A DNA stretch of 64,000 nucleotides, taken from positions 186,001 to 250,000 of the forward strand of contig CAHJWI010000001.1 of NCBI GenBank assembly GCA_903642225.1. Direction: 5' to 3'. A program made the translations under genes and the position numbers. Each line of letters begins with the position of its first letter. The stretch's first letter is position 1. Positions 1 through 64,000 of this stretch are shown here, piece after piece. The DNA is from Acidobacteriaceae bacterium (lineage in GTDB: Bacteria > Acidobacteriota > Terriglobia > Terriglobales > Acidobacteriaceae). Below the pieces are notes generated by a model. That model was not told the DNA's origin. It worked only from the letters and a program-made list of their open reading frames with translations, and did no database searches.

Positions 1-1
1 G

Positions 2-364
2 AAAAACACCAGCAAAAAGCAGGACGGCCAGATTCCTGCCTGCGCCATGGATTCGCTGTCCGGCATCTTCTACATCGGCTCGCAAAGCCTGCAAATTGGC
101 CAGGACCTCCACCTGCCGCTGGCCGACGCCATGCGAACGGTCGCCGTGACCGTCAAGGTAGAAGGCCGCGAAGAGATCAAGACACCCGCGGGCACCTTCC
201 AGACAGTCCGCGTCCAGCCAACCGCAGACGCCGGCGTCGTCAAAAACCGTGGCACCATCACCATCTGGTACACCGACGACGCGCGCCACCTCCCCGTCCA
301 GATCCGCGCCAAACTCTTCTGGGGAACCCTCATCTTCCACCTGCAATCTGTGGAAACCCGCTAG
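2..364 (+). CDS. DUF3108-family protein, C-terminal part (5' end outside window)
   Basis: The reading frame is open from base 2 to the TAG at 362-364, so only about the last 120 residues are present and the start lies left of the window. The remaining part has the DUF3108 pattern: a segment 'MDSLSGIFYI', an alternating beta-strand region with 'KTPAGTFQTVRVQP', and a final 'IWYTDDARHLPVQI' strand. Members are secreted or periplasmic proteins of unknown function in Gram-negative bacteria. An internal ATG at 47 is unlikely to be the real start because the homology-like frame continues upstream of it. Confidence 0.75.
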   Translation, partial: KNTSKKQDGQIPACAMDSLSGIFYIGSQSLQIGQDLHLPLADAMRTVAVTVKVEGREEIKTPAGTFQTVRVQPTADAGVVKNRGTITIWYTDDARHLPVQIRAKLFWGTLIFHLQSVETR

Positions 365-482
365 ACTCAGTCCGTGTAAGCAGTCGTCAGGACCGCTGGA
401 CGAAGGGCTGCAGTCTTCGCTGCAACGCCCTAACGCAAAGGGGACGCAGCCGAAGCTGCGCCCCCCTTTCGACACTTGCAAA

Positions 483-1010
483 CTACTGTGCGCGGAACAA
501 CTCGACCCGGCGGTTGTCTGCCTTGCCTGCAGCCGTCGCATTTGTATCCACTGGCTTCTCCGGACCGAAACCCTCGCCTGTCAGCTGCGAATGGTCCACA
601 CCCTTAGCTTTCAGGTATTCCACCACTGCGGCCGCACGAGCACCTGCAAGATTCTCGTTATGTGGCTTCGCCCCTGTGCTGTCGGTGTAGCCCTCTACCC
701 GAAGCCGAATGCTCTTGTCCTGCTTCATCGCAGCAGCCGCCTGGTCCAGCGTAGCCTTTGCCTCTGGCGACAGGTCGCTCTTGTCCGTTGCAAAATGCAC
801 AGCAGCCAGGGTGGGCAGCGCAGCCGGTGCAGCAGTCGCCGGTTCAGAGGTTGCAGCCGGTGTCACTGCAGGCGTTGTGTTGTCGGACTTATGACGCGTC
901 AGGAAATACGCCAGCAAAGCCAGCAGCAGGAGCAGAGGCAGCAACCAAGCCCACAACGGTATTCCAGCCTTCTTACCGCCTTCTTCGTACACCTTCACTC
1001 GTTCGGTCAT
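483..1010 (-). CDS. OmpA-family protein with N-terminal membrane anchor
   Basis: This is a 175-residue protein. A single transmembrane helix (about residues 17-39) follows a short cytoplasmic start. An Ala/Pro/Thr-rich linker leads to an OmpA C-terminal domain (about 70-175) with 'VEGYTDSTG', 'LAGARAAAVVEYL' and the terminal 'DNRRVELF'. The Asp and Arg of this fold normally bind diaminopimelate of peptidoglycan, so the likely role is anchoring the envelope to the cell wall. There is no beta-barrel, so it resembles inner-membrane OmpA-like proteins rather than porins. The ATG has a GAGGA about 10 bases upstream. Confidence 0.85.
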   Translation of the reverse strand: MTERVKVYEEGGKKAGIPLWAWLLPLLLLLALLAYFLTRHKSDNTTPAVTPAATSEPATAAPAALPTLAAVHFATDKSDLSPEAKATLDQAAAAMKQDKSIRLRVEGYTDSTGAKPHNENLAGARAAAVVEYLKAKGVDHSQLTGEGFGPEKPVDTNATAAGKADNRRVELFRAQ

Positions 1011-1095
1011 TGCGCGTCGTTCCTCAAATGAACTTCGTTATAAAACATGGAAAAGGCAGTTCGGCCAAAGTCGGAAAAGGGTCTATCGCCCACTA

Positions 1096-1539
1096 CTATT
1101 TCGGTGCGGACGTGCCCGCGACGATCGGCCGCTCCACCGTGTCGCCATATCCACCAGCAATGTTGCCTGATTCGTTGAGCGGTTCGCCACTTGCGTCCAG
1201 CGTTACACCATTACCGATCACAGACTCGTCAATCTTGACCGCTGCGTGCCGCTGAAAAATATCTTCCACCCGGTCCGTAAAGTCCGACGCAAAGGCCACT
1301 GCGATCAGGACGCCGCCCTTGCCGATCTCTTCCAGCAGGTGATCGATGTCCCGTGCAGGCACCTTCAGCTGTTCCAGCGTTGTCTTGTACTGCCCGTCGT
1401 CGCCGCTCACGCGCTTGTCCAGCGTGTAGATCACATTTGCGGGTACACCCGCCGCAATCAAGTCGTGCACCACACCCTTCGCCTGGTCTTCGTTGTGAAA
1501 CAGTGAAACAAATGTCGTTGTATCGGGCGCACTTGCCAT
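1096..1539 (-). CDS. YflT/general-stress-protein-like small protein
   Basis: This is a 147-residue soluble protein. The N-terminal half, 'FVSLFHNEDQAKGVVHDLI', has the alternating strand-helix pattern of the YflT/GSP17M-like fold, where a hydrophobic strand is followed by a helix rich in Glu and Ala. The middle, 'IGKGGVLIAVAF', is Gly-rich and hydrophobic, and the C-terminus is polar. The ATG at 1539 is preferred because GGAG lies nine bases upstream, although an in-frame GTG at 1554 would add five residues. The assignment is by pattern only. Family members are stress-associated proteins of unknown biochemistry. Confidence 0.6.
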   Translation of the reverse strand: MASAPDTTTFVSLFHNEDQAKGVVHDLIAAGVPANVIYTLDKRVSGDDGQYKTTLEQLKVPARDIDHLLEEIGKGGVLIAVAFASDFTDRVEDIFQRHAAVKIDESVIGNGVTLDASGEPLNESGNIAGGYGDTVERPIVAGTSAPK

Positions 1540-1648
1540 GGTGGGGAACTCCACGTTCAGATACCCGCATTGCAGCGGTCCAGAAGCTTAGGTGCCGTCC
1601 CCCGCTCCAACGCTGCCCCGCACCGCACTTTATTCCTGGGCGACTTCC

Positions 1649-1804
1649 TTACTGTTCCAGCATCTCGTCCTGCTTCTTCAACGCTGCTGCTTCCACTGGA
1701 AACTGCTGCCGAATGCGCTCCAGCAGAAACGCCGGCGCAAAGCCTTCCAGCCAAATGTCCGCGTCGATGCCGGCCTTGTGCGCATTGCCCGGGACGCTCC
1801 GCAC
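1649..1804 (-). CDS. possible 51-residue protein in frame with, and just after, the prmC stop
   Basis: After the prmC stop (TAG at 1823-1825) the same frame stays open for 57 codons to a TAA at 1649-1651. The translation is amphipathic and protein-like ('IDADIWLEGFAPAFLLERI', then 'ALKKQDEMLEQ'). A GTG at 1804 or a TTG at 1819 could start it, but neither has a well-spaced Shine-Dalgarno. It may be a small separate gene, a C-terminal extension lost by a stop mutation, or chance. PrmC itself ends at its normal family length before the TAG. Confidence 0.3.
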   Translation of the reverse strand: MRSVPGNAHKAGIDADIWLEGFAPAFLLERIRQQFPVEAAALKKQDEMLEQ

Positions 1805-1822
1805 CTCCTCGGAGTGCAAAGA

Positions 1823-2698
1823 CTAAGTCCCGCTTCCACGCCGGGCCATCGCAATTCTTTCCACACCCTGCAGGTCACGAACAAACCGCACTTCGCTCCA
1901 CCGGCTCAGCAACGTGTCCAGCACCGGCGTCCGACCGCCCGTCTCCAGCACAAGCCATCCACCCGGCACCAGCCGCTCCCAGGCCTGCGGAATCAACTGC
2001 CGCAGCACATCATGGCCGTCTGCCCCACCAAACAGCGCCAGGTGCGGCTCATGCTCGCGGACCTGCGCATGCAAACTCGGTGCATCTGCCAGCGGCACAT
2101 ACGGCGGGTTCGACACGATCACGTCGAAGCTCTCGTCATGCACGAAATCCAGCAGATCCGACTCGGCAAACCGCACCCCTCCCTGCAGCATGCGCCTGCC
2201 CAGCCCCAGCCCCTCCGCATTCCGCCGTGCCACCGCCAGCGCTTCGAGGGAAACATCCAAACCCACAACAGTCGCCTTCGTGTAGTCCAGTGCCAGTGTC
2301 ACCGCCAGCACGCCGCTGCCCGTCCCCACATCCGCAATCCGTAACGGCCACTGCCGGTCCGTAAACAGCCGCAGCACCTCGTCAGCAATCAGCTCAGTCT
2401 CCGGCCGCGGAATCAGCACATCAGGCGTGACGAGAAATTGCCGCCCGTAAAACTCCTGCGATCCGCGCATGTACTGCACCGGCTCTGCCTGCAGCCGCCG
2501 CTCCAGCAGGGCCTCGTACCGCACGACCTCCTCTGCGCCCAGCAACCTGTCAGGATCGGCAAGCATCCCCACCCTGCTCAAGCCAGTCGCCACTTCCAGC
2601 AACTGCCGAGCGTCCAGCGCCGCGTTGTCCCTCAGATCTTCCCGCAACGCAAGACGCTCCGCGCCAGTGCGCAGAGCGTTTCGAACCGTTGCCAACAC
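1823..2698 (-). CDS. prmC: peptide chain release factor N5-glutamine methyltransferase
   Basis: PrmC methylates the Gln of the GGQ motif in RF1 and RF2 using S-adenosylmethionine. The 291-residue protein shows the helical N-terminal domain, the 'IPRPETE' motif (96-102), the SAM-binding 'DVGTGSG' (123-129), an acidic strand end 'VGLDVS', and the catalytic 'NPPY' (197-200) that holds the substrate Gln. Its start (GTG at 2698) lies eight bases after the prfA stop, so it is co-transcribed with its substrate gene in the usual bacterial prfA-prmC order. Length and motifs are typical. Confidence 0.95.
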   Translation of the reverse strand: MLATVRNALRTGAERLALREDLRDNAALDARQLLEVATGLSRVGMLADPDRLLGAEEVVRYEALLERRLQAEPVQYMRGSQEFYGRQFLVTPDVLIPRPETELIADEVLRLFTDRQWPLRIADVGTGSGVLAVTLALDYTKATVVGLDVSLEALAVARRNAEGLGLGRRMLQGGVRFAESDLLDFVHDESFDVIVSNPPYVPLADAPSLHAQVREHEPHLALFGGADGHDVLRQLIPQAWERLVPGGWLVLETGGRTPVLDTLLSRWSEVRFVRDLQGVERIAMARRGSGT

Positions 2699-2706
2699 CG
2701 GCAGAC

Positions 2707-3780
2707 TCAGGCCGCAACCGCCTCGGCCTTCAGCCGCTCCGCCGTGTCATGCGCAATCAACGCATCCACCACCGGCTGCAGCTTGCCTTCCATCACGTAC
2801 TCCAACTGGTGCAGCGTCAGCCCGATGCGGTGATCCGTCAGCCGGTTCTGCGGAAAGTTATACGTCCGAATCTTTTCCGACCGATCCCCGGTCCCGACCT
2901 GGCTCTTACGCGCCGTCGCCTGAATCTGGTGCAGCCGCTCCATCTCTACCTCGTACAGCCTGGACCGCAACACTCGCATCGCCTTTTCGCGGTTTTTGAT
3001 CTGGCTCTTCTCGTCCTGGCAGCTCACGACGGTGTTGGTCGGCAGGTGCGTGATGCGGATCGCGGAGTACGTCGTGTTCACGCTCTGCCCACCCGGCCCG
3101 GACGAGCAGAATGTATCCACCCGCAGGTCCTTCTGCTCGATCTTCACGTCCACCTCCTCGGCCTCTGGCAGCACCGCCACCGTAATTGCAGATGTGTGCA
3201 CCCGACCCTGCGTCTCCGTCGCTGGCACCCGCTGCACGCGGTGCACACCGCTCTCATACTTCAGCGAGCTGTATACCCGGTCGCCCTCAATTAGCGCCGT
3301 TACATCCTTCATTCCGCCAACGGTGCTCTCGGTTTCGCTCAGGATTTCCACCTTCCACCGGTGCAGCTCCGCATAGCGCAGGTACATGCGAAAGACCTCC
3401 GCCGCAAACAGTGAAGCTTCATCCCCACCCGTCGCAGCGCGAATTTCCAGCACCACGTTCTTGTCGTCGTTCGGGTCCTTGGGCAGCAGCAGAATCTTGA
3501 GCGCCTCGTCGATCTCCGCCAGCCGCGGCTCCAGCGTTGCTAGCTCCTCCTGCGCCATCGCCCGCATCTCCTCGTCGCTCTCGCCAAGCATCGCCTTTGC
3601 ATCCGCAACGCCGGCGCGCACCTGCTTGTACTCCCTATAACGCTCAATCACCGGCTGCATATCGCGGTGCTGCTTGCCCACCTTCTGCATGCGTGGCTGG
3701 TCGCTCACAATGGCGGGGTCGCTCATTTCCCGCTCCAGGTCCATAAAACGCTCTTCCAACTGCTCCAAACGATCAAACAC
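2707..3780 (-). CDS. prfA: peptide chain release factor 1
   Basis: RF1 reads UAA and UAG stop codons on the ribosome and triggers peptide release. The 357-residue protein has the N-terminal coiled-coil domain, the tripeptide anticodon 'PAT' (186-188), which identifies RF1 rather than RF2 (SPF), and the catalytic 'GGQ' (230-232) inside '[12 protein letters not shown]'. ATG start at 3780. It is the first gene of a two-gene unit with prmC, whose product methylates Gln232. The length is normal and no frameshift site is present, as expected for RF1. Confidence 0.97.
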
Positions 3781-4035
3781 GGGACACTCCTCTGCACAAG
3801 GCAGGCAAATACAAACAGGGCAGATACACAGACCAAAACTGGAGGAAAGGCCGGGTAAGGGCAGCTAGGCAAAGTCGCGGCGCGGCAGGTTCACACGCAG
3901 ACGATTCATCGGGTTGGACAGGCACCCACGCATCACTTGTTTGATGATATCGCGGCTTGTGCGATGCAATCTGCTCGGATCGCTGCAACAATGGACCAAC
4001 CTGAAACCCGGCCAACGCCGCGCCGTCCAACCATC

Positions 4036-4815
4036 ATGCCTCGCTCCCGCTCCATCCCGGCCCTCGCCACTGCGACCCTGCTGTGCGCCGTACCCGCGTT
4101 TGCCGCAAAAAAAGCTCCTCCCGCACCCGACATCCTCGCCGTCCCCACTCGCGACACCCACGACAAGGACCACGTCACCATCGCCGCCGAACCGTTTGAG
4201 ACCAAGAGCAAAGCCGACTTCTTCCGCCTCGACTACGCCGGCCACAGCCTGCTCCCCGTCCGCCTGCTCGTCCGCAACGACTCCGACGTTCCGCTCGACC
4301 TGTCCGACGTCCGCATCCAGTTCATCGCAGCCGACGGCACCAAGCTGCCCGCCGCCACCCCCGACGAAATGAATCGCCGCCTTTTCCGCTTCAAAGACAT
4401 CCAGCCGCACCGCGTTCCCGGCACGCCCATCACCTACCACTCGACACCTGTCGACAAAAAAATCCTCGAGGACGACAAGGACTTCGGTTTCAAAAGCACC
4501 ACGATCCCGCCACACACCACCGCGGACGGCTTCCTCTTCTACGACGTGAAAGAGGTCGACGACCCGCAACTCAAGCACGCCGAAATCTACGTCAAGCAGA
4601 TCCACGAAGCTGACGCGAAACACACAGAACTCTTCGCCTTCACGCTGCCCTTCGACAAGTACCTCGCCGTGCAGAACGCAGCCGACGATACGAAGAAGAA
4701 GGCTGCGCAGGCAGCCGCGGAGAAGGAAGCCGCCGCTGCGTCAGGCCCCGACGACAAATCCGCCGACACCCCAAAGCTCAACGACAAAACCACAGACACA
4801 GCGCCCAAGCCCTAA
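4036..4815 (+). CDS. secreted protein of unknown function
   Basis: This is a 259-residue protein with a clear signal peptide (residues 1-23, ending 'AVPAFA') followed by a beta-rich domain containing 'VRLLVRNDSDVPLDLSDVRI', which looks like an immunoglobulin-like extracytoplasmic fold. The last 50 residues are Lys/Ala/Asp-rich and probably disordered. I do not recognise a family. In-frame ATGs at 3991 and 3937 would add residues before the signal peptide, so 4036 is chosen for the signal sequence, though no strong Shine-Dalgarno is visible. The GNAT gene follows after ten bases, suggesting co-transcription. Confidence 0.7.
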   Translation: MPRSRSIPALATATLLCAVPAFAAKKAPPAPDILAVPTRDTHDKDHVTIAAEPFETKSKADFFRLDYAGHSLLPVRLLVRNDSDVPLDLSDVRIQFIAADGTKLPAATPDEMNRRLFRFKDIQPHRVPGTPITYHSTPVDKKILEDDKDFGFKSTTIPPHTTADGFLFYDVKEVDDPQLKHAEIYVKQIHEADAKHTELFAFTLPFDKYLAVQNAADDTKKKAAQAAAEKEAAAASGPDDKSADTPKLNDKTTDTAPKP

Positions 4816-4825
4816 GAACGAGATC

Positions 4826-5314
4826 ATGAGCCTTCATCTCCGCCCTGCCACCTCCAACGACGTCCCGGAGATCCTCGCGCTCGTCCACGAGCTTGCCCTG
4901 TATGAAAAAGAACCCGAAGCCGTCCGCACCACCGAAGCCGACCTCCTCCGCGACGGCTTTGGCCCGGAACCCTACTTTCGCTGCACCATCGCCGAATGGG
5001 ACGGCCACGTCGCCGCCTTCGCCCTCTACTTCTTCCAGTACTCCACCTGGGAGGGCCGCCCCACGCTGTACCTTGAAGACCTCTTTGTCCGTCCGGCCTT
5101 CCGCAAGCAGGGCATCGGCAAAGCCCTCTTCCAACACCTCGCACAGGTCGCGCTCAGCCGCCACTGCACCCGCTTCCAGTGGGAATGCCTGGACTGGAAC
5201 ACACCTGCGCTCGACTTCTACGAGAGCAACGGCGCAAAGGTCTTGCGAAACTGGCTCAACCTCCGCATCACCGGCGATGCCCTGCAACATCTCGCCGCAA
5301 CAACCACGGAGTAA
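4826..5314 (+). CDS. GNAT N-acetyltransferase, diamine/thialysine acetyltransferase-like
   Basis: This 162-residue enzyme would transfer acetyl from acetyl-CoA to an amine. The CoA pyrophosphate loop is 'RKQGIGKA' (93-100), and the C-terminal 'LDWNTPALDFYESNGAK' carries the Tyr (about 132) that acts as general acid in spermidine/thialysine acetyltransferases. The segment 'STWEGRPTLYLEDLFV' is also characteristic of the SSAT-like subfamily. The substrate (polyamine, thialysine or another amine) cannot be fixed from sequence. ATG at 4826 lies ten bases after the preceding gene. Confidence 0.88.
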   Translation: MSLHLRPATSNDVPEILALVHELALYEKEPEAVRTTEADLLRDGFGPEPYFRCTIAEWDGHVAAFALYFFQYSTWEGRPTLYLEDLFVRPAFRKQGIGKALFQHLAQVALSRHCTRFQWECLDWNTPALDFYESNGAKVLRNWLNLRITGDALQHLAATTTE

Positions 5315-5360
5315 CTCGACCGCCGCTACCAGCAAAACTGCTGCGACCTTACCAAAGCTT

Positions 5361-5479
5361 GTCATTTCGACCGGAGCAGGACGGTTCTTTGTCCTGCGCG
5401 GCGGAGGAACCTGCTTTCCTCTTGCCACTTCAATAGCTGTCTCTTCGACCGGAGCAGCCAGAAGGCGGCTCTAGCCGCC
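5361..5479. repeat. Acidobacterial intergenic repeat, two partial copies
   Basis: The core TTCGACCGGAGCAG occurs at about 5366 and again at about 5443. The first copy is followed by the hairpin AGGAC/GTCCT and GGAGGAACCTGC. The second is followed by the short hairpin GGCGGCT-CT-AGCCGCC (5464-5479), which overlaps the 3' end of the chaperone gene on the minus strand. Repeats with this core recur between genes in Terriglobia genomes (from memory). Here they fill most of the space between convergent genes. Confidence 0.6.
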
Positions 5480-6790
5480 TCCGAGATCCTGCCCCGCCAG
5501 CATCGCCAATCCATACGCCACGGACGTGAACGCCTCACCAGTCACGACATTCCTCTCGCCAAACCTGCTGGAGAAGATGCGCCGCACCGCCGGCACCAGC
5601 GACGTGCCGCCCGTCAGAAACACCCGGTCGACAGACGACCCGTTCACTCCGGCTTCCCGCAGCACAGCCTCCACCGCCGCCTCCATACGCTGCAGATCCG
5701 GCTCAATCCAACTCTCAAATTCCGCGCGGCGCACCGTCTCCTGCAGCTTGAATGCATCGCCGTCAAAACGGAATACGGCTTCGCTCGCCGACGACAGATC
5801 CACCTTCAGCCGCTGCACAGCGCGGTGCAGGTGGTAGCCCAGGTCGTTCTCCACCAGGCTGCGCAGTGCCTTGATCTTCTCCGGTTCCAGCGCGCGCATC
5901 TCGCTCGTGCGTAACAGCTCTCGCACGCCGTGCGTCCGCAAAAACGACAGCGTGTGCCACCGCTCCAGCCGCGCATAGACCCACGCCGGCAACGCCGGCA
6001 GCGTCTTGTCCAGCGACCGCGCCATGCTTTCCGACCCCAGCGCCGGCGATACCAGCCGCCGCACAATACGCGCGTCGAAGGCGTCCCCGGCCAGGCCGAC
6101 ACCGGTGCTTGCAAGCACCCGCTGCTTGCCGTTGACTACGCGCAACAGCGCAAAGTCCGTCGTGCCACCGCCAAAGTCACCGATCAGCACAAGCTGCTCG
6201 CCGACAGCATCCCGCGCGTACGCCGCCGCCGCTGCCACAGGCTCCAGCGCAAACTCCACGTCGGTAAACCCTGCCTCAACCAGCGCGCCGCGCAGGCGCT
6301 CCACGGCAAAGTCGTTGTCCGTCTCGGTATCGGCCCCCACAAAAGTCACCGGCCTGCCCACCACCGCCCGCGTCACATCAAAACCGAACTGCGCACTCGC
6401 CGCACGCCGCAGGTCCTTCAGCATCCGGCTCACGAGGTCCTCAAACCTGTATTGACGCCCAAAGATCTCCGTGCCGGTCAGGTCGCGCGCAGACAGGTAA
6501 CTCTTCAGGCTCTGCACCAGCCGGCCCTGCACGGCGTCGTCCATCTGGTCGGTCTGCAGGTACTGCGCAATCGCCTCCGCGCCCGTCCACACGCTCACTT
6601 TTGCACTGGCTACCTTTCCACCCTTTTGCAGGTACAGCATTGATCGCGACGAGGGGCCAGCCGCACCTCCATGACCAAAGCTCACCAGTTCCACGGCGCC
6701 ATCGCGCAGCAATCCTATCGAGCTGTTCGTCGTTCCGAAGTCGATCCCAATCCAGGGTGTTGCATTTGTCGCTACGCTCACCTCTCCCAC
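5471..6790 (-). CDS. Hsp70-family chaperone-like ATPase (YegD type)
   Basis: This protein of about 439 residues has the Hsp70 nucleotide-binding fold: phosphate-1 motif 'IGIDFGTTNSSIGLL', phosphate-2 motif 'IGDFGGGTTDFALLR', and adenosine motif 'VFLTGGTSLVPAVRRIF' near the end. It stops there, so it lacks the substrate-binding and lid domains of DnaK, as in YegD-type proteins. ATPase activity is likely; client and partner proteins are unknown. GTG starts at 6790 or 6781 place the phosphate-1 motif near the N-terminus, while an upstream GTG at 6841 would add an unlikely 17-residue leader. Confidence 0.85.
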   Translation of the reverse strand: MGEVSVATNATPWIGIDFGTTNSSIGLLRDGAVELVSFGHGGAAGPSSRSMLYLQKGGKVASAKVSVWTGAEAIAQYLQTDQMDDAVQGRLVQSLKSYLSARDLTGTEIFGRQYRFEDLVSRMLKDLRRAASAQFGFDVTRAVVGRPVTFVGADTETDNDFAVERLRGALVEAGFTDVEFALEPVAAAAAYARDAVGEQLVLIGDFGGGTTDFALLRVVNGKQRVLASTGVGLAGDAFDARIVRRLVSPALGSESMARSLDKTLPALPAWVYARLERWHTLSFLRTHGVRELLRTSEMRALEPEKIKALRSLVENDLGYHLHRAVQRLKVDLSSASEAVFRFDGDAFKLQETVRRAEFESWIEPDLQRMEAAVEAVLREAGVNGSSVDRVFLTGGTSLVPAVRRIFSSRFGERNVVTGEAFTSVAYGLAMLAGQDLGGG

Positions 6791-6854
6791 TCTAAGTGGT
6801 TGGTCGCGTCGCGTCGCGTGGCTCAAAAGCTGCTTCCACACCTCGCATTACGGC

Positions 6855-6883
6855 TTGACACACCGGTGGAGCCGGGCTACTCT
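6855..6883 (+). promoter_or_regulatory. candidate sigma70 promoter reading toward trmFO
   Basis: A perfect -35 box TTGACA (6855-6860) is followed after exactly 17 bases by TACTCT (6878-6883), a three-of-six match to TATAAT that includes the conserved TA and final T. It lies between the divergent chaperone gene and trmFO and would give a 5' leader of about 450 bases. Confidence 0.45.
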
Positions 6884-7235
6884 CTGCCTATGCTTTTCGC
6901 AGCGCAGTATTGTTGTTGCTCCCGATAAGACCCTTTCCGGTCGAGCGACACTGCGTGCATCCTCAAACCATCAGGCACACACGAAAGATTCCGTAGGAGC
7001 ACTTTGCTCTTTCGAACTCCCGTATCGCGCTCGGCTTCCCTTTCGCTCTTTCCACTGAAAGGTCGGCTTCATGCAAAAGGCATCGTTTCTCACCCGTCTC
7101 CGTTTTTCGTATACCTACGCACTGGTGGCTCAACTTGCTCGCGGCCTCCGCAGGCGTCCGCAGCAGCAACCTGCTGCAGCTTACGCAAAAGCCCACCACG
7201 CCTGAGTGCAAAAGCCCTGCCCGACTTTTAGAAGA

Positions 7236-7340
7236 GAGCCCTCTCCGCCCCACGCGTTTACGCAATGGCGGATACTTAGAGGTAGACCAACCGCCACGGC
7301 GCAAGTGCATGTTGCACGGCACCGGCGGTCGAGAGGGCTC
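7236..7340 (+). promoter_or_regulatory. candidate RNA structure masking the trmFO ribosome-binding site
   Basis: GAGCCCTCTC (7236-7245) is exactly complementary to GAGAGGGCTC (7331-7340), which contains the GAGAGGG Shine-Dalgarno-like sequence four bases before the trmFO ATG. Inside this closing stem lie GCGT-TT-ACGC (7254-7263), a stem ACCGCC (7290-7295) with GGCGGT (7324-7329), and an apical GTGCA-TGT-TGCAC (7305-7317). Alternatively CGCC (7246-7249) can pair with GGCG (7324-7327) and lengthen the closing stem. The layout is a junction with two or three arms. I recognise no known riboswitch class. Confidence 0.45.
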
Positions 7341-7344
7341 CTTC

Positions 7345-8805
7345 ATGAAATCCATCCACGTTGTCGGCGGCGGCCTCGCCGGTCCTGAGGCTGCACTGCA
7401 GGCAGCCCGGGCAGGCTGCAAGGTCACCCTCTTTGAAATGCGCCCGCACCGCTCCACAGAGGCGCACCAGACGGCAGACTTCGCCGAACTCGTCTGCTCC
7501 AACTCGCTCAAGAGCGAAAGTGAAAACACCGCACCCTGGCTCCTCAAGCAGGAGATGCGTGCCGCTGGCTGCATCCTTCTCGAAGAAGCCGATGCCTGTG
7601 CCGTCCCGGCCGGCCACGCTCTGGCCGTCGACCGCGTGGAGTTCTCCCGTCGCGTCGCTGCACGTCTCGAAGCCGACCCGGACATCACCATCGTCCGCGA
7701 AGAAGTGACCAAGCTCCACGAGCACAGTGACGACCACCTCACCATCCTCGCCAGCGGCCCCCTCACCAGCCCAGCGCTCACCACGGAGCTCCAGCGCCTC
7801 ACCGGTACCGACCACCTCAGCTTCTACGACAGCATCGCTCCCGTCGTCGACAGCACCACCATCGACATGGACCGCGTCTACTTCGCCGCGCGCTGGGACA
7901 AGGGCACCGCCGACTACATCAACTGCCCCTTCACCCGCGAAGAGTACGACGTGTTCTACGACGCCCTGCGCGCCGCCCACGAGGTCGAAGCCAAAGAGTG
8001 GGAACGCCTCGACTACTTCGAAGGCTGCCTACCTCTCGAAGAACTCGCACGCCGCGGGCGCGACACCCTGCGCTTCGGCTGCATGAAGCCGGTCGGCCTC
8101 CGCAACCCCAGAACCGGCCAGACGCCTCATGCCGTCGTCCAGCTACGGCAGGAAAACCTGCGTGCCGACAGCTACAACCTGGTCGGCTTCCAGAACCACC
8201 TCAAGTTCGGCGACCAGAAAACCGTTCTTCGCCTCATCCCTGGCCTGGAACACGCTGAGTTTCTGCGGTTTGGACAAATACACCGCAACACCTACATCCA
8301 CTCCCCGTCTCTTCTTACTGAAACGCTGCAACTTAAGGAGCACCCGCAAATCTTCATCGCGGGCCAGCTCTCAGGCGTCGAGGGCTACACTGAGTCCATC
8401 GCCGCCGGCATGCTCGCGGGCCGTTACGCCGCAGCTATCGCTCACGGCACCCCGCCCGAGGCCGCACCCCGCCCAAGCGCCCACGGCTCGCTCATCCACT
8501 ACATCACGCACGCGGACAAAAAGCGCTTTCAACCTGCCAACATCACCTTCGACCTGCTGCCGCCGCTTGAAGAAGATCTCCGCAAAAACATCCGTGACAA
8601 GAAAGAGCGCCACCGCCTGCAGTGCGAGCGTGGCCTGACTGCGTGGAGCGAATGGCTTCGCGGCGGCACACCCACCTCCTCACGGAACTCCAGCGCGTCC
8701 TGGCCACTGCTATTTCGTAATCCTACGGGGAAAGCTGCGAACCCGCCTCTCCTGCACAGATCACTTCGAGAGGCAGTTCATTCGGCAGCCAAGGGTCAGC
8801 AGTAG
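7345..8805 (+). CDS. trmFO: tRNA uracil-54 C5-methyltransferase, methylenetetrahydrofolate- and FAD-dependent
   Basis: TrmFO makes ribothymidine at position 54 of tRNA, taking the carbon from 5,10-methylene-THF and electrons from FADH2. The 486-residue protein begins with the FAD-binding 'VVGGGLAGPEAA' and contains 'FAELVCSNSLKS' (with a catalytic-type Cys), 'LRFGCMKPVGL', and the C-terminal FAD segment 'GQLSGVEGYTESIAAGMLAG'. It is slightly longer than the usual 430-470 residues because of a C-terminal tail after the 'TPPLEQ'-like region. ATG 7345 is chosen by the family N-terminus and the GAGAGGG upstream. Confidence 0.95.
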   Translation: MKSIHVVGGGLAGPEAALQAARAGCKVTLFEMRPHRSTEAHQTADFAELVCSNSLKSESENTAPWLLKQEMRAAGCILLEEADACAVPAGHALAVDRVEFSRRVAARLEADPDITIVREEVTKLHEHSDDHLTILASGPLTSPALTTELQRLTGTDHLSFYDSIAPVVDSTTIDMDRVYFAARWDKGTADYINCPFTREEYDVFYDALRAAHEVEAKEWERLDYFEGCLPLEELARRGRDTLRFGCMKPVGLRNPRTGQTPHAVVQLRQENLRADSYNLVGFQNHLKFGDQKTVLRLIPGLEHAEFLRFGQIHRNTYIHSPSLLTETLQLKEHPQIFIAGQLSGVEGYTESIAAGMLAGRYAAAIAHGTPPEAAPRPSAHGSLIHYITHADKKRFQPANITFDLLPPLEEDLRKNIRDKKERHRLQCERGLTAWSEWLRGGTPTSSRNSSASWPLLFRNPTGKAANPPLLHRSLREAVHSAAKGQQ

Positions 8806-8939
8806 CCTGGGCCGAGGAACAGATCTTTCTTTTTAGTCCCACGGGTCCGACGCTGGCTGCCGCGGCATTCCTTCAACTTCCCGACGCTTACCACTCCCGG
8901 TGCGGTATTCTCCGCATACGCCACTCAGGAAGCGCTGCG

Positions 8940-9974
8940 ATGAACCCGTACACCGCCACCGAAGCCATCGCCCCGGCATGGCAGCACGCAAAATCTCTGC
9001 TTTTCCGCGATCGGCGCCCTGGCCGCATTCTCAAGCTCAGCCTGGTCGCCCTCGGTGCGCAGCTCAGCTTCACCTTCAATACCAGTTTTCGCGGTACCAA
9101 CGACGTGCCGCATGGCATACAGCCCATGCTTATAGCCCTCGCGCTCGTCCTCGCCGCCGTCAGTATTGTTATTGGCGTGGGCCTGCTCTACCTCGGCTCG
9201 CGTCTGCAGCTTACGCTGTTCGATATCGTCCTCCTGCGCGACGACCGGGTGGCCCCCGCGTGGGAGCGCCACGGCTATCACACCTGGCGATGGGCCGGCA
9301 TTAAGCTTGTTGGCATTTTTGCGATTGGCCTCGTGCTCTCGCCGTTGCTCATCCCGGCGTTTGTCGGCATGTTCTCGCTCTTCCAAGGCATCATTCCCAC
9401 ACCCGGCCATCCGACGCAGGTACCGGCGTTTCACTGGCCAGCCTTTCGAGCCCTTCTGGTGGTCTTCGCGCAGGTGATCGCCGTCCTTTTGCTGTTCAGC
9501 GTCTTCTATCGGCTCTTTCTGACTGTTACGTTGCCGGTTCTTGCGCTTGAGAACCTGTCTTTCGGGAGCGTCTTCCGGCGCGCCTGGCAGTTCCTCACTT
9601 CGGAACCGGACGCGATGGCAGGCTACGCCGTACTCCAATTTGTGCTTTTGCTGGGGCTTGGCATGGCCGTGCTATTCGCTTGGGCGCTTGCCGTTGTTCT
9701 TCCCGCGGCGGTGGTGGGACTGGCCGGCTGGGCGCTCTGGTCACTGCTCCACGGCAGCATCGCTGGTTCATTCGTGCTTGGCGCTCTCGCTTCTTTTGCA
9801 GGCTTGGTGCTTCTCGCGTGGACTCTGCTTAGCTATGTGGTCATGGTCGGATTCACCATCTTCTTCGCGGAGGCCTATGCCCAATACTTTATCGCTGGTC
9901 GCTACGCCCCCGTTGCCCATTACCTCCAGGCCTCGCCCGTCCAACCCGAGCCGATCCTCGGCTTTCGCGACTGA
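8940..9974 (+). CDS. polytopic membrane protein of unknown function
   Basis: This 344-residue protein has about seven or eight hydrophobic helices, including stretches around residues 60-83, 115-140, 165-190, 215-255 and 275-305, after a polar amphipathic start 'MNPYTATEAIAPAWQHAKSL'. The overall pattern resembles DUF4013/DUF7544-type bacterial membrane proteins, where a helix-rich domain repeats with conserved Pro and Gly. No catalytic or transport motif is visible. The gene stands alone, convergent with the HerA-like ATPase gene 36 bases away. Confidence 0.75.
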   Translation: MNPYTATEAIAPAWQHAKSLLFRDRRPGRILKLSLVALGAQLSFTFNTSFRGTNDVPHGIQPMLIALALVLAAVSIVIGVGLLYLGSRLQLTLFDIVLLRDDRVAPAWERHGYHTWRWAGIKLVGIFAIGLVLSPLLIPAFVGMFSLFQGIIPTPGHPTQVPAFHWPAFRALLVVFAQVIAVLLLFSVFYRLFLTVTLPVLALENLSFGSVFRRAWQFLTSEPDAMAGYAVLQFVLLLGLGMAVLFAWALAVVLPAAVVGLAGWALWSLLHGSIAGSFVLGALASFAGLVLLAWTLLSYVVMVGFTIFFAEAYAQYFIAGRYAPVAHYLQASPVQPEPILGFRD

Positions 9975-10010
9975 CGGGCTGACCGCGCCGACGATGCCGG
10001 GCTCTGCCAG

Positions 10011-11588
10011 CTAGCGGCGACTGCCACCAAACAGTGAGCCGAGAACACCTCGAACGATCTGCCGGCCGGCTTGACTGGCCACCGCGCGTGCTGCGGATTT
10101 GGCCACCGTCTCCATAATGGAGTCGCTGCCACGGCCGCCGCGTGGACCGGTGGGACCGCGCTGGGTCAGGGCACCTGTCACTCCGCTGAACCAGCCACCA
10201 CTCGGCTGCGGTGCCGCGGTCTGTTGGGGTGATCCGCCATATTGCGACGAGGCGATAGGAGGCATCGGCGATGATGTTGCAGCAGGTGCCGCATTCGCCG
10301 CGGTTGAAGACGTCTCCGCGCGCGCCTTGAGCCGCTCATACGCACTTTCGCGGTCGACCGGTGTGTCGTACACGCCGGCTACAACAGAGGTCCGCATCAG
10401 CGCCTGGCGCTCCTGTGGCGTAACGGGCCCGATGCGCGCGTGCGGCGGAATCACCCAGCCGCGCTGCACGATTGCCGGTGTGCCGCTCTCATCAAGAAAC
10501 GACAGCAGAGCTTCGCCCACAGCAAGCTCGCTGATTACTGTCTCAGTGTCCAGCGCCGGGTTTGCCCGGAAGGTCTGTGCCGCAGTTTTGACGGCCTTCT
10601 GGTCCTGCGGCGTAAAGGCGCGCAGAGCATGTTGCACCCGGTTGCCGAGCTGCGACAGCACCACCGGGGCGATGTCCGATGGGTTCTGGGTTACGAAGTA
10701 AATGCCGACTGCCTTGGACCGGATCAGCCGCACCACCTGCTCAATCTTCTGCGCGAGCAGCGGCGGCAGATCGTTGAACAGAAGGTGTGCCTCGTCGAAA
10801 AAGAAGACCAGCTTCGGCTTATCCAGGTCACCTGCTTCTGGCAGGTGCTCGTAGAGCTCGGACAGCAGCCAAAGCAGAAACGTGGCATACAGTTGTGGCG
10901 ATTGCATGAGCTTGTCTGCTGCCAGCAGATTTACGACACCCTTGCCGTCGACGGTCTGCAGCAGGTCATCGATATCCAGCGCGGGCTCACCAAGAAACTT
11001 GTCGCCACCCTGCTGTTCCAGCCCCACAAGCCCGCGCTGAATAGCACCGATGCTTGCTGCGGAAATGTTGCCATACTCGGTCTGGTAGGTCTTTGCGTTT
11101 GCACCGACGAAGTTCAACATCGCCTTCAGGTCCTTGAGGTCGAGCAGAAGCATGCCACTGTCATCCGCGATTTTGAAGACCAGGGTCAAAACTGCGCTCT
11201 GGGTGTCGTTCAGGTTGAGGATGCGCGCAAACAGCAGCGGTCCAATTTCGGAAACAGTTGTTCGCAAGGGATGCCCAGCTTCGCCAAACACGTCCCAGAA
11301 CGTGACCGGACATGCGCGAAAGGCAAAGGGCGCAAGCGCCAGCTTCTCTACACGCGCGTCAAACTTTGGGCTTGATGCACCGGCGGCGGCAATGCCGCTG
11401 AGGTCGCCTTTCACGTCGGCCGCGAAGACGGGGACGCCGATGTCACTGAACGCCGCAGCCATGACCTCAAGCGTTACTGTTTTGCCGGTGCCGGTGGCTC
11501 CCGCGATCAGACCGTGGCGATTCGCCATGGCGGGCAGCAGATTCAGATCAAGCGTACCGGCTTTGGCGATCAACAGCGGGTCGGGCAT
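10011..11588 (-). CDS. HerA-like P-loop ATPase (DUF853 family)
   Basis: This 525-residue protein belongs to the FtsK-HerA superfamily. Walker A is 'GATGTGKT' (30-37), the conserved 'ADVKGDLSG' follows (about 57-65), and Walker B is '[11 protein letters not shown]' with DEAH at 265-268. A sensor-like '[11 protein letters not shown]' comes later, and the C-terminal 80 residues are Ser/Pro/Gly-rich. Family members are hexameric DNA translocases or helicase-like ATPases of unclear role. ATG 11588 has AAGGAG five bases upstream. The frame extends further 5' but lacks family sequence there. Confidence 0.9.
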
Positions 11589-11720
11589 AGCTGCTCCTTG
11601 AACAACGCCCACCCAGTGTAAGACCAACTCCCGGCTATGGCCGCAAGCTTGAGCGTTGCTTGGCACATGACACACGTGATGAGCGACGACAGCACGGATG
11701 CACAACCATGGGAGATCGAC

Positions 11721-13376
11721 CTAGTGTGCGGGCACGTCCCCGCCCGCTTTCGGCTTGGGCACGATCCATACCAGCGGCACCATCACCATGCAGAACACCG
11801 CCATAATTGCGATGATGTCAAGGTACGCCAGCATTTGAGACTGCGAGTGCAACTGGTTGTAGATGTTTCCCTGCGCCGCGGACATGGCGTCCGTGTTGTT
11901 ACCACTGCCGGGTCCTGCCGCATTCTGTAGAAAGCCTGCCAGGGACTGAAGTCGCTGCTGCAGTGCGCTGCTTCCCGCCGTAAGATGCTGCACCAGCGCA
12001 TTCTGGTGGTTCTGTGACCGCCGTGCCAGCATCGTGGCTACAAACGACGTCCCAACTGATCCGCCGATATTGCGAGCCAAGTTTGAAAGTCCAGACACAT
12101 CGTTGTTCTGCGCCTGCGGGATGTTGGTATACGCAATGGTGTTGATGGGGATAAACAGAAAGGCGAGCGAGATGGACTGAAAAACACGCAACCACATAAC
12201 CGCTTTGAAGCTGGAATTTAACGACAGGTACTGGTGCATCGTCAGCAAGGACGCCGACAGCACAAGAAAGCCGAACGTGATCATCGCGCGCGGGTCGACC
12301 CGCGTAATCAGGATGCCCACCACAGGCATCATTAACATGATCGCAACGCCACCGGGCGACATCGCCAAACCTGCAAGTTCCGCCGTGTACCCCAGCAGTG
12401 TCTGCACCAGTTGTGGGATGAGCACGGTTGTGGAGTACAGCGCGAAGCCCAGCGTAAACAGCAGCATGAACGCGACGGCAAAGCTCTTCTGCTTGAACAG
12501 CGTCAGGTTCAGGATGGGCCTGTCGCCCGCCTTCAATCGTGACAGCGACCAGAACACCAGGCTGACCAGACAGACGGTACACACGATGATGAAGAACGTG
12601 ATGAGATGCGATCCAAACCAGTCGTCCTCCTGGCCCTTGTCCAGCACAAACTCCAGCGATCCAAAGCCCACCGCCAGCAGGCCGAAACCGATGTAGTCCA
12701 GCTTCAGGCCGCTGCGCTTGCTTTCTTCCACCTCGGCGGTGATGTGGGGTGGATCTTCGACCATGCGCGACGTGAGGAACAGCGACAGGATTGCGATGGG
12801 CACGTTAATGAAGAAGATCCACCGCCAGTCGTAATTGTCCGTAATCCATCCGCCAAGGGTCGGCCCGATGGCAGGCGCCGCGACAACCGCCAGACCGTAC
12901 AGGGCAAAGGCCTGGCCGCGTTTTGCCGGCTCGAACGTATCGGCCAGAATGGCCTGCTCGCTTGGCCCCAAGCCGCCGCCACCGGCACCCTGCAGAAGGC
13001 GGAACACGATAAGGATGGGTAGCGATGGCGCAAATCCGCACATGGCGCTGGAAATGCCGAAGAGCACAACGCATGCCATATAAAACTTTTTGCGGCCAAC
13101 AAATGTTGTGAGATAGGCCGAGGCCGGCAGGATGATCGCGTTCGCCACGAGGTAACTGGTGATGACCCAGGTGGCTTCATCCTGTGACGCGCCCAATGAC
13201 CCGGCAATGTGGGGCAGGGCCACGTTGGCAATGGAGGTGTCGAGCACCTCCATAAAGGTAGCCAGAGTTACCGTAAGCGCAATCAGCCAAGGATTGTGCT
13301 TCGGCTTCCACGCCTTCTCGGCCGCGTGCTGCACGTGCGCAGATTGCCCTGTTTCTTCAACCGCTGTTGCTGCCAT
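11721..13376 (-). CDS. DHA2-family MFS multidrug exporter (EmrB/QacA type)
   Basis: This 551-residue inner-membrane protein has 14 predicted helices. The DHA2 signature 'LDTSIANVALPHIAGSLGAS' is near the start, followed by 'GAGGGGLGPSEQAIL' (antiporter motif C-like region) and 'WRWIFFINVP', all typical of EmrB. It would export drugs or metabolites using proton motive force. No membrane-fusion (EmrA) gene is adjacent, so a tripartite partner, if any, lies elsewhere. The ATG at 13376 follows a GC-rich upstream region; an in-frame TTG further upstream has no support. Confidence 0.92.
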   Translation of the reverse strand: MAATAVEETGQSAHVQHAAEKAWKPKHNPWLIALTVTLATFMEVLDTSIANVALPHIAGSLGASQDEATWVITSYLVANAIILPASAYLTTFVGRKKFYMACVVLFGISSAMCGFAPSLPILIVFRLLQGAGGGGLGPSEQAILADTFEPAKRGQAFALYGLAVVAAPAIGPTLGGWITDNYDWRWIFFINVPIAILSLFLTSRMVEDPPHITAEVEESKRSGLKLDYIGFGLLAVGFGSLEFVLDKGQEDDWFGSHLITFFIIVCTVCLVSLVFWSLSRLKAGDRPILNLTLFKQKSFAVAFMLLFTLGFALYSTTVLIPQLVQTLLGYTAELAGLAMSPGGVAIMLMMPVVGILITRVDPRAMITFGFLVLSASLLTMHQYLSLNSSFKAVMWLRVFQSISLAFLFIPINTIAYTNIPQAQNNDVSGLSNLARNIGGSVGTSFVATMLARRSQNHQNALVQHLTAGSSALQQRLQSLAGFLQNAAGPGSGNNTDAMSAAQGNIYNQLHSQSQMLAYLDIIAIMAVFCMVMVPLVWIVPKPKAGGDVPAH

Positions 13377-13444
13377 GTGCGTATTGGACAAACCGGCAGT
13401 GTTGGTGGACGCACAAAATTTACGCCTGATAGCCTGAAGGTGAC

Positions 13445-13984
13445 ATGGCAATCATCGCAGTCGATATGGACGAAGTCATGGCCGACACTGTTCTGGAGCA
13501 TCTGAACCGGTACAACCGCGAGTTCGGCGAATCCATTCAGAAGCATGAGCTGCGTGGCAAGTGGCTTTGGCAGGTGGTGCCCAGCGACCGCCACGACCGG
13601 CTGTCCCAGTTTTTGGATGATCCCGAATTCTTTGCGGACCTGCCGCTGATGGACGACGCCGTCCGCGTGCTGGAGCGGCTGTCACAGGATCACGAACTGT
13701 TTATCGCTTCTGCCGCCATGGAGGTGCCGCGTTCATTCAACGCCAAATACACCTGGCTGCAGCGGCATTTCCCGTTTCTGCCGCCATCGCACTACGTTTT
13801 TTGCGGCACCAAGTCCATTCTGCAAGCGGACTACCTGATCGACGACAACCCGCGTCAGCTGCGTGCGTTCAGCGGCAAGGGTTTACTGTTCAGCGCGACA
13901 CATAACAGATCTGTCGATGCGCAGGCCTTGGGGTGGCAGCGCATGGACGACTGGAAGGCCGTGGAACGATTCTTCTATCGCTGA
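13445..13984 (+). CDS. 5'(3')-deoxyribonucleotidase-like HAD phosphatase (NT5C)
   Basis: This 179-residue HAD-fold enzyme would remove phosphate from (deoxy)nucleoside monophosphates. The nucleophile motif 'AVDMDEVMADT' (Asp7 and Asp9) is at the N-terminus, 'FIASAAMEVP' gives motif II Ser/Thr, and 'YLIDDNPRQL' carries the motif IV Asp pair. Size and the cap segment 'FFADLPLMDDAV' match the NT5C family. It is divergent from the exporter gene with a 68-base shared upstream region. Substrate preference is not visible. Confidence 0.88.
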   Translation: MAIIAVDMDEVMADTVLEHLNRYNREFGESIQKHELRGKWLWQVVPSDRHDRLSQFLDDPEFFADLPLMDDAVRVLERLSQDHELFIASAAMEVPRSFNAKYTWLQRHFPFLPPSHYVFCGTKSILQADYLIDDNPRQLRAFSGKGLLFSATHNRSVDAQALGWQRMDDWKAVERFFYR

Positions 13985-14006
13985 ACAGGTGCTCTGAACA
14001 GGTGCT
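13981..14006. repeat. tandem 13-base direct repeat
   Basis: CTGAACAGGTGCT occurs twice head to tail, and a third copy begins (CTGA). The first copy includes the TGA stop of the nucleotidase gene, so a duplication of one repeat unit added the second copy immediately downstream. Confidence 0.85.
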
Positions 14007-14011
14007 CTGAG

Positions 14012-14042
14012 AAAAGAGGGCCCGCTCCCGGAGGAGCAGGCC
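14012..14042 (-). terminator. candidate terminator of the XRE/cupin gene
   Basis: The stem GGCC(C)GCTCC / GGAGC(A)GGCC has one C-A mismatch and a CGGA loop. Read on the minus strand it is followed by CTCTTTTC, a weak U-tract. It lies about 50 bases beyond the regulator's stop codon. Confidence 0.5.
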
Positions 14043-14091
14043 ATTTGAAAGAAGTTGGTTCGTCATGCTCTTCGGCGCGAGCCGGTTTAGC

Positions 14092-14970
14092 TTAAGACGC
14101 CTGCCGGTGCTGCATGGTCGTCAGCTTTGGCCGAAGAGTACCGTTCACAGAGGCACGATTCTCTGTGGTGCCTGCAGTCTCCGCGGCCACTACGGATCCA
14201 GGGATGGTGCCGTTCGGTGCCGTTGTGATAAGTCCGGCGGCCTTTGTCCTCACTGCGGCAGCGTTGCCCTGCACAGCAGTCAGGCCGTTTGCAAGCAACG
14301 TGACCAGCAGGGTCTTTGCCGGAGTGTCTCCGTTACAGATATAGCTGTGGGGAGTGTTGGAATCGAAGTAAGCCGCATCGCCGACCTGCAGGTGGTGCGT
14401 AACCGGACCGTGCTGCACGTCAAGAGCACCTTCAACCACGTACAGGAATTCGCATCCCACATGCTGGTGCGCACGCCGCGGCTTTACCCCAGGCAGGAAC
14501 TCGATGTAATAGGGATCAAGTTGCCGGTCTGGAACCATGTAGCCCAGCGATTCGAAGAAGTATGAGGGCTCGTCTGTGCCTGTCTGCGGCAAGCGCACGC
14601 GCTCGTTGCTGCGGTGCACGCGGAAAAGGGTCTTCGGCTCGGGTTCGAAAAAGTAGCTTAAATCCTTGCTGAACACAATCGCAATGCGTGCCAGGTTCCG
14701 AAGAGTGGGCACGACACGACCAGTTTCAAGCTGCGACAGGAAGCTGGCCGACAATCCCGTGTGCTTGCCCAGTTCCACCAGGCCCATGCTCTTTTTCAGG
14801 CGCAGCGCCTTTATGCGCTCGCCCAACCGCTTTTCTGAGATAAAAGCCTCTGCCGCTTCACCAGCGACCTTGCTGCTACCTGTTTCGGCCAGGGTCGGAC
14901 CCATCACGGTCTCTGCTACCCGGTCGTCTTGCTGTTCGATCATCGGTTCCATCCGCTGTTCCGCTTCCAT
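14092..14970 (-). CDS. XRE-family transcriptional regulator with cupin domain
   Basis: This 292-residue regulator has an acidic 45-residue N-terminal segment, an HTH_3 DNA-binding domain (about 49-106, with 'LGKHTGLSASFLSQLETG'), and a cupin_2 sensor domain (about 165-235, with 'RRAHQHVGCEFLYVVEGAL' and 'YFDSNTPHSY'). The N-terminal segment and a 55-residue Ala/Thr-rich tail are not part of the usual PuuR/SutR-like architecture. The cupin likely binds a small metabolite or metal. ATG 14970 has AGGAGA four bases upstream. No neighbouring target operon is evident. Confidence 0.88.
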   Translation of the reverse strand: MEAEQRMEPMIEQQDDRVAETVMGPTLAETGSSKVAGEAAEAFISEKRLGERIKALRLKKSMGLVELGKHTGLSASFLSQLETGRVVPTLRNLARIAIVFSKDLSYFFEPEPKTLFRVHRSNERVRLPQTGTDEPSYFFESLGYMVPDRQLDPYYIEFLPGVKPRRAHQHVGCEFLYVVEGALDVQHGPVTHHLQVGDAAYFDSNTPHSYICNGDTPAKTLLVTLLANGLTAVQGNAAAVRTKAAGLITTAPNGTIPGSVVAAETAGTTENRASVNGTLRPKLTTMQHRQAS

Positions 14971-15107
14971 GCTGTCTCCTGTTGCGTTGCCGGTAGCCGA
15001 CAAGTGTGTAGCAGCCAAACACAGGTTGTGACTGTGTTGAAAGAAGTACGGCTTTAGCCCGCATTTTAGATTGGCCTCATACATGGTTTTTCTGCTTATG
15101 CGTCAGA

Positions 15108-16247
15108 ATGCGCCATCAGGCCTACGCTGTGGTGCCTTTTGTCCCAATGCTAGCCTTGGGTGTGCCTGCCCGAAGAGTGCCGCGATCTGCTGTTCCTGCT
15201 GGTCTCCCGCATCGCCTGCTGCTGGCGTCGGCACTCTGCGTCATCATCACGGGCTGCGCCAGTACCGGTCCGCCCCGTCCGCCATCGCTTCACTTACCCC
15301 AATCGGTTCGCGACCTGAGTGCCACGCGCTACGGCGAATGGGTGGAGCTTCGCTTTACGGTTCCGACGCTCTCCACTGACAGGCAGTCTCTGGCTGGCAA
15401 GCACGGTGCGGGTGTGCTTCGGGCCCAGCTCTGCCGGCAATCCAATGTGGCGGGCTCGCGGTGTGCGGTTGTTGCTGCGCAAGCCGTGGCAGCCGGAGAG
15501 GTTGTCACTGTGAAGGACTCTTTGCCAGCCACCCTGCTCACCGGACCCGCACAGCTTCTGCGGTACCGCGTGGTCATTCTGAACGCCCAGGGCCGGTCAG
15601 CGGCAGATGCACCGCGGGCCGCTGTTACCCTAACCGGTTCGACACCCGGCGCTGTTCGTGGCCTTCTGGCAACGACGACGTCGCGCGGCGTCCAGTTGAC
15701 GTGGATGCGTGACCGGGACTTGCCTGCAGACACCCGCATCCTGCTGCAGACCGAGCCGGCTGGCCGCCACTATGCCGTCGCCGGCGACCCTGGTGGGACG
15801 GTTGATACCCATGCCAAGGAAGGCGAAACGGTGACCTACACCTTAGTTCGCACCCGCACGGTGTCTGCGGCAGTAGCAGGCAGCCTCTCCGACATCGTCG
15901 TGAATGGGGAGCCGGCGACCGTAACGGTTACTCGATCTGCGGATATCTTCCCGCCTGCCTCGCCCACGGGGCTGGTTGCCGTCGCGCTTCAGCTGCAGGG
16001 CAAGCCGAGCCGGATTGATCTGTCGTGGGAGCCGAATACCGAGCCGGATCTCGCGGGGTACCTCCTGTATCGCACGGATGGCACGGGACAACCGATTCTG
16101 CTAACTCCGGCGCCCATCCCCGCAATCGCTTTTAGCGATGCAGCTGTGCAGGCCGGTCACAACTACACCTACACCTTGCGTGCGGTGGATGCCGCCGGCA
16201 ATCGGAGCGCCGTTGGTGCCGCCGCGCAGGAAGCCATCAATCCCTAA
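15108..16247 (+). CDS. fibronectin type III domain lipoprotein
   Basis: This 379-residue protein has a signal sequence ending in a lipobox 'IITGC' (Cys50), so it is probably a lipid-anchored envelope protein. A beta-sandwich with 'EWVELRFTVPTL' follows, then two further Fn3-like modules with 'GVQLTWMRDRDLPADTRI' and 'IDLSWEPNTEPDLAGYLLYR', ending in 'YTYTLRAVDAAGNRS', a textbook Fn3 G-strand. Fn3 modules mediate protein or polysaccharide binding. The N-terminus before the signal core is long, so an in-frame start at 15150 is also possible. Confidence 0.8.
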   Translation: MRHQAYAVVPFVPMLALGVPARRVPRSAVPAGLPHRLLLASALCVIITGCASTGPPRPPSLHLPQSVRDLSATRYGEWVELRFTVPTLSTDRQSLAGKHGAGVLRAQLCRQSNVAGSRCAVVAAQAVAAGEVVTVKDSLPATLLTGPAQLLRYRVVILNAQGRSAADAPRAAVTLTGSTPGAVRGLLATTTSRGVQLTWMRDRDLPADTRILLQTEPAGRHYAVAGDPGGTVDTHAKEGETVTYTLVRTRTVSAAVAGSLSDIVVNGEPATVTVTRSADIFPPASPTGLVAVALQLQGKPSRIDLSWEPNTEPDLAGYLLYRTDGTGQPILLTPAPIPAIAFSDAAVQAGHNYTYTLRAVDAAGNRSAVGAAAQEAINP

Positions 16248-16252
16248 AGTCG

Positions 16253-16285
16253 CGCACACTGCATCCAATGTGCGAGCGCTAAAAT
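16253..16285 (+). promoter_or_regulatory. inverted repeat and -10-like box upstream of transaldolase
   Basis: CGCACA (16253-16258) and TGTGCG (16269-16274) form an inverted repeat with a 10-base spacer, directly before TAAAAT (16280-16285), a good -10 match. No -35 consensus lies at the right distance, so the repeat may bind an activator or a repressor. Confidence 0.35.
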
Positions 16286-16320
16286 GAAGCTCACGCGCGT
16301 GCGTCAGGGGAGAGATAACG

Positions 16321-17316
16321 ATGGCCAATTTTCTGGACCAACTCAAGCAGTACACGACCGTGGTTGCCGACACCGGCGATATGAAGTCGATGGAAAAGTT
16401 CAAGCCGACCGACGCGACGACGAATCCATCGCTGATTACAGCCGCCGCACAGATGCCGGAGTACAGCAGCATTGTGGATGACGTGCTGAAGGACGCCAAG
16501 GAGAAGGCCGGCGCAGATGCTGACGATAAGGCCGTCGCTGCTGCCGCGTTCAAGACCCTGGCCGTCGCTTTCGGCCGCAAGATTCTGGACATCGTCCCCG
16601 GCCGCGTCTCCACCGAGGTCGACGCCCGGCTGTCGTTTGACAGCGAGAAGACGATTGAGATGGCGCACGACATCATCAAGCAGTACGAGGATGCAGGGAT
16701 TGATCGCAAGCGCATTCTGATCAAAATTGCTTCTACGTGGGAAGGCATCAAGGCGGCGGAGAAGCTGGAGACCGAGGGCATTCACTGCAATCTGACCCTG
16801 CTGTTCGGCATGCACCAGGCGATTGCCTGCGCGGAGGCTAAGGTCACGCTGATCTCGCCGTTCGTCGGTCGCATTCTGGACTGGTACAAGAAGGACACCG
16901 GTAAGGACTACGAAGGCGCGGACGATCCCGGCGTGAAGTCGGTGACTGCGATCTATAACTACTACAAGAAATTTGACTACAAGACCGTCGTGATGGGCGC
17001 GTCGTTCCGCAACATTGGAGAGATTGAGGAGCTGGCGGGCTGCGATCTGCTGACCATCGCGCCCAAGCTGCTGGGCGAGCTGGACGGCAAGGAAGGCACG
17101 CTGGAAAAGAAGCTGGACTCGGCCAAGGCGAAGACCCTGGACATCCAGAAGATTGAGATGAACAAGGAGGTTTTCGAGAAGATGCACGCGGAAGACCGCA
17201 TGGCCCACGACAAGCTGAAGGAAGGCATTGAGGGCTTCTCGAAGGCGCTTGAGGAACTGGAAGAGCTGCTTGCGAAGCGGGTGGCGGAGTTGGACAAGGA
17301 ACCCGCGCACGCGTAG
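16321..17316 (+). CDS. tal: transaldolase
   Basis: Transaldolase moves a three-carbon dihydroxyacetone unit between sugar phosphates in the non-oxidative pentose phosphate pathway. The 331-residue protein has the signature 'TDATTNPSL' (30-38) and the Schiff-base lysine in 'RILIKIAST' (Lys135), and matches the E. coli TalB size class. GGGGAG lies about 8 bases before the ATG. It is monocistronic: a terminator follows directly. Confidence 0.96.
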
Positions 17317-17333
17317 GTGCGCCGTTAGAAACG

Positions 17334-17363
17334 AAGGGTGCCTCTTCAAGGAGGCACCCTTTT
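17334..17363 (+). terminator. Rho-independent terminator of tal
   Basis: The perfect stem GGGTGCCTC / GAGGCACCC (17336-17344 and 17351-17359) with a six-base loop is followed by TTTT, 18 bases after the tal stop. Confidence 0.85.
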
Positions 17364-17412
17364 GCGTTTGTGTCTCGTAAACCCGGTATCGTAGAAGGTG
17401 AACAGGAGAACG

Positions 17413-18123
17413 ATGCCCACGCTTGAGACCAACCAGCTTCTAGCCGTTGCAGTCGATGCCGCCGACTCTCGCAAGGCCGAAGATATCCGCATCCTCGCGC
17501 TTGACCCGAGTGAGAGCGCGCTGACCGACTACTTTTTGATTTGCAACGGCACCAACGAGCGTCAGAACGCCGCCATCGCCGACGAGATTGAAGGTCGTCT
17601 GAAGCGCGAGTTCGGCATTTACCCGAACTCCACGGAGGGTCGCCGCCAGGGCGAGTGGATCCTGATGGACTACGTGGACTTCGTGGTCCACATTTTTATG
17701 CCGGAAAAGCGCGAATACTACGGCCTGGAGCGGCTGCGCAAATCAGCCACGACGCTGAGTCCGGCGGAACTGAACGGCGAGATTGAAAAGGCAATCAGGG
17801 CGACGCGCAAGAAGAATCCGAAGGCTGCCGAGGCGGATGAGACAGCTGCGCCAAAGAAGGCTGCCAAGAGGGCCGCGGCTGCGCCCGCCGAGGAAACTGC
17901 GCCGGCAAAGCAGGGCGGTAAGACGGGCCGCAAGACTACCTCGAAGATTGCGATCGCCATCGCCGACGAAGCACCGGCGATGAAGAAGCCCGTTGCGAAG
18001 AAGACGGCTGCGGACAAGACAGCCGCGAAGAAGGCTGCACCGAAGCGCAACGTAACACCGCAGCCCGTCGCACGCAAAAAGCCTGCGGTTGAGAAGTCTG
18101 TCGCGAAGAAGACCGCCAAGTAG
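17413..18123 (+). CDS. rsfS: ribosome silencing factor RsfS with H1-like basic tail
   Basis: RsfS binds ribosomal protein uL14 and blocks 50S-30S joining when nutrients are low. Residues 1-115 are a complete RsfS domain ('DYFLICNGTNERQNAAIADEI', 'WILMDYVDFVVHIF', 'REYYGLERL'). The family normally ends near 105-130 residues, but here a tail of about 100 residues (135-236) consists mostly of Lys, Ala and Pro, like bacterial histone-H1-type proteins. ATG 17413 has CAGGAG just upstream. Two small membrane-protein genes follow on the same strand. Confidence 0.92.
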   Translation: MPTLETNQLLAVAVDAADSRKAEDIRILALDPSESALTDYFLICNGTNERQNAAIADEIEGRLKREFGIYPNSTEGRRQGEWILMDYVDFVVHIFMPEKREYYGLERLRKSATTLSPAELNGEIEKAIRATRKKNPKAAEADETAAPKKAAKRAAAAPAEETAPAKQGGKTGRKTTSKIAIAIADEAPAMKKPVAKKTAADKTAAKKAAPKRNVTPQPVARKKPAVEKSVAKKTAK

Positions 18124-18168
18124 AGCACGAGAGCACCTGCCGCAACATCCAAGCGGCAGGAGCTCTCT

Positions 18169-18528
18169 GTGAACGCTTTGTTGGACACGGCCAAGCTGTG
18201 GATTGAGTACCTGGCGCGTGCCGTTGAGATTGCGGCGGCAATTATCATCGGCATTGCCGCCGTGCAGGCTACGGTGCGCTCTCTCATCCTGTTCGTTCAG
18301 CCGAGTGCACCTCCAGAGGCTAAGAATGGGGTTCGACTTACTCTTGGGCGCTGGCTTGCGGTCGCGCTCGAACTTGAGCTTGCGGCGGACATCCTGAATA
18401 CCGCCGTAACGCCAAGCTGGACAGACATTGAGAAGCTTGCCGCCATCGCTGCGCTGCGAACCGCGCTGAACTTCTTCCTGGAGAAAGAAATCGAGCAAGA
18501 AGCGCAACCCGCGCAGATTGCGGCATAA
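18169..18528 (+). CDS. DUF1622 membrane protein
   Basis: This 119-residue inner-membrane protein has two or three hydrophobic helices ('VEIAAAIIIGIAAVQATV' and the region around 'LAVALELELAADIL') and the conserved 'LELELAADILNTAVTPSW' followed by 'LAAIAALRTALNFFLEKEI', the DUF1622 signature. Function is unknown. It starts with GTG at 18169, with AGGAG six bases upstream. It lies 45 bases after rsfS and just before a shorter relative, suggesting one operon. Confidence 0.85.
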   Translation: MNALLDTAKLWIEYLARAVEIAAAIIIGIAAVQATVRSLILFVQPSAPPEAKNGVRLTLGRWLAVALELELAADILNTAVTPSWTDIEKLAAIAALRTALNFFLEKEIEQEAQPAQIAA

Positions 18529-18590
18529 GCCACGATGAGCGCCGGTGCAGGCGAAGCAGTGGCGATACGGGATGCGTCTCGGAGGCCCTG

Positions 18591-18965
18591 ATGCTTCCCT
18601 TGGACACCCGGCTTATTCTGCTGGGCGGCACACTGGTGGATTGTGCGGCTGCCTTTGTCATTGCCTACTACGTTCTTGCAGCGCTTGCCACCATGGTGCG
18701 TGGTAACGGCAGCGATGCCGTGCGCCTGAAGGTTGCGGAAGGCGTTCTTGCAGCGCTCGGCTTCAGCGTTGCTGGAAGTTTGCTGAAGATCATCGCACTG
18801 CAAACCTGGCTACAGATTCGGCTGTTTGCCTTTGTGTTCCTGCTGCGAACGCTGCTGAAGCAGGTGTTTGCCTGGGAGGAGCGCAGGATTGTGGCAAGAA
18901 TCAAGAGACGAAGCGCCTTGCCAGCGAAAAGCATGAAGGGACCGGTTCGTTCTGGAACGGTCTGA
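18591..18965 (+). CDS. small membrane protein related to DUF1622
   Basis: This 124-residue protein has three hydrophobic segments and the sequence 'GVLAALGFSVAGSLLKIIAL' followed by 'IRLFAFVFLLRTLLKQVFAWEE', which parallels the DUF1622 neighbour in helix layout (acidic residues replaced by others in the second helix). It is likely a diverged duplicate or partner of that gene. CGGAGG lies six bases before the ATG. The C-terminus is strongly basic. Function unknown. Confidence 0.7.
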   Translation: MLPLDTRLILLGGTLVDCAAAFVIAYYVLAALATMVRGNGSDAVRLKVAEGVLAALGFSVAGSLLKIIALQTWLQIRLFAFVFLLRTLLKQVFAWEERRIVARIKRRSALPAKSMKGPVRSGTV

Positions 18966-18993
18966 CTGACTTACCCCTCTGTCGGAATGACGG

Positions 18994-21057
18994 CTAGGCC
19001 TCTTTCTTCTTGTTGCGGGGCCGGACCTTGAACCAGATGGGTGAGCCAATAAAGCGGAACTGCTCGCGGATGAGATTTTGCAGGAAGCGCTCGTAGCTGA
19101 AGTGCAGCTTAACGTCGCGGTCGGTGAACAGGACGAAGGTGGGCGGGGCGACGGCGGCCTGGGTCATGTAATAAATGCGGACGCGTCTGTTGTAGGGCAC
19201 GCCGGCGCGCTCAAAGTCGATGCCGTCGAGGAACTTGTTCATGCGGCCGGTGGAGATGCGCTTGCGGCGTTCGCGCGCGACGAGCTGGACTTTCTTGAAG
19301 ACCTCGTCGATGTTGACGCCGTCTTTCGCCGAGATGAAGAGCAGTGGCGCGTAGTCCAGGTATTTCAGCGAGTGACGAACCTGCTCGGTGTAGACCTTTT
19401 TATCTGCGGGTGCGGGGCCCTGTTCCGTGGTCTCCGCATCGCCGGCGCGGCGTGCATTCTGGCGCTCGGTGGTCACGATATCCCACTTGTTGACCACGAT
19501 GATCACGCTGCGGCCGCTCTCGTGCGCGTAGCCTCCGATGGTCGCGTCCAGGCCGGTCACGCCTTCGGTGGCGTCGATGATGAGCAGAGCGACGTCTGCG
19601 GCTTCAAGGTGTTTGCGTGCCATGATGACGGAGAGCTTCTCGGCCATCATGGTGGTCTTGCCCTTGCGGCGGATGCCGGCGGTGTCCACGAAGCGGAAGC
19701 TGTGACCATCGCGTTCGACGGTCTCGTCGACCGCGTCGCGGGTGGTGCCTGCGATGGGTGAGACGATGGCGCGGCCGGTGCCGGTGAGTGCGTTCAGCAG
19801 GGTGGATTTGCCGACGTTGGGCCGGCCGATGATGGCGACCTTGGTCTCGGTGGAGATGTGTTCGCCGTGGGAGCGCAGCTTGCGCTCGCGTGGCTTCTCT
19901 TTTCCGTCTTCGCTGTCCTCGTAGACTTCGTCGAGGTCGGCTTCTTCCGGCTCCAGATCCGGCAGAGCGGCACTCACGGCGTCCAGCAGGTCACCAACGC
20001 CGATGCCGTGTTCGGCGGAGACGGCGAAGACTTCCTTGAAGCCGAGCGTACGGAAGCCCTCGGCTTGGTGCGCCATCTTTTCGGAATCCATCTTGTTGAC
20101 TGCGAGGAAGATAGGTTTGCCGGAGCGCAGCAGCAGGCGTGCAAGCTCGAGATCGGGTGCGGCAAGCTCCGACCGGCCGTCGACCACCATGACGATAGCG
20201 CCAGCTTCTTCGAGAGCGATCTGTGCCTGGCGGAAGATTTCGCTTGGGATGAGGGCTTCGTCATCCGGCACAACGCCTCCGGTGTCGACGATGCGGAGAA
20301 GGCGCCCATCCCAGTCCACCTCACCGTAAATGCGATCGCGGGTGATGCCGGGTTCGTCGCCCACAATGGAGCGGCGCGAGCCTGTAAGGCGGTTAAAGAG
20401 GGTCGATTTGCCGACGTTTGGACGGCCGCAGATGGCGAACAGCGGCGCGGCTATGGAGTCGGATGGACGCGTGGCCTCCTCGATGAGGGGAAGCATGGAG
20501 GCGAAGGTGTTCTCGTCCTCGGGATCCGTAAGCTCGGCTGCGTAGAGACTGAGTGGAGGAAGTTCCTGCTCCGGCGCGTCTTCAGAGCCGAAGCCGCGGT
20601 TACCGCGGGCGGGACGCGCGTTTGGCTTTCTAGGGACCGCATCTTTTGCCGGTGTTTTGGCTGCGGGTTTGCTGACCCGCTTTGTCGAGCGCTCGTCGCC
20701 TTTTGCGGCTTTCGTTGCGGCTTTCTTTGCGGGTGCCTGCGCGGCGGCAGCGTCCGCGGCCTCTTGTTCGGCGGCGCGCGCGGCTTCCAGCGCCTCCCGC
20801 TCTTCCCTGGGCAGGGCGGCCGGGGCCAATTGGGCTCCAGTCACGTTGCGGCCCTTGGCGCGTTCCGGCGACTGGGTGCGGACCTTGGACTTGGAGAACG
20901 CCGCGGACTTCTTGGCAGACTGTTGCTTTCGGCCCTTGGGGGATGTCTTGCCCAGGGCGCCGGCGGAAGCTTTCGCCCCCTTGGGCGTGGCACCCTTGTG
21001 CGGGCGTGTCTGTGCGGAGCGGTGCTTTTTGCCGAGACGTTTCTTGGGCGGAGCCAT
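18994..21057 (-). CDS. der: ribosome biogenesis GTPase Der (EngA) with long basic N-terminal extension
   Basis: Der is a double-GTPase needed for 50S subunit assembly. Two GTPase domains follow each other: P-loops 'GRPNVGKST' at 211-218 and 411-418, each with DTGG/DTAG-type switch II, NKMD/NKWD and SA(E/K) motifs, then a C-terminal KH-like domain ('FVLFTDRDVKLHFSYERFLQNLIR'). The protein has 687 residues, against 440-490 normally. The extra 205 N-terminal residues are rich in Lys, Ala, Pro and Arg. The frame is unbroken and starts with ATG 21057. Confidence 0.95.
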   Translation of the reverse strand: MAPPKKRLGKKHRSAQTRPHKGATPKGAKASAGALGKTSPKGRKQQSAKKSAAFSKSKVRTQSPERAKGRNVTGAQLAPAALPREEREALEAARAAEQEAADAAAAQAPAKKAATKAAKGDERSTKRVSKPAAKTPAKDAVPRKPNARPARGNRGFGSEDAPEQELPPLSLYAAELTDPEDENTFASMLPLIEEATRPSDSIAAPLFAICGRPNVGKSTLFNRLTGSRRSIVGDEPGITRDRIYGEVDWDGRLLRIVDTGGVVPDDEALIPSEIFRQAQIALEEAGAIVMVVDGRSELAAPDLELARLLLRSGKPIFLAVNKMDSEKMAHQAEGFRTLGFKEVFAVSAEHGIGVGDLLDAVSAALPDLEPEEADLDEVYEDSEDGKEKPRERKLRSHGEHISTETKVAIIGRPNVGKSTLLNALTGTGRAIVSPIAGTTRDAVDETVERDGHSFRFVDTAGIRRKGKTTMMAEKLSVIMARKHLEAADVALLIIDATEGVTGLDATIGGYAHESGRSVIIVVNKWDIVTTERQNARRAGDAETTEQGPAPADKKVYTEQVRHSLKYLDYAPLLFISAKDGVNIDEVFKKVQLVARERRKRISTGRMNKFLDGIDFERAGVPYNRRVRIYYMTQAAVAPPTFVLFTDRDVKLHFSYERFLQNLIREQFRFIGSPIWFKVRPRNKKKEA

Positions 21058-21098
21058 GGTTGTACCTGCTTTGATTTAAGGGTAGCAGTCATGACGAA

Positions 21099-21133
21099 CC
21101 CACCCTCATCGCAAAAAGCGCGATGAGGGTGGG
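21099..21133. repeat. strong hairpin with acidobacterial repeat core
   Basis: A perfect 14-base stem, CCCACCCTCATCGC / GCGATGAGGGTGGG, with a seven-base A-rich loop, is followed by GCACCC. The core GATGAGGGTGGGGCACCC recurs between genes in Terriglobia (from memory). It lies between the der start and the convergently placed osmC stop, so it is not a simple terminator. Confidence 0.7.
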
Positions 21134-21204
21134 GCACCCAGCTGCAGTGCAGCGCGCGACAGCGGTGCGACTTCGGTCGAAGTAGCGCTTCGCCTTGTAG
21201 AGCG

Positions 21205-21636
21205 CTAAACGAGTTTGGCGTCGAGGGTGATGTCGGCTGCCTTGAGCAGGCGCGAGATGGGGCAGTTTTCTTTGGCACCCTTTGCGATCTCCGCGAACTT
21301 GTCTGCGTCAATGCCTGGGACGGTTGCCTCAGTGACCAGCTTGATGGTGGTGACAGTGGGCGCGCCGTTAATGAAGTCCAGCGTGAGTGTGGCGGCGGTC
21401 TTCACGTTGTCACCCTTGTGGCCGGCCTTCTCCAGTTCGGCGGAGAGCGCCATGCTGTAGCAGCCGGCGTGGGCCGCGGCGATGAGCTCCTCCGGATTTG
21501 TGCCTTTGCCGTGCTCGAAGCGCGAGGCGAAGGTGTAGGGCTGGTTTGAGACCGCGCCGGTGCCGGTGCTGATGGTGCCGTCACCGTCCTTCAAACCGCC
21601 GTTCCACTGTGCATTGCCTTTGTTTTCGATTGCCAT
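21205..21636 (-). CDS. OsmC-family peroxiredoxin-like protein
   Basis: This 143-residue protein has the OsmC/Ohr pattern. The two reactive cysteines are in 'HAGCYSMALS' and 'ENCPISRLL', and the Arg-containing 'ASRFEHGKGTNPEELIAAA' segment is present. Such proteins reduce organic hydroperoxides using thiols. The first residues 'MAIENKGNAQWNGGLKDG' match OsmC rather than Ohr. ATG 21636 has AAGGAAC upstream. Likely induced by stress in relatives, but no operator is visible here. Confidence 0.9.
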   Translation of the reverse strand: MAIENKGNAQWNGGLKDGDGTISTGTGAVSNQPYTFASRFEHGKGTNPEELIAAAHAGCYSMALSAELEKAGHKGDNVKTAATLTLDFINGAPTVTTIKLVTEATVPGIDADKFAEIAKGAKENCPISRLLKAADITLDAKLV

Positions 21637-21762
21637 GATGTTGTTCCTTTCGTCGGGCCGCTCGCGCGGCGCTTCCGTTGCCGATGATAAGCGCACGCCG
21701 GGCGCAAGCGGATGAATTGCGCACAATGCGGCGCAAGTGCCGGGTAGCTGCGGCCCCATGTT

Positions 21763-22980
21763 TCAGGTGGAAGTGTGAGACGGTGGTTCTGCCGCCGGGC
21801 GGAGCATGGGCGCGGAGAGATGGCCGGTGCGTTGCAGGACCTTACGGGCAAGGCCGGTGAGCGGCAACGCCGACAGATTGCTGAGGGGAAACCACTCGAG
21901 CGCCGGGGCCTGATCTGCCGCCCTGGGATGCAGGTCGGGATGGATCGCGGTGTCGGTGCCGGCCGGGGTCTCTGTTGCCGTCATGCTGTCCAGAACTTCC
22001 GCCTCGGTACCGATGTCGAAGATCTCCACGTAATAGTTGGTCCCGGTGATGCCGTGGCGCAGGCGCAGGCGCGGTGGTGCGTGGGGCAGGGTGCGCAGGG
22101 GTGGCAGTTCGAGCATGCCGGCCATAAGGGAGAGCTCCGAACTGCGCCGGTGCAGAAGAATCTGTGGTTCGGATGCGCCAAGGCGCTGTGGCTCGGATGC
22201 ACGGCGCTGCGTGAGTGCATAGCCAACGTGGGCGCTGCGCATGGCTGTGCGAGGCAGCGTGGTGTGTTCGCCGCGGGTGCGGCACCAGTCGAAGACGGGG
22301 CACTGCAGGCAGAGTGGGCCGCGCGGAAGGCAAACGGTGGCACCCAGCTCCATCATGGCCTGATTGCTGTCGCCGGGGCTGCCGGTGTGAAGCAGCGCCT
22401 GGGCGAAGAGGGCGACAAAGGTTTCTGCGTGGGAGCCGGCCTGCTCCGGCCTGCCGGCGATGCGCAGAAGAACGCGTTCGACATTGCCATCCACAACGGC
22501 GACGGGTTCGCCAAAGGCGATGCTGGCAATGGCTGCAGAGGTGTATGAGCCGATGCCGGGGAGCGCTCGTAGTTCCACGGCTGTGCGTGGTAGGGTGCCG
22601 CCATGCTCCGCCACAAGAAAGCGTGCGGCGCGGTGCAGCATACGTGCCCGGCGATAGTAGCCAAGGCCACTCCACAGCGCCAGCACGTCTTCTTCCGGTG
22701 CAAGCGCAAGGGTGAGCAGTGTGGGATAGCGATGCAGAAAGCGCCGATAATGCTCGATCACCGCGTCGACACGGGTCTGCTGCAGCATGATCTCAGACAG
22801 CCAGGTGCCGTAGGGATCGTCAATGCCGCGCCACGGCAGTTCGCGCGCATTCAGGCGATACCAGGCGAGCAGCGAATCGCGGAAGACCTGCTGTTCGCCG
22901 GAGGAGAGGGGGAGAGTGTGCGTGGATGGCGGCCCGGCAGCGAGCCGAGGCCTGCCTCCCCGTTTGCTGGGTACCGGCAT
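21763..22980 (-). CDS. mutY: A/G-specific adenine glycosylase
   Basis: MutY removes adenine mispaired with 8-oxoguanine. The 405-residue protein has the helix-hairpin-helix 'LPGIGSYTSAAI', catalytic Glu63 in 'SEIMLQQTRV', the Asp164 of 'VVDGNVERVL', and a four-cysteine [4Fe-4S] loop at 217, 224, 227 and 233. A C-terminal NUDIX-like 8-oxoG-recognition domain follows. Between them lies an eight-residue tandem duplication 'ASEPQRLG/ASEPQILL'. It begins with ATG 22980 and ends 126 bases before osmC on the same strand. Confidence 0.95.
   Translation of the reverse strand: MPVPSKRGGRPRLAAGPPSTHTLPLSSGEQQVFRDSLLAWYRLNARELPWRGIDDPYGTWLSEIMLQQTRVDAVIEHYRRFLHRYPTLLTLALAPEEDVLALWSGLGYYRRARMLHRAARFLVAEHGGTLPRTAVELRALPGIGSYTSAAIASIAFGEPVAVVDGNVERVLLRIAGRPEQAGSHAETFVALFAQALLHTGSPGDSNQAMMELGATVCLPRGPLCLQCPVFDWCRTRGEHTTLPRTAMRSAHVGYALTQRRASEPQRLGASEPQILLHRRSSELSLMAGMLELPPLRTLPHAPPRLRLRHGITGTNYYVEIFDIGTEAEVLDSMTATETPAGTDTAIHPDLHPRAADQAPALEWFPLSNLSALPLTGLARKVLQRTGHLSAPMLRPAAEPPSHTST
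22162..22200. repeat. 24-base tandem duplication inside mutY
   Basis: CTGTGG(T/C)TCGGATGC occurs at 22162-22176 and 22186-22200, 24 bases apart, giving an in-frame eight-codon repeat in the linker of MutY. Confidence 0.8.
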
Positions 22981-23042
22981 CTTCCGTGAGTGTAACGCCT
23001 CACATAAGACACCGTTGTGCCAGGGTGCGACCGGGGAGCGCG

Positions 23043-23702
23043 TCAGGCCGAAGAGCTTTCAGGCGATGCAAGCAGCCCCTGAAAGTTTTCGATGAACTGC
23101 GCGACATGCAGGCCATCCACGAGGCCGTGATGGACGTGAATGGACACCGGCATAGTGCGGCGACTTCCCCCTTCGATCATTTTGCCGAAGGTGATCATCG
23201 GTGCGGAATCGTCGCCGCCAAAGTTGCGCGCATGCGAGATGGACGTGAAGTCCAGCCAGGGCAGGGTGGAGTAGCGGATAAGGTTGGGTGACAGCGGCCG
23301 ATCCAGGTCGTCGAGCCCACGGACACGTTCCACCTCCGCCGATGCCTGCTGCACGAAATCGTGGAGGTCTGCGGTGTAAGGGTAGTGGCCGAAGCCGATG
23401 GTGCCGTTGGTCCGGCCGACGGCACTGCCGCCATCGATCTGGTCGTATCGCCAAACGGCTCCATCGGCGATGCGCGTGCGGAAGTTTTCGACCCCATGGG
23501 CGGCGAGCAGCGACCGGTGCATGAGTGAAAGAAAGACGGACAGACCGTGCTGTTTGGCGTACACGTATGTCTCTGTGCAGTCCACGCGAAGGCAGACGCC
23601 GTGAAACGGTTCGCTGAACGCGCGAAAGAACTCGAAGAGCCTGCGGCGCTCCCAGGTGACCAGGTCGATGCTTTGCCGAACGGTGGAGAAGTGCGCCTGC
23701 AT
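23043..23702 (-). CDS. chloramphenicol acetyltransferase-like protein
   Basis: This 219-residue protein has the type-A CAT fold pattern: 'VTWERRRLFEFFRAFSEP' at the start, and the catalytic 'VHHGLVDGLHV' (192-199) with the HHxxxDG of the active-site His and Asp. The family transfers acetyl from acetyl-CoA to chloramphenicol or related hydroxyl compounds, and many environmental members lack proven resistance. 'FGGDD' in place of the usual mid-chain residues suggests a divergent member. It stands alone, divergent from a small membrane protein. Confidence 0.82.
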   Translation of the reverse strand: MQAHFSTVRQSIDLVTWERRRLFEFFRAFSEPFHGVCLRVDCTETYVYAKQHGLSVFLSLMHRSLLAAHGVENFRTRIADGAVWRYDQIDGGSAVGRTNGTIGFGHYPYTADLHDFVQQASAEVERVRGLDDLDRPLSPNLIRYSTLPWLDFTSISHARNFGGDDSAPMITFGKMIEGGSRRTMPVSIHVHHGLVDGLHVAQFIENFQGLLASPESSSA

Positions 23703-23832
23703 GAGGTGATGGTAGCGGAGCCGTGTCTGCCGTTGGAACAGGCTGTGTAAATGCGCGACACTACGGTTATTCGAGGGATCCGGCTGACGATAAGCGTGGA
23801 GAACGCAAGAAGTGCTTAAGGGAAGTGTCTGA

Positions 23833-24372
23833 ATGCAACTGCACTATGAGTGGGAGCCTGAGGAGTGGCGTGAGGCGTTAACGCTGGCCAGTGCCGGACC
23901 GGGTCGTCCGGGCAAACCCGTGATGACCTATGCCGTGGTGTGCATTATGGCGGCCGGTTCATTGGGGGAACTGGTCAATGCAGTACGCGCCAGCACTCAG
24001 GCGCAGTTCAGCGGGTCGCTGCTGCCGTTACTATTATTTGCTGCTGCAATAGTGGTGGCAGCACAGATCTACACACGTGCGATTACCCGCCAACGCCGGC
24101 TGGCGCCACTGCCCACCATGCCGCAGGGAACCCAGCATATGCACCTGAGCGAGGGCGGCTGGCGGGTCGCGCACGTCGACGCCATTTGCCATGAGACGGA
24201 ACGGCCCTGGACAGATTTGCAGGAGCAGCGCAAAGGCAGACGCAGCCTAATTCTGCTGGGCGTGGGCAATACCTTTGCAGCGCTGCCCTTGCGCGTTCTG
24301 AGTGCGACCCAAGGCAGCCATCTGCACCGGTTGCTGAAACGCAAGCTGCACAAGACCGTACCAGCGACTTAA
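23833..24372 (+). CDS. YcxB-like membrane protein
   Basis: This 179-residue protein has two adjacent hydrophobic helices (about 32-50 and 62-80), followed by a soluble beta-rich domain with 'HLSEGGWRVAHVDAICHE' and 'ERPWTDLQEQRKGRRSLILL', the layout of YcxB-like proteins. Function is unknown. The 'W(S/T)DL' strand corresponds to the conserved Trp of that family. It starts with ATG 23833 and is followed after 60 bases by the convergent end of a secreted-protein gene. Confidence 0.65.
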   Translation: MQLHYEWEPEEWREALTLASAGPGRPGKPVMTYAVVCIMAAGSLGELVNAVRASTQAQFSGSLLPLLLFAAAIVVAAQIYTRAITRQRRLAPLPTMPQGTQHMHLSEGGWRVAHVDAICHETERPWTDLQEQRKGRRSLILLGVGNTFAALPLRVLSATQGSHLHRLLKRKLHKTVPAT

Positions 24373-24433
24373 GCATGTGGGCTGGTTACTCCTGGCTTGT
24401 GCCGGGACCGGATACACCGGCAGCTTGCCGCTG

Positions 24434-25255
24434 CTATTTGCGCAGGTGAACAATGCGGAGGCCGTCGTCCACGAATTCGTCGAAGAGAAAGCCAAGCGCA
24501 GCGCCACCGATGGAGCCGCCATAGCTCTGGAAGGTTTGCGAGGCGGTACGGTCACGTTCCGGAACAAAGACGTTGCTTGCGCCAGCAGCAACGGCGTAGC
24601 CGGCAAGGAGCGGTACGTTGATGCGTTTGCTGCCACTGTCACTGCGTGTGATGACAGTGCGCGTGGCTGCGTAGATGGCGCGGTTGACAAGTTTGTGGTC
24701 GCGGCCAAGCTCGTAGTAGCGCGGATCGTCATGGAAGACGGGGGCGAACACCGCGTCCGTTGCCAGCGTTTGCATGGTTCCGCGAGCTGCCGCAGCGCCA
24801 TAGCGCTGGCCGAACGGGCCCCAGCCCTGGCCGTAGTGCGGTGCGGAATCAACTGCCTGCGAGTACGCGGCGGAGAAGGCCCAGGCAACGATGTTGAACG
24901 GGGACACGGCCTGCACAAAGCCGAATGTCACTTTTTGACCGCCGGAAAGCGATTGCGCAGACTGGCCGGGCAGGATGACGCCACTGTATCGAGGTGCAAT
25001 GTTTGTAGCGGACGTGGCGAGCGATGGAGCGCCTGCCTGATCCATGTCGTCCGCCGATGCGGAGGGCGCAGATGGCAGATCGTCGGAAGAAGAGCTGCTG
25101 GCTGGAGAACCGACTGCGGGTGCAACGGTTGCGAGATCTGGAGCTGGCGTGTTGGCAAGCGCAAGCAGAGTTTGCCCACGCATAGGTACAGCAGAGACGC
25201 AGAGTAGAACGGCCGCGACTGGCAGGGCAGAATGAAACGGTAAATCTAGGCGCAT
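24434..25255 (-). CDS. secreted protein of unknown function
   Basis: This 273-residue protein has a signal peptide of about 25 residues ending 'PMRGQT', a Ser/Ala-rich disordered stretch (45-75), and a conserved-looking region with 'PFNIVAWAFSAAYSQAVDSAPHYG' and 'VFHDDPRYYELGRDHKLVNRAIYAATR'. Gly/Ala-rich amphipathic helices near the end resemble a small membrane-associated protein. I recall similar proteins as hypothetical in Acidobacteria but cannot name a family. ATG 25255 has AGGAGA upstream. Confidence 0.65.
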   Translation of the reverse strand: MRLDLPFHSALPVAAVLLCVSAVPMRGQTLLALANTPAPDLATVAPAVGSPASSSSSDDLPSAPSASADDMDQAGAPSLATSATNIAPRYSGVILPGQSAQSLSGGQKVTFGFVQAVSPFNIVAWAFSAAYSQAVDSAPHYGQGWGPFGQRYGAAAARGTMQTLATDAVFAPVFHDDPRYYELGRDHKLVNRAIYAATRTVITRSDSGSKRINVPLLAGYAVAAGASNVFVPERDRTASQTFQSYGGSIGGAALGFLFDEFVDDGLRIVHLRK

Positions 25256-25545
25256 TGTGGGCGTCTCCTGGAGCAAAGCTGGATCGGGCAAAGCGGTCAT
25301 ACGTTTGCGCGGTTTTGCAAGGTAGGATGCCGCGCCAGATCGAGGTTGAGAGTGGGAATCGGCAGAGTGCGTTGCATACGCGCCCGTAGCGTGCGAGTAC
25401 GAATGTGGGCGTGAACTGCGTCCCCATGCGCCAGTCCGTTACCAACCTGACCCCGGTCGCGATTTCACAGTTGCACCCTTTGGACGTGCGGTCTCCAATA
25501 AAAGATGCGATATATGAGCGCAGAGCACGCCAAGGAGCAGGAACC

Positions 25546-25761
25546 ATGCCAGATGAGCAAAAAGCGGGTGGAGCACGGTCGACCTTTGGGGATGAGCTTC
25601 GGGGCGTGGTGACGCGTGCGGAAGAGGAGCTGAACCGGCTCATCCGTACTGTGAATAACGAGGTGTTGCCGGACGTGCGTCGGCAGAGCTCGAGCGTGCT
25701 GCGATCGGCAGCAGACCGGCTGCGTGAGATGGCCGAGTCATTGGATAAACGTACGCCGTGA
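25546..25761 (+). CDS. small coiled-coil-like protein upstream of RlpA
   Basis: This 71-residue acidic/basic protein is predicted to be helical ('VVTRAEEELNRLIRTV', 'VLRSAADRLREMAESL'). Its stop TGA overlaps the GTG start of the next gene (GTGA), which implies translational coupling. AGGAG lies about 10 bases before the ATG. No family is recognised. Its position suggests a role with the septal lytic transglycosylase, but that is inference from spacing only. Confidence 0.7.
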   Translation: MPDEQKAGGARSTFGDELRGVVTRAEEELNRLIRTVNNEVLPDVRRQSSSVLRSAADRLREMAESLDKRTP

Positions 25762-26519
25762 GGCTGTGCCGGGCAGCAGCTGCGGCCGCGTTGTGCGTGA
25801 TGACGGCGGGCTGCCATAAGCATGTGCGTGTCAGCCGCAATGCAGGTCCAACCGCGCCGCCGCCGTCGCAGCGCCGGAGTGATGGACGCGTACCGCCGGC
25901 AAGTGCGCGCCGGTTGCCGTCCGTGGTGGTGCCGGGCAGCAGCACTCCGAACCAGCCGAACGTCGGCAGGGGTGGATCAGTGGAGGTCGGCATGGCGAGC
26001 TGGTATGCGCCGAGCGGACATCGCAGTGCCAACGGCGACAGCTACGATGGCAACTCGCTGACGGCCGCACATCGCACGTTGCCGATGGGTACCGTTATCC
26101 GCGTGACGAACCTCTCCACGAGTCAGTCTGTGACCGTGAGGGTGACGGACCGTGGGCCGTTTGTGCGAGGCCGGGTTCTTGACCTCTCGACAGCGGCTGC
26201 CAAGGCAACAGGCGTCTACCGGATGGGCGTGGCACAGGTGCGCATTGAAGTGGTGCAACCGGGTGTTGCCGCCGCCGCAAGCGGAAAGTGGTGTGTGCAG
26301 GTGGGTGCGTTTGCTGACGAGTATCATGCCGCCATGCTGAAGGCGGAGTTGCTGCGGCGTTACAGCACAACGGCGAAGGTGATTGAATTTGCAGGCGCGA
26401 CCGGATACTGGGTGCGGCTGAACCCGGTGGGCGGCGACCGCGCCCAGGCCACGGCAATCGCTCAGAGCCTTCGACCGAGTGAGGCTGCCGTGCAGGCATG
26501 GCTGGTCCGTTTGGACTAG
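25758..26519 (+). CDS. rlpA: septal ring lytic transglycosylase RlpA-like lipoprotein with SPOR domain
   Basis: This 253-residue lipoprotein has a lipobox 'MTAGC' (Cys19), a disordered linker, a double-psi beta-barrel (about 78-165, with 'GMASWYAP' and 'VTDRGPFVRGRVLDLSTAAA'), and a C-terminal SPOR domain (about 181-253). RlpA cleaves denuded glycan strands during cell separation, and the SPOR domain targets such glycan at the septum. GTG start overlaps the upstream small gene. The order lipobox-DPBB-SPOR and length are normal for the family. Confidence 0.92.
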   Translation: MRLCRAAAAAALCVMTAGCHKHVRVSRNAGPTAPPPSQRRSDGRVPPASARRLPSVVVPGSSTPNQPNVGRGGSVEVGMASWYAPSGHRSANGDSYDGNSLTAAHRTLPMGTVIRVTNLSTSQSVTVRVTDRGPFVRGRVLDLSTAAAKATGVYRMGVAQVRIEVVQPGVAAAASGKWCVQVGAFADEYHAAMLKAELLRRYSTTAKVIEFAGATGYWVRLNPVGGDRAQATAIAQSLRPSEAAVQAWLVRLD

Positions 26520-26526
26520 TTGGTTT

Positions 26527-28440
26527 CTACCAGACCTCCGCGATGGGGTAGCGATTGGTGCTGCTGGGGTGGTAGGGCGTCCGTGTAAGCCACCAAGTGA
26601 GGCGTGCTGCCGGATCGGCGGCAAAGGCCGGGTCTGCCGTGAGTTTTTGCTCGAACTCCGCCCACTGAGTCGGGTGTTCGGCGGCCTGCTTTTCCGCAAT
26701 GGGAATGCTCAGGTACTCGCCGGCGGCAAAGCGTCCGGTGGGCTCAAAGGTAGCGTCGAAAAATCCCCAGTGGGCCAGCGAATCCGGCGCCGCAGGGTGC
26801 AGGAGGGCCATGATGAGGCGCGTTCCGGGTTGCGCGAGTGGCACGTAGAAGCTGCCTGCCGCGAAGCTCATTGGCTCATGCACCGGGACGGTATTGAAGT
26901 CGACCATGGTGCGGCCCTCTGATGGGAAAGGCTGGTTTTTAATGTCAGTAAAACGCCAGGTGTCGAAGGTGCCTTCGCGCGGTGCTTCGGTGGTTTCAAC
27001 GTGGATGCCGTGCAATCTCAATAAATCTGCGACGTTGCTGAAGGTCGCCGGCATGAGAAAACCGTTGGGGACAGGAGCAGCGACGGTGGTGTCGATGCCG
27101 TCGTGGATGACAGTGTCGAGGTCTTCCTTGTCGGCGGTGAAGTGGGTGACGCTCTTGCCGGAGATGGGTGACGGAACCTGTTCGCTGCGCAGGGAGAAGT
27201 AGGTAAGCGGGTGCGAGGAGGCGGCTGTCTTGCCGTCAAGATACATCCCGAGCGGCGCGGTGTGGTTTGCGGTCGTCAAACTGGCAGCAGCCTCTGTCGA
27301 TGTGCGATAGCCGGCGAGCGCCATGTCGGCTTTGTCTGCGTTGCGCACTGCCTGGCGCAACACTTGCGCCTGCTGTGGCGTGTCGGCAATCTGGTCGATG
27401 GTGTGGACCATGACGTCGTAGTTGGACCAGGCGCGCGTCTTCGCCGACTTCAGCGAATGCGTCTCAACGAGCAGGCTGGGCCGGTTGTGTGTGGCGGCAT
27501 AAATGTGGCTGTAGCGCGGTGAAAACACTTCGATATAGAACTCTTGCCGCTTTGTGTCGGGGTTGGTTTGAAGCGCGCCATAGGGGCTGATCTTGTGGCC
27601 GTCGTGTTCCATGGCAGAGTTCAACTGCGGTAGCAGTTTGTCATTGACCCATGCGCGAGCAGGTGCGGCGATGTCCTCGTGATGCGCAATGTCGTAGGTC
27701 AGGTCGTACTGGTAGTCCGCGCCGTCAGTGACGTGGTTGTCGAAGAGGAAGTCGGGTTGCCACGCGGTAAACAGGTGCAGCCAGGCGCGCATCTCGGGCG
27801 TGTCGGCCTTCGTGTAATCGCGGTTCAGGTTCAGATTCTGCGCCGTGTTGCGCAGGCCGGTGATCTCCGGGCCATTCTGCATCGGCCGGTTGTACGGGCT
27901 GCGGTGTTCATGGCCGTCTACGTTGAAGACGGGGAGCACGACGAAGATGGCGTTGTTCAACCAGTTGCGCTGGTGCGGTTTGTTTGCAACGGTCATGTCG
28001 CGGACGAGCATGAGCGCGGTGTCCTTGCCTTCAATCTCGCCGGAGTGGATGCCGGACTGGATGAGGATGACGGCCTTGCCGGTGCTGTGCGCTGCCTCCG
28101 GTGTGAAAGCCTTATCGCTGCTCACGATCATGGCGAAGGTGGTCCGGTGCTCCGGCGTCTCGCCGATGGGAATGACATGCACGAAGGGGCTGCGCTGCTC
28201 CAGCCGGCGCATGGTGGAAACGGCTTCGTCGTAGGTGCCGGTCTTGTTCCAGCCGGAGACCTCGCCCGGGGTAAGCAGGTCTCGCGGCATACCCTGCGCG
28301 GAGGAGGTCAGCGATGCAGCTGCCGCAGCCGATGGCGGTTCATACATACTGTGCGGCTGCACGGGCTGTTGGGCAGTGACTGGTGACGCGGCACATGCAA
28401 CCAGCAGGGCGGCAAGGGGGAACACATAAAGGCGAGGCAT
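26527..28440 (-). CDS. secreted M14-family zinc carboxypeptidase
   Basis: This 637-residue protein starts with a signal peptide (about 1-23, ending 'SPVTAQ'). The zinc site HxxE is in 'GIHSGEIEGKD' (His132, Glu135), the third ligand is likely His236 in 'FLFDNHVTDG', the substrate-binding 'NLNRDY' is at 206-209, and the catalytic Glu326 is in 'LLVETHSLK'. A C-terminal domain of about 250 residues is unassigned. ATG 28440 begins the signal sequence. It would process peptides in the periplasm. Confidence 0.88.
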   Translation of the reverse strand: MPRLYVFPLAALLVACAASPVTAQQPVQPHSMYEPPSAAAAASLTSSAQGMPRDLLTPGEVSGWNKTGTYDEAVSTMRRLEQRSPFVHVIPIGETPEHRTTFAMIVSSDKAFTPEAAHSTGKAVILIQSGIHSGEIEGKDTALMLVRDMTVANKPHQRNWLNNAIFVVLPVFNVDGHEHRSPYNRPMQNGPEITGLRNTAQNLNLNRDYTKADTPEMRAWLHLFTAWQPDFLFDNHVTDGADYQYDLTYDIAHHEDIAAPARAWVNDKLLPQLNSAMEHDGHKISPYGALQTNPDTKRQEFYIEVFSPRYSHIYAATHNRPSLLVETHSLKSAKTRAWSNYDVMVHTIDQIADTPQQAQVLRQAVRNADKADMALAGYRTSTEAAASLTTANHTAPLGMYLDGKTAASSHPLTYFSLRSEQVPSPISGKSVTHFTADKEDLDTVIHDGIDTTVAAPVPNGFLMPATFSNVADLLRLHGIHVETTEAPREGTFDTWRFTDIKNQPFPSEGRTMVDFNTVPVHEPMSFAAGSFYVPLAQPGTRLIMALLHPAAPDSLAHWGFFDATFEPTGRFAAGEYLSIPIAEKQAAEHPTQWAEFEQKLTADPAFAADPAARLTWWLTRTPYHPSSTNRYPIAEVW

Positions 28441-28642
28441 GCAAACATTGTGCGGCACGCGCCGACTCGTCCGGCCCATGTTGTTGGATAATCTTGAGCC
28501 GCTGCGTAGCCTTTGTGCCGAACCGGAAGAGATGTCGGTGTGCGTGATTGCTGCACCTGGAGCAAGCAGGGCCAGGAAAGCCAGCGGATTGAACCGCATC
28601 GACAGCCGGTGAGCAAATCCGGCTGTCGGTGAAGGGGTATGC

Positions 28643-28957
28643 CTAGAGAGCGCTCGAAAGCTTTTCGCCGAGCTTTTTGATGTGTTCGCCTTCGCCCGAC
28701 TTGGCATGACCGGCAAGCGCCGTTGTTTCCTTGCCAAGCTTTGCCATTAGAGTCTTGATTTTGCCGCCGTCGAGTTCCTCTGCCGCAAGCAGCTTCTTCA
28801 GAGAGTTGAGATCGGTGACGAGCTTCTTTGCACCTTCGACTTCATGGGCTTCCAGGAACTTCTCCCAGCTCTCGATATCCTTGATGGCTGCTCCAGGCTT
28901 CAGATTGCCGATGTCGTCAAGGGCCTTGATGGTGGTGGTGAACTTGGTGGTAGGCAT
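28643..28957 (-). CDS. small helical protein of unknown function
   Basis: This 104-residue protein is almost all helix, with heptad-like Leu/Lys/Glu spacing ('AKKLVTDLNSLKKLLAAEELDGGKIKTLMAKLGKE'). No signal peptide or membrane segment is present. ACAGGAG lies eight bases before the ATG at 28957. I do not recognise a family. A His/Lys-rich relative in composition, not sequence, occurs at 32310-32513. Confidence 0.75.
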   Translation of the reverse strand: MPTTKFTTTIKALDDIGNLKPGAAIKDIESWEKFLEAHEVEGAKKLVTDLNSLKKLLAAEELDGGKIKTLMAKLGKETTALAGHAKSGEGEHIKKLGEKLSSAL

Positions 28958-29335
28958 GTGGTCTTCTCCTGTTGCGTCTGGTTAGCGCGAGGACACCATC
29001 GCCCTCGGACGCGCTGTGTGATGCGGCAACAGTGCTACCGCGGTCGCAGGGTGCAGGGCGGCGGCTTGACTCCGCACACAAACCGGGCCGCCGCTGTTGC
29101 CGCGTGGAAGCAGGCCGACGTTGGCGGGTGTAGCGGGGATGCGCGCCACACCGCTTTGCTTAAAGCGCCCGCGCTACACTACTGGCATGAACCGCTCCCC
29201 TCTCCGGTTGAGGCGTTTCCACCGTGGCCGCCATGATCGTGGCAGAGTGCAGGTCTGACCGCGACACGATGCCCTGCCCTGGTCATGATTCCCCGGCAGC
29301 GACGCGACCCTTTGAACCCCTTCAGGATGATTCCG
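28958..29335. other. 378-base intergenic region upstream of acnA
   Basis: No gene is established. An ATG at 29187 opens a 23-codon Arg-rich frame (ending TGA at 29258) with no Shine-Dalgarno. A TACACT box at 29175-29180 could be a -10, but no -35 fits. A leader of at least 150 bases before acnA is implied if that box is used. Confidence 0.4.
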
Positions 29336-32230
29336 ATGACGACTGCAAACACCACCTCAGCTAACGCCGCGACTTCTCCGGCTGCCTTTGCCGCCAACTC
29401 CTTCGACGCACGTTCAACGTTGCGCTCCGGAGGCAAGAGCTATACGTACTACCGACTCGACTCCCTTGCACAGCGTGGCATCGAGATTGGCCGGTTGCCG
29501 TTCTCGCTGCGTATTCTGCTTGAGAATTTGTTGCGGCGGGAAGATAGCGTAACTGTAACGGCCGACGACATCCAGTTCCTGGCGCGTTGGCAGCCACAGG
29601 CAGAGCCCAGCCGCGAGATCGCCTACATGCCGGCGCGCGTGCTGATGCAGGACTTCACCGGTGTGCCGGCCGTTGTTGACCTGGCCGCTATGCGTGATGC
29701 CATGAAGGTGCTCGGCGGCGACCCGGAGAAGATCAATCCGCTGCAGCCGGCGGAGCTGGTGATCGACCACAGCGTGCAGGTGGACGAGTATGGCGTGGCC
29801 AATGCCTACGAGATGAACAGCCTGCTGGAGTTCGCGCGCAACCGCGAGCGCTATGCCTTTCTCAAGTGGGGCCAGACCGCGTTCCGCAACTTCAGTGCCG
29901 TACCGCCGGGCATGGGCATCTGCCACCAGGTGAACCTGGAATACCTGGCGAGGGTGGTCTTCACCTTGGACGCTGACGGCGAAAGTGTTGCTTACCCGGA
30001 TACGCTGGTCGGCACGGATTCGCACACCACAATGGTCAACGGCCTGGGCGTGCTGGGCTGGGGTGTGGGCGGCATTGAGGCAGAGGCAGCCATGCTGGGT
30101 CAGCCGGTAAGCATGCTGGTGCCGCAGGTGGTGGGTTTTAAGTTGACTGGTAAGTTGCGTGAAGGTGCTACAGCTACCGACTTGGTACTTACTGTTACAG
30201 AGATGCTGCGCCGGCACGGTGTGGTCGGTAAGTTTGTCGAGTTCTATGGAAGTGGTGTTGCCGAGTTACCGCTGGCGGATCGCGCAACCATAGCAAACAT
30301 GGCACCGGAGTATGGCGCCACGTGCGGAATTTTTCCGGTGGATGCGGAGACGCTGAACTACCTGCGACTTACCGGCAGACCAGACAACTTAGTGCAACTT
30401 ACAGAGGATTACTATCGCGCGCAGGGACTATTCCAAACGGCCGAGACTCCCGAGGCGGAGTACACGAGCACACTGGCGCTGGAGCTTTCAACCGTGGAGC
30501 CAAGCATCGCCGGACCAAAGCGGCCGCAGGATCGTATCCCTTTGCGGCAGGCTTCAGAGTCTTTTGCAAGGGCGCTGCCATCGCTATACGGGAACAACGT
30601 AAAGGGTGACCGACAGATTGTGCGGTGGGGCGGAGAAGGCGGCCACATGAGCGCCGACGGCACGATTGAGAGCACCAAAGGTGCGCCGGAACCTGGAAAA
30701 GACGGTGTGCTGGCGGTGCTGGATGAGCCGGGTGTGCCGGCCGAGCCAATCCCGAGCGTGATGGCGCGTACCGGCATTGACCCGGACCCGTACCTGCACC
30801 ACGGCAGCATTGTGATTGCGGCGATCACATCCTGCACCAATACGTCGAACCCGTTCGTGATGCTGGCGGCGGGCCTGCTTGCCAAGAAGGCTGTTGAGCG
30901 CGGGCTGAAAACACCACCGTGGGTCAAGACATCGCTTGCGCCGGGATCGCGTGTCGTGACCGATTACTACAACAAGGCCGGACTTACGACTTATCTGGAT
31001 GCATTAGGTTTCAACACTGTCGGTTATGGCTGCACCACGTGCATTGGTAACTCCGGCGCGTTGCCGACGGATGTGTCGAAGGCCATCGAAGAGCACGGGT
31101 TAGTCGCCGTAAGCGTGCTAAGTGGAAATCGTAACTTCGAAGGTCGCATTAATAGTGACGTGCGCGCGAATTATCTGATGAGTCCCCCTCTGGTCGTGGC
31201 ATACGCACTCGCAGGAACCATTGACTTTGATTTCGACACGCAACCGCTGGGCTTTGATGGTGAGAGCAAGGAAGTGTTTTTACGCGACCTGTGGCCAACT
31301 CAGCAGGAGGTCTCGGCCGCGGTGCACGACTCCATCAACGCGGAGATGTTCCGCAAGCAGTACAGCACGGTGGCTGAGGGGGACACGAACTGGCGGAACC
31401 TGAAGTTTCCGCTTGGCGATACCTACGGGTGGGAACCGGAATCGACGTATATCCGGAAGGCACCATACTTCGATGGCATGCCGGCCGTGCCCGCACCGGT
31501 GCAGGATATCCATGATGCACGTGTGCTGGCGGTGCTTGGGGACTCTGTGACGACGGACCACATCTCACCTGCAGGTTCCATCAAGCTGAATGGTCCTGCG
31601 GGCCGTTACCTGACGGAGCATGGCGTGAAAGCCACAGACTTCAACAGCTACGGCTCACGCCGCGGCAATCATGAGGTCATGGTGCGTGGCACCTTTGCCA
31701 ACGTGCGCCTCAAAAATAAGCTGGCACCCGGCACGGAGGGCGGCGTGACACGGTTGCTGCCGGAAGGCACGGAGATGAGCATTTACGACGCATCGGTGGA
31801 GTACGCCAGGCGCGGTACCCCGCTGGCGATCCTGGCGGGCAAGGAGTACGGGTCGGGGTCGTCACGTGACTGGGCGGCCAAAGGCCCGCGACTGTTGGGT
31901 ATCCGGTTTGTGCTGGCGCAAAGCTACGAACGAATTCACCGGTCGAATTTGGTGGGCATGGGAGTTTTACCGTTACAGTTCCAGACCGATGAAAATGTAA
32001 AAACGTATGAACTCTGCGGCGAAGAGACGTTTGCGGTGCCGGGACTGGCGGCCATGCTGGACAGCCGGTTCAGCAATGGCAAGCAGATTACAGTGCAGGC
32101 TACTCGCAGCAACGGCGACGTAGTCTGTATCCCTGCAACGGTTCGTATCGATACACCGCAGGAGATCCTGTATTACCAGCATGGCGGCATTCTTCAGTAT
32201 GTACTAAGGACGTTAGCGGGCAAGGCGTAG
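29336..32230 (+). CDS. acnA: aconitate hydratase (AcnA type)
   Basis: Aconitase interconverts citrate and isocitrate in the TCA cycle through a [4Fe-4S] cluster. The 964-residue monomer shows the cluster cysteines in '[10 protein letters not shown]' and '[12 protein letters not shown]', and the swivel-domain '[16 protein letters not shown]'. AcnA/IRP-type length is about 890-900 residues; the excess is a Thr/Ala-rich N-terminal segment and insertions near 400-470. ATG 29336 has AGGA eight bases upstream; in-frame ATGs at 29285 and 29327 are alternatives. Confidence 0.96.
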
Positions 32231-32254
32231 CCCAAGATCGATCGAACACTTCGG

Positions 32255-32295
32255 CAAATGGAAAGAGCCGCCAGCGTGGCGGCTCCTTCCATTTG
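32255..32295. terminator. bidirectional hairpin between acnA and a small minus-strand gene
   Basis: A 19-base stem with one mismatch, CAAATGGAA(A)GAGCCGCCA paired with TGGCGGCTC(C)TTCCATTTG, has a three-base loop. It lies 24 bases after the acnA stop and just after the end of the convergent gene. No long U-tract follows in either direction. Confidence 0.6.
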
Positions 32296-32309
32296 CATAG
32301 AGAAAGAAG

Positions 32310-32513
32310 CTACTTCTTTGCCTTCTTTTCGGCAGACTTCTTGTGCGCGTCCGTGGACTCTTCATGTGCCTTGGCAGAGCTCTCGTGAGCCTTCTTCGAG
32401 TGCGTGTCGGCGGTCTCGTGGTCGCCCTTCTCGTGATGCTCTGCTGCGGTCTTGTGGGCCTTGGCTGCTTCCTCGTGGTGCGCTGCTGCCTTCTTGTGTG
32501 CTTCCTGTGCCAT
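32310..32513 (-). CDS. His/Lys/Ala-rich low-complexity protein
   Basis: This 67-residue protein contains 14 His and many Lys, Ala and Glu in a repeating KAxxHHEE/AHKxSAE pattern ('AAKAHKTAAEHHEKGD'). It would be helical and highly charged. Small proteins of this composition occur in soil Proteobacteria and Acidobacteria without known function. Metal binding is possible because of the His density but unproven. ATG 32513; Shine-Dalgarno weak. Confidence 0.65.
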   Translation of the reverse strand: MAQEAHKKAAAHHEEAAKAHKTAAEHHEKGDHETADTHSKKAHESSAKAHEESTDAHKKSAEKKAKK

Positions 32514-32668
32514 GTGACTGTACTCTTTTCCGGTCGGAACTCCGATGCAGCACGAAGCATATGCCTTTGCAGCAGGACTTGTCTGTTACAGCAGCGTAGA
32601 AATTTAGGTTCACTTACGGGTTGCTCCATCTACCTCGCCGAATCGACACCCCTGTGCGTCGTACTGAC

Positions 32669-33457
32669 TTATTGTGATTCGGCAGGCAGCGCTATGGAAG
32701 TCAATCGGAAGACAAAGATGGAACCCGGAAAAATTAAAGCCGGATCGATCGATGAGTTGCGCGGTGCGCTGAAACCGTTCCGAGCGCTGCTGTCTACTTC
32801 CACCACGTCGTGCATGCCATGCACTGCTGTGCTTTGAAGCGGGTACGTTGCGGATCCCGCATGAAGTGCAACCAGGCGAATGTCGGGCTGGCCAGCGGTG
32901 ATGGACCGAACCCTGGCCTGCACGGCCGACCCAACAGATGCCGCAGTCCGTCCGCTGACGACAAGATCTTTGACAAGAATGCCGGTGAGCATCTGCCCCT
33001 GAGTCAGTGAACTCACCCGGATCGCGTTGTCCAGCTGCATGGCTATCTGTGTCCCTTCAGGTAAGGCGGGGGGCAGGCGCTTCGGCAGAGCCTGCGTCGG
33101 CTCCCCTGCGTCGCGCAAGGAAGTATTTGCAGTGTTCGATACGCGTGACTCATAGCCGTGTTCACCATACGGACCGCCATCCTTGTACCCGCGGCTACCG
33201 CGGCCACTGATCATGAAGTCCGCGGCGCATCCTCCACTTACAGTGATGGCATGGCGGTCGTAGCTCCAGGTGGAACCCTGCTGGCACAGGTTTACACTCT
33301 GTTCGCGGAGCATAAGAACGCCGTCTCGCGTGTTGGCAGGGCACGACTGAGTTTCGCCCGTGGCGGGCGAAGAGCAGCCGATGGTGAGGGGTTGCTGCTG
33401 CGAAGACGCTGACATGGCAAACAATACTGGAGCGGCAACAGCGAGGAACTTCGTCAT
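32669..33457 (-). CDS. secreted DUF3011-domain protein
   Basis: This 262-residue protein has a signal peptide (about 1-19) and a DUF3011-like Cys-rich unit ('IGCSSPATGETQSCPANTRDG', 'SVNLCQQGSTWSYD', 'VSGGCAADFMI'), a lectin-like repeat common in secreted proteins. The C-terminal 120 residues include beta-strands with 'EGTQIAMQLDNAIRVSSLTQGQ', similar to the linker/barrel of TrbI-like proteins. Function unknown. ATG at 33457. Confidence 0.8.
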   Translation of the reverse strand: MTKFLAVAAPVLFAMSASSQQQPLTIGCSSPATGETQSCPANTRDGVLMLREQSVNLCQQGSTWSYDRHAITVSGGCAADFMISGRGSRGYKDGGPYGEHGYESRVSNTANTSLRDAGEPTQALPKRLPPALPEGTQIAMQLDNAIRVSSLTQGQMLTGILVKDLVVSGRTAASVGSAVQARVRSITAGQPDIRLVALHAGSATYPLQSTAVHGMHDVVEVDSSARNGFSAPRNSSIDPALIFPGSIFVFRLTSIALPAESQ

Positions 33458-33560
33458 ACCAACTTACTCCGGTACCGAAATCATCTAAGTTTTTAGTACG
33501 AAATGCGGTCTTTCTTCAGGCGTACTTCAGTTACGTTTGCGGACGAGTTACTGCCCTTTG

Positions 33561-34241
33561 TTACTGCCCTTTATAGTCAATGAACAGTTCCGGATAAATG
33601 GCTCTCAGGGAAGCAATTTTTGGAACGTCGCACACCTGAATATAGGGATTGTCAGGATTATGCAGGGCATAGTCTTGATGGTATGCCTCGGCATGATAAA
33701 AGCCCTGCAACGGAACGATCTGCGTCACGATAGGTTTGGTGAAAAGGTGCTCCTCGCCGAGCTGGCGCACATAGGATTCTGCCATCTGTTTCTGCTGCGG
33801 GTTGGTGTAGAAGATCGCGGATCTGTAAGAGTTGCCCACATCCGGACCCTGGCGATCAAGCTGCGTTGGGTCGTGGGCGACGGAGAAGAAGATACGCAGC
33901 AAGCCACCATATGTGATGACCGAAGGATTGTAGGTTATCTCCACGGACTCGGCATGGCCTGTTGTTTCAGTCGTGACCTGGTCGTAGGTCGCTGTCGATG
34001 CCTTGCCACCAGCGTAGCCAGCCACTGTTTTGGTTACACCTTTAACCCGCTCAAAGACGGACTGGGTACCCCAGAAGCATCCACCCGCAAATACCGCAGT
34101 TTGCAGCGGGCCGGAGGCGAGCCGTGCATCCTGCTTCGCAGCGGGAAAGCGACGCTCCGGTGCAGCGGCATTCGCCCTGCAGCTGGCGAGGGGAGCGGCA
34201 AAGAGTGCGGCAATAAGTACAGACGAAAACAGGCGGCGCAT
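33561..34241 (-). CDS. msrA: peptide-methionine (S)-S-oxide reductase, predicted lipoprotein
   Basis: MsrA repairs methionine-S-sulfoxide. The catalytic 'AGGCFWGTQ' carries Cys55, and 'HAEAYHQDY' and the flanking 'GHAESVEI' are family residues. Unusually, the protein has a signal sequence with a lipobox 'LASC' (Cys21), so it is predicted to be exported and lipid-anchored rather than cytosolic. ATG 34241 has AGGAGA about eight bases upstream. The downstream serine hydrolase gene on the same strand starts upstream of it, so they may form one unit. Confidence 0.92.
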   Translation of the reverse strand: MRRLFSSVLIAALFAAPLASCRANAAAPERRFPAAKQDARLASGPLQTAVFAGGCFWGTQSVFERVKGVTKTVAGYAGGKASTATYDQVTTETTGHAESVEITYNPSVITYGGLLRIFFSVAHDPTQLDRQGPDVGNSYRSAIFYTNPQQKQMAESYVRQLGEEHLFTKPIVTQIVPLQGFYHAEAYHQDYALHNPDNPYIQVCDVPKIASLRAIYPELFIDYKGQ

Positions 34242-34284
34242 GGCGAAATCTCCTGAAGGGTGAGATGCGGGAGCGGTTACTTTG

Positions 34285-35802
34285 TCACCAGGAGGTGGTG
34301 GTCCCACTTACATCTGGTGAATCAAGGCCTACGATGAATTGTTCCAGGGTGCCGTTGGGCAGGGTGTAGGTGCTCAGCGTGAGTGCACTGCCTTTGGCGA
34401 ACCGCACCTTGAACGTACGGAAGACCATGCCTCCGCGCAGTTCTTCTGACGTTTGTTGCACGCTGCGAACATCACCCAATGGGGCGAGGCTGGTGCTGTA
34501 GTCGTCGATGGTTTCAGCGTTGAAGTAGAAGTTCGCATTGCTTGTAAACAGTGCTGGGTCAAGATCCGCTTCCTGCAAGGAAGTCAGGATGGTTTGAGCC
34601 TGGGCTTCAGCCTGGGTCGTTGCTGCGGACGGCGCGGGTGCAGCCTGGGTGGCGGCAGCTGCCGGGGCGGCTGGGGTGCCAAGCAGAATGGATCCAACAG
34701 CCCGGGTGACCAGGCCAGCGACGCGTGCTTCTTCGTTGGTCAATGCGGCATAGCAGAGATCGTCGTCCAGAACCACTACGTTGTTCGAGACGAAGCCGCC
34801 CACCTCACCAGAGTGCGAGATGACCCGCTTGCCGGAGAGCAATCGATGCACGCTGACGCCCAGGCCATACCCACTTCCTGTACCGTCTTTTAGCCGGAAT
34901 TCTGTTTCCAGCGCGTCGTAACTCGCGGGCTTTAACAGCGTACGGTGCACGATGCTTTCATCCCAGGCGAGCAGTGTTGCCGCTGGCATGGCAAGTTCAC
35001 CGTCACCGTAGTACCAGCCCGGCGCCTCAAGGACGGCTGGCCGCAGCGGCCCAAGCGCATGGCGCTCGTAGCCGCGCACTTGTAGCCTGGCGCGGTCGGT
35101 ATCCAGGTCAAGCACGCCCTGCAGCTTTAGAGGAGTGATAACGTTCTGCCACAGGAAGTCGTGGAAGTGCTGTCCACTCGCCTTCTCAACGATGAGCGCG
35201 GCGAGCACGAAATTAGTGTTGCTGTACTGCCATCTGGTGCCCGGGTCGAAATCCAGCGGCTTGGATGCCCAAAGGTTCACCAGCGCCAGCGGATCGCCAA
35301 CCGTTGTCCAGAGTGGAATCGTGTAGTCCTGCGGTGCGTAATCGCTGTAGCCACTGGTGTGTGTCAGCAGATTTCGGATCGTGACCTCGTTTGCGCGGGT
35401 CAGGCTGGGGAACCACTTGCTCACCGCATCATCCAGCCGCAGCTTGCCGCGTTCCTGCAGCAGCAGTAAGCAGGCTGCGGTGAACTGCTTGGAAATTGAG
35501 CCGATAGGGTAGGCCATATCGGCGTTGGCCGGTACGGCTTTCGTGGTCTGCTGCGCGAGCGCGAGCTTGCCATCGACGGTGGATGCAACGCCCATGTTGC
35601 GCGGCAACACTGCCTGGCCGAATGCTTGCGCATACACAACAACGCCGCCGCGAGCGATGCCCACGGACACGCTGGGCACCTTCGTTTCGTCCATCACCTG
35701 CTTGATCGCACGATCAACTTTCTCCCGCTGCGCGGGAGCTAATGCCTGCGCGTGCAGCACACCTGAGCCGATGAGCAGCACTGCCAGTATCCAAGTCTTC
35801 AT
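34285..35802 (-). CDS. secreted serine hydrolase of the beta-lactamase/penicillin-binding family
   Basis: This 505-residue protein has a signal peptide (1-18, 'VLHA' before the cut) and a class-C beta-lactamase-type domain. The active serine is in 'SISK' (Ser102-Lys105), the Tyr-Ser-Asn motif at 193-195, and 'HSG' at 330-332. Family members include esterases, D-aminopeptidases and beta-lactamases, so the substrate is open. A C-terminal 130-residue extension is Ala-rich then beta-like. ATG 35802 has AGAGGAG about 10 bases upstream. Its stop lies 43 bases before msrA. Confidence 0.9.
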   Translation of the reverse strand: MKTWILAVLLIGSGVLHAQALAPAQREKVDRAIKQVMDETKVPSVSVGIARGGVVVYAQAFGQAVLPRNMGVASTVDGKLALAQQTTKAVPANADMAYPIGSISKQFTAACLLLLQERGKLRLDDAVSKWFPSLTRANEVTIRNLLTHTSGYSDYAPQDYTIPLWTTVGDPLALVNLWASKPLDFDPGTRWQYSNTNFVLAALIVEKASGQHFHDFLWQNVITPLKLQGVLDLDTDRARLQVRGYERHALGPLRPAVLEAPGWYYGDGELAMPAATLLAWDESIVHRTLLKPASYDALETEFRLKDGTGSGYGLGVSVHRLLSGKRVISHSGEVGGFVSNNVVVLDDDLCYAALTNEEARVAGLVTRAVGSILLGTPAAPAAAATQAAPAPSAATTQAEAQAQTILTSLQEADLDPALFTSNANFYFNAETIDDYSTSLAPLGDVRSVQQTSEELRGGMVFRTFKVRFAKGSALTLSTYTLPNGTLEQFIVGLDSPDVSGTTTSW

Positions 35803-35823
35803 CCAGCACTCCTCTTGTCCCGA

Positions 35824-35836
35824 CTGTACTGTACAG
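35824..35836. promoter_or_regulatory. 13-base palindrome in a divergent promoter region
   Basis: CTGTAC-T-GTACAG is a perfect palindrome with a single central base, 22 bases before the serine hydrolase start and about 68 bases before the divergent flavoprotein gene. Its size and position suit a dimeric repressor such as a BlaI/PadR-type protein, but no such gene is nearby. Confidence 0.4.
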
Positions 35837-35903
35837 GCACCTGCACCCGGGGTTTGGTCCCAGCGCACCATGCCCTGCTGCTCAGATGAAACAATAGCCG
35901 TGT

Positions 35904-37145
35904 ATGCAACCGAACTTCGACGTGATTATTGTTGGCGGTGGACCTGCCGGTGCCACTGCTGGATACAGGCTGGGCCTGGCTGGTGCAAAGGTACTGCTGC
36001 TGGACAAGGCCACTGCGTTTCCGCGAGACAAGCCGTGCGGCGGCGGTCTGAGTGCACGCCTGCTTGATCGCTTTCCGTATGTGCGTGAGTTTCTGCAAGC
36101 CGGCGAGGTCCCCGTCAACCCCGTCTCCCGTGTGCACCTTGAATCCCCGGACGGCACGCGTGTGACCTACCAGCAAGGCGAGCCGATCCTGTACCTGATC
36201 CGCCGGTGGGAGTTCGACGCCGCGCTGCTTCGGCGTGCACAGCAGGTGTGCACCGTGCGCACCGGGGTGATGGTGCGCAAGTGCATGGTGCTGCCCAGCC
36301 ACGTGGAACTTGAGAGCACAACGGGCGAGGTCTTTTCAGCCCCAATGGTCATCGGTGCGGATTCCGCAAATTCGGTGATCGCGCGGCACACCGGCCTGCG
36401 CAGCGAGGCGGCGCACAAGGAATATGCCGTCGACATGATGGAAGAAACGACGTACGACCGGCTGCAGGTGGCGGACCGCGATGCGATCTACCTGTTCCTC
36501 ACGCTGACGCAGACCTTTGGGTATGGCTACATCTTCCCCAAAACGGAGCACCTGAACCTCGGCTTTGGCTGCAAGCTGGACTGGTATCTGTCGGCCCTGC
36601 GCGGCAAGGGTAAGGAGCACCATGCGGAATGGGTCGATGTTTTGAAGGCCAAAGGTGATGTGACGGGGGAGACGAACCGTGACTGCTACAAGGCCTTCCC
36701 GATTCCGGTGAGTGGGCCTTTGCAGCGGACGGTGACGGATCGAGTGATGTTGGCCGGGGATGCGGGAGGGTTTGTGAATGCTTTTACCGCAGAGGGCATC
36801 TTTTATGCGATGGCATCCGGATCTCTGGCGGCGGATGCTGCGCTGGAGGCGATTCGTTCCGGCAACTACGATGCCAAGTCACTGTCGAGTTACGAGCGAG
36901 CGTGGCAGCGGGAGATCGGCGGCGACCTGGCCCACTCAGTGGAGATCCAGCACCGGCTGTTCAACGGCAGCGGACGCATGGATTCGCTGGTGCGAAATGC
37001 TTCGCGCGATCCGGAGCTGTTGCGGTTGATCATCGGGTACAGCATGGGCGCATCAACCTATGAAGAGCTGCGAAGCCACATGGTGCGGTCAACGGTCCCC
37101 ATCTGGGTGTGGGGCAAGATGAAGGCAGCAGTGGGCCTGCGATAA
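35904..37145 (+). CDS. FAD-dependent oxidoreductase, geranylgeranyl reductase-like
   Basis: This 413-residue flavoprotein opens with the dinucleotide motif 'VIIVGGGPAGATAGYRL' (glycines at 11-16) and has the second FAD motif 'VMLAGDAGGFVNAFTAEGI' near residue 280. The 'FPRDKPCGGGLSARLL' segment is typical of the geranylgeranyl reductase family, which reduces isoprenoid double bonds. The substrate is unknown; menaquinone or lipid side chains are possible. ATG at 35904. It is followed directly by a strong bidirectional terminator. Confidence 0.88.
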   Translation: MQPNFDVIIVGGGPAGATAGYRLGLAGAKVLLLDKATAFPRDKPCGGGLSARLLDRFPYVREFLQAGEVPVNPVSRVHLESPDGTRVTYQQGEPILYLIRRWEFDAALLRRAQQVCTVRTGVMVRKCMVLPSHVELESTTGEVFSAPMVIGADSANSVIARHTGLRSEAAHKEYAVDMMEETTYDRLQVADRDAIYLFLTLTQTFGYGYIFPKTEHLNLGFGCKLDWYLSALRGKGKEHHAEWVDVLKAKGDVTGETNRDCYKAFPIPVSGPLQRTVTDRVMLAGDAGGFVNAFTAEGIFYAMASGSLAADAALEAIRSGNYDAKSLSSYERAWQREIGGDLAHSVEIQHRLFNGSGRMDSLVRNASRDPELLRLIIGYSMGASTYEELRSHMVRSTVPIWVWGKMKAAVGLR

Positions 37146-37170
37146 ACTCCGAACGCGGAGGGTGTAAGTA

Positions 37171-37207
37171 AACAAAAAGGGCCGGCGCTGAGCGCCGGCC
37201 CTCTCTG
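37171..37207. terminator. strong bidirectional Rho-independent terminator
   Basis: A perfect 12-base stem AGGGCCGGCGCT / AGCGCCGGCCCT with a single-base loop, preceded by AAAAA and followed by CTCT. Read on the minus strand it ends in TTTTTG, the best U-tract in the window. Confidence 0.9.
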
Positions 37208-37227
37208 CTGCTGCATTGAGGAACGGG

Positions 37228-40200
37228 TTAGAAATTGATCTTCCCAGCGAACTGCAGGAAGCGTCGTTCATCTGCGACACCACCCACACCGCCTTTGGAG
37301 GCGATGATCTGGGGGTTCTCCCCGCCGGGGCCGTATGTTCCTGCTCCGGCCGAGTAGTTAGCTGCATCCAGCAGAGACTCCTGAATGTAAAGGTTATGGT
37401 GGTTGGTGAGGTCAAAGGCCTCCGCACGAAGCTCGAGGTTGACGCGTTCGTAAATGGGGAAGGTCTTGGAGACGGACGCGTTGATGTTGTAAGCACCTGG
37501 ACCGCGGAAATCATTTCGTGCGGTCATAGTCGAAGGGTAAGGTCCGAGATCGGCAACGCCACCCGTGTAGTCACCAATAGCAAGAGCAGGGTTACCGAAA
37601 GGGGAGTCAACGGGCAACGTGCTTGCACCACTAATAACGTACTGATTGCCGTTGCTGTCGGTTCCATTCGGGATGGATTTGAAGTGATGCTGAAAGGTAG
37701 GACTGGAGGGGTTGTAGCGAACCAGGCCGTAGAGGCTACCGTTGTAGATGTTTGTAGAATCCGTAATGGTGAACGGTGTTCCGGTACGAGCGGTAAAGAT
37801 ACCCGTAATCTCGAAGCCGCTGACGAGTTGGGCGAAGTATCCACCCTTATCCTTGAAGAATGTGGGTGTGCGGTAAATTGGAGCGATAACAATGCGGTGC
37901 TTTATATCGAAGTCCGAGTTGCCGTGGTCGAGAGCTGGCGCAAACGAGTTCATGTAGCCTAGGCCTCCGATGTTATTGCCTACGCCGGAGTCAGAGAACG
38001 TGGAAGAGAGATCGTCAAGGGAGTGTGCGTAGGTGTAGTTGGCGACAACTGATAGACCGGTATGGTGGATGTCGTTCGTGGTGAACTGAACGTTTACCGC
38101 GTTGTAATAGCTGTCACCATTTGAGCCGCGGTTATTGTCATTAGAAAATTTGGGATTGTTAAAAGTTAACGCCTGTTTGCCGCTTACCGGATCGGTAATT
38201 GGGTCGCCGAGGTACAAATTTCCCATGCCGTTAATGTTGTAGTTTTTAATGTCGTACAAATGAATTCCGCGGGCTCCGTTGTAGCTCAGGCTGACGAATG
38301 TGCCACGGCCAATTTGCTGGTCGATAGATAATGAGTGGAACTGCGTCTGCGCGGTTTTGATGTCCTGGTCGACGTGGCGCAGGCTGGTAGGCGGCAGTGG
38401 GACGGAACCGGTACCGACGAGCGGGCCGGAGTTGCTGTTGGTGACCGTATATTGCTGAGCGGCAGTACTCGTCAACACAACGACGGCATAGTTGGGCGGA
38501 TTTTGAATCACATTGAAGGTCACGTTGCCGAAGTTGCGCTCGTACGAAATGCCATAACCGCCGCGTAGCGATGTCTTGCCGTTCCCGAATACATCAAACG
38601 CGAAACCGACGCGTGGGGAAACGGTTCCGTAGGAGGGATTCCAAAGCTTCCTGATCGGACTGTTGGGCGTCGTAAGTACGCTGCCGGAACGAACCTGCGC
38701 GGGAGTAGAACTGCCGGAGCCATAGTAGAAGTTCGAGTCTAGGTTCTGGTTATTGTTGTGCTGCACACCGTAGTACTCATAACGAAGGCCGTAGTTGACG
38801 GTAAGGGTTGGCGTGAGCTTGTACTGATCCTGCCCATACACGGCCCAGTCGTGAAAGCGGTCCGACCGTGCAAACGAGGGCGCCGTTGCAGGGAGGGTGA
38901 TCGTGCATGCTGCTGTTTGGGTGAGGACGCGCGTGTATGGATTGCGAGCACACGGCGTAGCGCCATGGGGATCTACGGCGGCCGTAAACACTGCTATATT
39001 GCCGGTGTCCAACGCTTTCAAACTGTTCGAGGCATTCGATCCGAACTGCTCGATAGCCTGTGCATAAGCACCGAATTGGATGTTTTCCTGAATGTAAAGT
39101 ACTTGGCCACCAGCTTGAAATTGATGCTTTCCACGCAAGTAGTTCACGTCCTGGTTGTATTGAATGGTGTTCTGCGGACCGCCGAATGGCTTGGTGCCTG
39201 TGGATCCGGGTGCTTGAAGGGACTGGTGAGTGACTGGATCCTTCGCCGCAGCAAAGGAGATGGTTGGAACGTTCAGGTATGCCGCATTAAATGTGGTGGG
39301 CTGGGCGGTACGGCTAAAGCTGAGACGACCAAGGGTGGAGAGCGAAGCATTAAACTCGTGCGCGGCACTCAGCAGATATGCCGTTGCTTTGTTCGCTCCC
39401 CCGGTGTTGTATTGGCTGTAGGCCGAATACGAAGCTGCTCCTAGGAAATCCGTTTCGTTGTAGTTCACATAACGAAAGAAGACCTGGGTTTTGGGGCCAT
39501 AGTTGTAGTCCACGCGCCCAAAGATGTTGTAGGTGTTCTGTGGCAAGCCACCACCAGCATCAGATGGGACCGTGTACGACACCTTGTTGAAGACAGGAAG
39601 CGAGCCAGGCAGATTGTTATAGAGAAGCCCGGTTGTCGTGTTCGCTCCAGTCGGCCCACCCGCCTCAGCATTGGTGGTAGTGCTAAGAACATTGTAAGTA
39701 GGCGTACCAGCGAAAGCGGTGTAGAAGGCCTGGACGTTTGCCGGAGCGACGGCGATAAACTCCGGCGCGACAACAGAAGCGACCTGGCTCGCCGAGCTGC
39801 GAACACGGGTAAATTCTGTCGCCCCGCTGAAGAACAGCTTGTCTTTAATGATGGGTCCGTTGACGATGCCGCCGAACTGATTACGAACATATTTGCCACG
39901 TTCCACACTGTTTTGTGCGTTAGCTACAGTGTTCGCGGTAGTGGCAGAGATGCGGTTGTATTCCCAGGCGCGGCCGTGGATGGCGTTGGTGCCGGCGACT
40001 GTCGCGACGGAGACAACGCCACCGGACGCGCGGCCGTATTCCGGCGAGAAGTTGTTTGTAATGATCCGATACTCCTGCACGGCATCAAGCAGAACCGGAA
40101 CGCCGACGGCGTCGCTGAACACACCGATATTTTCCACGCCGTCTAGCAAGATCTCCGTACCCGAGGTACGTGCACCGTTGAGCCCGAAGCCGACGCCGTG

Positions 40201-40770
40201 CGTCTGATTATTCTGGTTCAGCCCATTAGAAGCGCTAGCGTCGCCGTTGCTGACGTTACCGGAGAGGGCGACAAAATCGTAGGGATTACGAGTGAGCGAC
40301 GGGAGCTGAGTGATTTGTGCCTGGCTGATAACCTGGCTGATCTCCGGCGAGCTCGTATTCACGACAGCTGTCTCGCCGGCTGCCACCTCGACAGTTGTGT
40401 TGCTGCTGCCAACGGGCAGCTTGGGATCGATGGTGTAGCGACCGCCAACGTTAACGACGACGGTCACTTCGTAGGTCTCGAAGCCCGCGCTCGCGGCGGA
40501 CACCTTGTAGGTGCCTGGCTCTAGATTCGTGAAAGCGTACGCGCCGGCGCTGGTAGTCTTCACCGTACGGGCGGAGTTGGTGCCGGTGTTTGTGATGGTG
40601 ACCGAGGATGCCGGGAGGACCGCACCGGTGCTGTCAACAACTGTTCCGGAGACTTCGCCAGACGCCTGGGCGTAGATCACGCTGGGCACCATGACGCAGG
40701 TGGCAGCGGCTGCGAGAGCAAGGGATACTTTGGGCAATGCGGCGTGGAGCGTGAAAAGCTTTCGCGTCAC
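37228..40770 (-). CDS. Oar-like TonB-dependent outer-membrane receptor
   Basis: This protein of about 1180 residues has a signal peptide (cleavage near 'VIYA'), a carboxypeptidase-regulatory-like domain ('GEVSGTVVDSTGAVLPASSVTI', about 33-115), a plug-like region with 'GARTSGTEILLDGVENIG', and a long barrel ending in aromatic 'FAGKINF'. Such receptors import large or rare compounds in Acidobacteria. GTG start at 40770, with AAGAGGAAA seven bases upstream, is chosen over ATG 40809 because it gives a good signal peptide. Confidence 0.9.
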   Translation of the reverse strand: MTRKLFTLHAALPKVSLALAAAATCVMVPSVIYAQASGEVSGTVVDSTGAVLPASSVTITNTGTNSARTVKTTSAGAYAFTNLEPGTYKVSAASAGFETYEVTVVVNVGGRYTIDPKLPVGSSNTTVEVAAGETAVVNTSSPEISQVISQAQITQLPSLTRNPYDFVALSGNVSNGDASASNGLNQNNQTHGVGFGLNGARTSGTEILLDGVENIGVFSDAVGVPVLLDAVQEYRIITNNFSPEYGRASGGVVSVATVAGTNAIHGRAWEYNRISATTANTVANAQNSVERGKYVRNQFGGIVNGPIIKDKLFFSGATEFTRVRSSASQVASVVAPEFIAVAPANVQAFYTAFAGTPTYNVLSTTTNAEAGGPTGANTTTGLLYNNLPGSLPVFNKVSYTVPSDAGGGLPQNTYNIFGRVDYNYGPKTQVFFRYVNYNETDFLGAASYSAYSQYNTGGANKATAYLLSAAHEFNASLSTLGRLSFSRTAQPTTFNAAYLNVPTISFAAAKDPVTHQSLQAPGSTGTKPFGGPQNTIQYNQDVNYLRGKHQFQAGGQVLYIQENIQFGAYAQAIEQFGSNASNSLKALDTGNIAVFTAAVDPHGATPCARNPYTRVLTQTAACTITLPATAPSFARSDRFHDWAVYGQDQYKLTPTLTVNYGLRYEYYGVQHNNNQNLDSNFYYGSGSSTPAQVRSGSVLTTPNSPIRKLWNPSYGTVSPRVGFAFDVFGNGKTSLRGGYGISYERNFGNVTFNVIQNPPNYAVVVLTSTAAQQYTVTNSNSGPLVGTGSVPLPPTSLRHVDQDIKTAQTQFHSLSIDQQIGRGTFVSLSYNGARGIHLYDIKNYNINGMGNLYLGDPITDPVSGKQALTFNNPKFSNDNNRGSNGDSYYNAVNVQFTTNDIHHTGLSVVANYTYAHSLDDLSSTFSDSGVGNNIGGLGYMNSFAPALDHGNSDFDIKHRIVIAPIYRTPTFFKDKGGYFAQLVSGFEITGIFTARTGTPFTITDSTNIYNGSLYGLVRYNPSSPTFQHHFKSIPNGTDSNGNQYVISGASTLPVDSPFGNPALAIGDYTGGVADLGPYPSTMTARNDFRGPGAYNINASVSKTFPIYERVNLELRAEAFDLTNHHNLYIQESLLDAANYSAGAGTYGPGGENPQIIASKGGVGGVADERRFLQFAGKINF

Positions 40771-40908
40771 AGATTTCCTCTTTGGATGTGGGCTGATAGT
40801 ACGAGGCATGCATGCACTTTGCTTGCCAAACGGAACTTGCCACTTGGGGCTGACTTTTGTGGAGAAATAGGCGTATCGTTGCCGGGGCGCCAAACCTTGA
40901 TTCCTGTT

Positions 40909-40928
40909 GTCTATGCTTTTTCATAGAC
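40909..40928. repeat. inverted repeat upstream of the Oar receptor gene
   Basis: GTCTATG (40909-40915) and CATAGAC (40922-40928) are perfectly complementary with a six-base pyrimidine loop. It lies about 140 bases upstream of the receptor start and could be an operator or an RNA hairpin. Confidence 0.5.
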
Positions 40929-41255
40929 GTCCGATGAATTTGTTCTGAAAATGAACACACAAAAAACTCGCTCGGCGGCAATTTCGGAATTAGGTTTGTC
41001 TTCGAAGCTGCTCGTGAGTTGCTCGTCCCATTTAAATCCGGCTTCCTAAACTGTTCATCCATTGGAGCGGGTGCGGATGACAGGCAGACTGCGGCATCAG
41101 CAGCCAACGTTTACCGCTCGCACATGCCTCCTGCCTGTGTGAGTTTTAGTGCTGCCTCTTTTGTGAAAAGAAGTTGGGCATACATATCTGCCAGCAAGAT
41201 CTCGACAAAGCGATGGATTTAAGCAGGGGAGCTTAGTAGCTTTGCTGGACACACG

Positions 41256-41288
41256 CAAAAAGGGACGAGCCCGGAGGCCCGTCCCTTC
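41256..41288 (-). terminator. terminator of the second receptor gene
   Basis: The stem AGGGACG / CGTCCCT flanks a 12-base GC-rich loop. On the minus strand the U-tract TTTTTG follows. The receptor stop codon lies 20 bases upstream. Confidence 0.85.
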
Positions 41289-41307
41289 TGCTGTTAAGTT
41301 GCGGGGC

Positions 41308-44300
41308 TTAGAAGTTCAGCTTGAGCTGGAACTCCGTGCTTCGGGCTCCACCCTGGTTGAAGGTACCTGAACCGCGCTGGACGCGATTGCTGTTCACCGC
41401 TTCGTAGTTGTTGAGACCAGTCAAGTAACCTGTCTGATCGTTCGTAGTCCCACCGGCGCTGGCGGTATTCAGGAGGACTCCTGAGTTGTCATTGTTGAAG
41501 TTGGCCAGATTTGCCACATTGTAAAAGACGATGGCGGGCTCAAGCGACAGACCTTCGCGATATTTCGCAAGAGGAATCGGGTATGAGAAGCTGATGTCGA
41601 AGGTGCGGAAAGCCGGATTCGCAAGGGCAGAAGCCTGTGGCAGTTGGCTGACCTGCTTGATGTTGGCACCAATCTGGGCAAGCTGCGTTGGGGTAAACAA
41701 GCCAGCGCTAACGAGCGCCTGACCTGCGGGGGTGAGCTGGCCTGCGTAAGTGTTATTAAAGCTTGCGATGTAGCTGCCCAAATTACCCGGAGTGATGCGA
41801 TGCATGTAGTTTCCGGGATTCGTACCGGGAGCTAGATCACCTGCGGTGCCGTCACCCGTGATGTCGGAGGTGAAAATGCCTCCAGTAGCAACGGTGTTGT
41901 CGAGCGTAAGTGTAGTCGGGGCCGCCGAGTAGAAATGACCGATGAGGCCAACACGCGGACCGTACTTAAGGTTGAGGGAGCCGCCAAAGTTAATCTCATT
42001 TTTGTGATCAAGACCGGCGCGACCGATATAGCGGGTTGGGTCGTCGTTGTCCCAAGAGCCAGCGCTAAAGAACTGGTCTGAGCCTCCGCCTGAAGAGGAC
42101 ACGATGCGAGAGAGGCTGTATGAAACCTGGATGTTCGCGGAGGCGATACCAGGTGCCGGGTGCTGCGCGACCTGATGAAAAACAACTTGGAGAGCGTCAT
42201 AGCCTGAACGCCCAATCGGCAGAAGGAACTCACCGTTGCCCAGCCCAGGGTTTGCACCTGCAAAAGCGGCAACCCGCTTGCCAGTGTAAGCGGCTGCGTA
42301 GCCGGAGTTGTACTGGTTACCTGAGTCGAGACCCTGCCCTGCGAAGGTTGCGAGAACGGCTCCCTGGCCAATGGCGCATGAGACCTGCGCTTGAGTGCTT
42401 GAGGCACCTGCGCAAGCGGCATAACGACCAGCAGTCGCTGCGATTGCAGCCTGAGCTGCAGCCACATTCAGGAATCGGGCAGCACCGATGTGGTTGACAT
42501 CGACGGCCTGAGCGACGTGGATGCTGGCGTTGTGGACATAATCGGCACTAATCACGGCACCTTTGAAGAGCTCGTGCTGGATGCCAAAGTTGAACTGCTC
42601 CGAGTAGGGAGTGCGATAGATAGGGGCATAACCGCCAACGCTGCCACCACTGCCGCCATTGTTTGTGAGAGTTTCGCCGATGAAGCCACCGTTGGGGCCG
42701 ATGGCATTTTGTGCCGTGGTTGCCTGGTACTGTTGCTGCAACGCGACAATGTTCTTTGCAGAACTGCCGAGGGAGCTATTACAGACGGTGTTGATGTCTG
42801 TGCCGTTTACGCTGGTGACGTTGGTGCCGTCTGCATAGCTGAAGGTGAAAGCACCATATGCATTGCACAAGGCAGCATCATTGAAGAATGCACCCTGGCG
42901 AATGAAATTGGTTCGGGCGTTAGTGGTGTTGTTGAAGACATCTCCTTCGACAAATAGACCGATGCCGCCACGTAGGACGGTTTTGCCGTTGCCAGGGAGA
43001 GCATAGACAAAGCTGACCTGAGGCGAAAAGTTCGCGTACGGCTGGTGGACGTGCGTCTGGGTAAAGCGCGAGTCAAACAGTGAAAGCAGGGGGGTATTCG
43101 CCGTAGTGCCAGCTCCGCAGGGCGATGCAGACACGGAATTAAGGTCAACCTCACCACAGGTGGGAAGAAGTAGGTCCTGGTTGGCGCGGTCGGTATCGAC
43201 ACTCCAGCGGACACCCGCGTTGAAGGTGAAGTTGGGTGTGATCTTCCAGCTATCCTGAACATAGGCACCTTGGCGCCAGTCTTCAACGCCGCCGCCTGGC
43301 AGGTTGAAGCCGTTCTTCTCAGTGAAATACCCCTGACCGTTGCCGGTGATGAGCCCGTTGGCGTGATACCCGTTAAGTGGGTCGTTGGGGCAGGTAGGAC
43401 CGCCGACAACATTGTTACAACCGAAGCCTAGCGGATTGTTTTCTGAAACAACGCCGGTAAGCAGCGATGCCGAGCTAATGGACACGCGCGGGCTGAGGCC
43501 GAAGAAGCTGGCGAAACCTCCGCCAAGAATGCGGTTGATGCTGTATCCATAACGCAGGTTATGGCGGCCCCTAGACCAACTGCCGTCATAACGGAACTGT
43601 TTGTCCGACTGGAAGGTACCTTGAGGCGCCAGGTAGTTGGGACCGGAGTAGAGGTGCTGCGCCGAGTAGTAGAACGTGACGCCATCGCCGCCGACCGCTG
43701 ATGCAGGCAGGCCGTTGTAGATCGAAGTGTTTCCGTTAGTCTGGTCGCTGATCAGGTTGTGGAATTTTTCGTAGCTGCCACGAAACGAATGGGTGAACTT
43801 ACCGGTAGCAAAATCTGCACCGCCAGCAATGCCGGGAGTGTTGTCGCGGTTCGCATAGAGCCAGTAGCCGTCTCCGAAGTTTGAGGTAATGGCATTCACG
43901 TTATAGTTGGCACGGGCGAAGAAGTGGACTCCCTTGGGTCCGTTGTAGTCTAGACGCACAACTGAGTAAGTCTCACGGTACGGCGTGCCGATGAGAGGGT
44001 TGGCCTGCTGAATCGCGGTAAATAGCCCGCCGCTACCCGTGGTAACGGGGCTAACGGCTGAACTGTCCTGCTTGATACGTTCGGAGTTTCCGAAAAAGAA
44101 CAGCTTGTCTTTAATAATTGGTCCGCCGACAGAGCCGCCGAACTGGTTGCGTTGAAATTGGGGGTCCTGGCCGTTCTGTGCGCGCGCAAAGAGTGCGCGG
44201 TGATCCTGAAAGTTGTAAAACGCTTGGCCATGAATAGCATTGGTGCCACTGGTAGTGGCGACAAGGACCTGGCCGGTGGAGGTCACTTCACCAGAGACGT

Positions 44301-45003
44301 CCTGGGTGGAGCGATTAAGTTGGAACTCCTGAATTGACCCTTGAGAGACGTTGAAGATGGTGGTGCCTACAGTCTCGTCGGTGATGTCCTGGCCGTCGAG
44401 CAGGATTCGGGTGGTACGGCCGGAAACACCGGAGACGGAAATGGCTGAGTAGCCTGCCTTAGTCGGGTCAAAAGATTCGCCAGACTGCAGGATCACACCG
44501 GGCTCGATTTGCGCAATGTCAAGGAAATTGCGGCCATTGATGGGCAGCGAGTCGATCTGCTGCTTGGTGATGACGTCCGCTACACCGCCTTGGTCGGTGT
44601 TGACCTGGACATCACCTGCGCTTACAGTCACTTCGGTGTTGGATGCCCCAACAGAAAGCTTGAAGGAACCGGGGGTGGCGGTACCGGTACGGATGACCGT
44701 ATCAACGGTGAGCTGCTGGAAACCAGCGGCCGTAACGGACACGCTGTAGCGGCCAGGATTGAGTGGACCGACGCTGTAGAGGCCTGATTTGTCGGTGGTG
44801 AGGTCTTTCTTGTAGCCGGTTTCCGGCGAGGAAATGCTGATTTGTGCGCCGCTGACGGCTGCGCCGGAGGGGTCCGTGATGGTGCCCTGGATGGCACCGC
44901 CGTTGACCGAGATAGCCTGGGCGAAGAGGTTGGGGGCGAGAGTGACCGGTGCGGAAAGAGAGACCGCGGCAAGAGCCAGGCCGAGCATATTTTTCTTGAT
45001 CAA
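41308..45003 (-). CDS. Oar-like TonB-dependent outer-membrane receptor
   Basis: This 1231-residue receptor has a signal peptide (1-28, 'APNLFAQA'), a carboxypeptidase-regulatory-like domain with 'GAIQGTITDPSGAAVSGAQI', a plug-like region with 'LPINGRNFLDIAQIEPGVI' and 'TTRILLDGQDITDETVGTTI', and a barrel ending 'STEFQLKLNF'. TTG start at 45003 is supported by AAGGA nine bases upstream and gives a KK-containing signal sequence; ATG 44988 is the alternative. It differs in length and plug sequence from the upstream receptor, so their substrates probably differ. Confidence 0.9.
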   Translation of the reverse strand: MIKKNMLGLALAAVSLSAPVTLAPNLFAQAISVNGGAIQGTITDPSGAAVSGAQISISSPETGYKKDLTTDKSGLYSVGPLNPGRYSVSVTAAGFQQLTVDTVIRTGTATPGSFKLSVGASNTEVTVSAGDVQVNTDQGGVADVITKQQIDSLPINGRNFLDIAQIEPGVILQSGESFDPTKAGYSAISVSGVSGRTTRILLDGQDITDETVGTTIFNVSQGSIQEFQLNRSTQDVSGEVTSTGQVLVATTSGTNAIHGQAFYNFQDHRALFARAQNGQDPQFQRNQFGGSVGGPIIKDKLFFFGNSERIKQDSSAVSPVTTGSGGLFTAIQQANPLIGTPYRETYSVVRLDYNGPKGVHFFARANYNVNAITSNFGDGYWLYANRDNTPGIAGGADFATGKFTHSFRGSYEKFHNLISDQTNGNTSIYNGLPASAVGGDGVTFYYSAQHLYSGPNYLAPQGTFQSDKQFRYDGSWSRGRHNLRYGYSINRILGGGFASFFGLSPRVSISSASLLTGVVSENNPLGFGCNNVVGGPTCPNDPLNGYHANGLITGNGQGYFTEKNGFNLPGGGVEDWRQGAYVQDSWKITPNFTFNAGVRWSVDTDRANQDLLLPTCGEVDLNSVSASPCGAGTTANTPLLSLFDSRFTQTHVHQPYANFSPQVSFVYALPGNGKTVLRGGIGLFVEGDVFNNTTNARTNFIRQGAFFNDAALCNAYGAFTFSYADGTNVTSVNGTDINTVCNSSLGSSAKNIVALQQQYQATTAQNAIGPNGGFIGETLTNNGGSGGSVGGYAPIYRTPYSEQFNFGIQHELFKGAVISADYVHNASIHVAQAVDVNHIGAARFLNVAAAQAAIAATAGRYAACAGASSTQAQVSCAIGQGAVLATFAGQGLDSGNQYNSGYAAAYTGKRVAAFAGANPGLGNGEFLLPIGRSGYDALQVVFHQVAQHPAPGIASANIQVSYSLSRIVSSSGGGSDQFFSAGSWDNDDPTRYIGRAGLDHKNEINFGGSLNLKYGPRVGLIGHFYSAAPTTLTLDNTVATGGIFTSDITGDGTAGDLAPGTNPGNYMHRITPGNLGSYIASFNNTYAGQLTPAGQALVSAGLFTPTQLAQIGANIKQVSQLPQASALANPAFRTFDISFSYPIPLAKYREGLSLEPAIVFYNVANLANFNNDNSGVLLNTASAGGTTNDQTGYLTGLNNYEAVNSNRVQRGSGTFNQGGARSTEFQLKLNF

Positions 45004-45388
45004 GAGGGAGTGTCCTTCTATGTGGGTCGAGAACGCCGATCAAAGAGACGGGTTTTGCAGCGCAAGCTGAGCGCTGCAGCAGACTTGGGCGCGACACCAG
45101 AGCACAGGAAACATCAGAAGCCGCACGCCGTGCAGAGATGGTCCAGGAGGGTTCGCCTCTCTGGCGTTTAGGGTAATTCACAGACTTAAGGGGCAATCCG
45201 GTCGCCAAACCACTGAGCGTTGTCTTTGTTGCACTTACCGACGGGCCGGTGTGACACGACGATGAATTTCCGTAGATTGTGGCGTGCGGCTCCAGTTTTT
45301 AGGAGTGTACTTCTGCCAAGTCACTGATTTGACGGTGCTTGCGTGGCGCAGTTTGGCGCACTCACTCCCGAGGGCGTACTGCGGGTAA
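45004..45388. other. 385-base intergenic region upstream of the second receptor
   Basis: No gene is visible. The receptor promoter should be here on the minus strand, but I can point to no box with confidence. The direct repeat GGCGCA occurs twice near 45346-45360. Confidence 0.4.
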
Positions 45389-46462
45389 TCAGGCTACTGA
45401 GGCTGCATCAGCTACTTGCGATATGTCGGCCAGCGGTGCTGCAGTCGGCGGAATGCGGGCAAGCGCGGACTCGATGTGACGGGAGACATCGGCCTGGGCA
45501 AACTGGGTAGCGACGCGGATGGCGTTGTAGATGGCGTTTTCATTGGAGGAGCCATGGCCGATGATGACGGCTCCGCGAACGCCGAGAAGGGGGGCGCCGC
45601 CGTATTCGGAGTAGTCGAGTCGCTTTTTGAAGTTTTTGAAGGCCTTGCGGCTGAGCAGTGCGCCGACCTGGGAGGTGATGGTGGATTTCAGGGTAAGACG
45701 GAGGGAGTCGGAGACGAGGCGGCCAAGGCCTTCGATGGCCTTGAGGGCGACGTTTCCGACGAAGCCATCGCAGACGACGACGTCGGCGGTGCCGTTAGTG
45801 AGGTCGCGGCCTTCGACGTTGCCGAGGAAATGGTGGAGGAGATCGGGCGGCAGGGCGCGGAGCAGAGGGAGGGTTTCGCGGGAAAGGCCGTTGCCCTTGC
45901 CGTCTTCTTCGCCGATGCTAAGCAGGCCGACGCGGGGCTTGGCGATGCCGAGGACGTTTCGCGCGTAGATCTGGCCCATGAGGGCGAATTGGACGAGGTT
46001 GTTGGGGTCGGAGTCGACATTGGCACCGGCGTCAAGCAGGGTGCAGGGGGTGCCGGCTGCGGAGGGAAGAATGGCCGCGAGGGCTGGGCGGTCGACGCCG
46101 GGGATGGTGCCGAGGACCATCTTAGCAGTAGCCATGGCAGCGCCGGTGTTGCCTGCAGTAACGAAACCGCGGGCTCGACCTTCGCGAATCAGCTTGAGGC
46201 CGACGCGCATGGTGCTGTCTTTTTTGCTGCGGACGGCGGCTGCCGCCTTTTCGTGCATGCCGATGATTTCGCTGGCATGGACGACGGAGATAGGAAGGTC
46301 CTCGTCGCCAAGTTGGGCGCGAAGGGCAGGTTCGATGCGGTCAGAAGGACCGACGAGATGAATGCGGACGGGGGAGGCGCGGCAGGCCTGGATAGCACCG
46401 CGGATTTCCGGGTCGGGAGCCTTATCGGAGCCCATGGCGTCGAGGACGATGTCGGTTAGCAT
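45389..46462 (-). CDS. plsX: phosphate acyltransferase
   Basis: PlsX makes acyl-phosphate from acyl-ACP, the first step toward phosphatidic acid in the PlsX/PlsY route. The 357-residue protein has the N-terminal 'IVLDAMGSDKAPDPEIRGA', 'GNTGAAMATA', 'DAGANVD', and 'GFVGNVALKAIEGLG', all typical. ATG 46462 removes 27 residues of non-family sequence that the frame would otherwise allow. It is the third gene of the conserved yceD-rpmF-plsX cluster that often runs into fatty acid synthesis genes. Confidence 0.95.
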   Translation of the reverse strand: MLTDIVLDAMGSDKAPDPEIRGAIQACRASPVRIHLVGPSDRIEPALRAQLGDEDLPISVVHASEIIGMHEKAAAAVRSKKDSTMRVGLKLIREGRARGFVTAGNTGAAMATAKMVLGTIPGVDRPALAAILPSAAGTPCTLLDAGANVDSDPNNLVQFALMGQIYARNVLGIAKPRVGLLSIGEEDGKGNGLSRETLPLLRALPPDLLHHFLGNVEGRDLTNGTADVVVCDGFVGNVALKAIEGLGRLVSDSLRLTLKSTITSQVGALLSRKAFKNFKKRLDYSEYGGAPLLGVRGAVIIGHGSSNENAIYNAIRVATQFAQADVSRHIESALARIPPTAAPLADISQVADAASVA

Positions 46463-46555
46463 GCGGCTTGAGTCATCGTTCCTGCGTTTGGCCGGTCTCC
46501 GTTTGTGTTGGATCCCATGTCTTAAACGCCGGACACGGAGCACCCACGCTCGTCC

Positions 46556-46741
46556 TTAGACTTCTGCCTTTGCCGGGGTGACGGCGCGGCCCTTGTACTC
46601 GCCGCACTTGGGGCAGGCATGGTGGGGGAGCTTGCGCTCCTGACAGTTAGGGCAAACCTGCGAATTTGGCAGGGTGAGGAAATCATGTGAACGGCGCTTG
46701 GCGGTGCGCTGCTTGGAGTGGCGGCGCTTTGGATTCGGCAT
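46556..46741 (-). CDS. rpmF: 50S ribosomal protein bL32
   Basis: This 61-residue basic protein has the bL32 N-terminus 'MPNPKRRHSKQRTAKRRSHD' and a zinc-ribbon with two Cys pairs ('CPNC' and 'CPKC'), the zinc-binding C+ form. AAGGG lies before the ATG at 46741. It sits between the yceD-type gene and plsX in the usual order. Confidence 0.97.
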   Translation of the reverse strand: MPNPKRRHSKQRTAKRRSHDFLTLPNSQVCPNCQERKLPHHACPKCGEYKGRAVTPAKAEV

Positions 46742-46808
46742 GGTGTTACCCTTTCGCGCAAGCGCGACCACTGGGCATGTGCCTGCGCGGTCGGTGCGTA
46801 GAGAATCG

Positions 46809-47366
46809 TTAATTCAGGTCTGAACCGGTGGGGCGGAGAGCGGCGAGGGCTGACCAGCGCGGGTCGGAGGATTTCGACTCGCAAGTACAGCTTGTCTCAT
46901 TCCGGTTCTCGCCGCAGTGCGGACAAAGACCCTTGCAGGCTGGCTGGCAAAGCGAACGATCGGGCAGGGAAAGAAGCACCTGCTCGCGCACGACATCTTC
47001 CAGGCGCAAACCTTCCTTTTCATAATACCCGATTTCTGTTTCGGCCTCGGTGATAGCTCGCTCGCCGGACTCTGCGTCGACGCCGGAAGGGCGGAAGATG
47101 AGGTCGAAGCTTTCATCCGAGTGGTAGGGGATAGGGGCGAGGCAGCGGGCGCAGAGAAGCTCGAGATCGGCCGCGAAGTGGGCGCGGAGGCGGATGTCGT
47201 CGACGACGTCGCGGGGACCGCGGTGCTCCTCAATGCGGTCGGCGGTACCGGTGAGGTAGAGCGCGCTGACCTGGCGAACGTCAGGAGCATAGTCGATAGC
47301 GTTCGGCGGAATGGACTCGTCGAGGCGGAGTGCGTCTGGTGTGAGATCTGCGGGGGTGATAAGCAT
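46809..47366 (-). CDS. yceD: YceD-family (DUF177) protein
   Basis: This 185-residue protein is the DUF177/YceD partner of rpmF, often linked to 23S rRNA processing. A four-Cys site is visible ('LCARCLAPI' and 'CKGLCPHCG'), as in zinc-containing members, along with 'VREQVLLSLPDRSLC'. It starts the yceD-rpmF-plsX cluster. The ATG at 47366 follows an upstream gene-free region, so the cluster's promoter likely lies in the 898-base interval to its right. Confidence 0.93.
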   Translation of the reverse strand: MLITPADLTPDALRLDESIPPNAIDYAPDVRQVSALYLTGTADRIEEHRGPRDVVDDIRLRAHFAADLELLCARCLAPIPYHSDESFDLIFRPSGVDAESGERAITEAETEIGYYEKEGLRLEDVVREQVLLSLPDRSLCQPACKGLCPHCGENRNETSCTCESKSSDPRWSALAALRPTGSDLN

Positions 47367-47703
47367 TCCGTCTTCAGTATCTCACCGCCACCCGGTGTCA
47401 GGGGGGCCCGCTATGGGATTTCATAGGGGGCAGACGGAGGGAATTCAAAAAGTGTAGGCGCGTTGTGAAGGGGATCGGGATTTCTGAGATTTCAGGCAGG
47501 TTTTGGTTTGGCACGCGGAATGCCTTACAGGTTGTGGGAAGTGCGTGCGGATAGGTGCTGCGGACAGAATGCAGAGCCAATGCACGATAGGTTCTTCGCT
47601 CGAAGTACAACAGGATTCGGTAACCTGGCAGAGTACATGCCCATTGAGGCTGTACACGCCCACTGAATGCAAGCCCATTTTGGAGGCCGTGACAGGCCAG
47701 TTA

Positions 47704-47733
47704 CAGAAGCCACCCTCTGCCGGGTGGCTTCTG
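47704..47733. repeat. perfect 12-base hairpin in gene-free DNA
   Basis: CAGAAGCCACCC (47704-47715) pairs exactly with GGGTGGCTTCTG (47722-47733) around a six-base loop, TCTGCC. No U-tract follows on either strand, so a terminator role is doubtful. Confidence 0.7.
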
Positions 47734-48086
47734 TGCGTGGGCAGATGGGGAGGTTGCGCAAACCCGTTTGTTGACATATGCTGAAGACGCTTGCAAGACG
47801 AGGCTGAGCACGGCCCGCCAAAGTTCGGGTGATCGCTCGCCCAAGAGTGCGGGCAGAGACCCTCAGAGTGGACTTGGACACCCACAAGCCGTTTTGATAC
47901 TCAAACCAGATCTGTGGCGAATCGAGCGAGCTGCTATGGGTGACCCAGCCATGCGCGGTAAGGTGATGGGCTGGACGACAGTGGTGTTCTGTCCGCGTTG
48001 GATTCGCTGTTCGAGCGGAGGCGTGGCCTGCAATAGTGCTGAGTTGTTGAGCACCCGGCGAATGGACCACCCAGGTATTGACTAAT

Positions 48087-48110
48087 GTGTCTCACCAAAG
48101 TAGTGGACAC
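48087..48110. repeat. short inverted repeat resembling an IS end
   Basis: GTGTC (48087-48091) and GACAC (48106-48110) bracket TCACCAAAGTAGTG. The whole motif resembles terminal repeats of IS3/IS481-type elements. No transposase gene remains nearby. Confidence 0.35.
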
Positions 48111-48264
48111 GAAAACGTACAGTTCTTTAAAGTGTCACCCCCTCTCTCCGTCGGTAGCTTTCTGCCGCTTCAGGGCTGGTTGCTGACCCAAAATAAACAA
48201 GCCTGCCTGGCTTGCCCGAACCAAGGCGACCGCCTGGTTGCGGAGAGATGAAGAAAGAAGAAGC

Positions 48265-49722
48265 ATGAGCGAAGAGCAGAACCTGTTTGAGGCGGTTGCA
48301 CCTGCACCGCCGCGCGTCAAGCACAAGCGCAAAAAGTCGCCAGCAAAGCCTGATAGTGGGGGCAGTGGCGAAAGTTCCGAGAGCCGCAGCGTTGGTAGTT
48401 CCGAGAGCCGCAGCGTTGACGACGGTGGGTCAGGCGGCGGCCACCAGACCAATGACAGCATTCCCCGGACCAGCGACAGCATCCCTCGGCAGAACAGCGA
48501 TAGCATGCCTGTGGTGAGCAGCGACTCCGGTTCGGGTGGAGATGCCGTCAGCATGGGTTCGGATGGGCAGTCGGGAACCAGCAAAAGTCGGCGCCGACGC
48601 AGAAAACGCAAGAACCGCGCGGCCCAGGCTGCGGGCGCAAGCGCCCACAGTAGCGACGGCGGTGCTGTGGCAACCGGCGGTGCCGTGGCAACCATAGACG
48701 CGGCGGCGATCGCAGACATGCCTGTCAGCCTGCCGGGCGAGCAGCGCCAGGTATTGCAGAATGGTGGCGGCGGCCAGCATCACCACGGCAACCAGGGTGC
48801 CGGGAGTGGCGTGGCTTCTCAGAACGGGGCGGCTTCTCAGAACGGCCAGACATCCACCATCGGTCATGGCTTCCAGAGTGGCGGGGGTTCTCAGAACGGC
48901 CAGGGATTCCAAAACGGCCAGGGCGGGGGTGCCGGCGGATCGCGGCGCAACAAGAAAAAGAAGTTCCGGCGTGCCGGCGAGGGTGGCGGCGAGGGCAGCA
49001 GTACCGGCCAGAGCTTCCAACAGCGGCCACCGCGGCCAGAGCCTGGAAACAGCCTGCAGGGAAGCACCAGCGGCATGGGCCAGCGCCGCAATCGCAAGCA
49101 GCAGCAGAGTGGCAGCAGCCGTGGACCACGGCAGTTTGTGGGACCCATGGACCACAGCTATCGCGAGGCGAACGGCAACTTTGCCGATGTGCCGGCGTCC
49201 ACGGTCCAGATGGGCAATGGACGGTACCGCAACAACAGTGGCCACCGGCATATGAACGAGGACCGCATGCCGCCGGAGCTGATGCACAATAAGCGGCCTG
49301 TGGTGATTCCGGAGGATGCGCCGACACACATTTACTTCTTTATCGAAGACCTGTTCTTTACCGCGAAGATTCAGGAAGCGGCGAAGCAGCAGGGTGTGAA
49401 GGTGGCGTTTATGAAGCCGGACAAGGACATCGTCGCGCACTTTGCGGAGCTGAACGACCATGAACATCCGTCACTGATCGTGTTCGACCTGAACAACGCC
49501 GCGGCCAAACCGCTGACGCTGATTCCCAAACTCAAGGCGAAACTGAAGAAGGGCACATCGATCATCGGCTTCCTGTCGCACCTGCAGGGAGACCTGAAGC
49601 AGAAGGCCGTGGAGGCGGGGTGCCACACGGTGATGCCGCGCAGTGCCTTTAGCCAGAACCTGCCGAACCTGCTGCGCCGCTACGGCGTAGAGGATGAGCA
49701 CGAGCCGAACTTCAATCAATAG
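48265..49722 (+). CDS. low-complexity basic protein with C-terminal receiver-like domain
   Basis: This 485-residue protein has two parts. Residues 1-350 are disordered: Ser/Gly repeats ('SESRSV' twice, 'DSIPR' repeats), Arg/Lys blocks ('SKSRRRRRKRKNR', 'RRNKKKKFRR'), and 'SQNGAASQNGQ'-type Gln/Asn/Gly repeats. Residues 355-485 look like a CheY-type receiver fold ('HIYFFIEDLFFTAKIQEAA', 'PSLIVFDLNN', 'VEAGCHTVMPRSAF'), where a Lys is usual but is not clear here. Its function is unknown; RNA binding or phase separation is possible. ATG 48265 with AAGAAGAAG upstream. Confidence 0.75.
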   Translation: MSEEQNLFEAVAPAPPRVKHKRKKSPAKPDSGGSGESSESRSVGSSESRSVDDGGSGGGHQTNDSIPRTSDSIPRQNSDSMPVVSSDSGSGGDAVSMGSDGQSGTSKSRRRRRKRKNRAAQAAGASAHSSDGGAVATGGAVATIDAAAIADMPVSLPGEQRQVLQNGGGGQHHHGNQGAGSGVASQNGAASQNGQTSTIGHGFQSGGGSQNGQGFQNGQGGGAGGSRRNKKKKFRRAGEGGGEGSSTGQSFQQRPPRPEPGNSLQGSTSGMGQRRNRKQQQSGSSRGPRQFVGPMDHSYREANGNFADVPASTVQMGNGRYRNNSGHRHMNEDRMPPELMHNKRPVVIPEDAPTHIYFFIEDLFFTAKIQEAAKQQGVKVAFMKPDKDIVAHFAELNDHEHPSLIVFDLNNAAAKPLTLIPKLKAKLKKGTSIIGFLSHLQGDLKQKAVEAGCHTVMPRSAFSQNLPNLLRRYGVEDEHEPNFNQ

Positions 49723-49785
49723 AAAAGCAGCCAAGAGCACGGCAAGAGTGATCTGGACACTTAGCACAATTTGGCAGGAGAGAGA

Positions 49786-49817
49786 AGCGGACGGCCTTGA
49801 GCCTGTCCGCTTTTTTT
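49786..49817 (+). terminator. Rho-independent terminator of the receiver-like protein gene
   Basis: Stem AGCGGAC / GTCCGCT (49786-49792 and 49805-49811) with an inner GG/CC is followed by a run of seven T. It lies 64 bases after the stop. Confidence 0.88.
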
Positions 49818-50022
49818 GGCCTGGAGAGCCTGCAGTGTTGATGTAGCTGGGTCTTCCGCGTGTGCAGGTTGGCGGGTGTTTCTTCGATTGAAACTGTGGT
49901 GACGCGTGCCGCTGGACCTGCCGCAGATGAGCGGGTACCGCTTGCTCGGCGCAACCATGAACTCCCATCTGTTTTCGAGCGGTTTGGCTCCTTAACCGTC
50001 TTTGCAGATAGAAGGTGTAGGT

Positions 50023-50634
50023 GTGTGGATAGATTCACCCGCGTGGCAGAGAGTGCATGGGTTGCAGTTGCCGGAGAGTGACGCGCGTGCCCGTGCGCAG
50101 CATTCCGAGGCTGCGGCTGGCGTTGATGCGGCTATGGCGACTGACGGGGCCGTAGCGGCGCTGGTGCCGGTGTACAGCAGGCTCCTGTTCCGGGTGGCGC
50201 ATGCGGTATTGCGTAGCCGGGCTGATGCGGAAGATGTTGTGCAGGAAACTTTTCTGCGGGTACTGCGGCACAGGGGCTCGCTGCGCGAGGTGCGCGAGAT
50301 GCGTGTGTGGCTGGTGCGGATCGCCTGGAACCTGGCGCTGGACCGGGCGCGGCGGCGTGCTCCGGAGCAGATGGACCGAGACTTTGCAGAGGCGCTTGCG
50401 GGGCGGGAGATGGGCGCGGATGCCGCCATGGTGGAGTCGGAACGGTACACGCGGGTGTTGCGCGAGATGGAACGGCTGCCGAAGGCAGAGCGGCAGGCAT
50501 TGCTGCTGAGTGCGGTGAATGAAATGAGTGCGGCAGAGATGGCCGCGGTGCTTGGCAGAAGTGAGAGTGCCGTGCGCGCGCTGGTGTTTCGGGCGAGGAC
50601 GCGGTTGAAGGAGCGGCTTGGGGGTGAGCAATGA
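50023..50634 (+). CDS. ECF-type RNA polymerase sigma factor
   Basis: This sigma factor of about 203 residues has sigma70 region 2 ('LLFRVAHAVLRSRADAEDVVQETFLRVLRH', with the 'DAEDVVQE' RNA polymerase-binding motif) and region 4 ('LPKAERQALLLSAVNEMSAAEMAAVLGRSESAVRALVFRARTRLKERL'), separated by a short linker, as in ECF factors. GTG 50023 is a likely start (AAGG 7 bases upstream), though ATG 50134 is possible. It overlaps the next gene by four bases (ATGA). Confidence 0.9.
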   Translation: MWIDSPAWQRVHGLQLPESDARARAQHSEAAAGVDAAMATDGAVAALVPVYSRLLFRVAHAVLRSRADAEDVVQETFLRVLRHRGSLREVREMRVWLVRIAWNLALDRARRRAPEQMDRDFAEALAGREMGADAAMVESERYTRVLREMERLPKAERQALLLSAVNEMSAAEMAAVLGRSESAVRALVFRARTRLKERLGGEQ

Positions 50635-51329
50635 ACGACCTGAAGACGAGCGATCCGGAAGGGACTGATCCGGTAGACAGGGTGCTGGCCGGTTTGGGGG
50701 TAGCGGAGCCAGGCAAAGGGATGAACGGTCGCATTCTGCTGGCGATAGCGCAGCCAGAAATTCGGCAGAAGGGGGTGCGGCAATGGGTTGCCATGGCGGG
50801 AGTGAGTGCAGTGGTGGTGCTTGTGTCTGTGTCTCCGGCGCTGCAGAGGGTCCACCGTGGAGCGCCGCGTCAGGAAGCGGCGGTCGCGGCGGCTCAGGGA
50901 ATGCGCCCGGCACCAGCTCATGCAGTAGTGCCGGTGACGGACGCCGGTTCTGCCACTGACCTGGGGGGACGCAGGGTGCCATCGGGTGTCGTGACCGCCC
51001 GCCGGAAGCTGCCGGTTTTACAGGCAGATACCGGATCGCGTGCTGAGGCTGAAAGCTTTCCGGCGCCGCCGATGCCGCTGACGCGACAGGAGCGCCTGCT
51101 GTTGCGGATGCTCTCTCAGCCAGAAGGAGTACAGGTAGTGGCTTCGCTGGACGGTGGCGCAGAGAGTGCGCACGAGCGACAGGAATTTGAGCGGTTTTTT
51201 GCGCCGGTATACCCGGCGTCGAGTTTTCGACGTGCGGAGGGTAAAGGGGACGGGAACCGGGTTGAGCCTGTGCCCTCGCAGAGGGACTTACCAAAAGCAA
51301 CAGAGCACACGACAGGGGAGTTACGATGA
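50631..51329 (+). CDS. single-pass membrane protein, possible anti-sigma factor
   Basis: This 232-residue protein has a 50-residue cytoplasmic part, one membrane helix (about 50-72, 'WVAMAGVSAVVVLVSVS') and a 150-residue periplasmic part with no known domain. Coupling by ATGA overlap to an ECF sigma gene makes an anti-sigma role likely, but no zinc (HxxxCxxC) motif of classical anti-sigma domains is present. It in turn overlaps the secretin-like gene by four bases. Confidence 0.6.
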   Translation: MNDLKTSDPEGTDPVDRVLAGLGVAEPGKGMNGRILLAIAQPEIRQKGVRQWVAMAGVSAVVVLVSVSPALQRVHRGAPRQEAAVAAAQGMRPAPAHAVVPVTDAGSATDLGGRRVPSGVVTARRKLPVLQADTGSRAEAESFPAPPMPLTRQERLLLRMLSQPEGVQVVASLDGGAESAHERQEFERFFAPVYPASSFRRAEGKGDGNRVEPVPSQRDLPKATEHTTGELR

Positions 51330-52096
51330 GCAGAATGAGCATGCGCCGGTGGAAAGAAGCGGCCTGTGGACTAGCCCTGATGGGTCCGTTGGGGATGGCG
51401 GCGAACGCACAAGTCGGGCTGAACCAGGAGTTGCCGGCGGGAGCAGTAACTCACATCTTCTTCCTGAAGAATGGCTTGCCAGGTGCGACAAACGATGGAT
51501 TCAACTTGGTGGAAACATTGCGAAGGTCACTGGATGCCAAGGACCGCGTTGAGCTTGTGTTTGCGCAAAACGCGATTGTGGTGACGGCGACGGAACAGCA
51601 GGTGAACCTGGCAGGCTCGTTGATAGAGCAGCTGGATCGGCCTAAAAAGCAGTACCGCCTGACATATACGCTGACCGAGATGGATGGCGGCAAGCGGGTC
51701 GGGGTGCAGCACTTTTCCCTGACGGCCACAGGTGGACAGCGCACGGTGCTGAAGCAGGGCGACCGAGTGCCGATTGCAACGACCCAACCGCAGGTAACAC
51801 CGCCGGGCGGGACGATCCCGAGCAAGGCGGACGTGACGTACATCGATGTGGGACTTACGGTCGATGCAACGGTTGATCCTCGCGAGAATGGCGTAAGTCT
51901 GAAGACGAAAGTAGAAGTTTCGAGCGTGGCTGGAGAGATGACGAGTTCCCTGTCGCAAGATCCGATAGTGCGGCAGACATTGTTGGAGGGTACGAGCGAA
52001 CTGACGCTTGGCAGGGCAGTGGAGCTGGGGTCGCTGGACGTGCCGGGGAGCACGCGGCATACGCAGGTGGAGGTCGTGGCTGAGCTGGCGAAATAG
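51326..52096 (+). CDS. secreted secretin-like domain protein
   Basis: This 256-residue protein has a signal peptide (1-28) followed by an N-terminal domain 'HIFFLKN..NEVETLRRSLDA' resembling the N0/N1 modules of type II/IV secretins, then the short secretin-like segment 'YRLTYTLTEMDGGKRVGVQHF' and 'ENGVSLKTKVEVSSVAG'. It is much shorter than a full secretin, so it cannot make a full channel alone. It is translationally coupled (ATGA) to the membrane protein and sigma gene, so the three probably act together. Confidence 0.65.
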   Translation: MSRMSMRRWKEAACGLALMGPLGMAANAQVGLNQELPAGAVTHIFFLKNGLPGATNDGFNLVETLRRSLDAKDRVELVFAQNAIVVTATEQQVNLAGSLIEQLDRPKKQYRLTYTLTEMDGGKRVGVQHFSLTATGGQRTVLKQGDRVPIATTQPQVTPPGGTIPSKADVTYIDVGLTVDATVDPRENGVSLKTKVEVSSVAGEMTSSLSQDPIVRQTLLEGTSELTLGRAVELGSLDVPGSTRHTQVEVVAELAK

Positions 52097-52296
52097 CCCT
52101 TACTTCATTGAACCCGCAGGAATTCCGACGCCATTGCGAATGATCTTTCATCGCCCTACCGTGTTGAAGGGTTTGGCTCTCCGAACGATCAGGCACAAGG
52201 GGCCGCTGCGCTGTCGAAATGGCGCTGCGGTCTGTCCGTGGTAGCCGGTAGACTTTCGGGAGGGCTGCTGGATAGCCGATGGAGTGAGGGTCGCCG

Positions 52297-53307
52297 ATGT
52301 CGACTGGAAGTATTGAAGAGGTTTTGGCGAGTGCGCCGGGGATGGCACAGGGAGCTGCGCCGCTGGTGTTTTTGTATGAGCATCCGCAGTGGTTTCTGCC
52401 GATCTTTGCGGAGCTTTCGCGGCGCGGTGTGGCGTTTGACACGGTGTTTATTCCGGATCACTTCTATGACATCGGCGAGATGAAGCCGGCGTTCAAGGTG
52501 TTGTTCAACCGCATGAGCCCGTCGGCGAACAGCCGGGATCATGGGTCGGGGATCTTCCATACGCTGGCGTACCTGGAGCACCTGGAGATGCTGGGCGTGC
52601 GTGTGCTCAACGGTGCAAAGGCCTTCCGGTACGAGATTTCGAAGGCTGCGCAGCACTCGCTGATGCGGTCGCTGGGCATACGGTATCTGCCGTCGCGGGT
52701 GATTCACGATGCGCGCCAGGCGGTGGCTGCGGCTGAGGGTTTGCGCTACCCGATCATTGTGAAGGCGAACATTGGCGGAAGTGGCAAGGGGATCGTGCGA
52801 TTCAACTCGCGGGAGGAACTGAGCGCCGCGGTGGAGCACGGGCAGATCGATCTGGGCTACGACAGCATCGCGCTGGTGCAGGAGTTTGTGCCGGCGCGCG
52901 GCGGCTACATTACACGCGTGGAGACGCTGGGCGGCAAGTATCTGTATGCGATCCAGGTGTACCTGACGGGCGAGACGTTCGACCTGTGCCCGGCGGACAT
53001 TTGCCAGACAAAGGCGGGCGAAACGCTGGAGAATGGGTGCGTTCTGGAGGCGGCGAAGTCTGGCCTGCGGGTGGAAGGGTATACGCCGCCGCCCAACGTA
53101 ATTGCGGACGTGGAGCGACTGATGCAGGCAGCAGGCATCGACGTGGGTGGCATTGAATACATCGTGGACGACCGCGACGGCGAGATCTACTTCTACGACG
53201 TGAATGCGTTGTCGAACTTTGTGGCGGATGCGCCGCGGGTGATCGGCTTCAACCCGTTTGAGAACCTGGCAGACTACCTGGAAGATGAGGTTCGGCGTGC
53301 CGGGTAA
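52297..53307 (+). CDS. ATP-grasp ligase (RimK-like)
   Basis: This 336-residue enzyme has the ATP-grasp fold: the ATP loop 'YPIIVKANIGGSGKGIVRF', the base-specific 'LVQEFVPARGGYITRV', and the metal-binding 'IYFYDVNALSNF'. Such enzymes form a carboxylate-amine or -thiol bond through an acyl-phosphate. The start 'MSTGSIEEVLASAP' with ATG 52297. Its 3' end overlaps the next gene by 23 bases. Substrates are unknown; the partner suggests a small-molecule modification pathway. Confidence 0.88.
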   Translation: MSTGSIEEVLASAPGMAQGAAPLVFLYEHPQWFLPIFAELSRRGVAFDTVFIPDHFYDIGEMKPAFKVLFNRMSPSANSRDHGSGIFHTLAYLEHLEMLGVRVLNGAKAFRYEISKAAQHSLMRSLGIRYLPSRVIHDARQAVAAAEGLRYPIIVKANIGGSGKGIVRFNSREELSAAVEHGQIDLGYDSIALVQEFVPARGGYITRVETLGGKYLYAIQVYLTGETFDLCPADICQTKAGETLENGCVLEAAKSGLRVEGYTPPPNVIADVERLMQAAGIDVGGIEYIVDDRDGEIYFYDVNALSNFVADAPRVIGFNPFENLADYLEDEVRRAG

Positions 53308-54343
53308 GCCGCTGCGGTTTGGGTACTGGATGCCGGTGTTCGGCGGCTGGCTGCGCAACGTGGAAGACGAGGGCATGGAGGCGAGCTGGGCGTACACGAA
53401 GCAGCTGGCGCAGCGCAGCGAAGAGATCGGCTTCGACCTGAGCCTGGTGGCGGAGCTGAACCTGAACGACATTAAGGGCGTGGATGCGCCGAGCCTGGAT
53501 GCGTGGTCGACCGCGGCAGCGCTGGCGGCTGTGACGGAGCGGCTGGAGCTAATGGTGGCAGTGCGCCCGACGTTTCACTCGCCGGCCCTCTTTGCCAAGC
53601 AGGCGGCGAGCATCGATCACATCAGCAACGGGCGGCTGGCACTAAACGTGGTGTCGTCGTGGTGGCAGCAGGAAGCGAAGATGTATGGCGTGGAGTTTGA
53701 GCAGCACGAGGACAGGTATGGCCGCACGCGGGAGTGGCTGGACGTGGTGGACGCACTTTGGACAAAGGATGGTGTGTCGCACGAGGGCCGCTATTACCGG
53801 ACGGAGAAGACCGTGCTGCAGCCGAAGCCCGTGCGTCAGCCGCGGCCGCCCATCTATGCCGGTGGCGAGTCAGAGGCGGCAAAGAACCTGATTGCGCAGA
53901 AGTGCGATGCGTACGTGATGCACGGGGACTCGCCGGAGCACGTCGCCAAGAAGATTACGGACATGCGGGCGCGGCGGGAGCGGTTTGGTCTGGGGCCGAT
54001 GGAATTCGGCGTAGCGGGATATGCGTTCACGCGGGAGACAGAGGCCGAGGTGACGGCAGAGCTTGGACGCATTACGGATGTCCGCAGCAATGCCAACGGC
54101 TTCGCGAACTATGAGCAGTGGCTGCAGGGAACGCAGCTGGAGCAGCGCATGTCGCTGGAGGAGTATTCGGTGTCGAACCGGGGGCTGCGGTCGGGGCTGA
54201 CCGGGACTCCGGCGCAGGTGCAGGACCAGGTGGGGCGTTTTGCGGAGGCAGGAGCGACACTGCTGCTGCTGCAGTTCAGCCCGCAGATGGAAGAGATGGA
54301 ACGTTTCAGCGAGACGGTTATTGGGCCGATGGCTCGCGAGTAA
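53285..54343 (+). CDS. LLM-class flavin-dependent oxidoreductase (bacterial luciferase-like)
   Basis: This 352-residue monooxygenase has the SsuD-like barrel: N-terminal 'FGYWMPVFGGWLRNVEDEGM', substrate/FMN segment 'AVRPTFHSPALFAKQAASIDHISNGRLALNVVSSWW' and 'RYGRTREWLDVV', typical of alkanesulfonate or dimethylsulfone monooxygenases and pyrimidine-degradation RutA-type enzymes. It starts with ATG 53285 inside the ATP-grasp gene, so translation is coupled. No NADH:flavin reductase is adjacent. Confidence 0.9.
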   Translation: MRFGVPGKPLRFGYWMPVFGGWLRNVEDEGMEASWAYTKQLAQRSEEIGFDLSLVAELNLNDIKGVDAPSLDAWSTAAALAAVTERLELMVAVRPTFHSPALFAKQAASIDHISNGRLALNVVSSWWQQEAKMYGVEFEQHEDRYGRTREWLDVVDALWTKDGVSHEGRYYRTEKTVLQPKPVRQPRPPIYAGGESEAAKNLIAQKCDAYVMHGDSPEHVAKKITDMRARRERFGLGPMEFGVAGYAFTRETEAEVTAELGRITDVRSNANGFANYEQWLQGTQLEQRMSLEEYSVSNRGLRSGLTGTPAQVQDQVGRFAEAGATLLLLQFSPQMEEMERFSETVIGPMARE

Positions 54344-54384
54344 GCGCAGCGGCTTCGGTGAAGAATACACGTACCTGCCTGTCG

Positions 54385-56427
54385 CTAAGCAACGGGAGCG
54401 GGTGCGGCGCTTTGGACGGCGGAGCTCCCAGGCAGGAAGACGGAGAAGACCGTGCCATGGTGGGCGGGATCCTGGCTGGTACGCAGGTTGAGCCTGCCGC
54501 GGTGGCGGTCGAGGATATCCTTGCTGATCCATAGCCCAAGGCCCGTACCGCCGATACCCTTGGTGGTGAAGAAGGCATCGAAAAGCTTGCTGCGGGCGCC
54601 GTCGGGTATGCCCGTGCCAGTATCTGCGATGGTAATGGCGAGGCCGGGCTTGCCGGTTGCTGGATCGTGAAAAGTCCGGCCGCGCAGGTGGAGGGTGCCG
54701 CCGCGGCCGTGCATGCTGTCGATGGCGTTGCCGATAAGGTTGGTGAGCACCTGGCGGATTTCGCCTTCAAAGCAAAGCACCGGCGCCGTGGAGCGGTCAC
54801 GCTGCTGGATGGTGATGTGGGCATTTTGCAGTCGGCTGTGCTGGCCGGTAAAGATGCCGGTCACAAGCTCGGTAAAGGTAACCTCCGTTGGCCGGGTGGC
54901 CTGCCGATGAAAGCGCAGGGTCTGGTTTGTGATGGCAGATGCGCGGCGCAGTTCCAGGTCTGCGGTTTCTAGAAATGGCCGCGCTTCTTGGAGCGTTTCG
55001 CTGTGGCTCGCGAGGTAAAGCAGGTTGGTCACAGCCTCCAGCGGATTGTTGATTTCATGTGCGATGGAGGAGGCGAGGCGGCCGACGGCGGCAAGCTTTT
55101 CTGTGCGCAGCAGGGTTTCTTCGGTGCGCTTGCGTTCTGTTATGTCGATGTTGAAGCCAACCATGCTGACGACATGCCCATCCGCATGAAGGACGGGTTT
55201 GCCAAAACCCTGCAGCCAGTGGACAGTGCCGTCTGGCCAGAAGACGCGGAACTCGGCGGAATACTCGCCTGTCCCGTTGAGGGCCGGTTGCACTCGCTCC
55301 GTGACCTGGGCCGCGTCGTCAGGGTGGATAAGCTGAAAGACCCGATCGATGTCGGCGACGTCAGAGGCGGGACGGTTGTAGGCGAACTCGCAATCGGTCC
55401 AGGTGAGGTTGCCGTCGGCAAGGGTCCACTCGAAGATGGCGACACGGCCGGCAGACTGCGCCAGGCGAAGGCGTTCCGCAGTGAGACGGACGGTTTCGGA
55501 GGTTTGGCGAAGGACCTCTTCGTTACGCCGTCGTTCTGAGATGTCTTCGACGATGCCGACCAGGCGCGGACCCTGCTGGTCCTGCAGTAGTGTGGCTTTC
55601 GCGCGAACCCAGCGTATGGTGTGGTGCGGGATCAGGCGGTACTCGGTGTCGTACGGCTTGCCGGCAAGCGCTCCGGCAAACTCCTGCGCAACGCGCTCCC
55701 GATCCTCCTCATGGATGGAGTCGATCCATGTGGATGCAGGTGCCTCCAGGCTGGAGAGGCCGAAGAGCCGAGCCATGAGTTGGTCGCCGACCACGACTTG
55801 GCGCACAGGATCGTAGATCCAGGAAGCGATGCCGGCCGCTTCGCCAGCCAGGGCGAACTGCACCTCAGATTGCTCCAGTTCAGTGCGGGCCTCGACCAGC
55901 CGAATGGATTCTGCCCGCGAGTCGCTGGTAAGCCGGCGCTGTTCCAGCAGTGCGGTTACCTGGCGCGCAAGGGCTTCAAGCGCGGCAATCTGCCGTGCGT
56001 CCAGCGTGCGGGGCACGGTATCGATGGCGCAGACCGATCCGAGGACGTGGCCGGATTTATCGAAAATAGGCGCGCCGGCATAGAAGCGGATGCTGGGGCC
56101 GCCAGTGACAAGTGGATTATTCCTGAACCGCTCGTCGCGGTTCGCGTCCTCCACTACCAGCGTGGTGTTGGTGCCGATGGTATGTGCGCAAAAACTTTGG
56201 GAGCGTGGCGTTTGCTGAACGCCAAGACCGCGTTCGGCTTTGAACCACTGGCGATCGTTGTCGACGAACGATACAAGTGCGATGGGCGTGCCGCAGATAA
56301 ACGAAGCGAGTTCAGCGATATCGTCGTAGTGCTGCTCCGGCAGCGTATCCAGAACGCCGACAGCCTGAAGCGAAGTAAGGCGGTCGGCCTCCCGAATGTC
56401 TGGCGGCGGGCTCGTAGCAAAAGACAC
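54385..56427 (-). CDS. GAF-PAS-PAS sensor histidine kinase
   Basis: This 680-residue kinase has an N-terminal GAF domain (about 1-165), two PAS folds with PAC motifs (about 185-300 and 320-435), a HisKA dimerisation domain with phosphorylated His457 in 'SSIAHEINNP', and a HATPase_c domain with N-box 'NLIGNAID' (563-570), G1 'DTGTG' (602-606) and G2 'GTGLGL' (627-632). No membrane segment is present, so it is cytosolic. No response regulator is adjacent, so it is an orphan. Confidence 0.94.
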   Translation of the reverse strand: MSFATSPPPDIREADRLTSLQAVGVLDTLPEQHYDDIAELASFICGTPIALVSFVDNDRQWFKAERGLGVQQTPRSQSFCAHTIGTNTTLVVEDANRDERFRNNPLVTGGPSIRFYAGAPIFDKSGHVLGSVCAIDTVPRTLDARQIAALEALARQVTALLEQRRLTSDSRAESIRLVEARTELEQSEVQFALAGEAAGIASWIYDPVRQVVVGDQLMARLFGLSSLEAPASTWIDSIHEEDRERVAQEFAGALAGKPYDTEYRLIPHHTIRWVRAKATLLQDQQGPRLVGIVEDISERRRNEEVLRQTSETVRLTAERLRLAQSAGRVAIFEWTLADGNLTWTDCEFAYNRPASDVADIDRVFQLIHPDDAAQVTERVQPALNGTGEYSAEFRVFWPDGTVHWLQGFGKPVLHADGHVVSMVGFNIDITERKRTEETLLRTEKLAAVGRLASSIAHEINNPLEAVTNLLYLASHSETLQEARPFLETADLELRRASAITNQTLRFHRQATRPTEVTFTELVTGIFTGQHSRLQNAHITIQQRDRSTAPVLCFEGEIRQVLTNLIGNAIDSMHGRGGTLHLRGRTFHDPATGKPGLAITIADTGTGIPDGARSKLFDAFFTTKGIGGTGLGLWISKDILDRHRGRLNLRTSQDPAHHGTVFSVFLPGSSAVQSAAPAPVA

Positions 56428-56618
56428 ATGTCATGGTCGCATACGGAAACGGCGAAAGCGAAGCTGAGGGCAGGCCGCTGTCGCCAGTAGCCTATGTCGT
56501 TCTGCCGCTTATCGCTTCGGCTTTTCCGTTGCCATTTCAACCGTGTCTGTCACGGTTACCACGCCTGCCTTGGGAAAGGCGGAGGCGCCGGCTTTTCATC
56601 GGAGGCGGGTGCCGGCTT

Positions 56619-56927
56619 CTACTCTGACCCGACTTCAGCCTGCGACGCCTTTTCCTTGGCGAGCGGCTGGTTGGTAATGCCGCTGGCGCTGCCGTTGTTG
56701 CCGGTCTGGTAGGCCGTCGTGGTGGATTCGGCGATAGGTTCTACGTTGCGCTTGTCGTTGGAGACGTTCATAACGCGCGGATTGCGGCTGCCGTCGGTCT
56801 GGGCCTCGGCAAGATCGACGATCTCGTCGTAATTGCCACCGGGGGTTCCTTGCGTGGTGAGCTGGTCGGGTTCGATATCGGCCTGGGCCGGGTTTCGATT
56901 GATGCTGGGCTGTTCGTGCTTGGGCAT
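56619..56927 (-). CDS. small hydrophilic protein of unknown function
   Basis: This 102-residue protein is rich in Asn, Gln, Asp, Thr and Ala with no hydrophobic core and is probably disordered. Its start 'MPKHEQPSINRNP' at ATG 56927 has AAGGAG upstream, which supports translation. No family is recognised. It lies alone between the histidine kinase and the DUF1772-like gene. Confidence 0.6.
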   Translation of the reverse strand: MPKHEQPSINRNPAQADIEPDQLTTQGTPGGNYDEIVDLAEAQTDGSRNPRVMNVSNDKRNVEPIAESTTTAYQTGNNGSASGITNQPLAKEKASQAEVGSE

Positions 56928-57005
56928 GGGGATATGCTCCTTCCTCAGGAACGGATGCGCAGAGAGCATGTGGAGTTCGCCGGCTGGCCGGAGAGGACGC
57001 TGGTG

Positions 57006-57515
57006 TCAGGCGCTGCGGCGGTCATTGCCGGGAAGCAGGACTGTGACGATGAGGAGGCCAAATGCCGTAATGCTGAACGCCTGCCGCAGGTGCAGGGCGT
57101 GGAAGACCTCTCGCTCCATGCCGTAGACGCTTGCAGCGGAGTGGCTGCCCACGTCTGCCAGGCGGATTGTGCGATTGATCGGCCGCTGCATGTAGCGGCT
57201 AACCCCGACCTCTGCCGCGGAGCAGAGAAGGGCGAGGGAGAGCAGGAGAAAGGTTCGGGTGCGCAGCAGAGCCAAGAGTGCCAGCAGCGTGAAGAGGTAC
57301 AGCGCGCCTAGAATGGCATACAGAAAACGAATACGCAGGTGCAGAAAGTAGTCGTGTGTTTGCCAGAACCGAAGGAACTCGTCGGGCTCAAAGGTGTCGA
57401 GCATGGGCGCAATGCCCACCGAATACATAAGCAGCACACCCGCGTACAGACCAGCGGTGGCAAGCAGCATACCAAGCAGAACGCGCTGCACCGAGTGCAT
57501 TGGGTGGGTTTGCAT
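57006..57515 (-). CDS. DUF1772/anthrone-oxygenase-like membrane protein
   Basis: This 169-residue protein has four hydrophobic helices ('LGMLLATAGLYAGVLLMYSVG', 'LYAILGALYLFTLLALLALL', 'FLLLSLALLCSAAEVGV', 'FSITAFGLLIVTVLL') and the 'FEPDEFLRFWQTHDYF' loop between the first two, the DUF1772 pattern. Fungal relatives are anthrone oxygenases; bacterial ones are uncharacterised. ATG 57515 chosen; 57500 is an alternative. Confidence 0.75.
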   Translation of the reverse strand: MQTHPMHSVQRVLLGMLLATAGLYAGVLLMYSVGIAPMLDTFEPDEFLRFWQTHDYFLHLRIRFLYAILGALYLFTLLALLALLRTRTFLLLSLALLCSAAEVGVSRYMQRPINRTIRLADVGSHSAASVYGMEREVFHALHLRQAFSITAFGLLIVTVLLPGNDRRSA

Positions 57516-57640
57516 GCTGCTGAGTATGGCAGGTTCGGCAAGTAGCGTCGGTTGGCCTAAGCCTGGCAACAGCCGCCGGTATGGCGGCTGTTCGCTTTGC
57601 ATCGCAAGTCGAAGGCGAACGCAACGTTGCCGTCAGCGGC

Positions 57641-58432
57641 TTACTTGTCTGCGGGCTGCATCATCTTCTCTTGCATGGCGGCCTGAACGGAGTTAGGAGT
57701 GAGGTTGACAACAGCGCCCTCCAGCTTGGTCATCCAGTCCGAGGCATAGACATGCTCTTCGCCCTTGAACAGTGCATCAAGACCCGTCTTTGCGACGGCG
57801 TCCGGTTCATTGGACTTTTTGCCTTCGGTGCCGATCTTGGTGTCGCTCATGTGGGCGACCTCAAAGAAGTTGGTATCGACCGGTCCGGGCTGCAGGGCGG
57901 TGACGTTAACACCGATGTCCTTCAGCTCAAATCGGATGGACTTGGCGAGCGAAAGAACGAACGCCTTACTCGCGGAGTAGACCGCCATTTTCGGCGAGGT
58001 GGTTTCGCTGGCGATAGAGGCGGTGAAAAGGATGTTGCCCTGACCGCGGGTGCTCATCTGCTTTGCGGCATATTTGCCGAACTGGACGGTGGAGGCGCAG
58101 TTCAGATCGACGATGGCAAGCTCCTGGTCGAGGTCACTCTCTGTTGCGAAGAGACCGGACTCGCCGATGCCGGCGTTGATGCAGGCGACGGTGACGGGAC
58201 GGCCCAGTGCCTCAACCTGCTGCCAGACTTTGGTGACTTCGTCGCGCTTGGTTGCGTCGGCCTGAAAGCTGTAGACCTGTGCGCCGGCAGCCTGAAAGGC
58301 GGCAGCAGCGTCGGCAAGGCGATCGCTGTGGGCGGTGATGGCCAGGTCGTAGCCGCGCTGTGCAAGCTGCAGGGCGAGCTGGTAGCCGATGCCGGAGGAC
58401 GCTCCGGAGACGAATGCAAGTTCTCTGCTCAT
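57641..58432 (-). CDS. short-chain dehydrogenase/reductase
   Basis: This 263-residue SDR has the NAD(P)-binding 'GASSGIG' (10-16), the Asn of 'CINAGIG' (86-89), and the catalytic Ser139, Tyr152 and Lys156 ('YSASK'). The C-terminal segment includes a 'KIGTEGKKSNEPDAVAKTGLDAL' like that of DltE/YqjQ-type proteins. The N-terminal extension of the frame is excluded since ATG 58432 has AGGGAGC eight bases upstream. It is divergent from a cytochrome c gene. Substrate unknown. Confidence 0.92.
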   Translation of the reverse strand: MSRELAFVSGASSGIGYQLALQLAQRGYDLAITAHSDRLADAAAAFQAAGAQVYSFQADATKRDEVTKVWQQVEALGRPVTVACINAGIGESGLFATESDLDQELAIVDLNCASTVQFGKYAAKQMSTRGQGNILFTASIASETTSPKMAVYSASKAFVLSLAKSIRFELKDIGVNVTALQPGPVDTNFFEVAHMSDTKIGTEGKKSNEPDAVAKTGLDALFKGEEHVYASDWMTKLEGAVVNLTPNSVQAAMQEKMMQPADK

Positions 58433-58529
58433 GGGGGTTGCTCCCTTGTGAATCAGTGTGTGGGATGCGGTGGCGGATACCGATGGCATCCCACGGCGGA
58501 TGTTGGCGGCAGTGCGAAAATGAAAAGGT

Positions 58530-58880
58530 ATGCGTGTGTGTGCAATGGTGATCGCCGGAACCCTATGCAGTCTGCTGGCAGGGTGCCGGAGCGTGCCGCC
58601 GCCAAAGCCGCTGGAGGAGTTGACGGCCACCGAGCGGGCCGGGCACGCGGTGTATGCCGAGCGTTGCTCCTTGTGCCACTACGACCGGCAGGCGGGGGCC
58701 TTGCACGGGCCGTCGCTGCTGGGTCTGTATAAAAAGCCGTACCTGCCAAGCGGCGCGCCGGCCAACGACGAACGTGTGGGCGCGACGATTGTGCATGGAC
58801 GCAACAACATGCCGGCACAGGGTACAAACCTGACCGACGAGGATCTCAGCCAATTGCTGGCATACCTGCATACGTTGTAA
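58530..58880 (+). CDS. c-type cytochrome lipoprotein
   Basis: This 116-residue protein has a lipobox 'LLAGC' (Cys19), one heme c site 'CSLCH' (46-50) and a distal Met94 in 'RNNMPAQG', so it is a class I monoheme cytochrome anchored to the outer face of the membrane. It is divergent from the SDR gene and followed after 50 bases by a membrane-protein gene. It likely accepts or passes electrons in the periplasm, with unknown partner. Confidence 0.9.
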   Translation: MRVCAMVIAGTLCSLLAGCRSVPPPKPLEELTATERAGHAVYAERCSLCHYDRQAGALHGPSLLGLYKKPYLPSGAPANDERVGATIVHGRNNMPAQGTNLTDEDLSQLLAYLHTL

Positions 58881-58931
58881 CGGCAGCGAAAGCTGGCGTG
58901 TGTCGTTTTCGTTCGTTAAAAGAGGTTTGTG

Positions 58932-59396
58932 ATGCCGGAAGACATGTATGACGTGGAGGATGAAGCGGAGGGTCGGCGACTGAAGCTGAGCCCCGTGGAC
59001 GCGGCGCGGGTGCGGCGTGAGCGTGCGGGCGAGGTAGTTGCGGGGCCGAAGATGCTGCCAGGCATGGCCATGATCGCCATGTTCATCCTGCTGTACGCGC
59101 TGCTGAATGCCTTTGGCGCGGTGCAGGGAGTATTTGGGTACGGCCCCGGGCGATATGCCGCGCTGGGTATCTGCTCGTTGCTGGTGGTGGGGGTCTTTGG
59201 GCTACTGCGGCTCAGGCGCTGGGGATGGGCGCTGGTGCTGGGCGGCACGCTGTTTGTGGCGCTGTACTACGTCGTGCAATTTATCCGCACGCACGTCGGG
59301 GTGGCACACGGCCTGGGCTTTCTGGTGTGGGCCATGTTCTTCACCCTGTTCTTTTTGTACCTGGTGCGCGACGAGGTGCGGTCGCGGGTGCATTGA
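58932..59396 (+). CDS. membrane protein of unknown function
   Basis: This 154-residue protein has a 35-residue charged N-terminus ('EAEGRRLKLSPVDAARVRRERA') and four hydrophobic helices in pairs (about 42-62, 75-92, 98-116, 125-145). No motif identifies a function. ATG 58932 has AAAAGAGG six bases upstream; a GTG directly before it is an alternative. It lies 51 bases after the cytochrome c gene on the same strand and may be co-transcribed. Confidence 0.75.
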   Translation: MPEDMYDVEDEAEGRRLKLSPVDAARVRRERAGEVVAGPKMLPGMAMIAMFILLYALLNAFGAVQGVFGYGPGRYAALGICSLLVVGVFGLLRLRRWGWALVLGGTLFVALYYVVQFIRTHVGVAHGLGFLVWAMFFTLFFLYLVRDEVRSRVH

Positions 59397-59423
59397 TGCC
59401 CTGTGCTGCGGCTAGGTTCTGCG

Positions 59424-60293
59424 CTAGGCGTTCAGGATTTTGTCTGCAACGTCTGCGGCCGCACGGGCCTGGCGGACGGCGTGCACTCGAAGAATGTGAA
59501 CACCCTGCAGAATGGCAGACGTATTGGCGATGCCGGTGGCCGCGTCACGCGCGTTCATGTCAGGATCTGCTGTCAGAAAGCCCTTGCGGCTGACGCCGGC
59601 AAGCAGCGGCCGCTCCAGGGCATGCAGCAGGCTAAGGCGGCTGAGCAGGGTCCAGTTTTCGTCACCTCGCTTGCCAAAGCCGAAGCCGGGATCAAGCACG
59701 ATTCTGCTGTCTGCGATGCCTGCTGCTGTTGCGGCGGAGCGGCGCTCTGAAAGGCCGGCAAGCACGCTGGAGAGGACTGCAGGCGAGGGTAGAGGTGGTT
59801 GCGCGGCCCACTGCGAAGGCAGGCCGCGGGTGTGCATGAGCACGACGCCGCATTGCGCGGCCGCTACTGTTGCAGCCATGGCCGGATCCCACAGCAGGCC
59901 ACTCACGTCGTTCACGATTTCGACCCCTGCATCCAGGGCCGCCTGAGCGGTGGATGCGCGGTAGGTGTCGACCGACAGAACAGCGCCGGGCCGCGCGCGC
60001 AGCACCGCAGCAATGACCGGGAGGACGCGCTCCTGCTCCTGCTGCAGTGATATGGCATCTGCGGTAAGCGCCGGTGCACCCGGCCGCGTGGATTCTCCAC
60101 CCAGGTCCAGCAGGTCGGCGCCATCGTCGAGTAGACGCAGCGCATGGTCGACGGCCTGTGGGACGGTGTTGTACTCCCCGCCATCGCTGAAGCTGTCTGG
60201 CGTCAGGTTCACGATGCCGGCGAGCAGGGTGCGCGGCCCGAGTTGCAGGCTTTGCGTGCGCAAGTGCCACCGAAAGTGAGGCCGCGATGTCAC
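59424..60293 (-). CDS. folP: dihydropteroate synthase
   Basis: FolP joins p-aminobenzoate to 6-hydroxymethyl-7,8-dihydropterin pyrophosphate in folate synthesis and is the target of sulfonamides. The 289-residue protein has the two signatures 'IVNLTPDSFSDGG' and 'LDLGGESTRPG', 'SVDTYRAS', and the 'GVSRKGFL' near the end. GTG start 60293 overlaps the stop of the upstream gene (GTGA), so translation is coupled. Trimethoprim-type partner folK is not adjacent. Confidence 0.95.
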   Translation of the reverse strand: MTSRPHFRWHLRTQSLQLGPRTLLAGIVNLTPDSFSDGGEYNTVPQAVDHALRLLDDGADLLDLGGESTRPGAPALTADAISLQQEQERVLPVIAAVLRARPGAVLSVDTYRASTAQAALDAGVEIVNDVSGLLWDPAMAATVAAAQCGVVLMHTRGLPSQWAAQPPLPSPAVLSSVLAGLSERRSAATAAGIADSRIVLDPGFGFGKRGDENWTLLSRLSLLHALERPLLAGVSRKGFLTADPDMNARDAATGIANTSAILQGVHILRVHAVRQARAAADVADKILNA

Positions 60294-60742
60294 GCGGCAA
60301 CGGCCTGCTTCAGCATGTCCAGGTCGGCCTGGTAGTCCTGTGCGGGTAGCTCGTCGACCAGCCTCTGCAGACGGCGGCGTTGCGCGGCAGAAAGTTTGCC
60401 GGTTCGTTTGAGCTCGTCGTGCATGCTACACAAGGGTTCGTCGTGCTGCTCGATAAGGCGCATGGTGTGCAGCAGAGCGTGCAGGCTGCTGTAAAGATCG
60501 GGCTGAGTGCCGTCGGATGCAACCGGCACGCCCGGTGCCTTGGGCTTGCCGACAGCCCGGTTAGTGGTCGCCTTGGCAGCGATCGTCCGCTTCGGCGTGG
60601 CCGGCTTTTGCGGTGCAGCCGGTTTACTCAGCGTGGCTGTCCTGCTAAGCGCGGCTGATTTCTTCAGTTGAGTGGGCTTCGTCGTCTTCTTGACTGCCGC
60701 TTTGTGCTTCGGCTGTTTCGCCGGCCTGGATTTTGTCGCCAT
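60290..60742 (-). CDS. protein with basic low-complexity N-terminal tail, coupled to folP
   Basis: This 150-residue protein has a Lys/Ala/Pro-rich first 75 residues ('KQPKHKAAVKKTTKPTQLKK') similar in composition to the tails on RsfS and Der, and a helical C-terminal half ('SLHALLHTMRLIEQHDEPL', 'AAQRRRLQRLVDELPAQ'). No domain is known. Its stop TGA overlaps the folP GTG. ATG 60742 is used; 60751 is an alternative. Confidence 0.7.
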   Translation of the reverse strand: MATKSRPAKQPKHKAAVKKTTKPTQLKKSAALSRTATLSKPAAPQKPATPKRTIAAKATTNRAVGKPKAPGVPVASDGTQPDLYSSLHALLHTMRLIEQHDEPLCSMHDELKRTGKLSAAQRRRLQRLVDELPAQDYQADLDMLKQAVAA

Positions 60743-60878
60743 GTGAAACATTGCCCTCGATGCACCTGTTTGGATGCAGAAGAACGTCTCAACGAGTCTC
60801 AGCCAGTCAGGGGATGCGCGGTGCGGCTTGTGTGGGATAGACAGATAAGCTAGGCAGAGCCGCTGCTAGACTGCGCGC

Positions 60879-62495
60879 ATGAAACTTGTGTGTGGTCGGG
60901 CGGTGTGGTTGGTGCCGGTGCTTGGCTGGGCAGTGGCCGCCATCAGTCAGCAGGGCGCACCTCGCCGGCCGGCGAACGCTCCGCTGCAACGGATTCTGGA
61001 GGCAATGGCAGCGGAGCCTGCGGTGGCGCGCGCGCACTGGGGCGTTGCTGTGGAGCGGTTGGATGGGACGGTTGTGGCGGGGTTGAACGCGGGGCAATTC
61101 TTTCAGCCGGCGTCGAATGCAAAGTTGTTTACAACTGCAGCGGCGATGGCACTGCTGCCGATGGAAGAACGGCTCTCTACCAAGGTGATTGCAAGCGGAT
61201 ATTTCGAAGCGGGCGGGGTGTACCGGGGCGATCTGCGGCTGCGGGGTGTAGGGGATGCCAACTTCTCTGGTCGCCCTGTTCCGTACCGTGTGACACCGCA
61301 GGGGCAGGCGGAGGCTCCGCACGATGAGTTGCGGTACGTGCGTGAGCTTGCCGATGGTGTGAAAGCATCCGGCATTACGCGGGTAGAAGGCGATGTGGTC
61401 GGAGACGACACACTCTTTCCGTGGGACCCGTATCCGCAGGACTGGGCGGTGGACGACCTGCCCTGGTACTACGGTGCGCCGGTAAGTGGGTTGATGGTGG
61501 CCGACAACGCGGTGACGCTCACGGTAAAGGCAGCAGCCAATGGGCAGGCGGCAACGGCGGCGCTCGATCCGGCGCTGCCGTTCTACTCTCTGGATGTGGA
61601 TGTGACGGCAGGGACCGCGACCGCACTGCAGATTGAGCGGCCCGCTGGATCGAAGGTGGTGAAAGTACGCGGCACGATGGCGGCGGATGCGAAACCGTAT
61701 GTGCAGGGGCTGAGCATTGAGAACCCCGCGGAGTACGCGGCCATGGCTCTGAAAGCAGCGTTGGAGGCGGATGGGATTGTTGTGACGGGCAAAGCGCTTG
61801 CCAAGCTCAATCCGCTTGTGCAGCCGGATTTTGAGAAGTCCGCAGCGGTGCCGTTGGAGTCGTTTGCTCCGAAAGCCACGCGCGGTCTGCTCATGCGGGG
61901 CAGTGAAGCCGCGGTGTGTATGGATTGCGGCGAGACGTGGCACTCACGGGTGGTTGCGGAGCATGTGGGGCCGCCACTGTATGACGACGTTGCCGTGACG
62001 AACAAGACGTCACAGAACCAGCATGCGGAACTGTTTCTTCGACAGCTTGGGTTCTTTGTGGCGGGTGGCGCGACCACGGCCAGCGGCGCGCGGGTAGTGC
62101 GGGCGTTCCTGACGGAGCAAGCAGGCGTGGACGGTGGCGATTTCGTCTTTGTGGACGGCAGCGGCTTGAGCGGCCACGACCTGGTCACGCCGCGCGCAAC
62201 AACGGCGCTTCTGCGCTACGCGGCAGGCCAACCGTGGGGCGAAAAGTGGAAGGCCAGCCTGCCTGTTGGGGGGGTCGATGGGTCGCTGCGGTCTCGATTT
62301 ACGGGCGAGCTGAAGGGCCGGGTGTTTGCAAAGACCGGCACGCTGGGGGAGGCACGTGCGCTGAGCGGCTATCTTGTGGCGAACAGCGGGAAAACGCTGG
62401 CATTCAGCGTGATGGTTACGGGACATACACCGAAGGACAAGAGCGATGAGCTGGTGATGGACCGCATGGTCGGGGCGATTGCAGCGGCGGAGTAG
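60879..62495 (+). CDS. dacB: D-alanyl-D-alanine carboxypeptidase/endopeptidase (PBP4 type)
   Basis: DacB cleaves the D-Ala-D-Ala or cross-links of peptidoglycan. The 538-residue protein has a signal-like N-terminus and the serine-active motifs SxxK 'SNAK' (79-82), SxN 'SQNQ' in 'TSQNQHAELF', and KTG 'KTGTLGEAR', with the large domain II insert of S13-family enzymes between SxxK and SxN. It is periplasmic. ATG 60879. Sequence and motif spacing fit family S13. Confidence 0.94.
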   Translation: MKLVCGRAVWLVPVLGWAVAAISQQGAPRRPANAPLQRILEAMAAEPAVARAHWGVAVERLDGTVVAGLNAGQFFQPASNAKLFTTAAAMALLPMEERLSTKVIASGYFEAGGVYRGDLRLRGVGDANFSGRPVPYRVTPQGQAEAPHDELRYVRELADGVKASGITRVEGDVVGDDTLFPWDPYPQDWAVDDLPWYYGAPVSGLMVADNAVTLTVKAAANGQAATAALDPALPFYSLDVDVTAGTATALQIERPAGSKVVKVRGTMAADAKPYVQGLSIENPAEYAAMALKAALEADGIVVTGKALAKLNPLVQPDFEKSAAVPLESFAPKATRGLLMRGSEAAVCMDCGETWHSRVVAEHVGPPLYDDVAVTNKTSQNQHAELFLRQLGFFVAGGATTASGARVVRAFLTEQAGVDGGDFVFVDGSGLSGHDLVTPRATTALLRYAAGQPWGEKWKASLPVGGVDGSLRSRFTGELKGRVFAKTGTLGEARALSGYLVANSGKTLAFSVMVTGHTPKDKSDELVMDRMVGAIAAAE

Positions 62496-62510
62496 GACGG
62501 ATTCCGTGTC

Positions 62511-62711
62511 CTACGGGGTCCGCTTCACGAAGGGCGTGACGGCAGCCGGTGGTTTGCCCGCCGCTGTTGCTGTCTGCGCGCTTTCCATGCGAGCGGCCAG
62601 CTTCTCCCAGACAAGTTGCTGTGGCCGGCTCATGCTCTTCCATAGAAATTCCTGCCATCCCTGCTGGATTCGCTCTTCGCGGTAGAGCTCGTACATCGCT
62701 TCGCCTGTCAT
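62511..62711 (-). CDS. small helical protein of unknown function
   Basis: This 66-residue protein reads 'MTGEAMYELYREERIQQGW' and then 'LVWEKLAARMESA', compatible with an alpha-helical cytosolic peptide. GAGG lies about 11 bases before ATG 62711; a longer frame from 62807 is possible but less protein-like. It lies convergent to dacB. No family is recognised. Confidence 0.5.
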   Translation of the reverse strand: MTGEAMYELYREERIQQGWQEFLWKSMSRPQQLVWEKLAARMESAQTATAAGKPPAAVTPFVKRTP

Positions 62712-62806
62712 GAAGTTCAGAACCTCACACCGTTCGATGCGGAAATGGGTCGGCAGAGGGTCGCCTGAACGCGTGATGCAGCACCGTACACTCCGTGCAT
62801 CTGCCA

Positions 62807-64000
62807 CTAAACTTTGGGTGCCCAGCCTTTTTCATAGGTGCGGCGGGTCATGGCTTCGGCCTCCTTGTCGCCGGTAATGTGGCCGGTGGCGGCGTCAAGC
62901 GTGAGGACGCGCTGGGTGAAGTAGGCGATGTTCGAGAGCTGGACGAGCGTGGTGCTGACGTTACCCTGCGCGATGGGCTGGTTGAGCGGCGCACCGATGC
63001 GGACTGCGGCGATGAGATTGGCGAAGTGGGCATCGGTCATGCTGTCGGCACCAACGGTGTCTGCCGACGCTGTCGCCGCGTGGGTGGGGACGCGGTACCC
63101 GTCGATGATCTGGTCTTTCTGATCGAAGACGTCGTAGCCGGCGCGGTCGATCACCACTGTGCCTCCAGTGCCGTGGATGGCGATGCCGCGGTCGCGACCG
63201 TAGGTCTTCTTGCCGCTGCAGCAGCTACCCTTCCAGGTGATCAGGTGGTCGGGGTATTCGAAGGAGGTGTCGAGGGTGTCGTAGAACTGCCAGTCGTCGT
63301 GGAAGGCATAGCGGCCGCCGGCTGCGGTGACCCTGTTCGGATACTCGACACCGAGGGCCCAGCGGGCGACGTCAACCTCGTGGGTGCCGTTGTTCAGCGA
63401 TTCGCCGGTGCCCCACGCGCGGAACCAATGCCAGTTGTAGGGGTGCACGTTGTCGCGGTAGGGCTCGCGCGGTGCGGGGCCCTGCCACAGGTCCCAATCG
63501 AGCGTGCTGGGGACGTGTGTGGGCACGCCGGTGCCGATGGACTTGCGGGTGTTCGCGTACCAGGTCTCACCCCAGTAAGCCTTGCCGACGAGACCGGCCT
63601 TGATCTTCGCCACGATCTGCTGGGTGTGCGGGCTGGAGCGCTGCTGTGAGCCCATCTGGCAGAGCTTGCCGGTCTTCTTCTGTGTGGCGACGAGCCATTC
63701 GCCTTCCTGCGGGTTGTAGCTGCAGGGCTTTTCCACGTACACGTGCTTGCCTGCCTGCAAGGCAAGCATCGCCATGGGTGCGTGCCAGTGGTCGGGTGTG
63801 GCGATGGTGATGACGTCGACGTCGCTGCTGGTGAGGAGCTTGCGAAAGTCCTGCTCGGCGCGGGGTGCGACGCCCATGGCCTTGACAGTCGCGTCGGCGA
63901 ACTTTTTGAGGATGACAGAGTCTACGTCAGCCACGGCGACGATGCGGGCATCGGCCTTGTTGGCCTGCAGCGAGGAGAGGTGCGCGTGGGCGCGCGAATT
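62807..64000 (-). CDS. Gfo/Idh/MocA-family oxidoreductase (5' end outside window)
   Basis: At least 397 residues are open to the right window edge. The strand order 'ARIVAVADVDSVI' (NAD-binding Rossmann end), 'DVDVITIATPDHWHAPMAMLALQAGKHVYVEKP' and 'GTHEVDVARWALG' are hallmarks of the GFO/IDH/MocA fold, with the EKP motif and a His implied in catalysis. Substrates are usually sugars or inositols. The real start lies past 64000 because frame and family sequence continue. Confidence 0.92.
   Translation of the reverse strand, partial: NSRAHAHLSSLQANKADARIVAVADVDSVILKKFADATVKAMGVAPRAEQDFRKLLTSSDVDVITIATPDHWHAPMAMLALQAGKHVYVEKPCSYNPQEGEWLVATQKKTGKLCQMGSQQRSSPHTQQIVAKIKAGLVGKAYWGETWYANTRKSIGTGVPTHVPSTLDWDLWQGPAPREPYRDNVHPYNWHWFRAWGTGESLNNGTHEVDVARWALGVEYPNRVTAAGGRYAFHDDWQFYDTLDTSFEYPDHLITWKGSCCSGKKTYGRDRGIAIHGTGGTVVIDRAGYDVFDQKDQIIDGYRVPTHAATASADTVGADSMTDAHFANLIAAVRIGAPLNQPIAQGNVSTTLVQLSNIAYFTQRVLTLDAATGHITGDKEAEAMTRRTYEKGWAPKV

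Follow-up and report, generated by a model that had tools for sequence, protein, structure and literature searches.

The trmFO leader of an Acidobacteriaceae genome appears to consist of a transplanted cysteine-responsive cassette followed by an RNA fold specific to that genome, and we consider this explanation, taken as a whole, likely. The leader lies in a stretch of 64,000 nucleotides of DNA (the window). Sequence comparison brings out five elements in it, namely a promoter, a poly-cysteine upstream open reading frame (uORF), a covarying hairpin, membership in a leader family, and a small ORF shared with relatives. The conserved cassette is located about 300 bases upstream of the fold. The features, in window coordinates, are:

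6855 to 6883, plus strand: putative promoter, TTGACA (6855-6860), a 17-nt spacer and TACTCT (6878-6883), 6 nt before the uORF ATG; its columns are invariant in 6 leaders.
6890 to 6928, plus strand: leaderless-type uORF of 12 codons, MLFAAQYCCCSR and a stop; its Cys-Cys-Cys-Ser core is DNA-identical in 6 aligned leaders.
6915 to 6949, plus strand: conserved hairpin, Cys/Ser codons (6915-6924) with CGG..GAGCGAC (6938-6940, 6943-6949), from covariation and folding.
7028 to 7036, plus strand: segment 3, CGCTCGGCT, a possible alternative partner of segment 2 (GGTCGAGCG, 6939-6947); suggestive only.
7057 to 7062, plus strand: GAAAGG, the Shine-Dalgarno sequence (SD) serving the second small ORF; CCTTTC (7039-7044) is its pairing partner.
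7071 to 7205, plus strand: second small ORF, 44 aa, MQKASFLTRLRFSYTYALVAQLARGLRRRPQQQPAAAYAKAHHA and a stop; credible relatives in the congeners G001 and G011 only.
7206 to 7344, plus strand: genome-specific DNA between cassette and trmFO; 7220-7348 lacks a match in relatives and the gene order differs in G001.
7236 to 7340, plus strand: predicted multibranched RNA fold with its outer stem over the trmFO SD, from the stem, folding z-score and accessibility; its covariance model, R3, matches nowhere else in 100 sources.
7345 to 8805, plus strand: trmFO, above cut-off for the equivalog models NF003739 and TIGR00137.

A sequence-only reading of this DNA had drawn attention to the fold, proposing that it hides the trmFO ribosome-binding site (RBS). 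The perfect 10-bp stem it described is present, GAGCCCTCTC (7236-7245) pairing with GAGAGGGCTC (7331-7340) across 85 nt, and the trmFO SD GAGAGGG (7331-7337) lies within the 3' arm, 7 nt 5' of the ATG at 7345. The two mutually exclusive pairings it gave for GGCGG (7267-7271), with CGCC or ACCGCC, are also there (CCGCC at 7245-7249 and ACCGCC at 7290-7295). Folding of 7225-7360 yielded a minimum free energy of -58.3 kcal/mol (z -5.35), equalled by none of 200 shuffles, and 600 randomly drawn 136-nt segments from the window all stayed above z -4 (lowest z -3.40). In ensemble folding, the trmFO SD has a mean unpaired probability of 0.09, or 0.34 with the 5' arm blocked. Occlusion of the RBS in the source genome is thermodynamically well supported by these predictions, and the fold may lower trmFO translation.

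What such a fold might sense is a separate matter. The same reading suggested folate- or flavin-sensing control, or tRNA-level feedback, so that 7236-7345 would be a riboswitch or tRNA-like element hiding the RBS; the very stable fold over the SD and the alternative pairings of GGCGG are compatible with this, but comparison with other sequences is not. TrmFO was matched in 80 of 81 genomes (partial and MnmG-like matches included), and the leader DNA (7220-7348) gave only short chance matches in these 80 relatives. The second half of the 500-base leader gave two short matches in congeners (about 7125-7182; G016 and G017), both in unrelated sequence. Model R3 of the window fold was run against the window and 99 other loci, nearly all of them trmFO, and recovered only the window itself, while a search of the leader DNA in plasmids returned no match. 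Rfam gave no match for the fold at gathering or relaxed thresholds, save one chance lncRNA match on the opposite strand at the relaxed threshold, in agreement with the earlier remark that no known class is matched; a tRNA gene search found none. The stem is absent from close relatives, an outcome that the reading had itself set beforehand as counting against its proposal.

The trmFO upstream sequences of 17 congeners were also read. A GACAAT or GAAAAT box lies 6-7 nt 5' of the GTG start in 8 of them, and a box of the same type before the trmFO GTG at locus L017 raises the count to 9 of 17. Given the position of this box, trmFO looks leaderless in these nine congeners; in several others it abuts or overlaps an upstream GNAT gene. 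The GACAAT-type box is absent before trmFO in the source genome. The relatives searched offer neither homologous sequence nor homologous structure upstream of trmFO, and nine congeners apparently have no leader at all, so that a folate or flavin riboswitch, or a tRNA-like feedback element, is very improbable. By sequence comparison, the fold is private to the source genome among those searched, and the best explanation is that 7236-7340 is not an evolved, conserved sensor. Of the hidden RBS, the stable predicted fold over the SD stands in the source genome and the conserved sensor falls.

Gene order was compared around trmFO. In the window, orf3937 and GNAT are followed by a minus-strand DnaK-like gene, the cassette and trmFO, whereas G001, the nearest congener, has orf3937, GNAT, about 2 kb and then trmFO, with the poly-Cys cassette elsewhere; the end of the ~2-kb stretch reads, by eye, as an aldo/keto-reductase-like frame. 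Since orf3937 and GNAT are near trmFO in both genomes, trmFO has kept its wider neighbours and the stretch just before it differs. Judged from these comparisons, 7206-7344 is a junction between cassette and trmFO, the trmFO start lying 139 nt after the stop of the small ORF. The fold that covers the RBS probably represents junction DNA specific to this lineage. A related account, compatible with our explanation and in our view somewhat probable, is that chance junction DNA lowers trmFO translation constitutively with no sensing at all. It agrees with a fold unique to the source genome at a synteny break, with the buried SD, and with the frequency of 10-bp perfect inverted repeats in this GC-rich window (15 distinct axes vs 9.6 ± 3.8 in shuffles); the z near -5, however, is an outlier in the window, so some selection within the lineage is possible.

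Further observations concern the genes themselves. The DnaK-like gene (5471-6841, minus strand) has PRK11678 as its best NCBIfam model, below cut-off, and is absent from the matching G001 stretch. The TrmFO frame encodes 486 aa, of which the last 46 or so form a C-terminal extension (window 8665-8805), relatives matching only to about residue 440. A TrmFO extended N-terminally through the fold, in the frame open from TTG 7135, was considered and dropped, as the start in TrmFO relatives is near the position of ATG 7345.

The conserved cassette was recognized by DNA search, in which window positions 6905-6963 matched two congeners elsewhere in the genome (E 1e-4 and 3e-3); at both loci a short ORF ending CCCSR precedes TonB-receptor-like genes. 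G001 has the whole cassette, with promoter, uORF MQSFAHLCCCSR, hairpin and small ORF. Six leaders align from the -35 box to the hairpin, with invariant TTGAC, T-A-N3-T, ATG, TGTTGTTGCTCC and GG/GAGCG columns. The distance from -10 box to uORF ATG is 6-9 nt (6 in the window), as leaderless transcripts would have, and from this spacing the transcript would start at the uORF ATG, 6890. The same promoter layout is found in further inspected family matches. The promoter proposed earlier at 6855 fell below the threshold of a consensus promoter scanner, but TTGAC, the -10 T/A/T positions and the ATG do not vary across the six leaders. The window uORF carries the Cys run CCCSR, and its Cys codons form one arm of the covarying hairpin, which is lengthened in the window by pairing of 6899-6908 with 6950-6958. 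The source genome has a second poly-Cys leader, MRPTLFTCCCGSSQVCPVELSGCNVVDCR (L267; G000:C33:31142-31259), before a TonB-receptor-like gene.

A loose poly-Cys plus GAGC pattern run over 398 Acidobacteriaceae genomes was too noisy, and a covariance model was used for this reason, yet the pattern gave two further members. The model R1, comprising promoter, uORF and hairpin, has matches in 67 of the 398 genomes at E<=0.05. Cys-run uORFs occur in nearly all inspected matches, the weakest matches having been inspected only in part. The covariance model is frame-blind, so conservation of frame is not built into it; nevertheless, of the 51 inspected matches outside the training set, 50 have the ATG and the Cys run separated by a multiple of 3 (lengths 18-33), the exception, L229, apparently having a GTG start. 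Overall, a distance of 21 is commonest (37 of 57 matches), and nearly all others are 18, 24, 27, 30 or 33. The hairpin shows 28 two-sided changes vs 6.8 ± 2.4 in shuffles (0 of 500) in an alignment that had been fitted to the hairpin structure, and 89.5% of its cells are paired vs at most 46.5% in slid controls, again with the alignment fitted to the model structure.

With a refined model, 31 of the 329 genomes in a class-wide sample were matched at E<=0.001, all of them Acidobacteriaceae. Two weak matches, L261 and L262, come from another family of the same order and lie before similar AhpC-type proteins, assigned by Pfam for L262 only, and one of these AhpC-type genes is preceded by a run of seven Cys codons. 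Rfam matched no family in the poly-Cys leader loci tested. The leaderless-type uORFs before the two AhpC/TSA-like genes are MSTLIRLLCCCCCCCSPSRRCD (L262; G050:C24) and MSLAHLRRMCCCPAMQRRRCG (L261; G052:C51). Some poly-Cys leaders also occur as opposite-strand pairs a few hundred bases apart, as if for divergent genes (G003:C1:959200/959461 and G008:C1:1622465/1622707); further opposite-strand pairs are found at G002:C1:895158/895597 and G005:C1:1259639/1259744.

The genes downstream of these leaders were assigned with Pfam or NCBIfam on representatives, and the remaining members were sorted into groups by how alike their translations looked. Four groups, CDO_I plus rhodanese (cysteine dioxygenase), cysteine synthase, carbonic anhydrase (Pro_CA) and AhpC-TSA/thioredoxin-like proteins, have evident or likely roles in cysteine or thiol metabolism, and the poly-Cys leaders before such genes probably sense cysteine supply. 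The remaining groups comprise TonB-type receptors (CarboxypepD_reg plus OMP beta-barrel), CHRD, DUF6152, MarR and, second in line, LanC-like proteins. Many family matches precede TonB-type receptors, CHRD, LanC-like or DUF6152 genes, for which no connection with cysteine is proven, and this counts against our explanation. A cysteine or sulfur gene follows the cassette in part of the family; in the window copy, the small ORF and trmFO follow, and we know of no sulfur role for TrmFO. Two loci (L224 and L236) share the order poly-Cys uORF, CHRD-like gene, LanC-like gene (LanC assignment from L224). At L221, L230 and L231, poly-Cys uORFs precede a conserved secreted-looking protein with the pattern VEWVYR.+YG..DEW...FKKYQ.AIL.RQKQLGY, for which the L221 representative had no Pfam or NCBIfam match.

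A family-wide search for the second small ORF gave credible copies only in G001, G011 and the source genome (G000), following the poly-Cys uORF each time in G001 and G011. Over codons 2-15, the three genomes differ mostly at the third position (8-11 vs 0-3 differences), which supports translation of the small ORF. The unpaired probability of its SD is 0.00 in the free RNA and goes up to 0.03 once the uORF is blocked. An alternative pairing of segments 2 and 3 is suggestive only: the three genomes retain the predicted duplex (-16.1 kcal/mol in the window, -18.6 in G001 and -17.9 in G011), a C-G pair being exchanged for U-A, and its p value is 0.09 in the window and at most 0.05 at 4 of 30 loci.

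By analogy with mycobacteria, a mechanism can be proposed in which scarcity of Cys-tRNA would stall the ribosome on the uORF Cys codons and prevent the hairpin at 6915-6949. The freed 3' arm would re-pair, possibly GGTCGAGCG with 7028-7036, and translation of the downstream ORF would rise. Lacking the leaderless-type promoter of about half its congeners, trmFO would now be transcribed from the 6855 promoter, with the fold at 7236-7340 dampening its translation. When the stalled ribosome was modelled by blocking the uORF in ensemble folding, there was no clear unmasking of either SD and the trmFO SD was unchanged, so the downstream step is one we infer. Translational control is the likelier mode, as no terminator-like site was found in the leader.

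Cysteine control of trmFO is plausible but unproven. The cassette might instead control only its own small ORF, with trmFO merely downstream and expressed independently; we regard this as possible while leaning away from it. In G001, the first sizeable gene beyond the small ORF of the cassette is convergent, on the other strand, and in the window trmFO has an SD of its own, albeit buried; a separate promoter that escaped recognition could also serve trmFO, which would count against our explanation. On the other side, the scanner found no promoter-like or terminator-like site in 6700-7420, weak evidence on promoters because it also misses the one at 6855, and the GACAAT-type box of the congeners is missing before trmFO in the source genome.

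Attenuators of the trp/his type carry control codons within a leader ORF. The Acidobacteriaceae cassette resembles them in this respect and in its possible alternative pairing; it differs in its leaderless-type start and, in the window, in having no terminator-like site (6700-7420). With folate and FMN riboswitches, the only point in common is the earlier functional guess, there being no Rfam match in sequence or structure.

The closest parallel is in mycobacteria, where cysteine-responsive attenuation by leaderless poly-Cys short ORFs has been reported (Canestrari et al. 2020, doi 10.1111/mmi.14498, according to PMC9031893 and PMC13236596) and Cys-rich uORFs were first noted in PMC4633059. 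As far as these citing descriptions go, the two systems share a short uORF with a run of consecutive Cys codons; for the Acidobacteriaceae uORFs a leaderless start is predicted, and sulfur or cysteine genes follow in part of the family, as they do in mycobacteria. The attenuation reported for mycobacteria is here proposed for Acidobacteriaceae leaders. The comparison is one of descriptions, across different phyla: in Acidobacteriaceae the conserved hairpin contains the Cys codons, the gene set (cysteine dioxygenase-rhodanese, TonB-type receptors, CHRD and thioredoxin-like proteins) is partly unlike that described for mycobacteria, and in the source genome it is a small ORF and trmFO that follow the cassette. 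From the sequences, the poly-Cys leaderless-type uORF with its hairpin is the conserved content of the leader and a variant of the kind known from mycobacteria. More tentatively, with slightly less than even confidence, we suggest a family-wide Acidobacteriaceae regulon of leaderless poly-Cys uORFs and Cys-codon hairpins, independent of the mycobacterial one, that would control outer-membrane receptors and thiol metabolism, and of which one copy moved in the source genome, placing a tRNA methyltransferase under cysteine control via the second small ORF.

A striking private fold can draw attention from a conserved element just upstream. The open-access literature searched contained no report of such leaders from Acidobacteriota, and in the literature found, attenuation by cysteine codons of leaderless uORFs is described only in mycobacteria. 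If true, its occurrence in a second phylum, in tens of copies and together with a covarying hairpin, would suggest a wider origin or spread of the principle, and the poly-Cys leaders would provide a sequence-based handle on the sensing of sulfur supply in Acidobacteriota.
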